NCBI GenBank assembly: GCA_938002955.1
Contig: CALLAA010000023.1
Location: forward strand, 1 to 57,630
Direction: 5' to 3'
Length of the DNA stretch: 57,630 nucleotides
From: an uncultured Acidimicrobiales bacterium
GTDB lineage: Bacteria; Actinomycetota; Acidimicrobiia; Acidimicrobiales; SHLQ01
Made by a program: the position numbers and the translations under genes. Position 1 is the first letter of the stretch. Every line of letters begins with the position of its first letter. Positions 1 through 57,630 of the stretch are shown here, one piece after another. Under the pieces are notes generated by a model. That model was not told the origin of the DNA. It worked only from the letters and a program-made list of their open reading frames with translations, and ran no database searches.

Positions 1-62
1 CCGGCGACCTGCTTGGCAGCTCGGCCGGCAAGGCCATCCTCGGACAAATCCTTGGCCGGTGA
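1..62 (+). CDS. C-terminal end of an unidentified protein (partial)
   Basis: An open frame enters from the left edge and ends at the TGA at 60-62. Reading from base 3, the last 19 residues run from GDLL to ILGR and are rich in glycine and small hydrophobic residues. The stop overlaps the GTG start of the next gene in a GTGA arrangement, which supports it being a real gene end and co-transcription with the deacylase. Tails of this kind occur in HerA-like (DUF853) ATPases, but 19 residues are too few to assign a family. Confidence 0.5.
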   Translation, partial: GDLLGSSAGKAILGQILGR

Positions 63-535
63 CCCCGGCATGTCTCGTGCTCGACGCCGCCGGCGTCGAC
101 TACGAGCAACATAAGTACCACCACGACCCAGCGGTGACCTCTTACGGGGAGGAAGCCGCTGAGGCGCTCGGTGTCGAGCCGGATCAGGTCTTCAAGACCC
201 TGATGTCCGAGCTCGACACCGGCGAGCTGGTGGTTGCGATCGTGCCCGTGAGCGGGATGCTCGACCTCAAGCTCCTCGCCTCGGCATGCCACGCAAAGAA
301 GGCCTCGATGGCAGCCCTCGACGTCGCCGAGCGAAGCTCGGGCTACGTGTCGGGCGGGATAAGCCCGTTCGGTCAGCGAAACCAACGCCGCACGGTGCTG
401 GATAAAACCGCGATCATCTGCGACGTTATCTTTGTGAGCGGTGGCCGGCGAGGCCTCGATATCGCTCTGCGACCCGATGACTTAGTCAGCGTGCTGGACG
501 CACAGATAGCCCCGATCAGCTCGCAAAATCGTTAA
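59..535 (+). CDS. ybaK: YbaK/EbsC-type Cys-tRNA deacylase
   Basis: The 158-residue product matches the YbaK/EbsC family in length and pattern. These small cytoplasmic proteins hydrolyse Cys-tRNA(Pro) misloaded by prolyl-tRNA synthetase and so edit in trans. The family's key lysine is K46, in the segment DQVFKTLM, the same number as in the characterised YbaK enzymes. The substrate-pocket segment GYVSGGISPFGQ and the hydrophobic strand VVAIVPV are also present. The GTG start overlaps the previous stop by four bases, implying translational coupling. A second, divergent YbaK-fold protein lies at 15415-15891; this one is the closer match to YbaK proper. Confidence 0.92.
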   Translation: MTPACLVLDAAGVDYEQHKYHHDPAVTSYGEEAAEALGVEPDQVFKTLMSELDTGELVVAIVPVSGMLDLKLLASACHAKKASMAALDVAERSSGYVSGGISPFGQRNQRRTVLDKTAIICDVIFVSGGRRGLDIALRPDDLVSVLDAQIAPISSQNR

Positions 536-808
536 GCGGACGCCCGGTCGGGAAGAACCGTCACGCGATCGTCATGCACTCTCTGTGGCGAAACGCGTTC
601 GACATATTGCGCACCGTTTGGCCACCCTTCGCGACATCCGACAGACGCGGAGCGAGTTCACGCGCGAATGGCCGCACAGAATTTCACGCACCGTTGCGAT
701 CGCGCCACGGTTGTCGCTGTGGGCTAACACGCCGCGCGTTTACACCGAAGTTGTCGTCATTAGTCTGTTGATATCGAGTTGCGGGACTCGCACAGGAGGT
801 GTGCACGG

Positions 809-1633
809 ATGACTACGACCACGTTGCCTTCACGAACACGACGGCCGTTGGCCCGCGTGTGCCTTGGACTAGCGACCGTCCTCGTCGCCCTCGGAACGCT
901 CACCCTCGCGAGCGCGCCTGCAGGAGCGGCCGAAGGCTGCGGCACCTACAGCTACGGGTTCTCGGGAACCCGTCTCCTAAACGACGGAATCTCCAACAGC
1001 GCCGGCCCGTTCCCCGCAGACATTCCCGCTGGCACGTACACCGTGACCTTGGTGTCGCACGACCACCACGACACTCAGGTCGATGTACCGAGTCAGACCG
1101 GTGAGCAGTACCACGTCGTTCTCAACTCCGGCTACGTCTCGCCCCCATCGACGGACATTCCCGATTCGATCACCACGATGACCACCACGTTCACTGGGCA
1201 GGTGATCGGCAACAGCACCACGATTAGCGTGAAGCATGCTGGAGCGCCCGGCATTAACTCCGTCGATGTGCTCTGTGTCGGGTTCACGCCTGAAGCGGTG
1301 GTCGACGCGACGGTCGAACCAACCGTCGAGAAGCCTCCGGCTCCACCCGCTGCGCTCGAACAACCGCCTGCCACCACTCCGGTTGCAGAACCGACGCCGA
1401 CGCCAAACCCCGTGGTAGAAGCACCAGCACCCGAACCAGCAACGGTTCCGGTCGTTGCGGTACCCGAGGTGATCGAGCCCGAGGTAAAGGGTGTTATCGA
1501 GACCCCGGCACCGCCCATTGCTCAGCTGGCAATAACCGGCCCGAGCACCGAAGCGGTTGCCCTCATCAGCCTTGGCCTTGCCCTGATCGTCATCGGTGGG
1601 CTTCTGGTCCGCGAGGAAAAGCGTTTCAGCTAA
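809..1633 (+). CDS. Exported surface protein with class E sortase-type motif
   Basis: A 274-residue protein with a secretion signal: an Arg-rich start, a hydrophobic stretch around residues 17-32 and a likely AGA cleavage site. The mature part has a small domain of about 120 residues with two cysteines (in EGCGTY and VLCVGF), then a Pro/Ala/Val-rich linker of about 90 residues that should span the wall. The C-terminus has LAITG at residues 240-244, a hydrophobic helix and a basic REEKR tail. LAxTG is the motif used by actinobacterial class E sortases, so covalent wall attachment is inferred. ATG 809 is preferred because AGGAGGT sits 8 bases upstream; an in-frame TTG at 779 is less likely. No sortase gene is in the window. 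The domain itself is not recognised. Confidence 0.8.
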   Translation: MTTTTLPSRTRRPLARVCLGLATVLVALGTLTLASAPAGAAEGCGTYSYGFSGTRLLNDGISNSAGPFPADIPAGTYTVTLVSHDHHDTQVDVPSQTGEQYHVVLNSGYVSPPSTDIPDSITTMTTTFTGQVIGNSTTISVKHAGAPGINSVDVLCVGFTPEAVVDATVEPTVEKPPAPPAALEQPPATTPVAEPTPTPNPVVEAPAPEPATVPVVAVPEVIEPEVKGVIETPAPPIAQLAITGPSTEAVALISLGLALIVIGGLLVREEKRFS

Positions 1634-1683
1634 CGGCTCGCTCAACCAGCGCGTGGCGGCGCGTTAGTCGCTAGCGTTCCACC

Positions 1684-3945
1684 ATGAGCATCCTCGGCAA
1701 CTCCGTAGTTCGTATCGAAGATCCCCGCTTCCTGACCTCGGGTGGAAACTACGCAGGGGATCTCAATCTCCCCAACGCTGCCCACGCGGTGTTCATCCGG
1801 TCGACGGCTGCCAGCGGACCGATCGAATCCATCGATCTCGACGAGGCTCGCCAAGCTCCCGGGGTCCTCGCAGTCCTCGGCGCAGACGATCTCGATCTCG
1901 CCCCGTACTCAAACGAAAATTCCGACATCCTCCGACGCCCAACACTCGCCCGGGACTACGTGAACTTCGCTGGCGAACCCGTCGCCATCGTGGTGGCCGA
2001 GACGGTGGCCCAGGCACTCGACGCTGCCGAACTTGCGTGGGTCGATGTCGACGCACGCGACGCAGTACCGAGCATCCGCGACGCGCTCACCGACACGGTG
2101 TTGGTACACGAAGCCCTCGGCACAAACGTTGTCGACGACAAGCGAGCGACCGATCTCGACTTCTCGAGCTGCGACATCGTAATCGACGCCGAAATCGTCA
2201 ACAGCCGCATGAACGGCGCCCCGATCGAACCGCGAGTCGCCGCGGCGTCATGGGGTGACGACGGGCGCCTGACGTGCTGGACGAGCAGCCAGGGAGCACA
2301 TCCCGCCCAGACGACCATCTCCAAGATCCTCGGACTCGACGCCGAACAGGTACACGTCATTACAAGCGATGTCGGCGGCAGCTTTGGCTCGAAGGCTCGA
2401 CCCGGACCCGAGGAGTGTGTGCTCGGCGCGGCGTCAAAGATCGTTGGACGGCCTGTGATGTGGACCGAAACCCGCACCGAGAACTTCCTCGCCATGGGCC
2501 ACGCTCGCTCTCAGCTCAACCGCGTTCGCCTTGGCGGTTCCGCCGATGGCACGCTCACCCACTACCAACTCGACATCACCGCCGAGGCCGGCGCATACCC
2601 CGAAGCCTCGGCGTTTCTCCCGTTCTTCACCCAGATCATGGCGACCGGCGTCTACGCCTTTGAGAACGCCGCCTGTGGCTGGTTGACGGTGGCGACGAAC
2701 ACTCCACCGGTCGCTGCGTTCCGCGGTGCGGGTCGCCCCGAAGCCACCAGCGCGCTTGAACGAGCAATGGATCTCTACGCGGTCGAAGCCGGCATCGACC
2801 CCGCCGAACTGCGGCGGAAGAACTTCGTGGCACCAGAGGCCTTCCCATACACCTCGCCAATGGGCCAGGTGTACGACTCTGGCGAGTACGCGGCAGCGCT
2901 CGACGCCGTTCTGGAGAACGCCGGCTATAGCGAACTGCGAGCCGAACAGCAGCGTCGCATCGACGAGGGTGCATCCACCCTTATGGGCATCGGCATTGCG
3001 AGCTACGTCGAGATCACCGCTCCTGGAGCCATGGGCAGCGATGACGAATTCGGATCGGTCGAGGTCCAGCCCGACGGTTCGATCATCGCCCGTACCGGCG
3101 CGACCCCTTTCGGCCAAGGTCATGAGACCACGTGGGCAATGATCACCGCCGACCGTATGGGTGTTGCGGTCGAAGATGTCACGGTCCTGTGGGGCGACAC
3201 CGACCAGGTCACCTCATCAAAGATCACGGGAGGTTCGCGTTCCGTCCAGCTCGCTGGGTCGGCAATGGCCGATGCCTCCGACCGTCTGATCGCCGCATCG
3301 ATCGAGCAAGCCGCCGACCTTCTCGAAGCCGCACCGGCCGACATCGTGTTCGACAAGACCGCCGGTGCGTTCCACGTCGCTGGCACGCCCGCAAAGTCCG
3401 TTGGTTGGGCAGCGCTCGCCGCTGCCGCCGAACACACCCTCATCGGCGTGAGCGAGTTCTCACAGAGCGGTGCGACCTTTCCGTTCGGTAGCCACGTGGC
3501 GGTCGTCGATGTCGACACCGATACCGGAGCGGTCACCCTTCGCCGTCTCATCACCACCGACGACGCAGGCACGCTGATCAACCCGCTCCTCGCCGAAGGT
3601 CAGGTCCATGGCGGTGCGTCAGCTGGCGTGGCCCAAGCGCTCCTCGAAGAGGTCACGTACGACGAGTACGGCAATTGCACGTCGGCGAACTTCGCGGACT
3701 ACGCAATCCCGGCAGCCACCGAGCTGCCATCGTTCGAGGTGACGCTGACCGAAACACCGACGCCACTCAACCCGCTTGGGGCCAAGGGCATTGGCGAAGC
3801 CGGAAGTATTGGATCGACGCCGGCGGTACATAACGCTGTGCTCGATGCGCTTCGCCACGTCGGCGTCCAGCACATCGACATGCCGCTCACGCCGTCAAAG
3901 GTGTGGTCGGCTTATGCAAACGCGTTGGCGGCATCGCCAACGTAG
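1684..3945 (+). CDS. Form II CoxL-like molybdenum hydroxylase large subunit
   Basis: 753 residues of the xanthine dehydrogenase / CO dehydrogenase large-subunit family, which holds the molybdopterin cytosine dinucleotide cofactor. The N-terminal a/b-hammerhead domain begins SILGNSVVRIEDPRFL, and the cofactor-binding region follows with GGSFGSKARPG. The active-site loop at residues 345-351 is AFRGAGR. Form I CoxL that oxidises CO has AYxCSFR, while form II typically has AYRGAGR, so this is form II-like and lacks the Cys-Ser. The catalytic glutamate of the family is probably E705 in GIGEAGS. No medium FAD subunit or small 2Fe-2S subunit gene is adjacent, which is unusual. The substrate cannot be predicted. 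Its end overlaps the convergent ABC gene by 34 bases. Confidence 0.9.
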   Translation: MSILGNSVVRIEDPRFLTSGGNYAGDLNLPNAAHAVFIRSTAASGPIESIDLDEARQAPGVLAVLGADDLDLAPYSNENSDILRRPTLARDYVNFAGEPVAIVVAETVAQALDAAELAWVDVDARDAVPSIRDALTDTVLVHEALGTNVVDDKRATDLDFSSCDIVIDAEIVNSRMNGAPIEPRVAAASWGDDGRLTCWTSSQGAHPAQTTISKILGLDAEQVHVITSDVGGSFGSKARPGPEECVLGAASKIVGRPVMWTETRTENFLAMGHARSQLNRVRLGGSADGTLTHYQLDITAEAGAYPEASAFLPFFTQIMATGVYAFENAACGWLTVATNTPPVAAFRGAGRPEATSALERAMDLYAVEAGIDPAELRRKNFVAPEAFPYTSPMGQVYDSGEYAAALDAVLENAGYSELRAEQQRRIDEGASTLMGIGIASYVEITAPGAMGSDDEFGSVEVQPDGSIIARTGATPFGQGHETTWAMITADRMGVAVEDVTVLWGDTDQVTSSKITGGSRSVQLAGSAMADASDRLIAASIEQAADLLEAAPADIVFDKTAGAFHVAGTPAKSVGWAALAAAAEHTLIGVSEFSQSGATFPFGSHVAVVDVDTDTGAVTLRRLITTDDAGTLINPLLAEGQVHGGASAGVAQALLEEVTYDEYGNCTSANFADYAIPAATELPSFEVTLTETPTPLNPLGAKGIGEAGSIGSTPAVHNAVLDALRHVGVQHIDMPLTPSKVWSAYANALAASPT

Positions 3946-4937
3946 GCCACCGAGACGGTGTCGCCCCTGGTCCATGAGGCCCGCGCCGCTGCACGAACCT
4001 GAAGCTCATTTCCGGCGTCGAGCTCGACGGTCACCATCATGTCGTGCCCGTAGTATTCGGTGAGCGTGACCGTGCCCGGACCGTCGGGGGCGATCGAGAG
4101 GTCCTCCGGGCGGATCAGCACGTCGATCGGCCCGTTGGCTGGTTCGGCGAGCGGAACCTGTCCAATGATCGTGTCTGCGACAACCCCTTGGCCGCTTGCC
4201 GATAGCAAGTTGACGTCGCCGACGAACGACGCGATCCACGGCGACGACGGGGTGCGATAAATCTCTTGCGGCGAGCCGATCTGCTCGATCTGGCCATCCT
4301 GCATGACAGCGACACTGTCGCCGAGCACGAAGGCTTCCTCTTGATCGTGCGTCACAAAGATCGAGGTCACGCCCAATTCGACAAGGAGCCGGTGCACTTC
4401 GGTTCGGACCCCGACACGCAGTGCCGAATCGAGGTTCGAGAATGGTTCGTCGAGCAGGAGAACCGTTGGCCGCGGCGCGATAGCGCGGGCGAGTGCCACG
4501 CGTTGTTGCTGGCCTCCCGAGAGCGTGTCCGGCATCCGATCGACCAGATCGGCTAGGCCAACCATGTCGAGCGCTTCGAGCACCCGAGGGCCCTTACGTT
4601 CGGCGCGAGGAAGTCCGTAGCCGACGTTCTTGCCCACGGTCAGATGTGGGAACAAGGCCCAATCTTGAAAGACCATGCCAATGTTGCGCTTCTCTGGCGG
4701 AACCCACACGCCGTTCCCGGCCATTGCATCGGCGCCGACACGGATCTCGCCAGCGTCGGGCCGTTCGAGCCCCGCTATCAGACGAAGCAGCGTCGTCTTT
4801 CCGCAGCCACTGGGGCCGAGCAGCGCCAAGCTCGTACCGGGTTCGACCTCGAGATCGATCGACCGCAGCACCGACGTATCCCCAAAGGACTTATCGACGC
4901 CGAGAACCTCGACTCCGCGGGCGTTGGCTAGCTCCAT
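3912..4937 (-). CDS. ABC transporter ATP-binding protein (PotA/FbpC type)
   Basis: 341 residues with a full ATPase: Walker [10 protein letters not shown] at residues 41-49, Q-loop [11 protein letters not shown], signature LSGGQQQR, Walker B VLLLDEP and switch histidine in VTHDQEE. The last 100 residues form a TOBE-like domain (IRPEDLSI). This layout is typical of importers of Fe(III), spermidine/putrescine, thiosulfate or similar small solutes. FbpC-type and PotA-type proteins cannot be separated from sequence alone. No permease or binding-protein gene is adjacent, so it is an orphan here and may serve a transporter encoded elsewhere. Its 3' end lies inside the last 34 bases of the convergent CoxL-like gene. 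Confidence 0.9.
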
Positions 4938-4955
4938 AGCGGTTCAGTATGCCGG

Positions 4956-5963
4956 TTAACCGAGGTCTCCGTTGAACGTGTCGCAGAAGTTCGAACCGCT
5001 GTCATAACCACGCTGGAACCATTCGATTCGCTGTGCAGACGAGCCGTGGGTGAAGTTCTCCTGGTTGGTGCTGCCGGTGATGGCATCATCGCCAACCGCG
5101 CCAGCTGCACGGACGCCTTCTTGGAGATCATCGGCATCGAGAATCCCACGCTCATCTGCGTCTCGGGCCCAAGCCCCAGCAAAGCAGTCAGCCTGCAATT
5201 CCATCATGACCTGGAGCCGGTTGGACTCGGTCCGGCTCGCTCCGCTCTGGGCACGACGAACCGCGTCGTTTGTGCCGAGAACGTTCTGCACATGGTGACC
5301 AATCTCGTGCGCCAAGATGTACGCCTGGCTGAAGTCACCTTCGGCGCCGAGCTGACGCTGCAAGCGAATCATGTACACGAGGTCGATGTAGGCCCGGCTA
5401 TCGGCTGGGCAGTAGAACGGTCCGACGGCGCTCGTTGCCCGACCACAGCCACCTGTGGTGACGTCGTCGTCAAACAACACGAGCGTTGATTCGGGGTACG
5501 GCTGCAAGCCAGCCGCCGCAAATTCATCGACCCAGAAGTCCTGCACGTCGTCGAGTACGAAATTCACAAGGTCCTCGGCTTCGCCGAGCTCTCCACCGGT
5601 CGCCGGCGAGGTATTCGGGGTCGCAGTACCGCCCGTACCACCGGTCGAGGTGTCGCTCGTGCTGGAACCACCGCTGTTCACGCAGCTGAAGAAGAGCAGC
5701 GCAAGAATGACGAGCACGATGATCAGGCCAATTCCGCCGCATCCACGACGCTTGCCGCCCGCCGCGGCTGCTGCACCGGCACCGCCGAGTGCGCCCCCGA
5801 GGCCACCGCCGCCAAGGCTTCCTCCGCCGAGGCCACCACCGAGGCTTCCTCCACTCGAGCCGCGGCTCGGAAAGCCGAACCCGCGACCGCCGCTACTACT
5901 GCGTCCGCCGTCGCGAACGTCTCGAACATTTTTGCTTCGATAGCCCTTAGGAACCTTGACCAT
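4956..5963 (-). CDS. Membrane-anchored neutral zinc metallopeptidase (YpfJ family)
   Basis: 335 residues. A Gly/Ser-rich basic N-terminus of about 80 residues is followed by one transmembrane helix (IGLIIVLVILALLFFSCV), a Thr/Ser/Gly linker and an extracytoplasmic zinc peptidase domain. The metal site is the HEIGHH of the stretch AYILAHEIGHHVQNVLGT, followed by the family's SNRLQVMMELQADCFAG with its third-ligand region. The family is widespread (YpfJ, KPN_02809-like) but its substrate is unknown. The ATG at 5963 is preferred to the in-frame ATG at 5978 because GGGGGGAG lies just upstream of it. The low-complexity head may interact with the envelope. Confidence 0.88.
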   Translation of the reverse strand: MVKVPKGYRSKNVRDVRDGGRSSSGGRGFGFPSRGSSGGSLGGGLGGGSLGGGGLGGALGGAGAAAAAGGKRRGCGGIGLIIVLVILALLFFSCVNSGGSSTSDTSTGGTGGTATPNTSPATGGELGEAEDLVNFVLDDVQDFWVDEFAAAGLQPYPESTLVLFDDDVTTGGCGRATSAVGPFYCPADSRAYIDLVYMIRLQRQLGAEGDFSQAYILAHEIGHHVQNVLGTNDAVRRAQSGASRTESNRLQVMMELQADCFAGAWARDADERGILDADDLQEGVRAAGAVGDDAITGSTNQENFTHGSSAQRIEWFQRGYDSGSNFCDTFNGDLG

Positions 5964-6066
5964 TGCTACTCCCCCCATTGCACGATGGCATGGGTGTGTC
6001 AGAAAGAACTCGCCTAGCCTAGCCAGGTCTCGTCAACGGCTGTCGACGAATGACGCGACGGCGGAA

Positions 6067-6474
6067 TCAGCGAGGGGTAGGCCAACGGATCTCGCCTGTC
6101 GGCTGCCGGTCGTCTGGACGACGACCCCGGTTCCCACGCGAAGTCGGCGTCTCCGGGATATGAACCCGAGAGCCCGGCTTTGAGCCAGCAGGGCGGTTTT
6201 CAATAACGGCCACTGGGCGACGATCCATTTCGGGACGAGGTTCCCCAACAACCAAACGACGTGGTGGCCGCTTCGATGGATGCGCCTCAGATTGCGGTGG
6301 TCGACGCGGCCAAACAAGGAAGGTCAGCAGATACGCCATCGCCCCAACAAAGGCGAGCTGAGCGGCGACCAAGCTCAATGTCCGCTGTTCGCCACGGGTC
6401 GCCACAAATACCAAGCCGACCAGGGCCACGACCGTCACGACGTACAGCCCGAACCGTCTCCATCCTCCACGCAT
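6067..6474 (-). CDS. Small two-helix membrane protein, unknown
   Basis: 135 residues if started at the ATG at 6474 (MRGGWRRFG). The frame stays open upstream to 6573, but that part is basic and unlike a membrane protein start. Two hydrophobic segments (about residues 10-25 and 33-54) are separated by a short polar turn, and the C-terminal 80 residues are Arg/Pro-rich and probably cytoplasmic. No family is recognised. It is transcribed divergently from the gene at 6591, so the two starts share a 116-base promoter region. Supported by frame, start and hydrophobicity only. Confidence 0.55.
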   Translation of the reverse strand: MRGGWRRFGLYVVTVVALVGLVFVATRGEQRTLSLVAAQLAFVGAMAYLLTFLVWPRRPPQSEAHPSKRPPRRLVVGEPRPEMDRRPVAVIENRPAGSKPGSRVHIPETPTSRGNRGRRPDDRQPTGEIRWPTPR

Positions 6475-6590
6475 GCCCGCGAACGTAGGCGCGACGGAAA
6501 ATTCGAGCAATTCGCGCACAAACTTCTCGCGCGTGTGACTTCGTGGCCGGTGACCCGAACCCGTGGCAAACACCCCGTAGGCTGGCGGGA

Positions 6591-7475
6591 ATGAAGCGTT
6601 CTCACATTCTTGCGCGCGAGCTCCGAGGCACGCTCCTCGTCCTGCTCGTGGCGACGATGATCGTTTGGCTGTTCGCTCGCCTCAACGATGACCGGGCCGA
6701 CGCGCTCGAACAGAAGGCGCTCAGCCAGACGACGACCTCGGTGCGCCAGACGACGACCACCACCACCACGATCGTCGTAGATGACAACGAGCGGCTCTGC
6801 TCACTCGCCGAAAAGTTCCGTGGCGACCTCCGCGACATCAAGGTCGAACTCGTCAACCTCGCCGGCGATCCAATCGGCGCCCCCAGCGACCTACCCATCG
6901 ATGTCGGCCTGCACCCCGATGGCGACATTGCGCCGTCGGTGCGCGAAGCCCGCACCGTCGCCGGCGAAGAGGCGTTCGCCAACGGCGCCGCGTTCACGAC
7001 GACGACCGAGCCGAACGAGGACTCGCCGCCAACGACCGAGGCGTTCGTTCCAACCGCTTCCCCACCGCCGCAGATCATCAACACCGCTCGGATCGATCCG
7101 CTCGAGTCCGGCCTCCTCGGTGTTCCACAGAACGTTGCGCTCAACTTCTACACCGCAGCGTCAGCACTTCGCCTCGGAACAATCACCGCCGACTTCGCAT
7201 CGTCGGCCGACTACTTTGCCGATTTCGTCGAAATCGGTGAACCCGCCTTGTGGGATCTCGAGGAGCTTGCCGAATCCGACTTCAGCGATCAATGGACGGC
7301 ACTCGCAACCCGGCCGGTCTTTGGCATCGACGCAACACTCGCCTACATCGAAGAAGAGTGCAGCATCCGAATCGGCAGCGGGTTCGTCTACCGCGAGGAA
7401 GCGCCTGAGCTCGAAGAGTTCACCCCGACCGAGCAGTTCACGCCGATCGATCCGTCGGTCGACCCAAACCGATAG
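6591..7475 (+). CDS. Membrane-anchored extracytoplasmic protein, unknown
   Basis: 294 residues from ATG 6591. One N-terminal transmembrane helix (about residues 13-29, GTLLVLLVATMIVWLF) is followed by a linker with Thr runs (TTTSVRQTTTTTTT), typical of exported acidimicrobial proteins. The remaining 230 residues are acidic and low in hydrophobicity, with two cysteines (one in NERLCSL, one in EEECSIR) that may pair. A second Thr/Pro-rich segment lies around residue 130. No known domain is recognised. Its stop codon abuts the start of the next gene (TAG then ATG with no gap), so the two are surely co-transcribed. Confidence 0.7.
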   Translation: MKRSHILARELRGTLLVLLVATMIVWLFARLNDDRADALEQKALSQTTTSVRQTTTTTTTIVVDDNERLCSLAEKFRGDLRDIKVELVNLAGDPIGAPSDLPIDVGLHPDGDIAPSVREARTVAGEEAFANGAAFTTTTEPNEDSPPTTEAFVPTASPPPQIINTARIDPLESGLLGVPQNVALNFYTAASALRLGTITADFASSADYFADFVEIGEPALWDLEELAESDFSDQWTALATRPVFGIDATLAYIEEECSIRIGSGFVYREEAPELEEFTPTEQFTPIDPSVDPNR

Positions 7476-8438
7476 ATGAACCGCCGCGCACTGTCTGCCG
7501 CTGGCATGGCTGTTGTCGTCGCCGGCATTGGGATCCTCGCGTTCTCGCTGCTCGGTGGCTCCTCCAGCGATCAGGCCGACGTGCTCGCCGAGCTGACCGA
7601 GATGGCCGAGATGGCCGAAGCAGGGTCACCTGCTGCTCAGACACCAGACGAGGCCACGATCGACCCGCCATCGCCCGACGCCGAAGACGACTTCCCGGCG
7701 ATCGTCGACTCGGCGGTAAAGGACCCCGCCGAGCGGGCCACGCCTGCAGCCGCGACCTTCGAGATCCTCGACGTCCTCACCCACGACACCAGCGCATTCA
7801 CGCAGGGTCTCGAAATCTTCGACGGCCGGCTCTTTGAGAGCACCGGACTTGTTGGCCAGTCGTCGATTCGCGAACTCGACCTCAGTACCGGCTCGGTGCT
7901 CCGCAGCACCGGTGTCGACGACGTTTTTGCCGAAGGACTTACGGTACTTGGCGACACCGCTGTGCAACTCACGTGGCAAGACGGGGTGGCATACCGGTAC
8001 GACACCGAGACCTTTCAACGGGTCGACACCTACACCTACGACGGTGAGGGCTGGGGGTTGTGCCACGACGAGGACCAGCTCGTCATGTCCAACGGCACCC
8101 CGACGCTCCAATTCCGCGATCCCGACACCTTCGAGCTCCGATCGACCGTCGACGTCACCTTTTCGGGCGCACCCGTCGATGAACTCAACGAACTCGAGTG
8201 CGTCGGCGGCACCGTGTGGGCAAACATCTGGAAGTCGTCGCTCATCATCGAGATCGACCCCGGCACCGGTGAGGTACTCACCGTGCTCAACGCCGCCTCA
8301 CTAACGCCGCCCGAGGTGGCCGAGAATGCGTCCGCTGTCCTGAATGGCATTGCCTATGACCCAGCTGACGACACGTTCCTGCTGACCGGAAAACTCTGGC
8401 CCGCGATCTATCGGGTCCGGATTCAGGTCGCGGAGTAG
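7476..8438 (+). CDS. Glutaminyl-peptide cyclotransferase-like beta-propeller protein
   Basis: 320 residues. An N-terminal hydrophobic anchor or signal (residues 8-28) is followed by an acidic linker of about 60 residues, then about 220 residues that match the plant/bacterial-type glutamine cyclotransferase family: HDTSAFTQGLEIFDGRLFES, then WGLCHDED, LNELECVGGTVWANIW and LNGIAYDPADDTFLLTGK. The family forms a five-bladed propeller that converts N-terminal Gln to pyroglutamate, here outside the membrane. The conserved segments TQGL, GWGL, NELE and LNGIA are all present, so activity is plausible. It starts directly after the upstream stop. Confidence 0.85.
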   Translation: MNRRALSAAGMAVVVAGIGILAFSLLGGSSSDQADVLAELTEMAEMAEAGSPAAQTPDEATIDPPSPDAEDDFPAIVDSAVKDPAERATPAAATFEILDVLTHDTSAFTQGLEIFDGRLFESTGLVGQSSIRELDLSTGSVLRSTGVDDVFAEGLTVLGDTAVQLTWQDGVAYRYDTETFQRVDTYTYDGEGWGLCHDEDQLVMSNGTPTLQFRDPDTFELRSTVDVTFSGAPVDELNELECVGGTVWANIWKSSLIIEIDPGTGEVLTVLNAASLTPPEVAENASAVLNGIAYDPADDTFLLTGKLWPAIYRVRIQVAE

Positions 8439-8470
8439 CCGCGGTCGGCCTATCCCAATAGGGTTCCAGC

Positions 8471-8683
8471 ATGGTCGATGAGCCAACTCCGGATCGGTCG
8501 ACGCCGCGCCGTCAACGTCCGCCAGAACCGCCACCTCAGGCACCTGGCCCCCTGCTGTTCGCAATGGCGTCGCTCATTGTCATTCTGTTGGTCGCCTCGT
8601 GGATAACCGGCCAGTGGGGCTTCATGTTCCTTGGCTTGTTTGGTGTCGCCGCGGGATTGGTACCGTTCTTCAGTCGTCGATGA
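8471..8683 (+). CDS. Small membrane protein
   Basis: 70 residues. A Pro/Arg-rich N-terminal half (about 33 residues) is followed by two closely spaced hydrophobic segments, LLFAMASLIVILLVASWI and WGFMFLGLFGVAAGLVPF, and a basic end. No family is recognised. The stop overlaps the ATG of the next gene in an ATGA arrangement (8680-8683), which strongly supports translation of both frames and coupling. Confidence 0.65.
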   Translation: MVDEPTPDRSTPRRQRPPEPPPQAPGPLLFAMASLIVILLVASWITGQWGFMFLGLFGVAAGLVPFFSRR

Positions 8684-9366
8684 CCAGCTCGCTGCTCGGC
8701 GTCGATGGAGCCCCCGGCGGTTGGCTCATTGCGGAGTATCGACCCCGTGACGGCGGCCTGTCCTTGTCCTTTCACGACGCTTTGGCCCCATCGATAGCTC
8801 GGATGGACAACGACGTGTCCGTGCTCGCTGTCGACATGCCGATCGGCCTGTCCGCCGACGGCAAGCGGCCAGTGGACTCCCTCGTGCGGCAGCGCCTCGG
8901 CCCCCGTCGCTCAACGTTCTTTCCAACGCCACTGCGCGCTGTCCTCGACCACGCCGAGTACGCCGATGCGAACGCCCTGTCCAAAGCAACCGCTGGCGTT
9001 GGCTTGTCCAAACAGGCGTGGAACCTGATCCCCAAGATCAGAGAGGTCGATGACCTGTGGCGTCACGAGCTGCGCGATCGGCTCGTCGAAACCCACCCAG
9101 AGACCTGCTTTGCCGAAATGGCGGGATCGCCCGTGCTTACGAAGAAGTCATCTGAGGAGGGCCGTCGTGAGCGAATGGAGCTCCTATCCACGGCATTCGA
9201 CCGACCGGTCGACGAGCTCTTAGCGACCGTGCCTCGCAAATGGCTCACCGATGCCATCGACGCCCTCAGCCTCGTGTGGACCGCTCGGCGCGTCGCCGAT
9301 GGAACAGCGATCATCCTCGGCGGCGACCTCGACGCTGCGGACCGGCCAATGCAGCTCGTCATCTGA
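8680..9366 (+). CDS. DUF429 family protein
   Basis: 228 residues from the ATG at 8680, chosen because it gives the family's usual N-terminus (LLGVDGAPGGWLIA) and couples to the previous stop. DUF429 proteins have an RNase H-like fold. The conserved features seen are the first acidic residue in GVDGA, VLAVDMPIGLS, RPVDSLVRQRLGPRRSTFF and HPETCFAEMAGSPV. The activity of the family is not established; a predicted nuclease is the usual note. It sits 12 bases upstream of gluQ, so co-transcription is likely. Confidence 0.85.
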   Translation: MTSSLLGVDGAPGGWLIAEYRPRDGGLSLSFHDALAPSIARMDNDVSVLAVDMPIGLSADGKRPVDSLVRQRLGPRRSTFFPTPLRAVLDHAEYADANALSKATAGVGLSKQAWNLIPKIREVDDLWRHELRDRLVETHPETCFAEMAGSPVLTKKSSEEGRRERMELLSTAFDRPVDELLATVPRKWLTDAIDALSLVWTARRVADGTAIILGGDLDAADRPMQLVI

Positions 9367-9378
9367 GAGACTGCCCGG

Positions 9379-10284
9379 GTGAGCTCGATCGGCCGATACG
9401 CACCGTCGCCTTCGGGCGATCTCCATATAGGCAACCTCCGTACCGCAATGCTCGCGTGGCTGTCGGCCCACCACGATGGCGGAACCCTTCGCCTTCGCAT
9501 CGACGACCTGGACCCACGGGTGTCGTCCGTCGAACACGAACGCCAGCAGCGGATCGACCTCGAACTCCTCGGCATCACGTTCGATGGCGCCGAGCTGCGC
9601 CAGTCGGACCGGTCTGAGCACTACCAACGCACGATCGACCGCCTCGCCGACGACGGCCTGCTCTACCCCTGCTTTTGCTCGCGGCGCGAAATTCGAGAGG
9701 CCGCCAGCGCCCCGCACGTCCACCTCCCCGACGGGGCCTATCCGGGAACCTGCCGAACCCTCAGCACGGCGGAACAAGCCCGCCGAGGCGAGGACCGCCC
9801 TGCCGCGCTACGGGTTCGCACGCACAACGTCGAGATCTCGTTCTCGGACCGGAACTATGGGGATCAGCGAGAGTTCGTCGACGACTTCGTCATTCAGCGA
9901 AACGACGGGGTCCCCTCATACAACCTTGCGACGGTCCTCGACGACGCTGAACAAGCAATTACCGAAGTGGTCCGTGGCGCCGACCTGCTGCCGGGAACAG
10001 CGCGCCATGTGTGGCTGCGCAACGTGTTGCATTTGCCGCACGTCGACCACGCGCACGTACCCCTCGTCATGAATAGCGACGGTGACCGGCTCGCAAAACG
10101 CGACGGCGCAGTCACCCTCACCGACCTCGCCAAACTCGGCATCAGCGCCGACGCGGTGCGCGGCCGGCTCGCCGAGTCGCTCGAACTCGCAGAGCACGGC
10201 GAGACCCCATCGATGCACGAACTACTCGACCGCTACGACCCTGGCTCCATACCGCTCGAGCCAAGCGTCTGGGGATCGGTTTAG
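9379..10284 (+). CDS. gluQ: Glutamyl-Q tRNA(Asp) synthetase
   Basis: 301 residues, the size of GluQRS (YadB), which is a GluRS catalytic domain without the anticodon-binding domain. The enzyme glutamylates queuosine at position 34 of tRNA(Asp). The class I signatures are HIGN (residues 16-19, in GDLHIGNLRTA) and RLAKRDGA for the KMSKS loop. A zinc site of CFC followed by Y and C (YPGTCR) is present, as in YadB. The start is GTG 9379. Its stop overlaps the convergent DUF445 stop in TTAG at 10281-10284. The symbol rests on the missing C-terminal domain; a truncated GluRS is the alternative. Confidence 0.92.
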   Translation: MSSIGRYAPSPSGDLHIGNLRTAMLAWLSAHHDGGTLRLRIDDLDPRVSSVEHERQQRIDLELLGITFDGAELRQSDRSEHYQRTIDRLADDGLLYPCFCSRREIREAASAPHVHLPDGAYPGTCRTLSTAEQARRGEDRPAALRVRTHNVEISFSDRNYGDQREFVDDFVIQRNDGVPSYNLATVLDDAEQAITEVVRGADLLPGTARHVWLRNVLHLPHVDHAHVPLVMNSDGDRLAKRDGAVTLTDLAKLGISADAVRGRLAESLELAEHGETPSMHELLDRYDPGSIPLEPSVWGSV

Positions 10285-11591
10285 AAGAAGGCCTCGCTCG
10301 CGGCGTAGATCAGGAAGCCGGCAAGCCCACCGACCAGGGTGCCGTTGATACGGATGAATTGCAGATCGCGCCCGACCTGAAGTTCGATCCGGTCGGCGGT
10401 TTCTTCGGCGTCCCACCCCTGCACCGTGTTCGCGATAAGTCCGCCGATCTCAGAACCGCCAGCTTCGGCCAGATAGATGACGATCGACTCGATCCAGGCA
10501 TCTACCTTGCGCTGCAGCTCCACGTCATCGACCAGACGATTCGCGAGTGCGATGATGGCGTCCTCGATCCGACGGCGTACATCGGAATCAGCTTCCTTGG
10601 TCGCCTCACCAAACCCGCGCTGCAACGTCGACCAGAGGTCTTTGGTCCAGGCCTGGAACTCGGGGTGGTCGAGGAGCTCGTGCTTGAGTTTCTCCCCTTG
10701 AAGGATCAACCGTTCGTCAGAGCGGAGACGGTCGGCGAATTCTCGGGACCGAACGTCGATATCTCGCTTGATGTGATGTTCCGGGTCGCTATCGACCTCA
10801 CGAAGAAAGGTCATCACCGCGCCGTAGATCTTTTCGAACACACGGTCGTCGATGCCCTCTGGTACCCACCACGGCGACTCGTTGATAAGCCGGCGCCGGA
10901 ACGTTGACCGGTTGTCCTCGAGGAAGTTCGCAGCACCCTTGAGAACCGTGTTGTAGACCTCGTGGTGGTGATCGCCGTCCATGCCTGCATCGATGACCCG
11001 TCCCATGATCGGCGCCACGGGTATGCGGCCGAGCCGGTCGCGGACGAGCGAATCGACCATCATGCGCACGTCTTCATCGTCGCCGAGCACCTCCGAAATC
11101 GCCGACACAACAACAGCCAGCTCGCCGATGATCGATCGAGCGTTCTCGGGCTCGCGGAGCCACATGCCGAGACGGCGGCTCATCTCCACGCTCTGCAGCT
11201 TTTCGGCCACCACTTCGCCGGTCAAAAAGTTCGACTGCACGAACTCGCCCAGTCCTTCGCCGATCTCGTTCTTGCGCTTCGGGATGATCGCCGTGTGCGG
11301 AATCGGCAGTCCCAATGGATGCTTAAACAGCGCGGTAACCGCGAACCAATCGGCGAGCGCTCCAACCATCGCAGCCTCGGCGGTTGCTCGTACGTACCCG
11401 ACCCAACCATGATCTTCCTCATAACCACGGGCAATGATGAAGATGACCGCAGCGACGACCAACATGGCCGTTGCGACGACCTTCATGCGCCGAAGCTGGC
11501 TTCGCTGAGCCTCTTCTGAAGGTGAGGGTGTTGATTCGCCGCTAGGCAACGCTGGAGATACCACGACTCTGAGCGTAGAGGCCGGGCGCAC
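10281..11591 (-). CDS. DUF445 family membrane protein
   Basis: 436 residues. A short basic N-terminus precedes a hydrophobic segment (about residues 36-53), then the DUF445 hallmark GYVRATAEAAMVGALADWFAVTALFKHPLGLPIPHTAIIP. A long charged, helical middle follows, and the protein ends with a second membrane segment (GTLVGGLAGFLIYAASEAFF). The family is widespread and of unknown role, probably with both termini membrane-bound. In-frame GTG 11564 and ATG 11486 are alternative starts. The gene is divergent from the ABC-F gene, only 19 bases away if the longest start is used, which itself argues for the shorter starts. Confidence 0.88.
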   Translation of the reverse strand: MRPASTLRVVVSPALPSGESTPSPSEEAQRSQLRRMKVVATAMLVVAAVIFIIARGYEEDHGWVGYVRATAEAAMVGALADWFAVTALFKHPLGLPIPHTAIIPKRKNEIGEGLGEFVQSNFLTGEVVAEKLQSVEMSRRLGMWLREPENARSIIGELAVVVSAISEVLGDDEDVRMMVDSLVRDRLGRIPVAPIMGRVIDAGMDGDHHHEVYNTVLKGAANFLEDNRSTFRRRLINESPWWVPEGIDDRVFEKIYGAVMTFLREVDSDPEHHIKRDIDVRSREFADRLRSDERLILQGEKLKHELLDHPEFQAWTKDLWSTLQRGFGEATKEADSDVRRRIEDAIIALANRLVDDVELQRKVDAWIESIVIYLAEAGGSEIGGLIANTVQGWDAEETADRIELQVGRDLQFIRINGTLVGGLAGFLIYAASEAFF

Positions 11592-11610
11592 ACGGTCCTA
11601 TCCTTGACGG

Positions 11611-13611
11611 GTGCTTACGGTCTCAGGTCTTTCAAAAGCGTATGGTGCGCGCAAGCTATGGAGCGACGTGACGCTCCAGCTGTCCGCCGGTCGACGCGTC
11701 GCGCTCATCGGCGGCAATGGCACTGGCAAGACCACCCTGATCGAATCGATTATGGGTGTCGAAGAAGCCGATGCCGGGGTCATTCACAAGCCGAAGGACC
11801 TGCGGATTGGCTACCTCGCCCAAGAGTTGCCCGACGCAACGGATCGCAGCGTGCTCGCCGAGACGCTCGATGGCGCCGAACACATACGCGCAATCGCCGA
11901 ACGCCTGCGCAAACTCGAACAAGAACTCGAAACCGATGACGGCTCAAACATGGAGCGCATCATCGACCAGTACGGCCAGGCGCAGAGCGAATTCGAGACG
12001 ATGGGTGGCTACGCCATCGAGTCCGAAGCGCACCGCGTCCTCGCCGGACTGGGATTTCCACCAGCGTGGAACGATCGGCCGATCAAAGAGCTCTCCGGCG
12101 GCTGGCGGATGCGCGTTGCTCTCGCCCGCCTTCTCTTGAGCGAGCCCGACGTTTTGATCCTCGATGAGCCCACCAACCACCTCGATGTTGATTCGGTGGC
12201 GTGGCTCGAGAACCATCTCGCCAACTGGGGCGGAGCGCTGCTCTTCGTGTCACACGATCGCGATTTCATCGACGCGGTCGCCAACCGCATTCTCGAGATC
12301 TCCGGTGGAGGCGCCCAGGAGTATGTGGGCTCGTTCCTCGAATTCGTCGCGGCCCGCGAAGAGCGCTACGCCCAGATCGTGGCCCAGGCGGCCCAGCAAC
12401 GAAAGAACATGGCGGCAACTGGAGCCTTCGTTGAACGCTTCCGCTACAAGGCCACAAAGGCCAAACAGGTGCAGAGCCGCATCAAGGCCATGGAGAAGCT
12501 CGAACTCATCGAGGTTCCGACCGAGAAGGAAATCGCCGCCAAGTTCGACTTCCCCGAGCCGCAGCGTTCGTCGCGCATCGTCGCCGAGATCGAGAACGCA
12601 ACCGTTGGGTACGCCAACGAGGACGGCAGCGAGACCACCATCCTCGAAGACGTGAACATCGTGGTCGAGCGCGGGCGCAAGGTGGGGTTGGTGGGGCCAA
12701 ACGGTGCCGGCAAGACGACCCTGATCCGGCTCCTCACCGGAGCCCTGGAGCCAACGGAAGGATCCGTCGCCCTCGGTAGCAACGTCGACCTCGCCGCCTT
12801 TGCCCAGGACCAGGCCGAGGACATGGACCCGTCGCGGACGGTGTATCAGGAACTGATGACCGTCACCCCAAAGCAGACCACGCGAAACTGGCGCACGATT
12901 CTTGGCTCGTTCGGCTTCACCGGGCAGGCTGCGGATCGCAACATCACCGAACTGTCCGGGGGCGAGCGCACCAGGCTCGCGCTCGCAAAGACCATGGTCG
13001 TTCCCGTCAACCTGCTCGTACTCGACGAACCGACCAACCATCTCGACCTTCCGAGCTGCGATGTTCTCGAAGATGCACTTGGGGCCTATCCCGGAACGGT
13101 GCTGCTCGTTACGCACGATCGCCACTTGATCCGCGGCGTATGCGATGCGCTCATCGAGGTTCGTGGCGGCAAGGCCATTTGGCACGAGGGTGTGCCTGAC
13201 GCGGTTCTGAATCCGTTGGGATCGGTCGCCGCCGACGTTGGTGCGTCGAGTCGCGAGGCTGGTGGCCCGGCGAAGAACGACAAGAAGAAGCAGAAGAACA
13301 AGCCAGCAACCTCGGGTGGCGGCACCTCGGCGGCCGACAAGAAAGCGAAGAAACGAGCCGAAGCCGAGGCGCGAAACAGTGCTCACGTCAACACCCGCGA
13401 TCTTCGCAAGCGGCAACAGTCGGCGGAACGCAAGTGGGAAAAGGCCGAAGCTGCGGTGGTCGAGATCCAGACCCAACTCGCCGATCCTGCGGTCTATGAG
13501 GACAACGAAAAGGTGAAGGAGCTTGTTGCGGCCCTCGATGCCGCCAAGGACAAGGCCGCTGGGCTGATGACCGAATGGGAAGACGCAACCACGGCGCTCG
13601 ACAACGCCTAG
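11611..13611 (+). CDS. ABC-F family ATPase
   Basis: 666 residues with two complete ATPase domains and no membrane helices. The first has Walker A GGNGTGKTT (about residues 34-42), signature LSGGWRMR and Walker B VLILDEPTNHLD; the second has GPNGAGKTT, LSGGERTR and LLVLDEPTNHLD. Between them is the charged interdomain linker (around residues 240-310) that reaches the ribosomal P-site in ABC-F factors. The C-terminal 130 residues are Lys/Glu/Ala-rich and should form a coiled coil, as in Uup/TlrC-like members. A housekeeping translation factor is more likely than antibiotic resistance given the neighbours, but this is inference. The start is GTG. Confidence 0.92.
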   Translation: MLTVSGLSKAYGARKLWSDVTLQLSAGRRVALIGGNGTGKTTLIESIMGVEEADAGVIHKPKDLRIGYLAQELPDATDRSVLAETLDGAEHIRAIAERLRKLEQELETDDGSNMERIIDQYGQAQSEFETMGGYAIESEAHRVLAGLGFPPAWNDRPIKELSGGWRMRVALARLLLSEPDVLILDEPTNHLDVDSVAWLENHLANWGGALLFVSHDRDFIDAVANRILEISGGGAQEYVGSFLEFVAAREERYAQIVAQAAQQRKNMAATGAFVERFRYKATKAKQVQSRIKAMEKLELIEVPTEKEIAAKFDFPEPQRSSRIVAEIENATVGYANEDGSETTILEDVNIVVERGRKVGLVGPNGAGKTTLIRLLTGALEPTEGSVALGSNVDLAAFAQDQAEDMDPSRTVYQELMTVTPKQTTRNWRTILGSFGFTGQAADRNITELSGGERTRLALAKTMVVPVNLLVLDEPTNHLDLPSCDVLEDALGAYPGTVLLVTHDRHLIRGVCDALIEVRGGKAIWHEGVPDAVLNPLGSVAADVGASSREAGGPAKNDKKKQKNKPATSGGGTSAADKKAKKRAEAEARNSAHVNTRDLRKRQQSAERKWEKAEAAVVEIQTQLADPAVYEDNEKVKELVAALDAAKDKAAGLMTEWEDATTALDNA

Positions 13612-13702
13612 CGAGACAACCCAACAGGGAGCGAAGCTCGCGAAGCGACCAAGACCGCAACCGCGGATCTCGGCGGAAGTCCGAGCGAGATAGAGTCTCC
13701 CC

Positions 13703-14380
13703 GTGGCAGAGACAGACCTGGCCGAGTGGGCAGCCGAAATTTCAGACAAGCCCTATGGCGAACGTATCTATTCGATCACCAAGAAGGTTGCGGAGCAGAC
13801 GCTGTTTCGGTTGCTCGACGTTCGCCATGAGGGGATCGAGCGGTTGCAGACCACTCCCCCGTGCATCATTGCGCCGGTGCATCGGTCGAATCTCGACAGC
13901 GTGATCGTGGGCGTGCTCGGTGGCCGGCGGCTTCCGACGTTGGCCAAAGAATCGCTCTTTTCGGTAAAGCCCTTGGGCTGGTGGATTGCCGGCCTCGGAG
14001 CGATCCCTCTCGATCGCGATGCCGCCGACCGGGAGGCGACCACCGCCGCACGTAAGATTCTGGACTCGGGCAAGCCGCTTATGATCTTCCCCGAAGGCAC
14101 TCGCCAAACGGGACAGCAGATCGGCGAGCTGTTCGACGGGACGACGTGGATTGCGGCCAAGACCGGCGCATCGATTGTTCCAGTCGGCATCGCCGGTACC
14201 GACAAGGCCATGCCACCTGGGGCGAAACGTCCCCATCGTGCAACCGTAGGGGTGGTCGTCGCTGAGCCGATTCTAATGCCCGAGGGTCGTGTGCCACGGT
14301 CGAAACTGACCGGGCTCACCGAGCAGATGCGAGCGTCACTTCAGGCTGCGAACGATCGAGCTCACGAGTTGGTGCGTTAA
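13703..14380 (+). CDS. 1-acyl-sn-glycerol-3-phosphate acyltransferase (PlsC family)
   Basis: 225 residues. The acyltransferase HX4D block is HRSNLD at residues 60-65, followed by the LAKESLF segment and the FPEGTR block around residue 132. These are the catalytic and phosphate-binding motifs of the LPLAT family, which transfers an acyl group to lysophosphatidate at the inner membrane face. There is no clear transmembrane helix apart from the amphipathic PLGWWIAGLGAIPL. The exact acceptor cannot be told from sequence. The start is GTG. It lies between the ABC-F gene and surE on the same strand with short gaps. Confidence 0.9.
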   Translation: MAETDLAEWAAEISDKPYGERIYSITKKVAEQTLFRLLDVRHEGIERLQTTPPCIIAPVHRSNLDSVIVGVLGGRRLPTLAKESLFSVKPLGWWIAGLGAIPLDRDAADREATTAARKILDSGKPLMIFPEGTRQTGQQIGELFDGTTWIAAKTGASIVPVGIAGTDKAMPPGAKRPHRATVGVVVAEPILMPEGRVPRSKLTGLTEQMRASLQAANDRAHELVR

Positions 14381-14445
14381 GGCTGCAGACGTGCGAGTCC
14401 CGATGTGCGGGCTTCGCTTCGCCCTGGCGGCGGTAGGTTGTGGTC

Positions 14446-15282
14446 GTGCGCATCTTGGTGACCAATGACGACGGAATCGATTCGCTTGGGCTCCATGCCT
14501 TGGCAAACGCGATGCGACCCTTTGGTGAAGTCACCGTTGTCGCACCGGCGAGTGAGTACTCGGGTGCTGGAGCGTCGCTCGGTACCTTGACGTTCGACGA
14601 GCCAATCGCTCGCCCCCATGAAATCCGTGCGCTCGACGGACTCACCACGTGGTCGGTCACGGGCCCTCCGGCGCTGTGTGTCATGTATGCCCAGCTCGGC
14701 TCGTTCGGCGAGCCGTTCGATCTCGTGGTGTCCGGCATCAACCCTGGGCAGAACGTGGGCTGGTCCGTGTACCACTCGGGCACGATCGGCGCTTGCCTGA
14801 CCGGCCGTAACCGTGGTGCGAGTGGCCTCGCCATGAGTATTGGCTTTAACGGCAAGGATGTTGAAGGACAGACCTGGGGCCAGATCGTCGAAGGCATGCT
14901 GTGGAAAACAGGCGCCGCGGTCGCAGCGCAGATCGTCGAAGGCATGATCGAGTCGCCGACCGACCAGCCGAGCATCATCAATTGCAATGTGCCAAACAAG
15001 CCACTCGACGAGCTCGCCGGCTGGAGCATCGCCGACGTCGGCGGCGAACCTCCGCGCAAGCTGACTACGGGCAAACTGGTGCCGGGCGACCCCGACGAGT
15101 TCGGTGAGAAGTTCCACTTGTCGATGGACTGGGGCAAGGCCGGTGAGGTCAAGCCAGGCACCGACAGCTACCTCGTGCGTAACAACACGGTGTCGGTCAC
15201 CTGGTTGGGCGATTTGGCCGAAACCGCACCGGATCCGTCGCAACACAAGGCGGTCTCGACCCGCCTCGACGGCCTCTTCTAA
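14446..15282 (+). CDS. surE: 5'/3'-nucleotidase SurE
   Basis: 278 residues beginning MRILVTNDDGIDS from GTG 14446; another GTG at 14440 would add two residues but is less like the family. SurE removes phosphate from nucleoside monophosphates and uses a metal held by the DD of TNDDG, S in PASEYSGAG and N in VSGINPGQN, all present. The C-terminal third is longer and more divergent than in E. coli SurE. The typical GTP and WSVYHSGTIGA segments support the assignment. Confidence 0.9.
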   Translation: MRILVTNDDGIDSLGLHALANAMRPFGEVTVVAPASEYSGAGASLGTLTFDEPIARPHEIRALDGLTTWSVTGPPALCVMYAQLGSFGEPFDLVVSGINPGQNVGWSVYHSGTIGACLTGRNRGASGLAMSIGFNGKDVEGQTWGQIVEGMLWKTGAAVAAQIVEGMIESPTDQPSIINCNVPNKPLDELAGWSIADVGGEPPRKLTTGKLVPGDPDEFGEKFHLSMDWGKAGEVKPGTDSYLVRNNTVSVTWLGDLAETAPDPSQHKAVSTRLDGLF

Positions 15283-15285
15283 CAA

Positions 15286-15413
15286 CCAGCGGGGACAGGC
15301 CCCCTACGCCGCGGGGACAGGCCCCATTGCGGTTGTTTGTTATGAATCGTTGGAATTTCAGTGAATTCGTCGGCCAGCGGGGACAGGCCCCCTACGCCGC
15401 GGGGACAGGCCCC
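15286..15413. repeat. Duplicated 40-base element with GGGGACAGGCCCC palindromes
   Basis: Two identical 40-base copies lie at 15286-15325 and 15374-15413, 48 bases apart. Each holds two copies of GGGGACAGGCCCC separated by CTACGCCGC. Each 13-mer can fold on itself (GGGG with CCCC), so the element is rich in hairpin potential. It fills the gap between the convergent surE and the deacylase gene, ending one base before the latter's stop codon, and may act as a terminator for both. Similar GGGG-ACAGG-CCCC palindromes are reminiscent of REP elements mobilised by IS200-like transposases, but no such gene is here. Confidence 0.9.
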
Positions 15414-15414
15414 G

Positions 15415-15891
15415 TTATTCGGTGAAGGTCGCCTCGACGGCTCCTGTTGCCGCCAAGAGCTCGGCAGGGGTGATCGCGAACACGTGCCTCGGTGTTCCCG
15501 CAGCGGCCCAGATCTCGCCATGTTCGAGCAGCGCCGGATCAAGGAACGAGCGAACCGGGTTGGCGTGGCCGAACGGCGGCACACCGCCAATCGCATAACC
15601 GGTCACCTCACGAACTTGGTTTGCGTCAGCCTTATCGCAGCGCTGCCCGCCAGCAGCAGCGGTGAGTGCCTTCGTATCGACGCGGTTACTTCCGCTCGTT
15701 AGCGCAAGGACCAATTCGCCGTCGATCGAGAAGATCAAGGACTTCACGATCTGACCGACCTCGCAGCCAACTGCGGCCGCAGCATCGACGGCCGTCCGGG
15801 TTCCATCGGGGTACTCGACGACCGTGAGCGTCAGGCCCCGATCCGTTGCTGCGTCGACGACTCGTTGGGCACTGTCGGGTAGTTCGCTCAC
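15415..15891 (-). CDS. YbaK/ProX-fold aminoacyl-tRNA deacylase
   Basis: 158 residues of the YbaK / aminoacyl-tRNA synthetase-associated editing domain superfamily. The key lysine is probably K50 in GQIVKSLIF, and the pocket segments TSGSNRVDTKAL and GYAIGGVPPFGHA are in the expected order. It differs from the YbaK at 59-535 throughout and resembles free-standing ProXp-type proteins, which clear Ala, Ser or other amino acids from tRNA. The exact substrate cannot be inferred. The gene ends one base from the 15286-15413 repeat. Confidence 0.86.
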   Translation of the reverse strand: MSELPDSAQRVVDAATDRGLTLTVVEYPDGTRTAVDAAAAVGCEVGQIVKSLIFSIDGELVLALTSGSNRVDTKALTAAAGGQRCDKADANQVREVTGYAIGGVPPFGHANPVRSFLDPALLEHGEIWAAAGTPRHVFAITPAELLAATGAVEATFTE

Positions 15892-15952
15892 CCGTCCATT
15901 GTCGCACGAGACCGTTTAGTCCCGGCGAATTTTCGATCGGCTGCGACGACCG

Positions 15953-17416
15953 TTATGGCTGCGGTGCGTTCCAGATGCCGATTGAACGAGGAGGCATCTG
16001 CAGCGCGTTCGATGCGTCTTGGACCGCGGTGCCCCACAAACGAGTAGCGGCCGGTACCAGAACCTCTGCCGTCAACGGTACTTCGTCGGGTTCGTCGGCA
16101 TGGTTGATCGCCACCACAACACGTTCAGCGCCGGTTCCACGGGCGTACAAGTACGTGCGGCCAAAGTCGGGACCAGGCATTGGACCGAGGCGTTCGAAGT
16201 CAGCCGACCGAAGCCCGGGTTGTGCGTGACGGAGCGAAATGAGCTCCTCGACCGCAGTCGTAATCGTCGGCGCTGCGTCCATGGCGTCCCACGGAAATCC
16301 ACGACGACAGTCCGGGTCGGGGCCGCCCTCAAGCCCAACCTCGGTGCCGTAGTAGATACACGGTGCCCCCGGCATCGTAAACAGAATCGCAAGGCACAAG
16401 ATCACGAGCTCGGGATCGCCGCCGGCCATCGACATCATCCGGCCGGTGTCGTGGCTATCGAGCAGGTTGAGCATGGCGGTGCGCTGCTCTGGGCCGTAGA
16501 TCGAGTGCAGCCAGTCGACACGATCGGCGAACGCTCCAGCATTGAGCCCAGGTGTCACGAAGTAGTCGTTGTTGTCGACGATCGCAGCTTCGTCAATCCG
16601 ATTGCCGATCCCGTACGCGATCGTCGCAGTCGTGAGCGGATAGTTCATCACGCCATCAAAAGGTCCGGCCTCGCCGACCCACTCGGTCGCCTCGTGCCAG
16701 ATCTCACCGGTGAGGTACGCCTCGGGATTTACCGCTCGCACACGGGTGCGGAACTCGTCCCAAAAGCCCGGCGTTTGGATCTCGTTCGGAACGTCGAGAC
16801 GCCACCCGTCGGCGCCGCGCTCGATCCAATGAGTTGCAACGTCCCAGAGGAACTCACTGACCGCAGGAAGGTCGGTGTTCAGCACAGGAAGTGCATGGAT
16901 CCCCCACCAGGCGTCGTATGTGGCCGGCGTGTCCTCGTCGTATGGCGCGATCGGAAACTCGCGAATTCGAAACCAGTCGACATAGGCCGACTTCTCCTGA
17001 TGCTCTGCCACGTCGCTGAACGGAAAGAATCCTCGGCTGGCGTGATTGAACACCCCGTCCAAGATGACTTTCATGTCCCGGGCGTGGGCTGCGGCGATGA
17101 GCTCGTCGAACGCGTCGTTGCCTCCGAGTAGCGGATCGACTCGGTAGTAGTCGTGCGTGTGATATCGATGATTCGACGCGCTTTGAAAGATCGGATTCAG
17201 CCACAGAGCAGTGATGCCGAGATCGCGAAGGTAGTCGAGCTTGTCGATAACACCCCAGAGATCACCACCCTTGTAGCCGGTCGTCGTCGGCGGCTCGTCC
17301 CATGCATCGAGACGGAGACCCATATCGACCTTGCCCGAACGGGAAAAGCGATCGGGAAAGATCTGATAGAAGACGGCGTCTTTGACCCACGCCGGCGGGC
17401 TCTTCAGCGTTGACAC
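15953..17416 (-). CDS. GH13 family alpha-glucan hydrolase (neopullulanase-like)
   Basis: 487 residues, cytoplasmic by lack of a signal peptide. The catalytic barrel starts directly (VFYQIFPDRFSRSG). Region I-type sequence is DGVFNH, the nucleophile Asp is in DGWRLDVPNE, the acid Glu in TGEIWHE and the third Asp in LLDSHDTGR. The PDRF and GYKGGDLWGV segments fit the neopullulanase/cyclomaltodextrinase group, but the usual N-terminal starch-binding domain of about 120 residues is missing. It probably acts on short maltodextrins inside the cell. No other glycogen or maltose gene is adjacent. Confidence 0.88.
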   Translation of the reverse strand: MSTLKSPPAWVKDAVFYQIFPDRFSRSGKVDMGLRLDAWDEPPTTTGYKGGDLWGVIDKLDYLRDLGITALWLNPIFQSASNHRYHTHDYYRVDPLLGGNDAFDELIAAAHARDMKVILDGVFNHASRGFFPFSDVAEHQEKSAYVDWFRIREFPIAPYDEDTPATYDAWWGIHALPVLNTDLPAVSEFLWDVATHWIERGADGWRLDVPNEIQTPGFWDEFRTRVRAVNPEAYLTGEIWHEATEWVGEAGPFDGVMNYPLTTATIAYGIGNRIDEAAIVDNNDYFVTPGLNAGAFADRVDWLHSIYGPEQRTAMLNLLDSHDTGRMMSMAGGDPELVILCLAILFTMPGAPCIYYGTEVGLEGGPDPDCRRGFPWDAMDAAPTITTAVEELISLRHAQPGLRSADFERLGPMPGPDFGRTYLYARGTGAERVVVAINHADEPDEVPLTAEVLVPAATRLWGTAVQDASNALQMPPRSIGIWNAPQP

Positions 17417-17446
17417 ATCACGAGCGTAGTTTGTGAAGTCCGGTCG

Positions 17447-18646
17447 CTAGGCGGGCCTACCGACCTTTCTCAAATATGGAGCGAGGTCGCCGCGGTCGAC
17501 CACCTCCACCTGCTCAACTCCGACAAGCCGAGCGAGATCCTCGATTGCTTCAGCGACACGGGCTGCGGTCTCGATGTTTGCCGACCCGGCCTCGGCGTGC
17601 GCGGACTGGATACGGAGCACACCCGCATCGCGATCGGTCTTCACATCGAGCCGAGCAACAATCTGCCCATCGACCATCACGGGCAGCACGTAGTAGCCAT
17701 ACTGGCGTTTCGCTGCCGGCACATAGATCTCGATGCGGTAGTGGAAGTTCCATATGCGTTCGGCTCGCTCACGAAACCACACGACCGGGTCGAACGGCGA
17801 CAGAATCGTCGCACCGGTGATGGCACGAGGGGTCTTCGCCTCTGGATCAGCGAACGCTGGCTTGTCCCAACCCTTCACCGTCGCCGGGACCACGCGGCCA
17901 TCCTCTACCAGCTCATCGAGCGACTGTCGTATCTCACGAACCGGCAACCGAAAGTGATCCGCGATGTCATTCGCCGTGCCGACGCCGACCGCCTGTACCG
18001 ACTGCAGGGCGAGTTCTCGTTGGGCATCGCCGACCTCGGGTGTCGGCAACGCCCGAACGTCGGCAGGAATGATCGACTCGAGTGGAGAGAAGACCTTTTC
18101 GAAGTTGCCCTGCCGCCGAACGCCGAGATCGCCGACTCGAAACAACCAGTCGAGCGCCATCACACCGAGCGACCGATGCCACCACCCAGAACCATCGCCT
18201 GGCAGCGGCCTTGGGTCCGAAAGTTCTCCGCCGGTTACCGCGCCACGTTCGCGAACCTCATCGAGCACCGACTGCACATAGTTCGGTTCTCGAACGGCGA
18301 CCTCGCGCAAGTTCTTCCAGGTCTTGCCCTCGCGTGCCCGATCGCGAGTCCAGCGAAACATGGGATCGCTTTCGACCGGGAGGAGCGACGCCTCGTGGGA
18401 CCACGCTTCGAACCACGCATCGTCGTTGTATGCGACGCGATCGAGCAAGCTCGGATCGTAGGGGCCGAGACGGCTATGGAACGGCATGTATTGGGTCCGG
18501 ATGACGACGGGAATCGAGTCGAGTTGCAGGACCTTGAGGCGCCCCATAACTCGTTGCATATGCCGCTTGGTGACCGCACCAGAAGGCGTCGTATCGGCAA
18601 AACCTTGTGCTCCAAGAGCGACGCGGCGAGCCACGTCAGCTGACAT
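17447..18646 (-). CDS. YcaQ/AlkZ-like DNA glycosylase (winged-helix)
   Basis: 399 residues from ATG 18646, whose N-terminus (MSADVARRVALGAQGF) fits the family; the frame stays open to 18694. The family (PF06224) comprises tandem winged-helix glycosylases such as AlkZ, which unhooks azinomycin crosslinks, and YcaQ, with broader crosslink and alkyl-base activity. The catalytic QxD/QxQ motif is present as QLD in LKVLQLDSIPVV. The C-terminal segment FHYRIEIYVPAAKRQYGYYVLPVM is typical of YcaQ. No antibiotic cluster is nearby, so general repair is more likely than self-resistance. Confidence 0.85.
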   Translation of the reverse strand: MSADVARRVALGAQGFADTTPSGAVTKRHMQRVMGRLKVLQLDSIPVVIRTQYMPFHSRLGPYDPSLLDRVAYNDDAWFEAWSHEASLLPVESDPMFRWTRDRAREGKTWKNLREVAVREPNYVQSVLDEVRERGAVTGGELSDPRPLPGDGSGWWHRSLGVMALDWLFRVGDLGVRRQGNFEKVFSPLESIIPADVRALPTPEVGDAQRELALQSVQAVGVGTANDIADHFRLPVREIRQSLDELVEDGRVVPATVKGWDKPAFADPEAKTPRAITGATILSPFDPVVWFRERAERIWNFHYRIEIYVPAAKRQYGYYVLPVMVDGQIVARLDVKTDRDAGVLRIQSAHAEAGSANIETAARVAEAIEDLARLVGVEQVEVVDRGDLAPYLRKVGRPA

Positions 18647-18727
18647 GTTCCATTGCCCCGAGCGTCCCACGAACTGCGAGGTTAGCCGCTGCATTCTCCG
18701 TTCCCGGTAGCGGTAGCGTTGTGGGCT

Positions 18728-19609
18728 ATGCCTTTACGAATCTTCTCGGGAATCCTCGCACTCTTCTTCGCCGCGACGGCGTGTGGCGGCTCCTCCTCAG
18801 CCCAGATCGACGTCGCCGAGGCAACCACGACCACCGAAACCGTCGACGATGCAACGACAACAACCGCAGCTCCGCCAGCAGACACTGACGCCATCAATGG
18901 CGGCAAACCCGTTGTCGACGTTCCCGAAGGCGACGCCCCCGTCGAACTCGAGATCATCGACCTCGTCGATGGAACGGGCAAGGTCGCAGCGAGTGGCGAC
19001 TTTCTTTCGATGCACTACGTCGGGGTCTTTCACGCCGACGGCGAACAGTTCGATGCCAGCTGGGACCGTGGCGCAACGTTCGATTTCCGCCTTGGACAAG
19101 GTCAGGTCATCCAAGGTTGGGACGATGGCATCGTCGGCATGGCAGAAGGTGGACGCCGCCTCTTGAGCATTCCATCGGAACAGGCATACGGATCGTCAGA
19201 GCGTGGCGGCATCCCCGCCGATAGCGCACTGGTGTTTGTCGTCGACCTGGTCAGCGTTCTCTCCCCGCCGACGGTCGAGAATGCGCCAGCACCGGTCACC
19301 GAACTCGAGGTCACCGTCGTCGATGCTGGCGACGGTGCCCAGATTATGTCGGGCGACATCTTGGAGATGCACTACGTCGCTATGGCGCAAAACACCGGCG
19401 AGATCTTCGACTCATCGTGGGACCGCGGACAAGCGATCCAGCTGCAGATCGGCACGGGTCAGGGCCTCGCTGCCTGGGATGAAGGCCTCATCGGGAAGAA
19501 TGTTGGCGATACCGTTCGGCTCGTGATTCCAGAAATCGAGGGCGTCGACCCGACGATCGACGGATCGACGATCATTACCGAGGTAACGATCGTTTCGATT
19601 CTGGGTTAG
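18728..19609 (+). CDS. Lipoprotein with two FKBP-type prolyl isomerase domains
   Basis: 293 residues from ATG 18728. The signal ends in a lipobox (FAATACGG), so Cys about residue 19 is likely lipidated and the protein sits on the outer face of the membrane. A Thr/Glu-rich linker with TTTT runs follows. Two FKBP domains occupy about residues 70-175 and 190-293. The first is complete in outline (FDASWDRGATFDFRLGQGQVIQGWDDGIVGM, given here as positions about 105-135, and the AYGS and GGIPADSALVF blocks). The second lacks the AYG block and may be weak in catalysis. It should assist folding of exported proteins. Its stop overlaps the convergent gene in TTAG. Confidence 0.88.
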   Translation: MPLRIFSGILALFFAATACGGSSSAQIDVAEATTTTETVDDATTTTAAPPADTDAINGGKPVVDVPEGDAPVELEIIDLVDGTGKVAASGDFLSMHYVGVFHADGEQFDASWDRGATFDFRLGQGQVIQGWDDGIVGMAEGGRRLLSIPSEQAYGSSERGGIPADSALVFVVDLVSVLSPPTVENAPAPVTELEVTVVDAGDGAQIMSGDILEMHYVAMAQNTGEIFDSSWDRGQAIQLQIGTGQGLAAWDEGLIGKNVGDTVRLVIPEIEGVDPTIDGSTIITEVTIVSILG

Positions 19610-20175
19610 CCCTCATTGGTTGCTTCGTCGCCAAACCCCATTCGGAGTTTGATGCTGTCGAGGAAACGCTCGAATACGTTGTCATCGTCCTCGGGTGCGT
19701 CGGGAGCGGTGCGTTCGGCCCTGAACTCGGCAACGGCCGCTGAGCTATCTTCCGATGCCTGCACCACACCCGCCTCGATGTCGAAGGTCATGACTTTCTC
19801 GTAGTGCCACACGGGCAGAAACCCAGCGTGCACGTACAGGTCAAGAATCGGTTCGGCTCCGGCGATCAGGTCCCCGCTCCACTCGACGGGCAGGTCCAGG
19901 TTCAGATACGTCCATACCTGGCCGTATTCGTCGGTCGTCGGGGTCACGCCGTTGAGTGCTGGTGGTTGGTCGACCGACCCCACCTGCAGATCCGAGAGCA
20001 ACAACTGGCCGTCGTTGATTCGATAGCGAGCAAGTTCGCCCCGCGTATTTGCTGAGTGCATCGTCACCGGCATGAGTCCATGGGCGCGGACATCGAATAG
20101 TGTCCCCGACTCCGGCTCCACCAACGCAAACTCATCGTCGCCTACGACGATCACGTCTGACATCTGTCCACTCAT
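19606..20175 (-). CDS. Conserved hypothetical protein downstream of addA
   Basis: 189 residues from the ATG at 20175, which has AAGGGGT just upstream; the frame stays open to 20280 but that part would overlap addA. The protein is acidic and soluble, with no signal peptide or membrane helix. Regions of mixed strand (VIVVGDDEFALVEPESGTLFDV) precede an aromatic-rich core (WTYLNLDLPVEW) and an acidic C-terminus. No family is recognised. It lies 40 bases after the addA stop on the same strand and is probably co-transcribed with addB and addA. Confidence 0.65.
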   Translation of the reverse strand: MSGQMSDVIVVGDDEFALVEPESGTLFDVRAHGLMPVTMHSANTRGELARYRINDGQLLLSDLQVGSVDQPPALNGVTPTTDEYGQVWTYLNLDLPVEWSGDLIAGAEPILDLYVHAGFLPVWHYEKVMTFDIEAGVVQASEDSSAAVAEFRAERTAPDAPEDDDNVFERFLDSIKLRMGFGDEATNEG

Positions 20176-20215
20176 AGCTGACCCCTTGCACGTCTCTCTT
20201 CGGTCAGGGACGACT

Positions 20216-23200
20216 CTAGCCTTCTGGCTGCGTTGCCTGGGTTCCGCTGACAGCCATTGGGTTCGTGGCTGCGAGGACATGTTGTCGTCGCACTGCTAAA
20301 TCGTCCACCGACCGAACGATTGGGCCTTCCGGACGAGCAAACACAAACTGCACGTCGACGACGACATACCCGGTCGCGACCTCGACGGCGGCCGCATACG
20401 CCGCGCCCTGGAGCGAGTACCTGTCGAGCTTCGCGTCGACCTCGGCTTCGTTTGTGACCGAATCGGTCTTGTAGTCGACAATGACGAGACCATCGGGGGT
20501 TTCGACGAGAAGGTCGACGTAGCCCTCGACGGTGACCTCGCCGACCGGCGCCGCCACAAAGAGCTCTTTCCAGTGTCGTGCGGTCGTGCAGCTCTCGACG
20601 ATCGGTGCCCGCAGTGCCGAACGTACCGACGCACGAACGGTCTCGACGTGTTCGGGTATGCCCTCCGCCCACGCCTGAGCGTCGCTTAGCGAGTCGATCT
20701 CGGCCTCATCGACGTTGGAAAGGTCGAGGAACTGTAGGACCGCGTGCACGGCGGTTCCGATGGAGGTTCCTGCCCGACCTCGCCGGAACACTTGCGGCGG
20801 TAGCGGCTGGTCGTTGAGACCCTCGTCGTCGTCGGTGAGCGAATCATCGTCCCAAGCATCGTCACCTGCGTCGCCGGCGTTTGCCTGCTGGGCGATCGCA
20901 GTCGCCGACCACACCGAGCGGACAGAAGCGGTACCGATTCGGTCGCGATGGTTGCGACGCCACTCGGTGGGCGCCACGAGCGTGAATTCCGGAGCGTCGT
21001 TTGCGGGCGTCAGATGTGCGGTTGGAGAGAACAGCGGAGCTTGGCCAGTCGGGGTACGCACGAGTTCGGCACCGGTTCCGTTGGCGAAGGCATACAAGGT
21101 GGCGCCATGGCTCATCTTGGGGTTGCCCTTGGTGTCGAGCCCGTGATGGCCACTCATTACGAGATGGTCCCGGGCTCGTGTCAACGCGACATAGAGCAAC
21201 CGGTCGCGCTCGGGCCCATCCATCTGTTCGTCGAGTTCTTTGGCCAGGTCGAAGTGTCGGGTGCTGACTTTGGACGTGGCCTTGACTTCGGGCATAACCC
21301 CGGGCTCTCCCCACAGCACCTCACCGACGCTCGTACGAGCACGGCCGAGTTGCGTGGTGAGGCCCGACACGATCGTGATCGGAAATTCGAGACCCTTCGA
21401 ACCGTGAATTGTCATGATCTGCACGGCGTCGTCGTCGGGTTCGGGCAGCATTGGTTCGTGGGCCTTTGAGCCATCGGCTCCTTGTAGGCCGGTCCATTCG
21501 AGATACTCACGAAGGTCGCCGCCACCAGCCTCGGCGAAGGCCCTGGCCTGATCGACCACGTATCGAAGCCGACGCCACGTATCGCGAGCACGGCGTCCAT
21601 GTGCCGGAAGGGCCATAGCGAATCGATCATCGATGATTCGCAAGAGGAGCTGGCTCGGCTCGTCCCACCAGCGGTGCGTAGCGAGTGCGCTCATGTGTTC
21701 GATGCCAGCAGCGACGACACTCCCGAGCGCCGGATCGGGTATCGGCGCACGAATATCAAAGGACCCGCCGGCCGTTCGGAAGCGATAGAGGTCGTCATAG
21801 CCGCAGCCGTACAGCGGCGATCGCAGCGCCGCAACCAACGCAATCTCGTTCGACGGGTCGTCGATTGCCGTGAGGACGCTCAGCAGATCCTTGACCTCTT
21901 GGGTCTCATAGACCAACGTTCCCGTGTCGGCACGAAACGGGATGCTCTTGTCGTCGAGCGCGTGGGACAACTGAGACATCGAGGTTCGGGTTGGCAGCAG
22001 GATCGTGATGTCGCTGAGTTTGGGAGCTCGCCACCCACCCTTGCCATCGTCGACGGCCCAAGCTTCGGGGTTCTCCTGCATATCGACGATGAGCGACGCC
22101 ACGTCTTCGGCCTCGGCTTCGCGAAGCTCGCGTGCGGTGGTCTCAGCGCCATGCCCAAAGACGATCGGACGGTGATCGGCGTGGCCTGGCGCACGGTTTG
22201 GCAGCAACGGCGAATACAGCGCCTGCGATGTGGTCTCCTCCGACATCACTTCGGCAAAGAGCGCGTTGATCGTGTCGATGACCGGCGAGACCGTCCGGAA
22301 GTTCCGCTGCAGCGAAACCTCGCCGTCAGCGAACGCTTTTCGAGCCTCGAGGAACAATCCAATGTCGGCTCGACGGAACCGGTAGATCGACTGTTTGGGG
22401 TCGCCGACCATGAACAAGCGCCCGTCCTCGGGGCGTAGATCGGACCAGCGACCGGCAAAGCTTCCCTCGACCGAAGCAGCGAGCAGAAGCGCCAAGCTGA
22501 TCTGGATTGGGTCGGTGTCCTGGAACTCGTCGAGCATCAACACTCGATAGCGCGTACGCAACGCGTTGCGAGCGTCTGGTGAGTCGCGGAGCAACACGTG
22601 GGCAAGGACCAGCAGGTCGTGGAATTCGAGCAGGCCTTCGCTGCGGCGTTCCTCGGCAGTTGTGCGGGTGAACTCCGCGACCTTGCCAGCGAAACGGGTC
22701 AACGTTTCGGCGGCCACATCGTCCTTGAGCTCGGTACATCGTGCGAACAACTCGACGAGGGTCTCCTTCACCGAGGCAACATCGCCTCCCCAGTTGCCCT
22801 TCTTGCCACCAGCCCCAGGCTTCATGTCGGACATGGCAACGACCACACGCAATCGTTCGTAGTCGGTCGTCGACAGATCGAACCGTTCGAATACGGCCTC
22901 GAAGTCGTTTCGGATCCTGATGCAGAGCAGATCGGAGTCGTCGGCGCATTGCAGTGGTAGCTGACGTACCAGGTGGATGTGCTCACGCACAGAGGCGAAG
23001 TCGATTGGCGTGGGGCGAGCGTGCGGGACCTCGACGCCAAGAAGCCGATCCCAGTTCTGGTCAAAGTTCTTTGCAATGTTGCGGAGCTGCGGACCGTTCA
23101 GCTTCACCCCGAGGATCGAGGCCCGAACAATGAACTCTTCGAGATCGGCATCGTCGTAGAGAGAATCGAGAAACGCTCCCCAACGCCGATCGAAGGCGAG

Positions 23201-23644
23201 CTGTGATCGGACCTCATCGATCACCTCGACCCGTGGCGGCACGCCGACCTCGACGGGAAACTCCGACAGCAAACGCTGGGCGAATGCATGAAGTGTCGAC
23301 ACCGCGGCAATGTCGGCATCGGCGAGTGCCTGCACACATCGCTGAACCCGTTCGGTTCGGCCAGCGGCCGTTGCTTGCAGAAGCTCGTCTTCGAAGGTGA
23401 TCCGAATGCGCTCGCGCAATTCGGCTGCAGCAGCTTCGGTAAAGGTAATCGCGGCGATCTGGCTCAGCGGGCGGCGGGTCGACGCATCTTCGGTCAGTAC
23501 CAGCTGCACGATTCGGCCGACGAGCGCGGTGGTCTTGCCGGTACCCGCCCCCGCCTCGACGAACAGCGTCCGACCGAGGTGCTTTTCGATGGTCTCGCGC
23601 GACGTCGTATCAGCCGCGATCAGTGCGTCGATGTCGGTACTCAT
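20216..23644 (-). CDS. addA: AddA-like helicase-nuclease (UvrD/RecB family)
   Basis: 1142 residues. The UvrD-type motor has Walker A AGAGTGKTT (residues 31-39), motif II DEFQDTD, motif III GDPKQSIYRFR and motifs V-VI HGSKGLEFP and LYVALTRARD. The C-terminus is a PD-(D/E)XK nuclease with VDYKTD about residues 1056-1061. That order matches the AddA/RecB subunit of the enzyme that processes double-strand breaks for RecA. Its ATG overlaps the TGA of the upstream addB-like gene (ATGA at 23641-23644), which implies a complex of equal partners. Mycobacterial AdnB is a close alternative name. Confidence 0.9.
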   Translation of the reverse strand: MSTDIDALIAADTTSRETIEKHLGRTLFVEAGAGTGKTTALVGRIVQLVLTEDASTRRPLSQIAAITFTEAAAAELRERIRITFEDELLQATAAGRTERVQRCVQALADADIAAVSTLHAFAQRLLSEFPVEVGVPPRVEVIDEVRSQLAFDRRWGAFLDSLYDDADLEEFIVRASILGVKLNGPQLRNIAKNFDQNWDRLLGVEVPHARPTPIDFASVREHIHLVRQLPLQCADDSDLLCIRIRNDFEAVFERFDLSTTDYERLRVVVAMSDMKPGAGGKKGNWGGDVASVKETLVELFARCTELKDDVAAETLTRFAGKVAEFTRTTAEERRSEGLLEFHDLLVLAHVLLRDSPDARNALRTRYRVLMLDEFQDTDPIQISLALLLAASVEGSFAGRWSDLRPEDGRLFMVGDPKQSIYRFRRADIGLFLEARKAFADGEVSLQRNFRTVSPVIDTINALFAEVMSEETTSQALYSPLLPNRAPGHADHRPIVFGHGAETTARELREAEAEDVASLIVDMQENPEAWAVDDGKGGWRAPKLSDITILLPTRTSMSQLSHALDDKSIPFRADTGTLVYETQEVKDLLSVLTAIDDPSNEIALVAALRSPLYGCGYDDLYRFRTAGGSFDIRAPIPDPALGSVVAAGIEHMSALATHRWWDEPSQLLLRIIDDRFAMALPAHGRRARDTWRRLRYVVDQARAFAEAGGGDLREYLEWTGLQGADGSKAHEPMLPEPDDDAVQIMTIHGSKGLEFPITIVSGLTTQLGRARTSVGEVLWGEPGVMPEVKATSKVSTRHFDLAKELDEQMDGPERDRLLYVALTRARDHLVMSGHHGLDTKGNPKMSHGATLYAFANGTGAELVRTPTGQAPLFSPTAHLTPANDAPEFTLVAPTEWRRNHRDRIGTASVRSVWSATAIAQQANAGDAGDDAWDDDSLTDDDEGLNDQPLPPQVFRRGRAGTSIGTAVHAVLQFLDLSNVDEAEIDSLSDAQAWAEGIPEHVETVRASVRSALRAPIVESCTTARHWKELFVAAPVGEVTVEGYVDLLVETPDGLVIVDYKTDSVTNEAEVDAKLDRYSLQGAAYAAAVEVATGYVVVDVQFVFARPEGPIVRSVDDLAVRRQHVLAATNPMAVSGTQATQPEG

Positions 23645-26600
23645 GTCGATCCCCCGTTCGTCGCGTCGTCGGTCGGCGGGTTCTGCATCGCGACATACTC
23701 AACGAGTCGACCAGAGGAGATTGCTTCCTCGAGTTCCTCGTCGCGGTCGACCGGACAGATCCGGGTGAACGGGCAGAAGCCGCAGTTCTTGAAGTTCCCG
23801 AAGTGCGTGTCGTAGTCGCCAGGGTTCGGTGGAAAGTCGCCCCGTTCGATTCCATCGACGATCGTCTCGACCGCTCCAGTGAACCGGTCGCTGCGCTCGG
23901 GTGTCCATGGATAGCCCACCCGCCGAAACCCATTCTTTGCTGAAGTAAACCAGTAGTAGGCCTGGGCCTCGTTCGTTCCGAATCGTTGACGTGCCGCTTC
24001 GGCGTACACCCCGAGCTGGAGCTTGGTACCGCCGAGCACGGGGTCCTCGTCGAACCTCTTCTGCTCCTGCCCACGGGCACTACCGGTCTTGTAGTCGTGC
24101 ACGACGGGAACGCCATCGTCTGGTCGAATGTCGAGCCGATCGATAAACCCGCGCAGTCTCAGGGAACGACCATCTGGCAGAGAAACGACCGCAGCAGGCG
24201 CGTCTTCCCCGGTAGAACGGTCGGGCAGGCCAAAGGCCATCTCCACTTGCTGTGGGAGCGAGCGCCGGTCGCTTCGCATCTCGTTGTCGGATCGTAGGAA
24301 GGCATCGAGGTCGGCGTTGGTTTCCTCGCGCTTGATCGCCCACAGGATTGGCCTGCCGGTGCGCCCGAGGCGCTCATATTCGTCATAGCGCTTCTGGGCG
24401 GTAGCGAAGAGGCGATCTCGATCGTCGCGTGTCCAGCGGTAGTCGGGGTCGTCGAATGCGTGCTTCTCGCCAGGGAGCGACTCGCCAATAAAGTCCTCGA
24501 GGATCTGGTGGTACAAGTTCCCCTTGTCCATCGCGCTGATCTCCGCAATCTCTTCGGGGCGCTCGATTTCGCCGAGACGAAGGAGTTGCTCGAAGAAGTA
24601 GCGGCGCGGACACTTCGCCCACGACTCGAGCCTGCTCGGACTGATGGCCTTGTCATCGGCAACCACGTTCGGCACGTCTACTTCGCCGAGGTCGCCGGTG
24701 AAGCGATTGAACCCGGTGAGACGGGTCGATGTGAGATCGAGCCCGCGACGCAAGGCTGGATGTAGGGAAATCGGAGCATCGTCGGCGAGCGGATCGGCGC
24801 CGTGAAGCTGCGCTGCGTGCACCAGATGCAGCTGCAGGTCCGCAGCCGAGGTGGCCATGCCTCGTTCGACAGCGGCGGTCAGCGCTTCCTGATACGACCC
24901 GTATAAGACACGGTCGAAACGGCTCGTTTCGAACAGGCCGGTGGTGCTCCAGGTCTTTGAGTTAATCGAGGCATCGCCGGTGCGATCTCGGACGGCTTCG
25001 ACCCACCATCTGGACGCCGTTCGCTCCCGTCCTGTTCGATGATCTCCCGATGGGAAGACGAGCGTGACGGACCGACTGCCCGAGGCCACAGCGTGCAGGT
25101 AGCGCTGCCGTTCTTCGCGATTGCGATCGGCCCGGCTCGCGAGTCCCCCATTTGTGTGGGCGCGTTCGATATCGGGCAGCAACGTGTCTTCTCGAATGGG
25201 CCGAGGGCACACGCCTTCGGCGAGACCGAGGACGAAGACCTCATCGAGGTCGAGTCCGATCGCCGATGCGAGCGGTGCGACGAGAACGCCCGTTCCGAAG
25301 CGGCCGCGGCGACCAGCAGGGGCATCGAGCTCGAGTTGAATCGCACGAAGAAACGCAGCGGACGTGAGGTTCGGTTCGACCTCGTCGAGCACCGCTACAC
25401 GGGTGAGGATCTTGTCGACGCGGTCGGCGGCTTCGATCTCGGTGTCGGGCCAGCTGGTGCGTCGGTTCTCCGGGGGTAGCAACGCTTCGAGCGCCGAGCG
25501 GGCCCACGCGGATCGTTCGCTCCACGACCGGCCGACCCGACCGGGCTCGGTGAGCTCGGCAAGCCACTCCACAAACGCGAGCAGCTCAGCGGCCGCGGCG
25601 CGCTCACGCTCATAGCCGGATCGGGCGCCCGCGGAGAGCTCGGTGGTATCGCCGTCGAGGCGACGCTCGAGCGACGCGTCGTGTGCTCCGAGACGATCGA
25701 CCCACTCGTCGAGACCGGCAACGACACCTGCGGATCGAGAGATGTTCTCCCATGGGCCCGAACGGATCCGGCGACCGTCGGGTCCGCGCAGCGGCGCGGC
25801 TTCGACGAGAGACAGAACACCTTCTCGATCGAATCGTTTCTCATGCGATAGCGAGAGGGCTGAGTCGGCAAGGCCGAGCAACCGAAGCAGTAGGCGGCCC
25901 ACCATTGAGTCACCGAGGGTTCGGTGGTCCGGGCCTGCGCTCGGGATATCGGCGTGTTCGAACTGCTCGCGAATCGATCGAAGGTACGGAGCTCTGATGG
26001 GGACGAAGACGGCCATGCGGTCGAATCGGACGCCACGTTCGGCGGCCTCGAGAATCTGGCGCACGACGGCTCGGACCTCCTCATCAGAGTCGGCCGTCGG
26101 AAGCATGTGCGTCGGCACTGGCCGTGATGCCGAGACCTCGTCGAGGGCGGCACCGCCGATCGTCTCCATCTGTTGACGGCTTGCGGTATCAACATCGACG
26201 TCACCGGTGAGTGAGAGGACGGCCGACGTCGGCACGTATCGAACCACCGATTGGAGAAATTCGACGACGGCGAGGCCTTGTCCGAACGGCCCAGCGAGCA
26301 CGATCGCCTCGTCGGCTGGCGTCCGCGTCAGCGCGGAAGCTGCGGTGTGTAAGACGGTGTACTCGTCGTGGAAGCGAAGCGACGTGCCCGATTGCAGGTG
26401 CTCACCAACCGCGTCGACGAAAGCCAGCAGATCCTGGGTTCTGCTCGACGCTCGCTCGGCGAGCGCCCGTCGTTGTGCCGGCGGCATCTCGGTGATCTCG
26501 CCATAGGCGCGAATAAGCGCGGTCTCTGTTGCGACGTGTTCGGCAACGGCCCCGAACCGTCCCGGTTCGGTCGCCAGCACATGGCGAACCGCCGCGGCCA

Positions 26601-26895
26601 GGACGGGTGTCGTGAGCGGACGTTGGCCAGATGCAGCTAACGACGATGCGGCGAGCAACGACGCGAACTGGAACGGCGTGGAGAAATTGACGTTCGCAAT
26701 ACCCGAAGGTGCAAGCAGTGGCCCGCCATCGGCGAGGAGCGAGGACCCCAACATGCGACGCAAACTCAGTCCGGCGATGTTCGACGGCACGATGACTCGA
26801 ACGGCGCGAAGTGGGTCGCCGGCCTTGGCCATGGCGATCGCATCACGGATCGCCACGGTGTAGCTGCGGCCGGCTGGCACTTGCGAAACGATCAT
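23641..26895 (-). CDS. addB: AddB-like PD-(D/E)XK nuclease subunit with iron-sulfur motif
   Basis: 1084 residues from ATG 26895 (a TTG at 26904 is less likely). The N-terminus, VPAGRSYTVAIRDA, sits where a Walker A would be but lacks GKT, so the motor is probably inactive, as expected of a scaffold subunit. The C-terminal nuclease has VVHDYKTGSARG, bracketed by a Cys about residue 761 (SWAKCPRRYFF) and a C-terminal cluster, CGFCPFTRICP, about residues 1036-1046. Four such cysteines hold a 4Fe-4S cluster in AddB and AdnA. The gene precedes addA and overlaps it by four bases. The name is by domain order and context. Confidence 0.85.
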   Translation of the reverse strand: MIVSQVPAGRSYTVAIRDAIAMAKAGDPLRAVRVIVPSNIAGLSLRRMLGSSLLADGGPLLAPSGIANVNFSTPFQFASLLAASSLAASGQRPLTTPVLAAAVRHVLATEPGRFGAVAEHVATETALIRAYGEITEMPPAQRRALAERASSRTQDLLAFVDAVGEHLQSGTSLRFHDEYTVLHTAASALTRTPADEAIVLAGPFGQGLAVVEFLQSVVRYVPTSAVLSLTGDVDVDTASRQQMETIGGAALDEVSASRPVPTHMLPTADSDEEVRAVVRQILEAAERGVRFDRMAVFVPIRAPYLRSIREQFEHADIPSAGPDHRTLGDSMVGRLLLRLLGLADSALSLSHEKRFDREGVLSLVEAAPLRGPDGRRIRSGPWENISRSAGVVAGLDEWVDRLGAHDASLERRLDGDTTELSAGARSGYERERAAAAELLAFVEWLAELTEPGRVGRSWSERSAWARSALEALLPPENRRTSWPDTEIEAADRVDKILTRVAVLDEVEPNLTSAAFLRAIQLELDAPAGRRGRFGTGVLVAPLASAIGLDLDEVFVLGLAEGVCPRPIREDTLLPDIERAHTNGGLASRADRNREERQRYLHAVASGSRSVTLVFPSGDHRTGRERTASRWWVEAVRDRTGDASINSKTWSTTGLFETSRFDRVLYGSYQEALTAAVERGMATSAADLQLHLVHAAQLHGADPLADDAPISLHPALRRGLDLTSTRLTGFNRFTGDLGEVDVPNVVADDKAISPSRLESWAKCPRRYFFEQLLRLGEIERPEEIAEISAMDKGNLYHQILEDFIGESLPGEKHAFDDPDYRWTRDDRDRLFATAQKRYDEYERLGRTGRPILWAIKREETNADLDAFLRSDNEMRSDRRSLPQQVEMAFGLPDRSTGEDAPAAVVSLPDGRSLRLRGFIDRLDIRPDDGVPVVHDYKTGSARGQEQKRFDEDPVLGGTKLQLGVYAEAARQRFGTNEAQAYYWFTSAKNGFRRVGYPWTPERSDRFTGAVETIVDGIERGDFPPNPGDYDTHFGNFKNCGFCPFTRICPVDRDEELEEAISSGRLVEYVAMQNPPTDDATNGGST

Positions 26896-26977
26896 CGAAC
26901 GCAATCGTAGGTGTGTGGTGTGTCATTTCGTTCGTCCACGTCAACGCACCCGGACAGATGCCCTAGAATCGGCGCCG

Positions 26978-28150
26978 ATGTCGGCCGTGCTCTCCTTCTT
27001 CTTCGCTCTGGTGTTGATCGTCGGTCCTATTGCGGCGGCCGTCGTCTACATCGCCCAGGTCATGAAACGACGGCTACAGATCTGGCACGACGTGGCCAAC
27101 GAGTTTGATTTGCACGTCGAGCCGCGCGGCCCGTTCGTCCGACCGTCCATCAGCGGGTTTATCGACGGCGTCGACGTCCGCGTCGAGACGATCAGCAATT
27201 CGAGCGAACTCAGCGTCACGCGTTACCGAGTTCGGTATCCCCGTGCCGAAGGCACACCGTCGATCGAGCTCACGCCAACACGCAAGGGCAACTTTCGGTT
27301 CGGCAAGCGGCAAGGTTCACTCACCGTTGGCGACCCGCGTTTCGACAATGACGTACACATCGACGCATCCGACCTCGCCGCCACGACCAGCTACCTCACC
27401 TCCGAACGTCGTCAGACGGTCCTACATCTGTTCACGAGGAAGGGTTGGAGCGATCAGATCATCACCGCAGATTCGATCACGGTGTCCACGCCGGTGATCG
27501 ATGAAGAGATCGACGACATCCGCTCGACGCTGTCGACGCTCGTCCATGCCGCCCGCTTGCTTGGCGAACATCGGCAACCAAACGCTGCGTTGCCCGCCTA
27601 CCAGCCCGGGCCGCTCGACGATATTGCGGCCTCGGAGCCAGAACCCGAACTCGTCCGGCCCGCCGATGTAGCGCCGCTGGTGCACGAGGATGTGTCCGAC
27701 GTGCAGCTGGCTCCAGAAGATCAGATGGACCCGACCGAACCCGCGCACGTCGCCGAACAAGGCGACATCGATCGTCCTGAGTCGGCCGAGTTCGCACTCG
27801 ATCAGACCTCGGTTATGCATGACCTGTTCGATTCGACCCGGATGGGCTTCGCGAACGACGAGCACTTCGCCGCAACCTACGACGGTGTCGGCATCTCGTG
27901 GACCGGCACGGTCGACATGGTCCGATCCTTCACGAGCGATCGTGACTTCGACGGAGCCGGCAACAAGGTAACGGTGCTGCTTGGCTACCTTCGAGGTGAA
28001 GAGCTTCGCAGCCGGCAGGTAAAGGCGGTCGTGCAGCTCGACACCGAAACCGAGGTCGTGAACGGCGACGACGTTACGTTCTCCGGCACACTCATTCGCG
28101 CGGACCGATTCACCAACAGCGTGTTCGTTGCAAACGCACACCTTCACTAG
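26978..28150 (+). CDS. Single-pass membrane protein, paralogue of the 28630 gene
   Basis: 390 residues from ATG 26978. An N-terminal transmembrane helix (about residues 5-25) is followed by a domain of about 180 residues beginning WHDVANEFDLHV, containing a basic IELTPTRKGNFRFGK segment and then DPRFDNDVHI and LTSERRQTVLHLF. The same order of elements occurs in the protein at 28630-29301. A flexible Pro/Glu/Asp-rich middle follows, and a C-terminal beta-rich domain of about 100 residues ends the protein. Function is unknown. It is divergent from addB, with 82 bases between starts. Confidence 0.7.
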   Translation: MSAVLSFFFALVLIVGPIAAAVVYIAQVMKRRLQIWHDVANEFDLHVEPRGPFVRPSISGFIDGVDVRVETISNSSELSVTRYRVRYPRAEGTPSIELTPTRKGNFRFGKRQGSLTVGDPRFDNDVHIDASDLAATTSYLTSERRQTVLHLFTRKGWSDQIITADSITVSTPVIDEEIDDIRSTLSTLVHAARLLGEHRQPNAALPAYQPGPLDDIAASEPEPELVRPADVAPLVHEDVSDVQLAPEDQMDPTEPAHVAEQGDIDRPESAEFALDQTSVMHDLFDSTRMGFANDEHFAATYDGVGISWTGTVDMVRSFTSDRDFDGAGNKVTVLLGYLRGEELRSRQVKAVVQLDTETEVVNGDDVTFSGTLIRADRFTNSVFVANAHLH

Positions 28151-28219
28151 GGAATCCAGCCGCTCAGCACCGCGCCGATCGAGGTGAAATTCGCGAAGAA
28201 ACTCGGCAGACTCTTCGAT

Positions 28220-28576
28220 ATGGCACGCAACGTTCTCGGCGGTGAACTCGACACATGCGGTCTCGACCCGCTCACCGGGTTTACGCGCACCGGGTGCTGC
28301 GACCATCACCCTCAAGACGGCGGCTTCCACATCGTCTGCGCGGTCGTCACAAACTCGTTCCTCGAGTTCTCGGCGAAACACGGCAACGATCTCCGTACCC
28401 CCCGTCCGGAGTACGGCTTCGAGGGCCTCACCGCTGGTGATCGCTGGTGCCTGTGTGCGAGCCGGTGGGTCGAAGCGTTCGACGCAGGCGTTGCGCCCAA
28501 GGTTGTGCTCGAGGCAACCCATGCCCAAGCGCTCGAATGGATCGACCTCGCCGACCTCCGCGCACACGCCATCTGA
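28220..28576 (+). CDS. DUF2237 family protein
   Basis: 118 residues from ATG 28220 (MARNVLGGEL). The frame is open from GTG 28184, but family members begin near NVLG. The hallmark pattern is clear: LDTCGLDPLTGFTRTGCCDHHP, split as residues about 10-31, then DGGFHIVCAVVT, FLEFSAKHGNDLRTPRPEYGF and GDRWCLCASRW. The conserved cysteines (DTC, GCCD, VCAV, WCLCAS) suggest a metal-binding or redox role, but the family has no established function. It lies between two related membrane proteins. Confidence 0.88.
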   Translation: MARNVLGGELDTCGLDPLTGFTRTGCCDHHPQDGGFHIVCAVVTNSFLEFSAKHGNDLRTPRPEYGFEGLTAGDRWCLCASRWVEAFDAGVAPKVVLEATHAQALEWIDLADLRAHAI

Positions 28577-28629
28577 CAACCTGCGCGTCCGAGCTATAGC
28601 GGCCCGTCGAACATGCCGAACACCACGCT

Positions 28630-29301
28630 ATGTCTACGGCCACGTTCTTCTTCATCGCCTTCGTCGCGTTTGTCATCGTGAAACCACTCGTGATGCGTCT
28701 ACTCGCAAGCACGGGTAGTGCCGAGCGATCGGGAACCGACCAAGCAGCGACACCATCGTCCGACTGGAATGTTGTGGCAAGCACGCTGGGCCTGCGAACT
28801 GCTCCCCGGCGCCGCTCCCAATATATGTGGGGCACCATCGGCGAGTTTTCGGTATCGCTCGATGGCCGCTCTGGCGGAGCCAAGATCGAGGTCGAGTACG
28901 AGTCAACGCTTCGGGACTTCGACATTCGACCGAAGGTCCATAACGGCCGCCGATTCACAAATGCTGAACCGGTACTGACCGGCAACGCAGAATTCGACGC
29001 GGCATTCGAGACGCATAGCCATCGGCCCGAGGAGCTGCTGAACTTCCTCACTCCGGTTCGACAAGTCGCACTACTTGCGCTGCACTCCGCAGTAGCGATC
29101 GATGAGATCGACGAGGACGAGATCGAGATTCGACTTCCCGCTACGTGCAGCCCGTCGGACACGATCGAAGCGGTCGAACTCGCGGTCTACGTAGCCGGCG
29201 TGCTGAGTGGCACCGCAACACCGCCAACCCCGACGGCCACAAGCCGCCACAACGATGTCCAGGACACACTCATGAGCGCACCCCAAGACACCATTCGCTA
29301 G
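28630..29301 (+). CDS. Single-pass membrane protein, paralogue of the 26978 gene
   Basis: 223 residues. One N-terminal helix (about residues 5-22) is followed by a domain beginning DWNVVASTLGLRT, then GTIGEFSVSLDGR, then NAEFDAAFETHSHRPEELLNF (residue about 120 on) and TPVRQVALLALHS. Each of these blocks has a counterpart at the same relative place in the 26978 gene product. The C-terminus is Thr/Pro-rich and lacks the extra beta domain of its relative. No known function. The two genes and DUF2237 are on the same strand with short gaps. Confidence 0.68.
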   Translation: MSTATFFFIAFVAFVIVKPLVMRLLASTGSAERSGTDQAATPSSDWNVVASTLGLRTAPRRRSQYMWGTIGEFSVSLDGRSGGAKIEVEYESTLRDFDIRPKVHNGRRFTNAEPVLTGNAEFDAAFETHSHRPEELLNFLTPVRQVALLALHSAVAIDEIDEDEIEIRLPATCSPSDTIEAVELAVYVAGVLSGTATPPTPTATSRHNDVQDTLMSAPQDTIR

Positions 29302-29344
29302 CGGTCACCTGGCCCTGGGGTGGAGAAGTCGTTAGCGTGACGCC

Positions 29345-29731
29345 ATGTCTATTGCGAACGAAGAGTACGTCAGCCTCGTCACCTACAAGGCCGACGGCAC
29401 CCCGAAGGCACTACCGGTCTGGATCGTCGACCTCGGCGACAACACCGTTGGCTTCACGACGCACGGTGATAGCTGGAAGGCCAAGCGCGTTCGCAACAAC
29501 CCGGCCGTGACGCTCCAGCCGTGCGACCAACGCGGCAACATCACCGAAGGTTCGGCGATCGTGGAGGGCACTGCACGAATGGGGACAGCCGAAGAGTTCG
29601 CCACGGTCAGTTCGCTCGTCAAAGCCAAGTACGGCAAGTGGGTCACCATGGTCAAGATCATGAACTCGGTCCGCAGCGCATTCGGCAAGGGCGGACAGAG
29701 CGACTCCGCCATGATCATCGAGCTTGCGTAA
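29345..29731 (+). CDS. PPOX-class split-barrel protein (F420/FMN-dependent)
   Basis: 128 residues of the pyridoxamine-5'-phosphate oxidase-like split barrel. Key blocks are YVSLVTYKADGTPKALPVW at the N-terminus, GFTTHGDSWKAKRVRNNPAVTL (residues about 36-57) with the cofactor-phosphate basic residues WKAKR, and VEGTARMGTAEEF. In actinobacteria many proteins of this size bind F420 and reduce it against small substrates. FMN cannot be excluded. The start is ATG. Confidence 0.85.
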   Translation: MSIANEEYVSLVTYKADGTPKALPVWIVDLGDNTVGFTTHGDSWKAKRVRNNPAVTLQPCDQRGNITEGSAIVEGTARMGTAEEFATVSSLVKAKYGKWVTMVKIMNSVRSAFGKGGQSDSAMIIELA

Positions 29732-29834
29732 TTAGCCGATCCGCGAAGCGGTACCAATTCATAGGAAGATTTGGACGAATAGGTCTCGCATTGATATCGA
29801 GATCGACACGCCAGATTCACTACCATCGGTCCCC

Positions 29835-32381
29835 ATGAAGACGAACACTCAGGTAGTAGTCATCGGCGGCGGCGTGGTCGGGGCATCGATCCTCTACCAC
29901 CTGACCAAGAATGGCTGGACCGACGTGGTCCTGCTCGAACGCACCGAGCTCACCGCTGGCTCCACCTGGCACTCCGCTGGCGGCATGCACACACTGAACG
30001 GCGACCCCAACGTCGCCAAGCTCCAGCAGTACACGATCGAGCTGTACAAAGAGATCGAAGAGATCTCCGGCCAGGACTGTGGCATCCACATCACCGGCGG
30101 CGTGATGCTCGCCGACACCCCAGAGCGCGCCGACTGGCTCAAAGCCACCCACGCCAAAGGCCGGTACTTGGGAATGGAGACCGAGCTCATCTCGGTTGCC
30201 GAAGCCAAAGAAATCCACCCGATCTTTGACGAGCAGTACTTCGTCGGAGCGATGTGGGACGCGCACGAGGGCCACGTCGATCCAACCGGCGTCACCCACG
30301 CATACGCCAAAGCGGCGCGCATGAACGGTGCCGAGGTCTACAAGGACACCTGGGCCCGCGGAATGAGCCGCGCCGCCGACGGTGGCTGGGACATCCAGAC
30401 CATCCGGACCTCGACCGGCGAAGACCTCGAAACCATCCACTGCGAACACGTCGTCAACGCCGGCGGGCTGTGGGGCCGCGAGGTCGGTCGGATGGTCGGT
30501 CTTGAGCTTCCCATCTTGGCGATGGCGCATCAGTACATCCTCACCGAAGACCTGCCACAGGTCGCCGAGATCAACGCCAGCACCGGCAAGGAAGTCCTCC
30601 ACGCGGTCGACTTCGGCGGCGAGATTTACATGCGTCAAGAAGCGGGCGGACTACTCCTCGGCACCTATGAGCCCAACGGCATCCCGTGGTCCCCGAAGCA
30701 GACCCCGTGGGAATTCGGCATGCAACTGCTGACCCCCGACCTCGAACACCTCTCGGACCACCTCGCCCGCGGTTTCAAACACTTCCCGATCTTCGCCGAG
30801 GCTGGCATCCGCTCGGTCGTCAACGGCCCGTTCGTGTTCAGCCCCGATGGCAACCCCTGCCTCGGTCCCGTTCGCGGCCTACCCAACTATTGGTCCGCAA
30901 CCGCCATCATGGCCGGACTTTCCCAGGGCGGCGGCGTGGGTCTCGCGCTCGCCAACTGGATGACCGAAGGCGACCCCGGCCACGATATCTGGGGCATGGA
31001 TATTGCCCGGTTCGGCGACTACAACACCATGGCCTTTACCGACACGAAGGTTCGTGAGAACTACGGCCGCCGGTTCCGAATTACCTTCCCGAACGAGTTC
31101 CTTCCCGAGGGGCGCAACCTGCAAACCTCCCCAATCTACGACAAGCTCGTCGATGCCAACGCCGTGTGGGGCAACAGCTACGGCCTCGAAGGGGCACAGT
31201 GGTACCAGGCCGAGGGTGAAGAACCTGTAGAGGAGTTCACCTGGGGTCGCAGCAACTCCTGGGACCAGGTACGCAAGGCCGCTCTTGCGGTGCGAAACGG
31301 CGTCGGCCTGATGGAGACCACCGGCTTCGCGAAGTTCGTCTTCAGCGGCCCCGGCGCTCGAGCCTGGCTCGATCACGTTCTCGCTGGGCGCATTCCCAAG
31401 GCTGGCCGCATGTCGCTGACCCCGATGACCAATCACAACGGCAAGCTCATCGGCGACCTCACCGTTGCATGCCTACCGGCAACACCGGGTGAACCGGAAG
31501 GTCCACTCAGCACGTTTACCGGCGGAGCCACCGGAAACACGACCAGCGCTGGCGAACGGTTCATGATGTTCGGGTCGGGTGTCGCTACCCGCTATTACCA
31601 GCGCTACTTCGAGTCGCTCCTCCCCACCGATGGATCCGTCACGTACCGCACGCTCGGCTATGAGATGTGCGGACTGTCGATCGCCGGTCCCCAAAGCCGC
31701 GAACTCCTCGAGCGGCTCACCGACTCCGACGTTTCGGCCGAGAACTTTCGCTTCATGGGATTCCAGGAGATCGAGCTTGGCTGGGCCAACGTCATGTGTG
31801 GACGCGTGACCTTCTCTGGCGATCTTGGCTACGAATTTTGGATGCCCGCCAGCTACCAGCGGTATGTCTTTGACGTGATCATGGAAGCCGGGGCAGATCT
31901 CGGCGCGGACGGTGCGGGTATCGAGCTCTTCGGCTCGAAGACGCTCGACTCTCTACGACTCGAAAAGAGCTTTGGCTCGTGGGCACGTGAATACCGGCCG
32001 ATCTACGACCCGTTCGAAGCAAACCTCGACCGGTTCGTCGACCTCGACAAGGACTTCATTGGGCGCGATGCACTCGTCGCAATCAAGGAGGCCGGACCAG
32101 CACGCAAGTTGTGCACCTGGACCGTCGACGTTCCCGATGGCCCCGGCGAAGCTGACGTGATTGGCGACGAGCCGGTGTGGCTCGACGGCGACGTTGTCGG
32201 CTGGGTGACCTCTGGTGGCTACGCCCACAACAGCGATGTTTCCGTGGCCATGGGCTACGTGCCCGCCGAACACGCGGACACGACGAGCGGATGGCAGATC
32301 GAGATTCTCGGCGTCATGCGCGATGCGACATTGCGAACCGAACCGATCTGGGACCCAAACGCAGAAAAGATGCGGGGATAA
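29835..32381 (+). CDS. Dimethylglycine/sarcosine dehydrogenase-like flavoprotein
   Basis: 848 residues. An N-terminal FAD oxidase domain has the dinucleotide motif VIGGGVVGAS (residues 9-18) and TAGSTWHSAGG, where H46 is at the position that carries covalent FAD in dimethylglycine dehydrogenase. A central GHVDPTGVTHAYAKAA segment is typical of the family. The C-terminal 400 residues are a GcvT-like folate-binding domain (LLERLTDSDVS, FSGDLGYEFWMP). Members demethylate N-methylated glycines and pass the carbon to tetrahydrofolate. Dimethylglycine or sarcosine is the usual substrate; specificity is inferred. A HAD phosphatase gene follows after 34 bases. Confidence 0.86.
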   Translation: MKTNTQVVVIGGGVVGASILYHLTKNGWTDVVLLERTELTAGSTWHSAGGMHTLNGDPNVAKLQQYTIELYKEIEEISGQDCGIHITGGVMLADTPERADWLKATHAKGRYLGMETELISVAEAKEIHPIFDEQYFVGAMWDAHEGHVDPTGVTHAYAKAARMNGAEVYKDTWARGMSRAADGGWDIQTIRTSTGEDLETIHCEHVVNAGGLWGREVGRMVGLELPILAMAHQYILTEDLPQVAEINASTGKEVLHAVDFGGEIYMRQEAGGLLLGTYEPNGIPWSPKQTPWEFGMQLLTPDLEHLSDHLARGFKHFPIFAEAGIRSVVNGPFVFSPDGNPCLGPVRGLPNYWSATAIMAGLSQGGGVGLALANWMTEGDPGHDIWGMDIARFGDYNTMAFTDTKVRENYGRRFRITFPNEFLPEGRNLQTSPIYDKLVDANAVWGNSYGLEGAQWYQAEGEEPVEEFTWGRSNSWDQVRKAALAVRNGVGLMETTGFAKFVFSGPGARAWLDHVLAGRIPKAGRMSLTPMTNHNGKLIGDLTVACLPATPGEPEGPLSTFTGGATGNTTSAGERFMMFGSGVATRYYQRYFESLLPTDGSVTYRTLGYEMCGLSIAGPQSRELLERLTDSDVSAENFRFMGFQEIELGWANVMCGRVTFSGDLGYEFWMPASYQRYVFDVIMEAGADLGADGAGIELFGSKTLDSLRLEKSFGSWAREYRPIYDPFEANLDRFVDLDKDFIGRDALVAIKEAGPARKLCTWTVDVPDGPGEADVIGDEPVWLDGDVVGWVTSGGYAHNSDVSVAMGYVPAEHADTTSGWQIEILGVMRDATLRTEPIWDPNAEKMRG

Positions 32382-32415
32382 GCAACCGAGGCCACCTCGC
32401 CGTACCGTTCAGTAC

Positions 32416-33054
32416 ATGACGATCGACGCAGTCATATTCGACCACGACGGAACACTCGTCGATAGCGAAACGATCACGCTCACCGTCGTTGGGGAAATCG
32501 CTATCGAGGCGGGCGCAGAGGTATACCCCGAAGACATCGACCGGTTCGTTGGCGCAGACCTCCACGTGGTCTTCGCCGAAATCGAGCAGCGTTCGGGCGC
32601 CCCGCTTCCCGAAGACATCTTCGATCACTTTCGCGCCCGACAAACCGCAGCGATCCAGGACGGTCTCGACGAAATCACCGGCGCTCGCGCACTGCTTTCT
32701 GCCCTATCGACGTTGTCGCGGCCCATAGCGGTGGCGTCGAACGCGCCCGTCGCCAAGATGGAGTTATGCCTCGGCGCGACAAACCTGCTGTCGTTCTTCT
32801 CCCACGACCACCTCGTGAGCGCGTACGACGTCGGCGCCTGGAAACCCGACCCCACCGTATTTCTTCGCGCTGCGGAGATACTCGATGTCGCTCCGGCTCG
32901 CTGTGCTGTCGTCGAAGACAGCCAACCGGGTGTCCTCGGCGCGCTCGCCGCTGGAATGCAGGTCTTCGCCCTTGACCCCAAGGACCGATTCGGGGGCATC
33001 GATGGCATCACTCGGATCGCCGCACTCGCCGATCTCCACGACCATCTGACCTAA
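32416..33054 (+). CDS. HAD-family phosphatase
   Basis: 212 residues with all four HAD motifs: DHDGTLVDSE (nucleophile Asp), then VASNAPVAK, then the Lys region GAWKPDP and the acidic pair in VVEDSQPGV. The insertion of an alpha-helical cap between motifs I and II fits the phosphoglycolate phosphatase/beta-phosphoglucomutase group. The VDSE after the nucleophile and the cap do not fix a substrate. The start is ATG 32416, 34 bases after the dehydrogenase stop, so the two may be co-transcribed. Confidence 0.88.
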   Translation: MTIDAVIFDHDGTLVDSETITLTVVGEIAIEAGAEVYPEDIDRFVGADLHVVFAEIEQRSGAPLPEDIFDHFRARQTAAIQDGLDEITGARALLSALSTLSRPIAVASNAPVAKMELCLGATNLLSFFSHDHLVSAYDVGAWKPDPTVFLRAAEILDVAPARCAVVEDSQPGVLGALAAGMQVFALDPKDRFGGIDGITRIAALADLHDHLT

Positions 33055-33084
33055 TTCGCTCGACTCATCTGTCGATTGGCACCG

Positions 33085-34314
33085 ATGGGTTCTCCCGATT
33101 CCACCAGCGCGCGCGTGCTACGCATGTGCCTCCTCTTCGGACTCCTCGTCTACGGCTTCGGTTTTTGGGTCAACCGGGCGCTCGCATTCACCGACTTTCG
33201 GGTATTGCATCTCGCTGGCCGGCTCGTCAACGACGGTAGGGCCGAAACCGCCTACGACCCGACAGCGTTTCTTTCCGAAGCCTCGGCCGATCCCTACCTC
33301 GCCGAGACCGCCCGCGAGCTCGATGTCTTCATCAGTCCTCCCCCGTTCGCACTCTTCATCCGACCGTTCGCGCTCCTCCCAAGCCAGACGGCACTCGCCC
33401 TGTGGCTGGCCCTCGGGGTGCTCGGAGTCGTGGGCGCGGTGCGCGTATTGCGCCTGCCCTGGTGGTCGGCGATCGTGGCGCTGATCATGCCATTCGGCAT
33501 CGCGAACATCTACCACGCACAGACCGGCTTTCTCGCCGTGCTGTGGGTCGCGGCGATACACCGCTTGAGCGTCGACGATCGTCCCGTCGCCGCTGGGATC
33601 GTCGCAGGCCTCGCCGTGCTCAAGCCAACGCTGCTCCTCGGAGTGGCCGTTTGGTGGCTACTCGACTGGAGACGCTGGTACCCGGCGTTGTCGGCGGCTC
33701 TCGCCATGGGAACGGCCATCGTCGCAGCGACGGTTGTCGGTGGCTTCGAACAGTGGCGACTGTTCTTTGGGGCGCTCGACGCCCGCGCTGCCCTCGAACA
33801 GGAGGTCATCGCTAATCAACCCACCCTGGCCGAGGTCGTCAACCGAGCCGTCGGAACCGATATTGGCTCACACCCAATCGCCCTCATCGTCTACGTCGCG
33901 ATCGGCGCGCTCGCCATGTTCGTCGCCATTCGACGTTGGCACGACAACACCGCAGCCTTGTCCGGGTTTGCGATGTTGCTCTCCGTGCTCATTTCCCCCC
34001 ACATGTTGATCTATGACACCGGTGTCCTTCTCGTACCTGTAGCCGTTCTATTCTCCGCGGGAGCGGCGATCGTGACGATCGAACGGCTGACGATGGTCTA
34101 CGTTGTGACCTCGCTGATGACCATCCTGTCGATTGGCTGGCTCGGCACACTCAACGACTGGACCATTCCAGGCACATTCGGTGTTGTCGCGGTCGCTGGT
34201 CTGTGGGTCCGGGCAATGGCCCAGCTCTCAATCCGAGCCGACAATGCTCCGAGCAACGGCGACGTCGTCATCGAGCACAACGTCGACGACGGACAGTCGC
34301 CGCTCGCAGCGTAG
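33085..34314 (+). CDS. GT87-like membrane glycosyltransferase (DUF2029)
   Basis: 409 residues with about ten hydrophobic segments. The first loop holds the family pattern FTDFRVLHLAGRLVNDG with an acidic pair, then ISPPPFALFIRPFALLP. This is typical of GT87/DUF2029 proteins, which use polyprenyl-phosphate mannose to decorate lipids or glycans in mycobacteria and relatives. The C-terminal 30 residues are polar and acidic. The start chosen is ATG 33085; an in-frame TTG at 33076 would add three residues. The acceptor is unknown. Confidence 0.82.
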   Translation: MGSPDSTSARVLRMCLLFGLLVYGFGFWVNRALAFTDFRVLHLAGRLVNDGRAETAYDPTAFLSEASADPYLAETARELDVFISPPPFALFIRPFALLPSQTALALWLALGVLGVVGAVRVLRLPWWSAIVALIMPFGIANIYHAQTGFLAVLWVAAIHRLSVDDRPVAAGIVAGLAVLKPTLLLGVAVWWLLDWRRWYPALSAALAMGTAIVAATVVGGFEQWRLFFGALDARAALEQEVIANQPTLAEVVNRAVGTDIGSHPIALIVYVAIGALAMFVAIRRWHDNTAALSGFAMLLSVLISPHMLIYDTGVLLVPVAVLFSAGAAIVTIERLTMVYVVTSLMTILSIGWLGTLNDWTIPGTFGVVAVAGLWVRAMAQLSIRADNAPSNGDVVIEHNVDDGQSPLAA

Positions 34315-34343
34315 AACGTGCAAGAGTGCTCGATTCGAGAGAA

Positions 34344-35240
34344 CTAGCGGCCAGCGTTTCGCAGTGATCCGGTCGTCAGCTCGGTCTGGTCGAAATCGCC
34401 AACGATGCACTGCACGTTTCGCTCTCCAGCGTTCCACCGATCTTCGGTGGGTGCGAACGTCCACACGTTCCAGGGCGACGACAAGAAGTCGCCACCGACA
34501 AACGAAACGTACTGTTCATCGCAATACGACTGCGCAACAGCGAACACGCCGTCGATACCTGGATACGCCGACTCGGTGTAGACCGACTCGCCGACCGCAT
34601 ACACCTCGTAGGCATGTGGATTCGCGCAGTCGGTTGTTCCGACCACGAACACCTCACGGAACTCGCCCTGATTCGGCGTGAAGAAGTCTTCGATACAGTC
34701 GCCTTCTTCCAACGAGGTCACGAGCGACGAATTCGTCAGCACTCCCGTCAACCGAACTCCGGCCATAACGAACACCACCGCAAAGACCGAGAACAACGCA
34801 ATGAGCAACTTCTTGTTGGTCAGCTCGATACCCGATGAGCCAGATTCATCGATCGGGGTCGACGTCTCTTTCGTTGCATTCTTCGTCCGTCGTAGTCGGG
34901 ACGTGATCGACGACGCAGCTTCTGGTTGGGCGGCAACAGCATCGATGACTTCGCCACCCTCAATAACGACTTCGGCGACTGGCTCGACAACCTGCGGTGC
35001 TGCTTCCGGCTGCTCCTCGATAACCGTCGGGTTCGGTTCCGGCGGGGCGAGTGCTTCGGGAGGGGTAAAGACCTCAACGTCTTCGTGGACGATCGGTACC
35101 TCATCGACGACGTCTGGCACCGGCGGAGCCGGCGCGCTGTGCACGCCCGGGTTGCGAACCGCATGGATCGCAGGCGGAAGCGGCGGTAGGACCGGACGTT
35201 CAATTGTGTCGATCGCAGACGCCCCACGCGGATGTTCCAT
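34344..35240 (-). CDS. Septum formation-like single-pass membrane protein
   Basis: 298 residues. A proline-rich, acidic cytoplasmic N-terminus of about 140 residues (repeated PE, VVEP and EEQP stretches) leads to one transmembrane helix (KKLLIALFSVFAVVFVMAGV) and an extracytoplasmic domain with four cysteines (EEGDCIED, TTDCANPHAYEV, SYCDEQYV, VQCIVGD). The GDC and C-x-PH-x-EV patterns are those of the actinobacterial septum formation family (PF13845). The four 17-base repeats at 35288-35355 lie in its upstream region, about 50 bases before the ATG. Confidence 0.75.
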   Translation of the reverse strand: MEHPRGASAIDTIERPVLPPLPPAIHAVRNPGVHSAPAPPVPDVVDEVPIVHEDVEVFTPPEALAPPEPNPTVIEEQPEAAPQVVEPVAEVVIEGGEVIDAVAAQPEAASSITSRLRRTKNATKETSTPIDESGSSGIELTNKKLLIALFSVFAVVFVMAGVRLTGVLTNSSLVTSLEEGDCIEDFFTPNQGEFREVFVVGTTDCANPHAYEVYAVGESVYTESAYPGIDGVFAVAQSYCDEQYVSFVGGDFLSSPWNVWTFAPTEDRWNAGERNVQCIVGDFDQTELTTGSLRNAGR

Positions 35241-35287
35241 AGTGGACTTTTCGACACGATCGGGGGAGCGACAAATGGTCCGTACGG

Positions 35288-35355
35288 CCTATGCCCCAAA
35301 AACGTCGATGACCTCAAAACGCCCAATCCCCCAAAACGCCCAATACCCCAAAACG
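35288..35355. repeat. Four tandem 17-base direct repeats
   Basis: Four contiguous units of exactly 17 bases start at 35288, 35305, 35322 and 35339. On the + strand the last two are CCCAATCCCCCAAAACG and CCCAATACCCCAAAACG; the first two differ at several bases but keep the AAAACG end. The array sits between the terminator of the 57-residue gene and the start of the septum formation-like gene, both read on the minus strand. The 17-base spacing is not a whole number of helical turns. It might be an operator array or a slippage product. Confidence 0.9.
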
Positions 35356-35357
35356 CG

Positions 35358-35387
35358 AAGAAGCCCGGGCCGATGCCCGGGCTTCTT
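35358..35387 (-). terminator. Rho-independent terminator
   Basis: A perfect 13-base stem (AAGAAGCCCGGGC with its complement at 35375-35387) and a CGAT loop. On the minus strand it follows the stop codon of the 57-residue gene by 24 bases and is followed by CGCGTTTT. It is the strongest terminator in the window and the only one with both a long perfect stem and a T run nearby. Confidence 0.85.
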
Positions 35388-35411
35388 ACAGTGATCGGTG
35401 ATCAGGGGCTG

Positions 35412-35585
35412 CTATTCGCCGCCGCCTGGAAGCTTGTCGGTGACACCGTCAAGCTTCTCGGTTGCTTCGTCGATCTTCTCGGCGATGCCTTCGCCACCAG
35501 GAACCTTGCTGGCCATGTCCTTCGCCTGATCTGCGAGACCTTCGGCCTTGTCCTTCATTTCGTTGACCTTGTCAAACATACCCAT
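35412..35585 (-). CDS. 57-residue charged helical protein
   Basis: 57 residues from the ATG at 35585, which has AGGAGG 8 bases upstream. The sequence alternates Lys, Asp, Glu and Ala/Met with no cysteine or membrane segment, and has PGG turns at about residues 29-31 and near the end. It should form amphipathic helices. It resembles short stress-type CsbD and Rv0909-like proteins, but the match is by composition and is not conclusive. The strong ribosome site and strong terminator point to an abundant transcript. It has its own transcription unit. Confidence 0.75.
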   Translation of the reverse strand: MGMFDKVNEMKDKAEGLADQAKDMASKVPGGEGIAEKIDEATEKLDGVTDKLPGGGE

Positions 35586-35679
35586 GGTGAATTCCTCCTG
35601 GATTTGAGCCGCCGTGTGTCGTGCGGTTCTTCGAGTGTATGACGCACCGTAGAACAAAAAAGTCGCGGCACGTTGTCAA

Positions 35680-36570
35680 CTACTCGGTCGACTCGAGCGT
35701 TTCGATGAGACCCCAAGATTGATCGTTCTGTTCTGGCGATCCGATCAGGTTGAGCGCAATCTCGTCGACTCCGGCCGTTCGATAGGCATCGATTCCGGCC
35801 CGAACATCATCGGCGCTGCCGATCAGGACGAGGTCAGCTGCTTCGGTGGCGCCTTCGCGGTCCATGACGGCGCGGTACGACGGGAGCTGCGGATAGATCG
35901 CAAGCGCCTTGTTCGCCCAATCCCGAGCCTTCGCTGTTTCTTCATCGCTACCGGTGACAACGACGGAGACCCCCGCCACGACCTCACCGCCGCCACCGGA
36001 CTCGAGATGTGGACGTATGTGGTCGGCGATCGTCTTTGGCCCGGTCATCCACGTGATGGTTCCGCCACTTCGCTCCCCCGCCAAATTGAGCATCTTGGGC
36101 CCCAGCGCCGCAAGCATCAGACCGGGCGCCTCGCTCGGAACGGCGATTGCGGTGTTGTGGGAGACAAATTCACCCGAAACATCGACGGCGTCACCGGCCA
36201 GCAGCGGTTGCAGTGCATCGAGGTACTCCACGAACCTGCTGTATGGCTTGTCCCATGGAAGGCCCCATCGGCTGGTCACCACGGGTTTGTGGTTGACGCC
36301 GATACCGAGCGTAAAACGCCCGCCGCTGATCTGATTGAGTGTGCGCGACTGTTGGGCCATGGTCTGGGGAAGCATGGTTTGCATGGCCATGACCGAGGTC
36401 CCGAGTTCGATATCGGGAACGGCTGCGGCAACGGCCGCGAGCGTCATCATCGTGTCCGCGTTCATGACCTGGGGCGACCAATAGCGATACAACCCCGCAC
36501 CCTGCGCTCGGGTTGCGTTGGCGACACCGTCAGCGACGACTTGGGGTGAATCAAAAAGCGAGATCTTCAT
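35680..36570 (-). CDS. LLM-class F420-dependent oxidoreductase
   Basis: 296 residues of the luciferase-like monooxygenase fold, a TIM barrel. The pattern ELGTSVMAMQTMLPQTMAQQ with SGGRFTLGIGVNH is that of F420-dependent actinobacterial members (the TIGR03564-like group), in which the cofactor is F420H2 rather than FMN. Other blocks are LMLAALGPKMLNLAGERSGG (residues about 150-169) and VVAGVSVVVTG. The substrate is unknown. Its upstream region borders the divergent methyltransferase gene. Confidence 0.87.
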   Translation of the reverse strand: MKISLFDSPQVVADGVANATRAQGAGLYRYWSPQVMNADTMMTLAAVAAAVPDIELGTSVMAMQTMLPQTMAQQSRTLNQISGGRFTLGIGVNHKPVVTSRWGLPWDKPYSRFVEYLDALQPLLAGDAVDVSGEFVSHNTAIAVPSEAPGLMLAALGPKMLNLAGERSGGTITWMTGPKTIADHIRPHLESGGGGEVVAGVSVVVTGSDEETAKARDWANKALAIYPQLPSYRAVMDREGATEAADLVLIGSADDVRAGIDAYRTAGVDEIALNLIGSPEQNDQSWGLIETLESTE

Positions 36571-36654
36571 GGGCTACTGCTTACCAGGTGCACTCGTTGC
36601 CAGCTGCACTCTGCGGTCGCCTGCCGAGGTAGCGGCAACTGCCACACTGGGGCC

Positions 36655-37272
36655 GTGAACGATCCATCGCCCAACGCTCCCCGAACCTCGGACGCCGATC
36701 GCTGGGATGCCCGCTATCGGGACGCGCCCATTCCACAGCTGCTCTCGCCACCGGAGCTTGTGCGCACCGCCCTCGCCGACATTCCTACGTTGGCTCCGGT
36801 GCTCGACGTGGCCTGCGGCTGGGGCGATGCTGGCCTGTGGCTCGCCGATCGAGGCGCAGACGTCACCCTCACGGATGTATCGGCAGTCGCGCTCGCTGCC
36901 GTCGAAGCACGAGCGGCCGACGCTGGGCTCAGCGTCGACACCGTCGTTCGTGACCTGACAACCGGCGCGGTCCCCGTAGGGCCGTGGCATGCCATCACCT
37001 GCGTGCACTATCTCGATCGGACGCTCCTCCCCCGCCTTGGGGCTGTCCTCGCACCCGAGGGACGGCTCGTCGTTGCTATTGCGACGACGACGAACCTTGA
37101 ACGCCACGAACGCCCGTCGGCTCGATTCCTCGTAGAACCCGGCGAGTTACCCAACCTTGTTCCAGATCTCGACATCATCGAGTTCAGCGAAGGATGGCGT
37201 CGCAACGATGCCCACGAGGCCTGGCTCGTCGCGACACCACGGGCCGACGCCCGTCGTTCTGCGAACGGTTAG
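36655..37272 (+). CDS. Class I SAM-dependent methyltransferase (TehB-like)
   Basis: 205 residues. Motif I is PVLDVACGWGDAGLWLADRG, with an acidic residue closing the next strand (VTLTDVS). It begins with the WDARYRDAPIPQ segment, as in TehB-like and tellurite-resistance-type methyltransferases. The substrate cannot be predicted. The start is GTG 36655. The stop overlaps the menF stop in TTAG at 37269-37272. Confidence 0.82.
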   Translation: MNDPSPNAPRTSDADRWDARYRDAPIPQLLSPPELVRTALADIPTLAPVLDVACGWGDAGLWLADRGADVTLTDVSAVALAAVEARAADAGLSVDTVVRDLTTGAVPVGPWHAITCVHYLDRTLLPRLGAVLAPEGRLVVAIATTTNLERHERPSARFLVEPGELPNLVPDLDIIEFSEGWRRNDAHEAWLVATPRADARRSANG

Positions 37273-38495
37273 GCACCGAGGAACGTCCCGAGCATCGCTC
37301 GGAACTTTGCTTGTGTCTCCTCGAGTTCGGCTTGTGGATCGCTTTGCGCCACCACCCCGACCCCAGCCGCGATCGTGGCGTGATTCGCGCGAACCTGCGC
37401 GGTTCGGACCGACACGGCGAACTGTCCGTTCCCCGACGAATCAACCCAGCCCGAGGGACCGCCATAGCGACCCCGGTCGAAACCTTCGAGCTCCTCGATG
37501 AGTTCGACCGCATCAGCTTGCGGCGCGCCGCCGAGAGCCGGCGTTGGGTGCACGGCGTCGACGAGGTCGAGAATCGATGCCGCTGGCTCGGACAACACGC
37601 CCTCGACGAGCGTCCCGAGGTGGTGCACGTTGGCGAGCGTCAACGTGGAGGGCTCCGGCTCAGCATCGACGTACGAGCAGAACGGCAGCAACTCGGTGAG
37701 GAGCCAGTCGATCGTGATCTGATGCTCGACCCGATCCTTGGCCGACGCGTGCAACGACGCAATCTGTTGGGCGTCGACGTCAGGGTCGGTGGACCGAGCC
37801 GCCGTACCGGCGAGCGGATGGGCCCGCACTATTCGGTCGATCCGACTCACGAGAAGTTCCGGCGACGCACCGACGAAACCATCGATCGAAAAGACCATCG
37901 CCTCGGCAAATCGTTCCGCCAGGCTGGCCACGATTCGGGCCAGCGAAAAGTCGGCGTTGGCCTTCAAGATGAGTTCGCGGGCCAGGACCGCCTTCTGCAA
38001 CTCGCTCGATGCGATCCGGTCTCTGGCGATAGCCACGACATCGTCGCGCCATGCCTCTGCTGTGCGCCCAAGGTGCACGGTGACCTCGGTTGGCCGCGAC
38101 GAAATCGGCTCGGACAGCAGGGCGTCGACCTCCGTGCCGATGCTGTCGATCGATCGCCCATCGAGTGCTGTTGCAAACCGGATGCCGCCCGATTCGCCGA
38201 GCACGACCGATGGGACCAGGACCAGTCCGTCAGCGTCCCGATCGAACGGCAGTGTCACGAATCCGACCGGACCCGTACCTGCCCGACCAACATCGTCGGT
38301 ACCCGAGAGGTCATGCAAGTGCGCGGTGACGGCCTCGACCGACGTGCCGAGACGCAGCGGGATGTGTTCGGCGGGGCCGATGCCAACCACGGTGATCTCG
38401 GGCGACCGCCAGAGCATGCCCGAGGCAGCACCGAGTGCGACGAGGTCCACCTCGGCGAGTGGACCGTTGTCGAGAAGAACCGTCGTAGAGCTCAC
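37269..38495 (-). CDS. menF: Isochorismate synthase
   Basis: 408 residues of the chorismate-utilising enzyme family. The C-terminal catalytic half has the general base Lys region SELQKAVLARELIL, HPLAGTAARS, AKDRVEHQI, HPTPALGGAP and RYGGPSGWVDSSGNGQFAVSVRTA (residues about 340-363). These fit isochorismate synthases of the MenF/DhbC/EntC group. Menaquinone is the likely end product, as respiration in actinobacteria normally uses it. No other men gene is in the window, and siderophore synthesis is not excluded. Confidence 0.88.
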   Translation of the reverse strand: MSSTTVLLDNGPLAEVDLVALGAASGMLWRSPEITVVGIGPAEHIPLRLGTSVEAVTAHLHDLSGTDDVGRAGTGPVGFVTLPFDRDADGLVLVPSVVLGESGGIRFATALDGRSIDSIGTEVDALLSEPISSRPTEVTVHLGRTAEAWRDDVVAIARDRIASSELQKAVLARELILKANADFSLARIVASLAERFAEAMVFSIDGFVGASPELLVSRIDRIVRAHPLAGTAARSTDPDVDAQQIASLHASAKDRVEHQITIDWLLTELLPFCSYVDAEPEPSTLTLANVHHLGTLVEGVLSEPAASILDLVDAVHPTPALGGAPQADAVELIEELEGFDRGRYGGPSGWVDSSGNGQFAVSVRTAQVRANHATIAAGVGVVAQSDPQAELEETQAKFRAMLGTFLGA

Positions 38496-38527
38496 ACTCC
38501 GAGCGTACGCGGCGGCACACTGGATAG

Positions 38528-38980
38528 GTGAAGCACAGCAGCGAACTCATTGTGCAAGCCGACCCAGCGGTTGTCGCCGAGGTCCTTGCCGACCTCGCCA
38601 CGTATCCGTCCTGGAACGACTTGGTGAGCAGCGCCGAACCAGTCGAGCAAGACGCAGGCGACCCCGGACCCGCGTGGCTCACGACCCTTCGAGCCCAGGT
38701 CGGTCCCTTCGCCCGCTCCAAACAACTTCGATTCGTTCGTGACCGCCACGACGACCACGACGACCATTCGTTGGTTCGGTTCGTCCGTCGTGAGCTCGAT
38801 GGACGCGATCATGCCGCGTGGATCATGGAGGCCGAAGTCGAGCCCGTGGCGAGCATTTGCTCGGTGACACTCACCCTGTCCTACGAGGGCGGCCTGTGGA
38901 TTCCCGCCCTCGGAAGTGTGCTGCACTCTGCGATAGAACGTGCAACCGTCCGACTACCGGCATACGTGGAGCAACGATGA
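38528..38980 (+). CDS. SRPBCC family protein
   Basis: 150 residues of the START-like/polyketide cyclase fold, recognised from IVQADPAVVAEVLADLATYPSWNDLV (residues about 7-32), the typical N-terminal block, followed by strands and a long C-terminal helix (IPALGSVLHSAIERATVRLPAYVE, residues about 122-146). Such proteins bind lipids or small hydrophobic ligands. The start is GTG. Its stop overlaps the ATG of the next gene (ATGA at 38977-38980). The pairing with a thioesterase hints at acyl or lipid handling. Confidence 0.82.
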   Translation: MKHSSELIVQADPAVVAEVLADLATYPSWNDLVSSAEPVEQDAGDPGPAWLTTLRAQVGPFARSKQLRFVRDRHDDHDDHSLVRFVRRELDGRDHAAWIMEAEVEPVASICSVTLTLSYEGGLWIPALGSVLHSAIERATVRLPAYVEQR

Positions 38981-39780
38981 GCCCGAACTTCGACCGTGCG
39001 GTCGCCCTCACGAGCGAGGACGCGAGAGAGTCCAACGACATGCGCTGGAGTGGACATATGACGAAGGACTGGTCGATCGGTCCGGTCCCGAACGGCGGAT
39101 ACACCTCCGCCTTGCAGCTGCACGCCCTGCTGAGCCATACGGGCTACCCGGTCGCGTCGTCGCTCACGACGCACTATTACCGTCCGACTATCGGCGGTGA
39201 GGATTGCACGATCCACACCCGAATTCAGCGCGCTGGTCGAACAACCACCCACGCCGACGCCACCCTCACACAAGATGGCAAGATCCGCGCTCGCACGGTC
39301 GCGGTGCTCGGGGACTACCCGGCCGACGACGTGGTACTCCCAACGCAACCGCCACGGATCGCTCCGCCCGACGCGTGCGAGGCACGGGACCCCAAGAGCC
39401 AAGGCCTCAACATGTCGCTCATGGACTCGCTCGAGATCCGTCTCGATACCACCGTCGACAACATCGATGCAGAGGGCGGCGCCGTTATCGATGCGTGGGT
39501 CCGGTTTCGTGACGAGCGACCCAACGATGCCCTCGCGATGGCGCTGTTCGTCGATTCGTTTCCTCCCGCTGTGTTGATGGCAGTTACCAACGCTGGCTGG
39601 GTTCCCACGATCGAGATGACCACCCATATACGCGCCGCCGCCGCCGACGGTTGGATCCAGGGTCGGGTGACGACCGCAAACGTTCGCGGCGGGACGTTGG
39701 TCGAAGACGTTCAGCTCTGGGATAGCTCGGGAACACTCGTTGCCGAGGCTCGACAGCTCGCGCTACTCCGAACGCAATAA
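38977..39780 (+). CDS. Acyl-CoA thioesterase (hot-dog, TesB-like)
   Basis: 267 residues holding two hot-dog folds, as in the PF13622 group. The N-terminal half contains WSIGPVPNGGYTSALQLHAL and SLTTHYYRPTIGGEDCTIHTRI, the core helix and strand; the C-terminal half contains AMALFVDSFPPAVLMA and TIEMTTHIRA. It probably hydrolyses acyl-CoA thioesters; chain length cannot be told. Start ATG 38977 couples to the SRPBCC gene. A related gene lies at 51720-52544. Confidence 0.85.
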   Translation: MSPNFDRAVALTSEDARESNDMRWSGHMTKDWSIGPVPNGGYTSALQLHALLSHTGYPVASSLTTHYYRPTIGGEDCTIHTRIQRAGRTTTHADATLTQDGKIRARTVAVLGDYPADDVVLPTQPPRIAPPDACEARDPKSQGLNMSLMDSLEIRLDTTVDNIDAEGGAVIDAWVRFRDERPNDALAMALFVDSFPPAVLMAVTNAGWVPTIEMTTHIRAAAADGWIQGRVTTANVRGGTLVEDVQLWDSSGTLVAEARQLALLRTQ

Positions 39781-39805
39781 CACGATCACGCGGCAGAAGG
39801 ATCAG

Positions 39806-40300
39806 TTACAGCGTTTCGACCGCTGCCCAGCACAGCCAGATCAGCAAGATCGCTACGCCGATCGCGAACTGCGCCAAGGTGCTGACCCCAAAACCCTTCG
39901 CCACCGCAATGGTCGACCCCTTGGCAACCTCCCAGTCGCCCTTCTCGTAGTACTCGGCGAGCGCGATGCCGACGACGGCTCCAACGACCAGCCCAACCAC
40001 AGGGATCACGAAGAAGCCAATGATGGCGCCGATTCCAGCAGCGAGTTGTGCCTTGCTCGACGCTCCGGCACCCGCCGCTGCCTGTTTGGGTAACACCACG
40101 CCGAGGACGAGCGCCAAGACCGTGAACAGCGAAATCACGATGGTGACGCCGATGCCGAGCGCATCGAACCCGAACGAGAACCCATAAGCGATCGTGCCGA
40201 CCCACATCAAGACGATCCCGGGCAGGATCGGGAACAAGGTGCCGGCCAAGCCGATCAGCATCATGATGAGGACGATGATCGTCACCACGAGGTCAGACAC
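39806..40300 (-). CDS. DUF456 family membrane protein
   Basis: 164 residues from GTG 40300, which has GGAGG 7 bases upstream. Four hydrophobic segments are seen: LVVTIIVLIMMLIGLAGTLF, IVLMWVGTIAYGF, IGVTIVISLFTVLALVLGVV and GIGAIIGFFVIPVVGLVVGAVVG. The LFPILPGIVLMW and VGALVG-like patterns are those of DUF456. The family has no known function. Its start lies inside the last eight bases of thiD, so it is translationally coupled to it. Confidence 0.85.
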   Translation of the reverse strand: MSDLVVTIIVLIMMLIGLAGTLFPILPGIVLMWVGTIAYGFSFGFDALGIGVTIVISLFTVLALVLGVVLPKQAAAGAGASSKAQLAAGIGAIIGFFVIPVVGLVVGAVVGIALAEYYEKGDWEVAKGSTIAVAKGFGVSTLAQFAIGVAILLIWLCWAAVETL

Positions 40301-41111
40301 GTCGATCCTCCAAAAGAGCGGTCGGAACGAAGTGATCGATGGGACCTCGACCGGCCCCGAGTCTCCAGTTCGCACCCGATTGCAGTCCGGCGTGCACGTA
40401 CCCGGCCGCCGCGTCGATGGCGTCGTCGATGCTCCAGCCGCTCGCCAAGAGCGCTGTGGTCGCCGCCGACAAGCTGCAGCCGGTGCCCAGAACATTGTCG
40501 GTCGGCACCCGACGCCGACGGCTATGCCGTTCACCGTCCGAATCGACGATCGTGTCGATCGACTCGTCGCCGAGGAGCAACCCGGTGATGACCACGACGT
40601 CGGGCCCCATGGATTGCAAACGCCGGCCGGCGTCGACTGCGCTGGCTTCGTCGTCGATCTGCACTCCGGCAAGTAAGGCAGCTTCGGCGACGTTCGGCGT
40701 GATGATGTCGGCGTGAGGAAACAGCAGGTCGATGTATGCCTGGGGCACCTCGTCGGCGAGCATGGGGACCCCGTTTGATGTGACGAGGACCGGGTCGATC
40801 ACCATGGTTCCTAGCGTGTGCACTCGAGCGGCTACCGCCTCGATCGCCGGCACGGAAAACAGCAGGCCGGTCTTGGTTGCCCCGATGGCGAAATCGGCCG
40901 CGAGCGCATCGAGTTGGGACCCAACGAAGGCACCATCGAGCGTTTCGACACCGACGATCCCGGTGGTGTTTTGTGCGGTCACGACGGTGACGGCAAAGAC
41001 TCCGTGCACACGATGGGCAGCAAAGGTGGCAAGATCCGCTCCCAGACCGGCGTTTCCACCGCTGTCGGTGCCGGCGATTGTGCAGGCGATCGGCGGCGAA
41101 TTTGTGCTCAT
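40293..41111 (-). CDS. thiD: Hydroxymethylpyrimidine/phosphomethylpyrimidine kinase
   Basis: 272 residues from ATG 41111 (MSTNSPP); an earlier in-frame ATG at 41132 cannot be excluded. The ribokinase fold has GTDSGGNAGLGADLATFAAH at the N-terminus and the anion-hole motif DNVLGTGCSLSAAT at the C-terminus, both diagnostic of ThiD. The enzyme phosphorylates HMP and then HMP-P for thiamine synthesis. No TPP riboswitch is visible in the upstream 180 bases. Confidence 0.9.
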   Translation of the reverse strand: MSTNSPPIACTIAGTDSGGNAGLGADLATFAAHRVHGVFAVTVVTAQNTTGIVGVETLDGAFVGSQLDALAADFAIGATKTGLLFSVPAIEAVAARVHTLGTMVIDPVLVTSNGVPMLADEVPQAYIDLLFPHADIITPNVAEAALLAGVQIDDEASAVDAGRRLQSMGPDVVVITGLLLGDESIDTIVDSDGERHSRRRRVPTDNVLGTGCSLSAATTALLASGWSIDDAIDAAAGYVHAGLQSGANWRLGAGRGPIDHFVPTALLEDRRV

Positions 41112-41292
41112 TTCGTACTTCTTTACGCCCATGCGCGCACAACCCTATGACAGATGCCACACTGGCAACGGAACGTCATTTCATGGCTGGCGCCGGACCC
41201 CTCCTCGGCTCCAGCCATGGTGGCGTCAACGGTGGCGTGAATCGTGGCGTCGACCGGAACGGACTCAGCTGCGAAAGAGCTTTGCTCGGTGA

Positions 41293-41796
41293 TCATGTTG
41301 CGCTGGCACGGCGCTCGGAGCGCCCGGGCCAGAACAGGCCAGCCAAGATCAGTACGACTCCGCTGATAATCCCGAGAAGAACCCAATTCGGCCCCTCGCT
41401 GATGTCGACGAGCGAGACCATTTCGTTGTCGCTATCGGGGTCGAAGAAGAACTGGTAGGCGTCGGTTTGAATATCCCCGTCCGGAGCGAGCTCGGTATGG
41501 GTGACGATGTACGGGCCAGCTTCGGTGAGCGCAGGAAACTCCGCTACTGCAACCCGATCTCCCCGTTCGAGGGTCGTTGGGCCGACCTCGATCGCCACCC
41601 CGTTGCCATCGGCGAGCGAAATCTTGCTCGATTGAACCGTCGCAAAGAACGAAATCTGGATGCTGTCCACGGTCCCGCCGTATTCGAGACCCCGATCTGG
41701 CGACCGTTGCCAAACCTCGGTGTGCGCACCGAGCGGGGCAACAAAGGCGGCGCTCGCAGCGAGGAGAAGGAGGAAGAACGAGAGTCGAAGACGCAC
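41293..41796 (-). CDS. CopC-like exported protein with C-terminal anchor
   Basis: 167 residues. A signal peptide (residues about 4-24) is followed by a CopC-type beta domain: the mature N-terminus is near GAHTEVWQRSPDRGLEY, with His where CopC has its N-terminal copper ligand. A single helix (WVLLGIISGVVLILAGLFWP) near the end anchors it. Actinobacterial CopC-like proteins are often fused to a CopD channel; here only the short C-terminal anchor is present. Copper binding is plausible but unproven. Confidence 0.75.
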   Translation of the reverse strand: MRLRLSFFLLLLAASAAFVAPLGAHTEVWQRSPDRGLEYGGTVDSIQISFFATVQSSKISLADGNGVAIEVGPTTLERGDRVAVAEFPALTEAGPYIVTHTELAPDGDIQTDAYQFFFDPDSDNEMVSLVDISEGPNWVLLGIISGVVLILAGLFWPGRSERRASAT

Positions 41797-41826
41797 GCTG
41801 CCAGGCTACCGCCGGGACCCGGAGTC

Positions 41827-42456
41827 CTACTGTCGGTCGAACACCCCGTAGCGCACGTCGATCCCCTCGTACTCGCTGTGTCCCGGTAGGTACGGGTGTG
41901 CCGCGGTCACCTCAACAATGGACCATGTCCCGTCGGCGGCGAGCGCGTCGAACGCGGCTTGGGTGTTGCGGCTCTCGAACAGGTCGGTCCGTTGGCTCAC
42001 GACGATCGTGCCGCCCGGTTCGACCAACCGAGAAAATTCGCGGCACACAGCCTCGACTTCTGGCAGGTACGTCATGACCCCGACGCAGATCAGCCCCGCG
42101 AAACTCGCCTCGAGCAGATCGGTCGGAAGCGCCGTGAAGTCCACTTCTGCGAGTGCATGATATGCGCCGGTGGTCGCCGCGATATCGAGCAGCGCAGGGG
42201 AGACATCGACCCCGACAACGTCGTGATAGCCGAGGGACGCGAGCGCCGTACCGACCTTGCCGCTTCCGCACCCAACGTCGAGAATCTGGCCTTCGGGGTC
42301 GGTCCGCGACGCCAACATTTTGGCGGCCACGACCGGCGCCTCGTACCCCCACGAGTCGGTGTCGACGTCGTAGGTCGGCGACCACTCGTTGTAGATCGAG
42401 CGAATCGTCTCGGAATCGCTCGCGAACTGTTCGGCAAGTCCCTCTTCACGAGCCAC
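41827..42456 (-). CDS. Class I SAM-dependent methyltransferase
   Basis: 209 residues. Motif I is ILDVGCGSGKVGTALASLGY, then VVGVDVSPALLDIAATTGAY, motif IV ICVGVMTYLPEVEAV and PGGTIVVSQRTDLF. The N-terminal IRSIYNEWSPTYDVDTDSWGYEAP fits the Williams-Beuren-27-like group. Substrate unknown. The start is GTG 42456, which shares one base with the TAG of the upstream aldolase gene, so the two are co-translated. Confidence 0.82.
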   Translation of the reverse strand: MAREEGLAEQFASDSETIRSIYNEWSPTYDVDTDSWGYEAPVVAAKMLASRTDPEGQILDVGCGSGKVGTALASLGYHDVVGVDVSPALLDIAATTGAYHALAEVDFTALPTDLLEASFAGLICVGVMTYLPEVEAVCREFSRLVEPGGTIVVSQRTDLFESRNTQAAFDALAADGTWSIVEVTAAHPYLPGHSEYEGIDVRYGVFDRQ

Positions 42457-43241
42457 TAGTAGCCGCCGCCAGCCCCAGCGTCGTCAACCTCGGCGTCGCG
42501 GCCAATCGATAGCGCGTCGACGAGGTTGGTGCGCATCGCGGTCAGGTCGGTCGTCACGACAACCATCCGGAAGCCCCGCTCGATGCGATCCGGGGTGATC
42601 TGTGGAGTTGCGTGGATGCCCGGAACCACACCATGGGCATTGCATCGTTCGACGATGTGATCGAGCGCGTCGGTGAAGGACGGGTCGGTCGTTCCGCGCC
42701 CGAGCCCCATCGATACACCGAGGTCCATAGGACCAACGTAGATCGCATTGACGTTCTCGGTAGCCAAGATTGCATCGATATTCTCCACGGCTTGCACGGT
42801 CTCGATCATCGGGATGATCTCGACGTGGTCGTTCGCGACGTCCGCATAATCGGGTCCTTCGAGTGGCTGGGCTCGGATCGGACCAGAACTGCGCGAGCCC
42901 CGCGGGGCATACATGCCACGAGTAATGGCTTGCTCGGCTTCCTCGGCGGTGTTGACCATCGGCACGATGACCGCCATGGCACCGGCATCGAGCACCTTCC
43001 CAATGATGCCCGGTTCGTTCCACGGCACACGAACAGTGGCGGTCGAACCACCGAGGCTCAGGGCTTGCAACATCGGCACCATCGACGTGTAGTCGATCAG
43101 CCCGTGCTGCATATCGACGCACACAAAGTCGTACCCGACATTGCCAACGACCTCTGCAGTCACCGACGAGGGAACGCTCAACCAAGACCCGATTGCGGGG
43201 GTTCCGGCGGCGAAAGCTTCACGAAGAGGATTAGGGCGCAT
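42456..43241 (-). CDS. HpcH/HpaI family aldolase
   Basis: 261 residues of the phosphoenolpyruvate-binding barrel. Blocks are GYDFVCVDMQHGLIDY, VRVPWNEPGIIGKVLDAGAMAVIVPMVN (residues about 70-97), the metal-binding Glu in IPMIETVQAVENI, and Asp in YVGPMDLGVSMG. Members cleave 4-hydroxy-2-oxo-acids to pyruvate plus an aldehyde, as in aromatic or sugar acid breakdown. Its substrate is not shown by sequence. It is co-transcribed with the following methyltransferase. Confidence 0.87.
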   Translation of the reverse strand: MRPNPLREAFAAGTPAIGSWLSVPSSVTAEVVGNVGYDFVCVDMQHGLIDYTSMVPMLQALSLGGSTATVRVPWNEPGIIGKVLDAGAMAVIVPMVNTAEEAEQAITRGMYAPRGSRSSGPIRAQPLEGPDYADVANDHVEIIPMIETVQAVENIDAILATENVNAIYVGPMDLGVSMGLGRGTTDPSFTDALDHIVERCNAHGVVPGIHATPQITPDRIERGFRMVVVTTDLTAMRTNLVDALSIGRDAEVDDAGAGGGY

Positions 43242-43378
43242 GACCCGACGCTACCCCACCAATCGCGTCATCAAAGTCTCCGAGAAATTCGTTGCTCCCA
43301 TCGCCGCTTTGGCGCAAACTATCCCACAAGCTCTTCCCCCTGGACGAGCGTTCAGTTTTGTATAGACGGGAGCCATCG

Positions 43379-44539
43379 GTGCCTTCTTCGTTCGACCCTT
43401 CCAGCCCACGTCCAACCGCACAAGGGCCTGAGGCACCGGGGCGCTACACGCTCGCCGCCGATGGCACCTCGAACCGCTTGCTCTTTGCGAACGGTTCAGC
43501 ATCGCGCGTGCTGCACCCGATCTGGTTGCGCGAACGCACCGAGGAAGACGGCACGATCGATACGGGCAGCATGCAACGGCTCTACGATCCAGCGCTTCTC
43601 GATCCCGATCTGCGCGCAGAGGCAATCGAGGGTTCCGACGATGCCACAACCGTGACCTGGTCTGACGGCCACGTGCAACGCATCGATCACCTCGCGATCG
43701 CTCGCGAGCTCGGCTGGGAACACGACCCGGTCGATATCCCCAAGGCGGTCGCGTGGTCGGTCGAGCCTTCGCCGTTTCCACGGGTTGCGTGGCCGGCCGA
43801 GGGAGATGACGCTGCGGTACTCGCTGCACTGGATGCCTTTTGGACCCACGGCTTTGTTGTCTTCACCGGCACACCCACCGAACCCGGCTCGCTAGAGCAG
43901 ATCGCCTGCAGGTTCGGCATCGTTCGCGAGACCAACTTTGGCCTCTTGTTCGACGTCTTCTCCAAGCCGAACCCGGTCGACCTCGCTTACACCCCGATCG
44001 AGCTCAAAGCCCATACCGACAACCCCTACCGCCGACCGGTACCGAGCATCCAGTTTCTCCACTGCCTCGTCAACGATGCAACGGGTGGCGAATCGACGCT
44101 CGTCGACGGGATGGCGGCTTCAGAGGACTACGCCGCCATCGACCCCGACGGCCACAAGGCGCTCACCGAGACCATGGTGACCTACCGCTATCACTATGCA
44201 AACGAACGTCTGGCGAGCCGGTCGCCGATCATCGAGACCGACACGGACGGATCCTTCGCCGGCATTCGCAACTCGGACCGACTCGACTTCGTCGATGCGG
44301 TCGACGCCGACACCCTCGACATTTTCTTCCGGGCACGCGCCGGGCTTCGAACGCTCTTGAACGACCCGTCACGTCGAGCGACGTTCTTGCTCGCACCCGG
44401 TGACGTCATGATGATGAACAACCGACGTCTGCTCCACGGGCGTAACAGCTACGAGCTCGAATCGGGCATGCGTCACCTGCAGGGGTGTTATATCGAGCTC
44501 GACGGACCCGACATGCTCCGCAAGCAGCTCGCGCTGTAA
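43379..44539 (+). CDS. Gamma-butyrobetaine hydroxylase-like dioxygenase
   Basis: 386 residues from GTG 43379, preceded by GGGAG and a TATAGA box; the frame is open to 43292. An N-terminal DUF971-type domain (HPIWLRERTEEDG) is followed by a TauD-type barrel. The iron ligands are H212 and D214 in KAHTDNPYR and H353 in LLHGRNSY. This is the domain order of gamma-butyrobetaine and trimethyllysine hydroxylases, which use 2-oxoglutarate and Fe(II). Carnitine-related chemistry is suggested, but the substrate is not certain. Confidence 0.87.
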   Translation: MPSSFDPSSPRPTAQGPEAPGRYTLAADGTSNRLLFANGSASRVLHPIWLRERTEEDGTIDTGSMQRLYDPALLDPDLRAEAIEGSDDATTVTWSDGHVQRIDHLAIARELGWEHDPVDIPKAVAWSVEPSPFPRVAWPAEGDDAAVLAALDAFWTHGFVVFTGTPTEPGSLEQIACRFGIVRETNFGLLFDVFSKPNPVDLAYTPIELKAHTDNPYRRPVPSIQFLHCLVNDATGGESTLVDGMAASEDYAAIDPDGHKALTETMVTYRYHYANERLASRSPIIETDTDGSFAGIRNSDRLDFVDAVDADTLDIFFRARAGLRTLLNDPSRRATFLLAPGDVMMMNNRRLLHGRNSYELESGMRHLQGCYIELDGPDMLRKQLAL

Positions 44540-44590
44540 CGACTCAGCTCGGCTCCGAGAGCCCCGTTTGCCGTCGGGTGTTGCGGCTCT

Positions 44591-44637
44591 GTCACCTCAA
44601 TATTTCCGGAGTGTTTCCTGTGTTTCGCGCCTGTTTC
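44591..44637. promoter_or_regulatory. GlnR-like operator array upstream of the first amt
   Basis: On the + strand GTCAC, ATTTC and GTTTC follow each other with exactly 6 bases between, at 44591, 44602 and 44613, then GTTTC at 44622 and GTTTC at 44633 (6 apart). That is an 11-base period, the known spacing of GlnR boxes in actinobacteria (GTnAC-n6-GAAAC type). It lies about 135 bases before the amt start. GlnR itself is not in the window. Confidence 0.6.
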
Positions 44638-44771
44638 GTGATGGTGAACAGCGCCTACCGGACGCCGACATATGCACACGTCTTCGCCAAGGTGTTTCCA
44701 GGCATCACAGCGTCGTGATGCCACCCATCACGGAGTTCCGAAAGACGGAGCCCCAATTCTGAGGAGACAGA

Positions 44772-46184
44772 ATGAAACGCAAGCTTATGGGTGGCGCAGC
44801 AATCGCAGCTGTGGCGCTGATGTACACCGAACCTGCGGCAGCGCAGTCGATCGACGACATCGGACGTGAAACCGCCGAGGGTAACGCCCTCTTGAACATG
44901 GTTGTCCTCGACAACATCTTCATTTTCGTCGCAGCGGTCCTGGTTCTGTTTATGCAGGCCGGCTTTGCGATGGTTGAAGCTGGCTTCACCGAAGCCAAGA
45001 ACGCCGCAAACATCATGATGAAGAACCTCATGGACGTTTCCGTTGGCATCTTGTTCTTCGCCCTCATCGGCTGGAACATTGCCTACAGCGGCGCCGACAT
45101 CTTCGGCTTCCTCGATGGAGCGTGGGGAATCTTCGGAGTAGATGGACTTTCCGATCTCAACCCACCAGACGTCGCGTCGTACCCACTTGCGGTCCCCGTC
45201 GACTTCTTCTTCCAGGCCGCATTCGCAGCCGCCGCAGCAACGATCGTCTCGGGCGCAGTTGCCGGACGTACCCAGTTCAAGGGATACCTGGTCTACTCGA
45301 TCATCATCACCGCAATCATCTACCCGATCGTCGTCAACTGGAAGTGGGGCGGCGGCTGGCTCGACCAGATGGGCTTCGTCGACTTCGCCGGTTCGGGCCT
45401 CGTCCACATGACCGGTGGTGTTGCCGCACTTATGGGAGCGATCTTCCTCGGCCCACGTATCGGCAAGTTCGGCCCTGACGGCAAGCCACGCACGATCAAC
45501 GGCCACAGCATCCCGCTCGCCATGCTCGGTGTGTTCATCCTGTTCGTTGGCTGGTTCGGCTTCAACCCTGGATCGCAGCTGCAGGCGGACATGGCCGTGC
45601 CATACATCGCCATGATGACCGCATTTGCCGCCGCCGCTGGCGCAGCTGCCGCAATGGTGACCTCATGGGTTGTCATGGGCAAGCCTGACGTCGGTATGGC
45701 CGGTAACGGCATGCTCGCCGGTCTCGTCGCAATCTGCTCGGGCATCGGCAACTTCACCTCGATCGGCACGCTCCTTACCGGTGCTATCGCCGGTGTGATC
45801 GTCGTCTTCTCGATCAAGGCCGTCGAAGGAGCCAAGATCGACGATCCGGTCGGTGCGTTCTCGGTCCATGGCGTCTGTGGCTTCTGGGGCCTTCTCGCTA
45901 CCGGGCTGTTCGCAACGTCATCGTCGCCAGTTGATGGTTCGCTCGAAGGCTTGTTCGCCGGTGGCGGCGCTGGCCTCCTCATCGATCAGCTCATCGGTGG
46001 TATCGCCATCTTCGCATTCGTCGCTCTTGCATCGGGTCTCCTCTTCGGAGCGCTCAAGGGTGCCGGCATCCTTCGGGTCAGCGAAGAAGAAGAACTTGCT
46101 GGTCTCGACCTCTCCGAGCACGGAACCCCTGGTTACGACCTTGGGACCATGGACGTAGAGCCATCGACCACGGTTCTTTCATAG
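44772..46184 (+). CDS. amt: Ammonium transporter (Amt), signal-peptide form
   Basis: 470 residues. A cleavable signal is likely (MKRKLMGGAAIAAVAL, then AAAQS), followed by eleven transmembrane helices typical of Amt. The paired pore histidines are H212 (GSGLVHMTGG) and H366 (AFSVHGVCGF), and the gate phenylalanine block is FFFQAAFA (residues about 145-151). These are hallmarks of ammonium conduction. The C-terminal tail LRVSEEEELAGLDLSEHG is the PII-interacting kind, yet no glnK is adjacent. AGGAGA precedes the ATG. A second amt gene follows 250 bases later. Confidence 0.95.
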   Translation: MKRKLMGGAAIAAVALMYTEPAAAQSIDDIGRETAEGNALLNMVVLDNIFIFVAAVLVLFMQAGFAMVEAGFTEAKNAANIMMKNLMDVSVGILFFALIGWNIAYSGADIFGFLDGAWGIFGVDGLSDLNPPDVASYPLAVPVDFFFQAAFAAAAATIVSGAVAGRTQFKGYLVYSIIITAIIYPIVVNWKWGGGWLDQMGFVDFAGSGLVHMTGGVAALMGAIFLGPRIGKFGPDGKPRTINGHSIPLAMLGVFILFVGWFGFNPGSQLQADMAVPYIAMMTAFAAAAGAAAAMVTSWVVMGKPDVGMAGNGMLAGLVAICSGIGNFTSIGTLLTGAIAGVIVVFSIKAVEGAKIDDPVGAFSVHGVCGFWGLLATGLFATSSSPVDGSLEGLFAGGGAGLLIDQLIGGIAIFAFVALASGLLFGALKGAGILRVSEEEELAGLDLSEHGTPGYDLGTMDVEPSTTVLS

Positions 46185-46233
46185 AAATCGAACAGAATCT
46201 TCCTGGGCGGGCGGGATCGCTCTAGGAGAAAAT

Positions 46234-46273
46234 CGACCGCAGGCTACGTCGCCCTTTTCGTAGCCTGCGGTCG
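46234..46273. terminator. 15-base hairpin between the two amt genes
   Basis: A perfect 15-base stem (CGACCGCAGGCTACG with its complement at 46259-46273) with a 10-base TCGCCCTTTT loop. It follows the first amt stop by 50 bases, so it may terminate that gene or stabilise the 3' end. There is no T run after the stem, which is unusual for a simple terminator, so a structured attenuator or RNA end is also possible. The GlnR-like box for the next gene begins 7 bases further on. Confidence 0.6.
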
Positions 46274-46279
46274 AGGCGC

Positions 46280-46316
46280 GTACCGAATGTTTCTGGAATA
46301 TTTCGAGCATGTAAAC
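46280..46316. promoter_or_regulatory. GlnR-like operator array upstream of the second amt
   Basis: GTACC at 46280 is followed 4 bases on by GTTTC at 46289, then ATTTC at 46300 and GTAAA at 46311, the last three with 6-base spacers. This gives the same GTTTC-n6-ATTTC-type 11-base repeat as the array upstream of the first amt (44591-44637). It lies about 120 bases before the ATG at 46435. The similarity of the two makes chance unlikely; the regulator is inferred. Confidence 0.58.
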
Positions 46317-46434
46317 AGTATTTGCTTCGCTTGGCGAAAATCTCCTCCTCACAACACAGTGGTGCCCGTCAGCGGTGCCCAACGATGCGTCTCGGCTGAT
46401 CGAAACACACGAGTCAGATGAGACGGAGTCCTAC

Positions 46435-47688
46435 ATGGATAGCGGAAACACCGCATGGATGTTGATTAGCGCGGCCCTAGTGGTCTTTATGGTGCCGGGC
46501 CTCGCCCTGTTCTACGGCGGTATGGTCCGCTCGAAGAACGTCGGCAACATGTTGATGATGAACATGGCGAGTATCGCCATCGTTCCGATTTTGTGGGTGC
46601 TGTTCACCTACAGCCTCGGCAATGAAGGAACCGGGGCTCTGCTCGGCGGCTTCGATGCTGTTGGCCTCGACGGCATCGAAGGCGTGAACGACAGCGGCGT
46701 TCCGAAGCTCGTGATGGTCGCCTTCTTCATGACATTCGCCGCGATTACCCCGGCGCTTATTTCTGGAGCGGTCGCCGACCGCATGAAGTTCTCCGCCTGG
46801 GTGGCATTCCTCACCCTGTGGTCGGTGCTCGTGTACACCCCGGTTACGTACTGGGTGTACACCGGTTGGCATCACACGGGCCTCGACCCAGCAGCACTCG
46901 ACTTCGCTGGCGGTACCGCGATTCACATCAACGCCGGTGTTGCTGCACTCGTCATTGCATTGGTACTCGGAAAGCGCCGCGGCCTCGGCGAAGAAGACAT
47001 GTCACCGCACAACCTGACGCTGCTACTGATCGGTACAGGAATCTTGTGGTTTGGCTGGTTCGGCTTCAACGCTGGTAGTGCGGGAGCTGCAGATCAGTCC
47101 GCAGCGCAAGCCCTCATCAACACCTTCGTCGCCGGTTCCGCTGGCATGGTTGGTTGGGTCGGCGTTGAATGGCTCAAGGAAGGTCGCGCAACCGTCCTTG
47201 GAACCGCATCGGGCCTCGTCGCCGGCTTGGTCGCCATCACCCCAGCCGCCGGCTATGTGGGAACCCTCAGCTCGATCCTCTTCGGCCTCGCTGCTGGTGT
47301 TGTCTGCCTGTTCGCGATTCAGCTGAAGGATCGTCTTGGCTATGACGACTCCCTCGATGTTGTCGGTATCCACGGCATCGGCGGCATCGTCGGCGGACTG
47401 ATGCTCGGGTTGCTCGCTCAGGAAACCGTCGGCGGTCAGGACGGGCTGTTCTTTGGCGAGCCAAAGTTCTTGCTCAGCCAGATCATCGCAATGACCTCGG
47501 TCATCGTCTTCTCCGCTGTTGGCACGTACATCATCGCCAAACTGCTCGATGCAACCATTGGCTTGCGCGTCAGTGAAGAAGAAGAGTTTGCTGGCCTCGA
47601 CGTCAGCATCCACGGTGAGGCCGTGTACGCATCAGATCATGGGTCGGTCATCGACCTCGATACGTCAGCGGAGCTCGCTGACAAGTAA
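46435..47688 (+). CDS. amt: Ammonium transporter (Amt), second copy
   Basis: 417 residues from ATG 46435, where GGAG precedes; a GTG at 46375 would add 20 polar residues. No signal peptide is present and the first helix begins at once. The paired pore histidines are H164 (TAIHINAG) and H313 (VVGIHGIGG), and the phenylalanine gate block is AFFMTFAAITPAL. The tail LRVSEEEEFAGLDVSIHGE is like that of the first amt. Overall sequence differs from the first copy, so they are likely different subtypes with different affinity rather than recent duplicates. Confidence 0.95.
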   Translation: MDSGNTAWMLISAALVVFMVPGLALFYGGMVRSKNVGNMLMMNMASIAIVPILWVLFTYSLGNEGTGALLGGFDAVGLDGIEGVNDSGVPKLVMVAFFMTFAAITPALISGAVADRMKFSAWVAFLTLWSVLVYTPVTYWVYTGWHHTGLDPAALDFAGGTAIHINAGVAALVIALVLGKRRGLGEEDMSPHNLTLLLIGTGILWFGWFGFNAGSAGAADQSAAQALINTFVAGSAGMVGWVGVEWLKEGRATVLGTASGLVAGLVAITPAAGYVGTLSSILFGLAAGVVCLFAIQLKDRLGYDDSLDVVGIHGIGGIVGGLMLGLLAQETVGGQDGLFFGEPKFLLSQIIAMTSVIVFSAVGTYIIAKLLDATIGLRVSEEEEFAGLDVSIHGEAVYASDHGSVIDLDTSAELADK

Positions 47689-47712
47689 ATCGCTTGCGTC
47701 GAGCCCGGGTTG

Positions 47713-49314
47713 CTAGCTCTTGTTTGCAGCCGCGACTCGGGCTCGGACCGCACGGCCTTGGGCGTAGAACCCTTGGCCGGTGACCGAGCTGTCGAGCGAC
47801 ATGAGCAAACGAAGGTCGTCGTCGTTGTCGACACCCGAGTGGACGATGTCGAAGCCGCTCGCTTCGGCGCTTGCATAGACGCCCTTGATGATCGCCATTG
47901 CTCGGGCGGTGTCACCATCGGTGAGTAGATCGTTGTGCAACTTCACGCCGTCGAAGCTAAAGGCGTGCAGCGTACGGATCGAGGCGAAGGACAGACCGAA
48001 GTCGTCCAAGACGATCGAGGCTCCAGCATCGCGCAGCTTCTGCAAGTGGCGCACCACGATGCTTCCGCCCGTGCTCACCGCGGTTTCGGTGACCTCCATG
48101 ATCATTTTGTTCGGCGACGACAGGAGCCGGTCGGCAATCCAGTCGATGGCGATGGGGTCGCGCAGTGTCGAACCGGACAGGTTCATACCAGTTCGCATGG
48201 CCTGATCTTCGAGCGCCTGCTCGGACAGGGCGTATTCGAGGACGGCCCGCTCGACGTCGGACACGCGGCCGATCAGTTCTGCGAGGTCCATGAACTCGTT
48301 GCGATCGATCTCGCCGCGAAGCGGATGGTTCCAGATCACGTGCGCTTCGACGCCAACGATCGAACCTTGTGGCAGATGTACGATGGGCTCGAGGCCGGTC
48401 ATGAGCTGGTTATCGGCGAGCGCATCGACCAGCTCTGCGGCGAGGAGGCGTCGGTCCTCGGTGCGCATCCGAATCGCTCCGTCGTAGATCGCAAGTTCGC
48501 TCGCGCCGTCGGCCTTTGCCGCTTGTAGTGCCGTATCGCCGTTGGAGAGAATCTGTTCGGCCTTCTCCCCCTTGGAGCGAGACGCGATTCCGACGCTTGC
48601 GGTGACGCGAAGCTCGTGGGTCTGGACAGCGATCGGCATGGCGATCGCACTCTGCAGCCGACCGGCCAGCTTGGTGGCGACCTCGATGCCCATGTTTGGG
48701 CAGTACACGCCAAAGACATCTCCACCGAGACGGCTCACGATGTCACACGACCGGAGGGTGTCACGCAGCCGGTCAGCGGTTTCGGCGATCACGATGTCAC
48801 CGACCGTGTGGCCGAGGGTGTCGTTGACCGTGCTCATACCGTCGAGCCCGATGATCATGACCGTTGCGTTGCTCGGGCCCGCAGCAAACTCGAGGTCCAA
48901 ATAGTCGGTGAAGCCGTCGCGGTCGACCGTCTTGGTAAGACGGTCCTTTGTTCCTGACGGAGCAACGAGCGGTGTAGACGCCGCCTGGCTTCGTCGATCT
49001 TCGGCCAGTAGCGCGAGATCCAAAACAACGGTGAAGGAGTTCAGCGACTCGACCACGTCGGCGTCGGGTTCGCTGTCCCAGAGGATGCTGAGCGTGCAGT
49101 GCGAGTGCGCCAACTCATGGACCTGACCATCGTCGTAATCTCGCAGGCCACCGATGCGAGCAATAGAGCGGCCGGTCTTTTCGACCTTGGCCGTAGAGAA
49201 GCCAAGGATCTCACCGGCGCGTGTAAGCACATCGGCGTAGTCGGTCTCTCCGAACGGCTTGATCTGTTGCAGCAGCTGGGCCCAGGCCGCGGGCATCGTT
49301 GTCGACGTCATCAT
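47713..49314 (-). CDS. Degenerate GGDEF-EAL protein
   Basis: 533 residues from ATG 49314. The N-terminal 130 residues are of unknown fold. The GGDEF site reads GGDVF (residues 197-201), yet the I-site RxxD is kept as RSCD (188-191), exactly five residues upstream. The EAL site reads EAH (323-325); NVSxxxL is MNLSGSTL, the second Glu region is MEVTET, DDFG is kept, and the last AEGIE block is HSGVDND. Loss of these residues suggests a non-catalytic c-di-GMP sensor or partner. It is divergent from the intact GGDEF-EAL gene at 49479. Confidence 0.88.
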   Translation of the reverse strand: MMTSTTMPAAWAQLLQQIKPFGETDYADVLTRAGEILGFSTAKVEKTGRSIARIGGLRDYDDGQVHELAHSHCTLSILWDSEPDADVVESLNSFTVVLDLALLAEDRRSQAASTPLVAPSGTKDRLTKTVDRDGFTDYLDLEFAAGPSNATVMIIGLDGMSTVNDTLGHTVGDIVIAETADRLRDTLRSCDIVSRLGGDVFGVYCPNMGIEVATKLAGRLQSAIAMPIAVQTHELRVTASVGIASRSKGEKAEQILSNGDTALQAAKADGASELAIYDGAIRMRTEDRRLLAAELVDALADNQLMTGLEPIVHLPQGSIVGVEAHVIWNHPLRGEIDRNEFMDLAELIGRVSDVERAVLEYALSEQALEDQAMRTGMNLSGSTLRDPIAIDWIADRLLSSPNKMIMEVTETAVSTGGSIVVRHLQKLRDAGASIVLDDFGLSFASIRTLHAFSFDGVKLHNDLLTDGDTARAMAIIKGVYASAEASGFDIVHSGVDNDDDLRLLMSLDSSVTGQGFYAQGRAVRARVAAANKS

Positions 49315-49327
49315 GCATCTACCTTCA

Positions 49328-49467
49328 GTGGGTCTACCCACTTTGAATCGACGTTTTCCCCGGTTGGTAGAGGGCCAAATGGCCCATCGCGTCAAAATTC
49401 GAAGTCCTTAACCCGGGGCCCGTTTCGTCGATATTCAAGAAGGTATTTCGTCGATGTGGCGAATATC
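49328..49467. promoter_or_regulatory. Divergent control region with inverted and direct repeats
   Basis: The 164 bases between the two GGDEF-EAL genes hold GTGGGTCTACCCAC (49328-49341), GGGCCAAATGGCCC (49372-49385), GATATTC at 49430 with its complement GAATATC at 49461, and a direct repeat of TTTCGTCGAT at 49423 and 49446, 23 bases apart. The arrangement suggests operator sites for a shared regulator; no regulator gene is nearby. Confidence 0.5.
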
Positions 49468-49478
49468 AGATTTGACTG

Positions 49479-51173
49479 ATGGCTGCCCTCTCCCTACTTC
49501 TCATCGAAGACGACGAAGATGACTACATCATCGCCGACGACCTTTTGCGGTCGGTCCCGAACCAGGCCTACGACGTCACGTGGTGTGACAACGCAACCGA
49601 TGGGCTCGAGGCGCTGCAATCCGGAGCGTTCGATATCTGCCTGATGGACTACCGACTCGGGGCCCACACCGGTGTGGATCTGTTGGAGCAGGCTCGGGAA
49701 TCGCTGTGTCGCACACCAGCAATCGTTCTCACCGGTGAGCACTCGTCCATGATCGATGAGACCGCAATGCTCGCCGGAGCGTCCGATTATCTCGTCAAGA
49801 GCGGCCTCACCTCCGAGCTGCTCGAGCGAACCATCCGGTACACCTTGCTGAGAAGCGACTACGACGCACGCTTCGAGTTCCTCGCCTTTCACGACCCGCT
49901 GACCGAGCTCCCGAACCGTGCGCTCTTCTTAGATCGCGTCCAGCAGGCAATCTCTCGCACGAGCCGAAACGACCAAACGGTTACGGTCGTGTTCTTCGAC
50001 ATCGACAATTTCAAGGACATCAACGACACCAAGGGTCACGCTGCCGGAGATGAACTCCTGAAGCAGGTCGCACGCCGGGTCGCCTCGGTGCTTCGAGGTG
50101 AAGACACCCTCGCTCGTCTCGGCGGGGACGAGTTTGCTGTGTGTATGGAGTCGAACATCGATGCCGACGCTCCTCGGGCCTTCATCGAGCGTGCCCAAGC
50201 GGCGATGACACCCACCTTTAGCCTCGACGTTGGCTTAACCGTCGAGGTCAAAGCGAGCTTCGGCATGGCCCATTCCGACTTGGCGGTCGACGACCCAGCC
50301 GAGTTGCTTCGCCACGCCGACATAGCGATGTACAACGCAAAGCGCTCCGGTAAGAACACCTGGTCGCTGTACGAGCAGTCGATGCACGACACGTTGCTAC
50401 GGCGTATCGGCCTCGAGCGCGACCTGAGAGCGGCGATCGCAGACAAGACGATCGACGTTCATTATCAGCCCTTTGTCGATCTCGCGACCGGTTCAGTGCT
50501 TGGGGTCGAGGCGCTATCGCGCTGGACGCACCCGATCCTCGGCCCGCAATCGCCTGACGAGTTCATCGGTATTGCCGAACAGGCCGGATCGATCATCGAA
50601 CTTGGCCACCATGTATTGCACACCGCTGTCGCCACCGCGGCCAGTTGGGTCGATGACTTTGATTTCGACGGCTTTGTCAGCGTCAACGTCTCCCCGCGCC
50701 AGCTCACCGACTTCAGTTTCGTCGACGCCGTCAACTCGGCCCTCGACGAGTCTGGACTCGCTCCCGAACAGCTCGTCATCGAATTCACCGAGACGGTCAT
50801 GACCGGTGACGTCGCCCATGTCATTGGCGCCCTCGAGAAACTCGCCGAGCTCGGTGTGGGCATTGCGCTCGATGATTTTGGGACCGGGTACTCGTCGCTG
50901 AGCAACGTCCATCAGTTGCCGATCACGATCATCAAAGTCGACCGGTCGTTCGTCAATCGAATCGATGAACGAAAAGGGCGATCGATGTTGGCGACGATCG
51001 CCACGATGGCCCGCAGTCTCGAGGTTCTGACCATCGCTGAGGGCATCGAGCACGAACATCAGCACCATGCATTGCTTGGCCTTGGATATTCCGTCGGACA
51101 GGGTTACCTGTTCGATCGCGCACAACCGAGCGAAATCGCCGCTCAGTTCGTCCAAAAGAACCAGCAGAACTAA
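49479..51173 (+). CDS. Response regulator with GGDEF and EAL domains
   Basis: 564 residues. The receiver domain (about 1-120) has acidic residues EDDEDD, the phosphoacceptor D57 in CLMDYRLG and K107 in YLVKSG. The GGDEF site is intact at 215-219 with the inhibitory I-site RGED at 206-209. The EAL domain keeps EAL (344-346), NVSPRQL, EFTE, ALDDFGTGYSSL, KVDRSFV and AEGIEH. Both synthesis and breakdown of c-di-GMP are therefore possible, with phosphorylation and product inhibition as controls. No histidine kinase gene is adjacent, so the receiver's partner is unknown. Confidence 0.92.
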   Translation: MAALSLLLIEDDEDDYIIADDLLRSVPNQAYDVTWCDNATDGLEALQSGAFDICLMDYRLGAHTGVDLLEQARESLCRTPAIVLTGEHSSMIDETAMLAGASDYLVKSGLTSELLERTIRYTLLRSDYDARFEFLAFHDPLTELPNRALFLDRVQQAISRTSRNDQTVTVVFFDIDNFKDINDTKGHAAGDELLKQVARRVASVLRGEDTLARLGGDEFAVCMESNIDADAPRAFIERAQAAMTPTFSLDVGLTVEVKASFGMAHSDLAVDDPAELLRHADIAMYNAKRSGKNTWSLYEQSMHDTLLRRIGLERDLRAAIADKTIDVHYQPFVDLATGSVLGVEALSRWTHPILGPQSPDEFIGIAEQAGSIIELGHHVLHTAVATAASWVDDFDFDGFVSVNVSPRQLTDFSFVDAVNSALDESGLAPEQLVIEFTETVMTGDVAHVIGALEKLAELGVGIALDDFGTGYSSLSNVHQLPITIIKVDRSFVNRIDERKGRSMLATIATMARSLEVLTIAEGIEHEHQHHALLGLGYSVGQGYLFDRAQPSEIAAQFVQKNQQN

Positions 51174-51366
51174 ATCAAACAGCCTGTTTTACAGGTGTCA
51201 CACCCTTCCCGACCGCTCAAATGCGCTCTGGCTCCCTATGGTGGAAGGTGAAGACCTTCTCCGCCGCGTTCCTGCGGGCGCGATGAGGAGAAACTGTCGG
51301 GCCTACCGCTCGTCGTTGCATAACTGCAGACGTAGCCACTGGAACCCGTGACTGAAGGAGCATCGA

Positions 51367-51684
51367 ATGGCAAAGCAACGCACCACGTTCGCCAAATTGC
51401 AGCGAGAGCGCGCAAAGGCAGCAAAGAAGGCCGAGAAGCAGGCCGCACGTATCAACGGTGGAACCGCACCCGCTCCGGAGCCTGAAGTCGAAGAACGCCC
51501 CGAAATTGAACTCGATCTCGAGTCGATGACGACCGTCGAACGCCTCTTTGCGGGCAAGGGTCGCCTTTCGGCTCCCGAACTTATGGCGATGACCGAGAAG
51601 ATCCAGCGCATGCACCAGCGCGGCGACCTCGACGATGACGAGCTGGAAGACGCAAAGCTCGAGTTGCTCGAGCGCATCGAGTAG
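51367..51684 (+). CDS. Small charged protein, unknown
   Basis: 105 residues. The first 30 are Lys/Arg/Ala-rich (FAKLQRERAKAAKKAEKQAAR), the middle is Pro/Glu-rich, and the last 50 are acidic and helical (LSAPELMAMTEKIQRMHQRG). No cysteine or membrane segment. The pattern suggests a nucleic-acid-binding head and a helical tail, though no family is recognised. GAAGGAG precedes the ATG. The 193 bases before it hold no gene I can recognise. Confidence 0.6.
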   Translation: MAKQRTTFAKLQRERAKAAKKAEKQAARINGGTAPAPEPEVEERPEIELDLESMTTVERLFAGKGRLSAPELMAMTEKIQRMHQRGDLDDDELEDAKLELLERIE

Positions 51685-51719
51685 ACATCGTCTCTCTCGA
51701 GCGCCGACAACCGACGTCG

Positions 51720-52544
51720 TTACGTGGCGTCTCGACGAAGTGAATACCCCAAGAGGCTCTGCGTAGCGACGCCCACGAGGCCATTGGTATCACCGAGCAT
51801 GGTGACACCTAGACCTGTTCCCTGCGCTCCCACATGGGTGGTCGCGTCGAGCGAGACCCATTCACCGACATGGTGCCGGTACATGGCAATGGCGAGGTTT
51901 GCGTTGATCAGACCCATCTCCGCGTCTGGTCCGTAGATCGCACTAATGCCCGAGCCAAAGTCGGCGGCTGCAGCGATCCGTTCAAGGCCACTCGTTTCTC
52001 GACCTGCGATGAGCGGCATGCGGAGTCGCATCCAATCAACGGCTGGACCTGGTTCGCGGAAATCTCCCTCGGTGAAGCGATGTTCGACCGCATTGCGGTG
52101 ATAGCTCGTGACATTGCCGCTCGCCCATCGAGGCGGATCAGCTCGGGCGTCTTCGCTCGGTGGTGAGGTCGCTGGTGGCACCTCGGCCAGCCAGTCGGGT
52201 TCGGTCAGTTTGGTAGTTTGCAGAACCAGCGCCGATGCCTGCGCCACGACTTCGCCACGTTCACTGCTGATCTGGGATTCGATCCGGGCGACCCGGCCGC
52301 TCACCTGACGCCGAGACACCGACGGCGTCAATGACGTCAACGGGATTGGTCGCAAGAGTTCGATGTCGAGGTGGGCCAAGAACTCGTCGGGCTTTACCTC
52401 GGGCTGACAGAGATGTGCGAGCAATCCCGCAGGTGGGCCTCCGTGTTGCGCGTCGGGCCGCCAGGGGCCGCGGGTGAACTCGCTCGGATGGTATTTGCCG
52501 TCCTCGTACGCAAAGAGTCCGTCAGGGATTGGTTGGTCGGTCAC
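51720..52544 (-). CDS. Acyl-CoA thioesterase-like protein (hot-dog)
   Basis: 274 residues from GTG 52544, chosen because GTGA couples it to the TGA of the upstream kinase gene and GGAG lies 6 bases before it; an ATG at 52556 is less likely. It matches the double hot-dog pattern of PF13622, with the block RPDAQHGGPPAGLLAHL followed by LDIELLRPIPLTSLTPSV. It is a second such protein, related to but distinct from 38977-39780. The start overlap means it is made together with the kinase. It probably acts on an acyl-CoA. Confidence 0.8.
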   Translation of the reverse strand: MTDQPIPDGLFAYEDGKYHPSEFTRGPWRPDAQHGGPPAGLLAHLCQPEVKPDEFLAHLDIELLRPIPLTSLTPSVSRRQVSGRVARIESQISSERGEVVAQASALVLQTTKLTEPDWLAEVPPATSPPSEDARADPPRWASGNVTSYHRNAVEHRFTEGDFREPGPAVDWMRLRMPLIAGRETSGLERIAAAADFGSGISAIYGPDAEMGLINANLAIAMYRHHVGEWVSLDATTHVGAQGTGLGVTMLGDTNGLVGVATQSLLGYSLRRDAT

Positions 52545-53404
52545 ATCAGGCTCCATGTTTCGGCGTCGTATCCGGCGTCTCGCATATCTTCGAGAAACGC
52601 CGTTCCGTTCTTTGGAAGAACTCCGAGGATCGCTCCGCCGCTGCCAGCGAAGTTCGCCGATGCTCCGAACGACCGAGCCATGTCGATCATGGTTTGCTGG
52701 CGCGGTGCGATATCCATGATCGTGCGTCGGATATTGAACGTCTCATCGATCGTGTGCTTCAACTCATGAACATCGCGCCGCTCGATCGCCGATGCGGCAC
52801 TCCGGGCAAGGCGGGCAAGCTGCGCCCAGACCGGATCGCTAGCGTCGCGTTGCTTGCGGAGATCGGTGTGGGCGTGTCCGCTCGCCTCGGCGGCTTGCTC
52901 GGACCAGGCGAGGTACAGCGGAACCGGCGGGTCGGGAACATCGAGCGGGGCAAGAACCGGCTCTCGGCCAAACTCCATGAGCCCACTCACTGCGTGGCTT
53001 TGGATGACTTGGTCCTGCCAGCCGCCGGCGATGCCGAGGTCAGCGCGCTCTACCCGATGTGCAAGCCGGCCAATCTCCACTGTCGACAGATCGGCACCCA
53101 CGTACTGGTCGAGCGCTCGAAGCGTCGCGATCACGATGGCGCTCGAACCTGCAAGACCCACCGAGCGCGGAATGTTGGTCTCGATCGAGATCGGCACCTC
53201 GGCGGCCTCCGGGGCCACTGATTCTGCGAATCGTGCGCGCGTGGCGATGACGAGTTCCGGTGGTTCAGCAGCGCCATCGAGACCGGCAGTTGCCGTGGCG
53301 GCAAAGAACGGAAGCACGACCGAGCACACCGCTCCCCCAAAGCCGTCCGATGGATTGCCGGCAACTGCAGCACGTGAGGGAACGGTTGCGGACGTTGACG
53401 GCAC
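52541..53404 (-). CDS. GHMP-family sugar/mevalonate-type kinase
   Basis: 287 residues. GHMP motif 1 is AGNPSDGFGGAVCS, motif 2 PRSVGLAGSSAIVIATLRAL, and motif 3 FAGSGGAILGVLP near the C-terminus. The NPSD pattern is close to glucuronokinase-type and related small-molecule kinases rather than galactokinase. The substrate cannot be assigned. The start is GTG 53404, one base into the stop of the preceding Dabb gene; the stop is shared with the next gene's start. It is the middle of a three-gene unit. Confidence 0.82.
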   Translation of the reverse strand: MPSTSATVPSRAAVAGNPSDGFGGAVCSVVLPFFAATATAGLDGAAEPPELVIATRARFAESVAPEAAEVPISIETNIPRSVGLAGSSAIVIATLRALDQYVGADLSTVEIGRLAHRVERADLGIAGGWQDQVIQSHAVSGLMEFGREPVLAPLDVPDPPVPLYLAWSEQAAEASGHAHTDLRKQRDASDPVWAQLARLARSAASAIERRDVHELKHTIDETFNIRRTIMDIAPRQQTMIDMARSFGASANFAGSGGAILGVLPKNGTAFLEDMRDAGYDAETWSLM

Positions 53405-53700
53405 TAGTCGATGATGTGTTGCACAGCGGTGCGGTTCGCCAGAACCGGGCGGATCCGCTCGGTGATCACGGCGATGTGGTCGGGGTTTTCGCTGTACGCC
53501 CGGAAGCCAGCTTCATCATCAAAATCTGCGACCAGCACGATGTCGAAGTTTCCTTCGGCGAGTCCAGCATCTCGTCCGATCGAATACGAACGAATCTCGG
53601 GTACCAGTCCCGGCAGTGTTTCGAGGCCAGCAACGATCGCTGCTGCATCCTCATTGGTGGATTCGGCGGTCAACTGCATCATCACAACATGTCGGAGCAT
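53404..53700 (-). CDS. Dabb-domain protein (stress-response A/B barrel)
   Basis: 98 residues from ATG 53700; GTG 53706 is possible. The dimeric alpha-beta barrel is recognised from LRHVVMMQLTA, GLETLPGLVPEIRSYSIGRD, NFDIVLVADFDDEAGFRAYSENPDH (residues about 52-76) and TAVQHIID. Dabb proteins are small enzymes or chaperones; function is uncertain. TACTAT lies six bases before the ATG at 53707-53712 with no Shine-Dalgarno, which suggests a leaderless message. It leads the kinase-thioesterase unit. Confidence 0.82.
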   Translation of the reverse strand: MLRHVVMMQLTAESTNEDAAAIVAGLETLPGLVPEIRSYSIGRDAGLAEGNFDIVLVADFDDEAGFRAYSENPDHIAVITERIRPVLANRTAVQHIID

Positions 53701-53768
53701 GACCACATAGTAGGTCTAGCGGCGCGCCGGGCCTGTTGTTGGCGGGACATCAGCCCAAACGCGAAAGT

Positions 53769-53878
53769 GGCCCGCTCCATGGCGGCGGAACCAAGAGCGG
53801 GCCTCGTTGAAACGGGAGGTGGCGGAACCTCCCAGAATGTTTCAACGATCGTGCGTCGAGGACGGCGGGTCATCGACG
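53769..53878. ncRNA. Candidate structured RNA with three hairpins
   Basis: Three hairpins follow one another in DNA without a gene. Hairpin A at 53769-53803 has a perfect 9-base stem (GGCCCGCTC). Hairpin B at 53804-53848 has a perfect 10-base outer stem (TCGTTGAAAC), a perfect 7-base inner stem (GGGAGGT) and a GGCGGA loop; on its right side AGAAT bulges. Hairpin C at 53854-53878 has a 6-base stem (CGTCGA). The identical 9-mer GGCGGAACC occurs at 53784 and 53821, and GGCGG recurs in loop C. On the minus strand the loops would be C-rich. The strand is not known. Confidence 0.45.
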
Positions 53879-54003
53879 GCGATGTAGAGAACTTACCTTT
53901 GAGTAGCTTAACGAAAGATCGTCGTTTCCAACTCGATATCCGGGACTGTACGAATCGTCACATGGTGACGTCACGCAGGTCACAGCCCGCTGATAGAGCG
54001 AGA

Positions 54004-54465
54004 TTAACGTCGCGGACCTGGCTGAAAGCTGGTGCGCTCGTCGACGATTGGCTGCAAGGACAGCCGAGGCGTGCGAAGCAGCGGACCGCTCTGTTGGGGC
54101 ACGTTTCGAGGCGCCCCGTTGCTCTCGAGCGTAAAGACCGCCCATCCGTAGGCGATGAGGGCAACGTCGACCAACAGGTGCACGGCCCAAAGCACCGACC
54201 ACGACCGAGCGAGCAGCAGCGTGAAGAGCGCCGCGACGACGAGCGCAACGAGCACCTCGCGGCGGCGTTTACGAGCCATCGTCGGCGTACGCGGGGCTGC
54301 CAGCGCGGACGGCGGGCGGCTTCCGAGTGGCCCAGCGGGGAGTCCCATTCCCGAGCCGGAGAGGAACCGGTCGCGGCTCCAGGCCCAGACCCAACCAGCC
54401 CAGCCGAGGGCGATAACAAGAACGACGAGAAACAGCATGTGAGGCAGGAACTCTTCTACTAGCAA
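54004..54465 (-). CDS. Membrane protein, unknown
   Basis: 153 residues. A hydrophobic N-terminal helix (HMLFLVVLVIALGWAGWVWAW), a polar Pro/Arg-rich middle, then two more hydrophobic stretches (VLVALVVAALFTLLLA and VLWAVHLLVDVALIAYGWAVF) and a polar end. No family is recognised. It begins 32 bases after the moaC stop on the same strand, so it may belong to that unit. The 300 bases to its left (53701-54003) hold the candidate structured RNA and no gene. Confidence 0.6.
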   Translation of the reverse strand: MLVEEFLPHMLFLVVLVIALGWAGWVWAWSRDRFLSGSGMGLPAGPLGSRPPSALAAPRTPTMARKRRREVLVALVVAALFTLLLARSWSVLWAVHLLVDVALIAYGWAVFTLESNGAPRNVPQQSGPLLRTPRLSLQPIVDERTSFQPGPRR

Positions 54466-54497
54466 CAGCGAACGGCCGAGACCCTACCTGCCGTTTC

Positions 54498-54992
54498 CTA
54501 GTCCGGCGCGGATGTTTCCCGGTGATAACTGCCACTTTTGCCGCCGGTCTTTTCCCAGAGCGCAACCGACGAAATCGTCATCGACTTATCGAGCGACTTA
54601 CACATGTCGTAGATGGTCAGTGCGGCTACCGAACATGCGGTCAACGCTTCCATTTCTACTCCGGTCAGACCAACGGTCTCGACGGATGCTTCGATGTCGA
54701 TGTGGGCGTCGCCGATTTCGAAGTTCACGTTTACTGCGCCGATGAGCAGCGGATGGCACAGGGGAATGAGATCCGACGTTTTCTTGGCCGCCTGAATTCC
54801 GGCGACACGTGCAACGCTCAACACATCGCCCTTTGCGATCGCGCCGCGGGCGACCGAAGACGCGGTATCGGGCGTCATATCGACTCGGCCTTTCGCGATC
54901 GCACGACGATGTGTTGGCTCTTTTTGCGTCACGTCGACCATACGAGCGCGACCGAGTGGATCGAGATGAGTGAACTCGTCGTGTGCGGACAC
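54498..54992 (-). CDS. moaC: Molybdenum cofactor synthesis protein MoaC
   Basis: 164 residues from GTG 54992. MoaC, with MoaA, converts GTP to cyclic pyranopterin monophosphate. The diagnostic patterns are [64 protein letters not shown] (residues about 108-138) and [10 protein letters not shown]. The catalytic lysine and histidine regions are all present. Its start is one base past the moaA stop, a tight operon link. Confidence 0.95.
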
Positions 54993-54993
54993 G

Positions 54994-55971
54994 TCAGCCT
55001 CCGATTTGGCTCATATTGCGCTTCGGACGAATGAAATGCACGGTGTCGATGCCATGGCCCGCCCACTTGTCGTGGACGGCTCCTTCGATGATCTGCGCGA
55101 GTTCGTCATCGGTGGCTCCGCCGCGCATTGCATCGCGGAGGTTGTAATCGCTCACGGCGAAGAGGCAGTTTCTGAACTGACCGTCAGCGGTGAGGCGAAT
55201 GCGGTCGCAGGTATCGCAGAACTTCTCGGTGACGGTGGCGATAACGCCTACTTCGCCTTGCCCGTCGAGGTACCGGTATCGGGTGGCTGGGGCCGAGGTG
55301 CGTTCGATTGCTTCGATCGGAAATTCCGCGTGGATCTCATCGATGACCCGTTGCAGCGGCACGACCCGATCGGGTCCCCACTGCTCATCGGCGTCGAGCG
55401 GCATGAACTCAATAAAGCGCACGATGACACCCTTGTCGCGACCGAAGCGAGCAAAGTCGACGATCTCGTCGTCGTTGATGCCGTTCATTAACACCACGTT
55501 GATCTTCACGGGCGAAAAGCCTGCGTCGATCGCAGCGTCGATTCCTTGAAGCACACGCTCGAGGTCGTCGCGACGGGTGAGCTCGAGGAACCGTGCTTTG
55601 TCGAGCGAGTCGAGCGAGATATTGAGGCGCTTGAGGCCAGCGTCGCGCAGCTCTTCGGCGACCAGGGGAAGCGAAACGCCATTGGTCGTCATGGCAAGGT
55701 CGACGTTGAGTGCCGAGAGCTTACGAACGAGGCGGCTGAGATGTGCGCGCACGGTTGGTTCTCCGCCGGTGAGGCGGATGCTGTCGACGTTGTACCGGTC
55801 GACGGCGAGCTTCGCGATTCGTTCGATCTCCTCGAAGGTCAGCAACCCTTCACGGGGCATCCAGACCATGCCCTCTTCGGTCATGCAGTACTGACAGCGG
55901 AAATTGCAGCGGTCCGTGACCGCGATTCGGAGATCCCGATGCACTCGCCCGAAGGTATCTACCAGTTCCAT
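54994..55971 (-). CDS. moaA: GTP 3',8-cyclase MoaA
   Basis: 325 residues of the radical SAM enzyme that starts molybdenum cofactor synthesis. The N-terminal cluster motif is CNFRCQYC, the SAM motif region LTGGEPTVR follows, and a second cluster is held by C-terminal cysteines in [21 protein letters not shown] (residues about 251-271). The protein ends in IGG, as the GG-terminal tail that MoaA needs for activity. It is divergent from moeA; 71 bases separate the two starts. No molybdenum cofactor riboswitch is visible in that space. Confidence 0.95.
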
Positions 55972-56042
55972 TGGTTAAGACTACGGGCGAACGGCGCGTT
56001 CGGGAAAGCCGCGTGGGGAGCAAGAAAGCTAGCCTGAGGACG

Positions 56043-57242
56043 ATGATTCCTCTTTCCGAAGCACGCGAGTTCGTTCTGTCCAAGTGCGTCCAAGGTCCAG
56101 CGGTCACGGTTCCGGTCGACGATGCCGCAGATCTGGTGACCGCTGCGGACCTCGCCGCTGTTGGGCCAATCCCTCCGTTCGACAACACCGCAATGGACGG
56201 ATTCGCTGTCCGGGCAGCCGACGTGGCCTCGGCACCGGTCACGTTGTCGATGATCGGGACGATTGCCGCTGGAGCCGTTCCTGACATCACCGTTGGTGAG
56301 GGCCAGGCGGTTCGGATCATGACCGGAGCACCCATGCCTCCGGGGGCAGATGCCGTGGTCATGGTCGAGCTCACGAACATGTCCGAAGATCAGACCACCG
56401 TCGACGTCTCCGAATCGGTTCCGGTCGGAAACCATATTCGGCCGACCGGCGATGATGTACAGACCGGACAGGTCGTGTTTCAGGCTGGAACGGTGTTGCG
56501 ACCTGCTCACCTCGGCGTGTGCACATCGATTGGGGTGTACGACGTTCCCGTGATCGCACGACCTCGCGTTGGGGTTATCTCGACCGGCGATGAACTCGTC
56601 GATGGACCTCGTCCGCTCGGCATTGGCCAGATCCATGACTCGAACCGGCACACGTTGCTCGCTTTGGTCAACGCAATGGGTGCAACGGCGGTCGACCTTG
56701 GACTCGTCCCCGACGACGAGGATCAGATCCGTGACGCCATGACCGCAGCTGCGGCCTCGTGCGACGCGGTGATTACGAGCGGTGGTGTTTCGATGGGCGA
56801 CTTCGACTTTGTGAAGAAGGTGCTCACCGAGATCGGCGACATGCGTTGGATGCAGGTTGCGATCAAGCCTGCGAAGCCCCTGGCGTTCGGCACGGTGGAT
56901 GGCACGCCCATCTTTGGGTTGCCCGGTAATCCGGTGTCGTCGATGGTTTCGTTCGAGCTGTTCGCGCGTCCGGGCATTCGCAAGATGATGGGCCACGCCG
57001 AGCCGGTTGTTGCGACCGTGGCCGGCGTTGCTGGCGCCGACATGTTGCGCGGACCCGATGGCAAGACCCACTTCGCCCGCGTGCATGCAACGATGCGCGA
57101 CGACGGGCGGTATGAAGCCAGCTTCTCCGGTGGCCAAGGTAGCCATCAGCTCTCGGCGATGGCAGCCGCGAACGCTCTTGCGGTGATTCCAAGCGGAGAC
57201 GGGGTCCACAAGGGCGACCCGGTAGACCTACTGCTGCTCTAA
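56043..57242 (+). CDS. moeA: Molybdopterin molybdenumtransferase MoeA
   Basis: 399 residues from ATG 56043 (MIPLSEAREFV), with GAGGAC upstream; the frame is open to 55971. MoeA inserts molybdate into molybdopterin-AMP. Hallmarks are PPFDNTAMDGFAV, MTGAPMPPGADAVV, the SGGVSMGDFD motif, PLAFGT and GLPGNPVSSMVSFELF. A C-terminal barrel (domain IV) completes it. It and MoaA/MoaC supply the cofactor that the CoxL-like enzyme at 1684 would need. Its 3' end is followed by the tandem repeats at 57262-57453. Confidence 0.95.
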   Translation: MIPLSEAREFVLSKCVQGPAVTVPVDDAADLVTAADLAAVGPIPPFDNTAMDGFAVRAADVASAPVTLSMIGTIAAGAVPDITVGEGQAVRIMTGAPMPPGADAVVMVELTNMSEDQTTVDVSESVPVGNHIRPTGDDVQTGQVVFQAGTVLRPAHLGVCTSIGVYDVPVIARPRVGVISTGDELVDGPRPLGIGQIHDSNRHTLLALVNAMGATAVDLGLVPDDEDQIRDAMTAAAASCDAVITSGGVSMGDFDFVKKVLTEIGDMRWMQVAIKPAKPLAFGTVDGTPIFGLPGNPVSSMVSFELFARPGIRKMMGHAEPVVATVAGVAGADMLRGPDGKTHFARVHATMRDDGRYEASFSGGQGSHQLSAMAAANALAVIPSGDGVHKGDPVDLLLL

Positions 57243-57261
57243 CCGCGACTCCAGCTACCAC

Positions 57262-57453
57262 CTGCCAGCGGAGCGAACACCGCCTCCGGCGCCCAGGCTC
57301 CGTGCCGCATGAACGGCCTCCGGAGGAGAAGACAGACGTGGCTGCCAGCGGAGCGAACACCGCCTCCGGCGCCCAGGCTCCGTGCCGCATGAACGGCCTC
57401 CGGAGGAGAAGACGAGGCTCCGTGCCGCATGAACGGCCTCCGGAGGAGAAGAC
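57262..57453. repeat. Tandem repeats bearing CCTCCGGAGG palindromes
   Basis: A 72-base unit occurs at 57262-57333 and again, identical, at 57342-57413 (80-base period). Its last 39 bases recur a third time at 57415-57453. Each copy of the 39-mer holds the perfect palindrome CCTCCGGAGG (57317, 57397 and 57437). The array lies between the convergent moeA and GalU-like genes. No open frame of interest crosses it. Confidence 0.92.
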
Positions 57454-57465
57454 AAGGCTCTGCAG

Positions 57466-57506
57466 CCTGAAGCCGCCAAAATCAGCCGAAGGCTGGCGGC
57501 TTCAGG
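57466..57506. terminator. Bidirectional terminator-like hairpin
   Basis: CCTGAAGCCGCC at 57466 pairs perfectly with its complement ending at 57506, with an inner AGCC-GAA-GGCT stem, so a long composite hairpin forms. It starts one base past the stop of the GalU-like gene (minus strand) and follows the moeA repeats (plus strand). Neither side has a clear T run, so it would be an L-shaped or factor-assisted terminator. Confidence 0.65.
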
Positions 57507-57507
57507 A

Positions 57508-57630
57508 TCAGAGCTCAGCGACGATGCCCTTGAGCATTTCGGCAAAGTCGGTGCCCATCTCTGGGTGCTGGAGGCCGAGTTCGACCTGGGCCCGGAGGAA
57601 GTCGAGCTTTTGCCCGGCGTCCCAGCTGCC
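57508..57630 (-). CDS. UTP-glucose-1-phosphate uridylyltransferase C-terminus (partial)
   Basis: The last 40 residues of a gene entering from the right edge on the minus strand, with stop TGA at 57508-57510. The sequence (GSWDAGQKLDFLRAQVEL, then LQHPEMGTDFAEMLK) matches the end of GalU-type enzymes, in which W/Y-D-x-G-x-K-x-x-F/Y-L is the typical final block. GalU makes UDP-glucose from UTP and glucose-1-phosphate. The rest is outside the window. The name rests on one block only. Confidence 0.7.
   Translation of the reverse strand, partial: GSWDAGQKLDFLRAQVELGLQHPEMGTDFAEMLKGIVAEL

Follow-up and report, generated by a model that had tools for sequence, protein, structure and literature searches.

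The window, by which we mean the whole 57,630-nt stretch of DNA analysed here, carries on its minus strand moaA, moaC, a gene for an unassigned protein, the RNA described below, Dabb, GHMP kinase and acyl-CoA thioesterase, in this order. The protein encoded just upstream of the RNA has no Pfam match and a hydrophobic stretch at its start. Positions 53701–54003 had been described as free of genes in the initial annotation, in agreement with the flanking minus-strand ORFs, which reach 53706 (longest start; the ATG lies at 53700) and 54004. Longer ORFs spanning this gap (e.g., 53260–54462 on the plus strand) are mechanical.

The initial annotation had also placed three hairpins in this gap, two of them abutting, and direct reading found them in the same places. 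On the minus strand, hairpin A (53769–53803) has a 9-bp outer stem and UCCGCC in its loop; it is a hairpin of the terminator type. Hairpin B (53804–53848) is built from a 10-bp lower stem, a 5-nt bulge on the 5′ side (directly read as AGAAT in plus-strand letters, 53834–53838) and a 7-bp upper stem with an apical UCCGCC. The weakly conserved hairpin C (53854–53878) follows 5 bases past B, with a 6-bp stem and CCGCC in the loop. As noted before, the 9-mer GGCGGAACC is shared by A (53784–53792) and B (53821–53829), and GGCGG recurs in C (53864–53868). Folding of the 303-base gap resulted in z = −4.44 for the minus strand and −3.94 for the plus strand, and none of 100 shuffles folded equally well on either of them. 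The 80-base segment comprising A and B (−49.3 kcal/mol) was more stable than all 11,510 sampled 80-base segments (every 10 bases, both strands).

From candidate −10 box to tail, the proposed sRNA gene, which we label class I, is taken to extend from 53755 to 53911 on the minus strand. The match to our covariance model R1 (53755–53851) has 105 bits and that to model R3 has 78 bits, the window copy being among the training sequences of both models. The candidate −10 box, TAAGCT (53905–53910), and TTGGAA (53926–53931) are separated by a spacer of 15, so the weak promoter suggested in the initial annotation is present as a sequence pair (minus strand, 53931–53926 and 53910–53905), but a promoter scan did not find it: at the class I locus of the window the scan returned 0 promoters and 0 terminators. 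By reading, a candidate promoter at that distance is common to only one other copy, that of G008. Past hairpin A, the tail ACTTTCGCGTTTGG (53755–53768) forms a weak T-run in the window. A T-run of the CTTTCTTTTT or CTCTTCTTTTT type follows hairpin A in 5 of the 8 copies described below, with a poorer tail in the window, G008 and G002. Regarding the features of a trans-encoded sRNA gene, class I thus combines a terminator-type hairpin and a T-run in 5/8 copies with a promoter that is a candidate.

Conservation and Covariation of the Class I RNA within the Genus

Comparison of the gap with 98 genomes by BLAST (the own genome included) located the hairpin region in 7 additional genomes of the genus (E ≤ 1.4e-7). 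In 91 of the 98 genomes at least one match reached E ≤ 1, but the best one in a genome other than those 7 was short (E 0.001). R1 was built from the resulting 8 copies, themselves first located by BLAST, and detects class I in 8 of the 11 genus genomes at 91–109 bits, with no comparable score in the other 3, which are drafts of 85–93% completeness. By reading, hairpin C is present as a CCGCC-loop hairpin in 4 of the 8 copies.

In the alignment of these copies (A2) both apical UCCGCC loops are identical in 8/8, while stem columns average 89% identity and the bulge varies. The 29 pairs give 232 paired cells, 97% of which are standard: 204 are Watson-Crick and 21 are G·U on the minus strand, with 0 A·C. 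Read on the plus strand, an A·C cell would become G·U; this count is somewhat favoured, as structure prediction was carried out for the minus strand. Changes on both sides occurred in 6 of the 29 pairs, amounting to 15 cells, versus a mean of 5.8 cells in shuffles (none of 500 reached this value). Two further measures were little or no better than shuffles in this small set of 8 related sequences: double-sided pairs numbered 6 versus 4.0 (a value reached by 34 of 500 shuffles), and further pair types 14 versus 16.2 (reached by 490 of 500). Compensatory stem changes across relatives were what the initial annotation had proposed to look for. Together with the 21 G·U versus 0 A·C cells they support its view of a structured RNA with C-rich loops, and from this comparison of copies the RNA strand is the minus strand.

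REP-like DNA hairpins that are dispersed as repeats and have no function as RNA would also be palindromic and intergenic, but compensatory changes and G·U pairs on one strand only are hard to reconcile with them, and we regard this explanation as scarcely tenable. Membership in a repeat family was rejected as well: BLAST found one full-length copy in the own genome, and the match that comes next among the 32 with E ≤ 10 covers 38 bases (E 0.005).

Genomic Context of the Class I RNA

Of the 8 class I copies, 7 are directly followed by Dabb (6 copies) or GHMP kinase (1 copy), which could indicate a cis-acting leader (attenuator) of the Dabb-GHMP kinase-thioesterase genes. By reading, a TANNNT box precedes the downstream start codon by 12–13 bases in all 7 co-directional copies; in the window it is TACTAT (53707–53712, minus strand), ahead of the Dabb ATG at 53700–53698. 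Across 1,085 gene starts predicted in stretches of G003 and G007, two genomes of the genus, TANNNT occurs 170 times at −15 to −11, versus 7 times in each neighbouring bin. This peak seems to mark leaderless genes, which seem to be common in the genus. Since such a leaderless-type box precedes its start, the downstream gene looks like a unit of its own. In G002, moreover, the RNA is divergent from Dabb and points towards tRNA-Ala. With a putative −10 box between RNA and gene in 7/7 copies and the divergent arrangement in G002, we rejected the leader on sequence evidence and consider it very improbable.

The upstream side bears on another explanation, namely that the hairpins derive from the upstream moaC and unassigned-protein genes, either as their terminator or 3′ UTR product or as an sRNA processed from it. 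In the window the upstream genes are co-directional, the 5′ end of class I is placed only tentatively, and hairpin A resembles a terminator, all of which would fit. On the other hand, the upstream neighbours are different in G003, G007 and G009, the upstream gene of G002 points away, and the loops are more conserved than the stems. We consider an origin from the 3′ UTR distinctly unlikely, also in view of the class III loci presented below. Judged by sequence, the locus very probably holds a small-RNA gene that stands on its own on the minus strand.

The Class I RNA Belongs to a Family of Predicted RNAs with CCGCC Loops

Two points escaped the initial annotation: hairpin A is of the terminator type, and the locus belongs to a larger RNA family with multiple copies. 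Scoring with R1, which was trained on class I only, resulted in 22.5–40.6 bits for 14 of 15 loci picked as other classes; L122 reached 16 bits and did not stand out from the chance matches of that search (14.5–17.3). The classes are our own labels: class I is the RNA of the window, class II was found in G007 and G009, class III is the most widespread, and class IV occurs in G001, G002, G005, G006, G007, G009 and G010, with the G001 copy at 28.6 bits only. Together with L052, the single member of its unclassed type, G007 has five RNAs of the family. The genome of the window (G000) has, in addition to class I, one class III copy (G000:C217:18153-18241). By reading, the members have a common design, in which a lower stem, a bulge on the 5′ side, an upper stem and a CCGCC loop are followed by a terminator hairpin with a T-run. 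Some members, class I included, carry a CCGCC loop inside the terminator hairpin too.

R3 was built from 19 copies (classes I–IV and L052), and the counts for the RNA family lean on our own model because of this training set. Matches were obtained in 18 of 19 genomes of the taxonomic family at E ≤ 0.01 and in 66 of 397 genomes of the order (37 of 203 genera) at E ≤ 0.001. The class sample gave matches in 16 of 296 genomes, 1 of them outside the order, and the phylum sample in 6 of 296, 1 of them outside the class; the two samples overlap, and strict filters were applied beyond the taxonomic family. All 20 new loci that were read (8 from the taxonomic family, 12 from outside) have CCGCC in the main hairpin, while most of the remaining order-level matches were counted from model score alone. 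To judge the noise of R3 we searched 858 kb, consisting of the window plus 40/60 large G007/G003 stretches, with stretches containing other known classes left out. Class I copies scored 73–78 bits, partly by construction, and the next match reached 24.7 bits. Matches at 25–29 bits can be false, as L266 (29.2 bits) and L267 (24.7 bits) resemble ordinary terminators. These matches and readings together indicate other members of the RNA family in the same genome and across the order.

Weak matches that read as coding sequence or as ordinary terminators were dropped (L050, L051, L055, L064, L101, L105, L109, L118, L120, L266 and L267). L049/L104 from G017, a terminator with a TTCCGCC loop, and L106 from G018 were kept outside the classes. 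Genomes of family f54 harbour a related-looking RNA (L059, L060, L062) of another layout, in which two hairpins have CCCGCC loops and the first stem differs; it was left out of R3, and two tRNA genes are located near L060.

Class III RNAs

For class III we collected stretches of the GTDB collection with the pattern GGGATCCGCCGCCCN{0,2}GTGTYGC, which yielded 61 stretches. The titles of 43 name Acidimicrobi- or Microthrix, 11 give only Actinobacteria/actinobacterium/Actinomycetes/Actinomycetota, and 7 bear other names, some of which are likely mislabelled bins. Two records (L170 and L196) are titled Candidatus Microthrix, an organism of sludge. L162, L185 and L194 lie inside predicted genes and were dropped from the class. 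The remaining 58 of 61 read as an RNA with gene layout, and 44 of them carry all three automatic marks (the 5′ arm of the second hairpin, a C-rich first loop and a run of four T). One or two marks are missing in 14 of the 58, in some cases due to the strict mark pattern or a contig end.

A first hairpin with CCGCC is present in 54 of the 58 loci, the exceptions being L182, L211, L216 and L218. The search pattern left this hairpin unconstrained. Its stem was analysed in the 51 loci with the loop form NC[CT]CGCC, which was the condition for the test, and shows 9 distinct 5′ arms, to which the 3′ arms correspond. Uninterrupted pairs averaged 7.2, versus 3.5 in shuffled sequences (maximum 4.7 of 500), even though 5 of the 51 stems score 0 since they lack the pair that directly adjoins the loop. 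The second hairpin and the terminator were analysed with 56 of the 58 loci, all of which matched; L171 and L174, near stretch ends, were omitted. In this alignment double-sided changes occur in 25 of 29 pairs, 92.4% of 1,369 cells are paired, and the covariation score is 0.495 versus 0.123 in shuffles, with one modelled pair that never forms. The alignment was fitted to R3, and because the pattern fixed the 3′ arm and the loop of the second hairpin, most of the covariation of class III is carried by the terminator. More generally, the pair counts of alignments A9 and A10 lean towards structure, as the alignments were fitted to our models.

TANNNT begins 17–23 bases before the first loop in 51/51 examined copies, so that, of the features of a trans-encoded sRNA gene, this class shows a putative positioned −10 box (51/51) and T-runs. 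No overlap with predicted genes was seen in 56 of the 58 loci. Among the 58 loci, the upstream gene is encoded on the opposite strand in 19 and on the same strand in 35 (4 stretches have none), and the downstream gene is on the other strand in 32. Upstream genes on the opposite strand and the positioned −10 box in these related RNAs count against a 3′ UTR origin of class I.

Comparison to Known RNA Families

Rfam 15 (4227 models) gave 0 gathering matches in the whole window, and at E ≤ 10 the region 53400–54300 gave one chance-like match only (TYMV_upPK, E 8.8). For 18 + 7 related loci no Rfam match at E ≤ 5 lies on the element, except a minus-strand match to DnaX (E 1.8) in L165. By this comparison the class I locus looks like an uncatalogued bacterial small-RNA gene.

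The nearest likeness is to 6C RNA (RF01066; B11 in mycobacteria), an actinobacterial sRNA of about 100 nt with two pyrimidine-loop stem-loops, the second of which is part of the terminator hairpin. It has been defined by two stem-loops, each typically with six C (PMC4046766), and extra copies were reported for some genomes (PMC9569102). In the window RNA, hairpins B and A expose pyrimidine loops and A is of the terminator type, with a weak T-run in G000. Instead of the six-C loops, it has UCCGCC loops, invariant in 8/8 copies. The longest C run in the loops is 2, and RF01066 does not match, which bears out the wording of the initial annotation that the array is reminiscent of 6C but distinct from it. 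Membership in 6C was rejected, with no match at the gathering score (47 bits) in the window and none at E ≤ 10 in 53400–54300. In G000, the draft genome of the window, which was searched at E ≤ 10, and in G004 and G005, RF01066 was not found. Other loci of the genus do have 6C-type matches, over the cut-off in G003 (47.5 bits) and at 31–42 bits in 7 more genomes; none of the 14 control genomes passed the cut-off in the same search, and C. glutamicum, one of these controls, has a match below it. The 6C copies of the genus show the loops UUUCCCCC and UCCCCCC, the latter in the terminator hairpin. At all 8 of these loci (L065–L072) TGACGTCA is found within GGTGNCTGACGTCAC, 77–99 bases before the 6C match. 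TGACGTCA is also located upstream of the window RNA (53966–53973), which may be due to chance, since it occurs 3 times in the window.

Arrays of repeated loops are known from other systems. LhrC of Listeria exists as small sets of paralogs that present a repeated short C-rich seed in several loops; by description, its seed and host group differ from those of the CCGCC-loop RNAs. Protein-sequestering RNAs of the CsrB/RsmY type are hairpin arrays with an identical loop motif, GGA. The loops found here are UCCGCC, and GGA would be present only on the plus strand, which is disfavoured by the G·U count. In EcpR1 (SmelC291), a trans-acting sRNA of Sinorhizobium, a strongly conserved loop begins with UCCGCC (UCCGCCGCAUCU), as reported in PMC4414408 and PMC3927594. 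Unlike the RNA described here, EcpR1 is alphaproteobacterial and its two hairpins have different loops, the second being UCCUCG; the comparison relates to the loop motif given in these papers only. We assume that the likeness is due to convergence. As the two similar loops come from different phyla, they suggest that high-G+C bacteria arrived at the seed UCCGCC on more than one occasion.

Putative Targets and Mode of Action

The loop is probably the working part of these RNAs, because it is constant across unrelated stems. CCGCC had been regarded as anti-Shine-Dalgarno-like in the initial annotation, which is not supported as a general rule: at the 1,085 predicted starts, GGAGG occurs 85 times at −15 to −6 as the Shine-Dalgarno signal, while GGCGGA occurs 10 times in the same two bins, similar to other bins (1–8 each), and thus has no peak at ribosome-binding positions. 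In favour of such a reading, GGCGGA between −25 and +5 is present at 25 starts in sense and 12 in antisense orientation, a weak sense-strand excess, although 21% of its permutations reach 25. In the same range, the full complement of UUCCGCC, GGCGGAA, is if anything rare, with 1 of 1,085 starts (mean of permutations 4.3), and GGCGGAT is present at 10 of 1,085 (4% of permutations as high). As 11 motifs and 3 ranges were tried, we give no weight to GGCGGAT. In the absence of a start-site peak for GGCGGA, targets are probably few or located elsewhere, or the partner is a protein.

In the latter case the identical loops would form a protein-binding site, and the RNA would bind or titrate an RNA-binding protein, with the paralogs as alternative sponges or clients. 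The same loop in RNAs with unrelated stems and the lack of a prominent common target motif at translation starts would suit such a role. We know of no candidate protein for a CCGCC loop. Against it, both precedents with such loops act by pairing (PMC10470900, PMC4414408), and we consider the protein site unlikely.

For B11 of M. abscessus it was reported that either C-rich loop represses eccB4 via a G tract in the 5′ UTR and that compensatory mutations restore repression (PMC10470900). Repression of gcrA and dnaA by EcpR1 is described as depending on pairing of its UCCGCC loop; two-base loop changes abolished repression and compensatory changes restored it in part, while a stronger change was not restored (PMC4414408). 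By analogy, we lean slightly towards seed pairing as the mechanism of the CCGCC-loop RNAs; if the EcpR1 parallel is set aside, the case would be evenly balanced. An RNA of about 100–150 nt, ending in hairpin A, would use its stems to present two or three copies of the short single-stranded seed UUCCGCC. The seed would pair in trans with a limited set of G-rich, GGCGGA-like mRNA sites, in the way the C-rich loops of 6C/B11 and the UCCGCC loop of EcpR1 act. We infer that the class I RNA is transcribed and has a regulatory function. Taken as a whole, a free-standing sRNA gene that belongs to the CCGCC-loop family and pairs in trans via its loops is the explanation that we favour by a modest margin of confidence.

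A limited literature search retrieved no work on regulatory RNA or CCGCC-loop sRNAs of Acidimicrobiia. It is conceivable, but somewhat short of an even bet in our view, that Acidimicrobiia possess an undescribed layer of RNA regulation, distinct from and parallel to 6C. It would comprise 1–5 sRNAs in each genome, as counted by reading in 11 genomes of a single genus. Their stems would be unrelated and their CCGCC loop “code” common, directed at one shared partner, which would be either an RNA-binding protein dedicated to them or a small regulon of mRNAs rich in G. Covariation-supported RNAs with one loop in unrelated stems offer a ready-made seed to test, and the contrast to 6C with its C-run loops can show how the loop sequence sets target choice.

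Apart from the RNA locus, the window contains a tandem repeat array directly after moeA (57262–57460). Its unit is 80 bases long and is present in 1.9 perfect copies at 57262–57413, with a further partial copy of the GGCTCCGTGCCGCATGAACGGCCTCCGGAGGAGAAGAC part.
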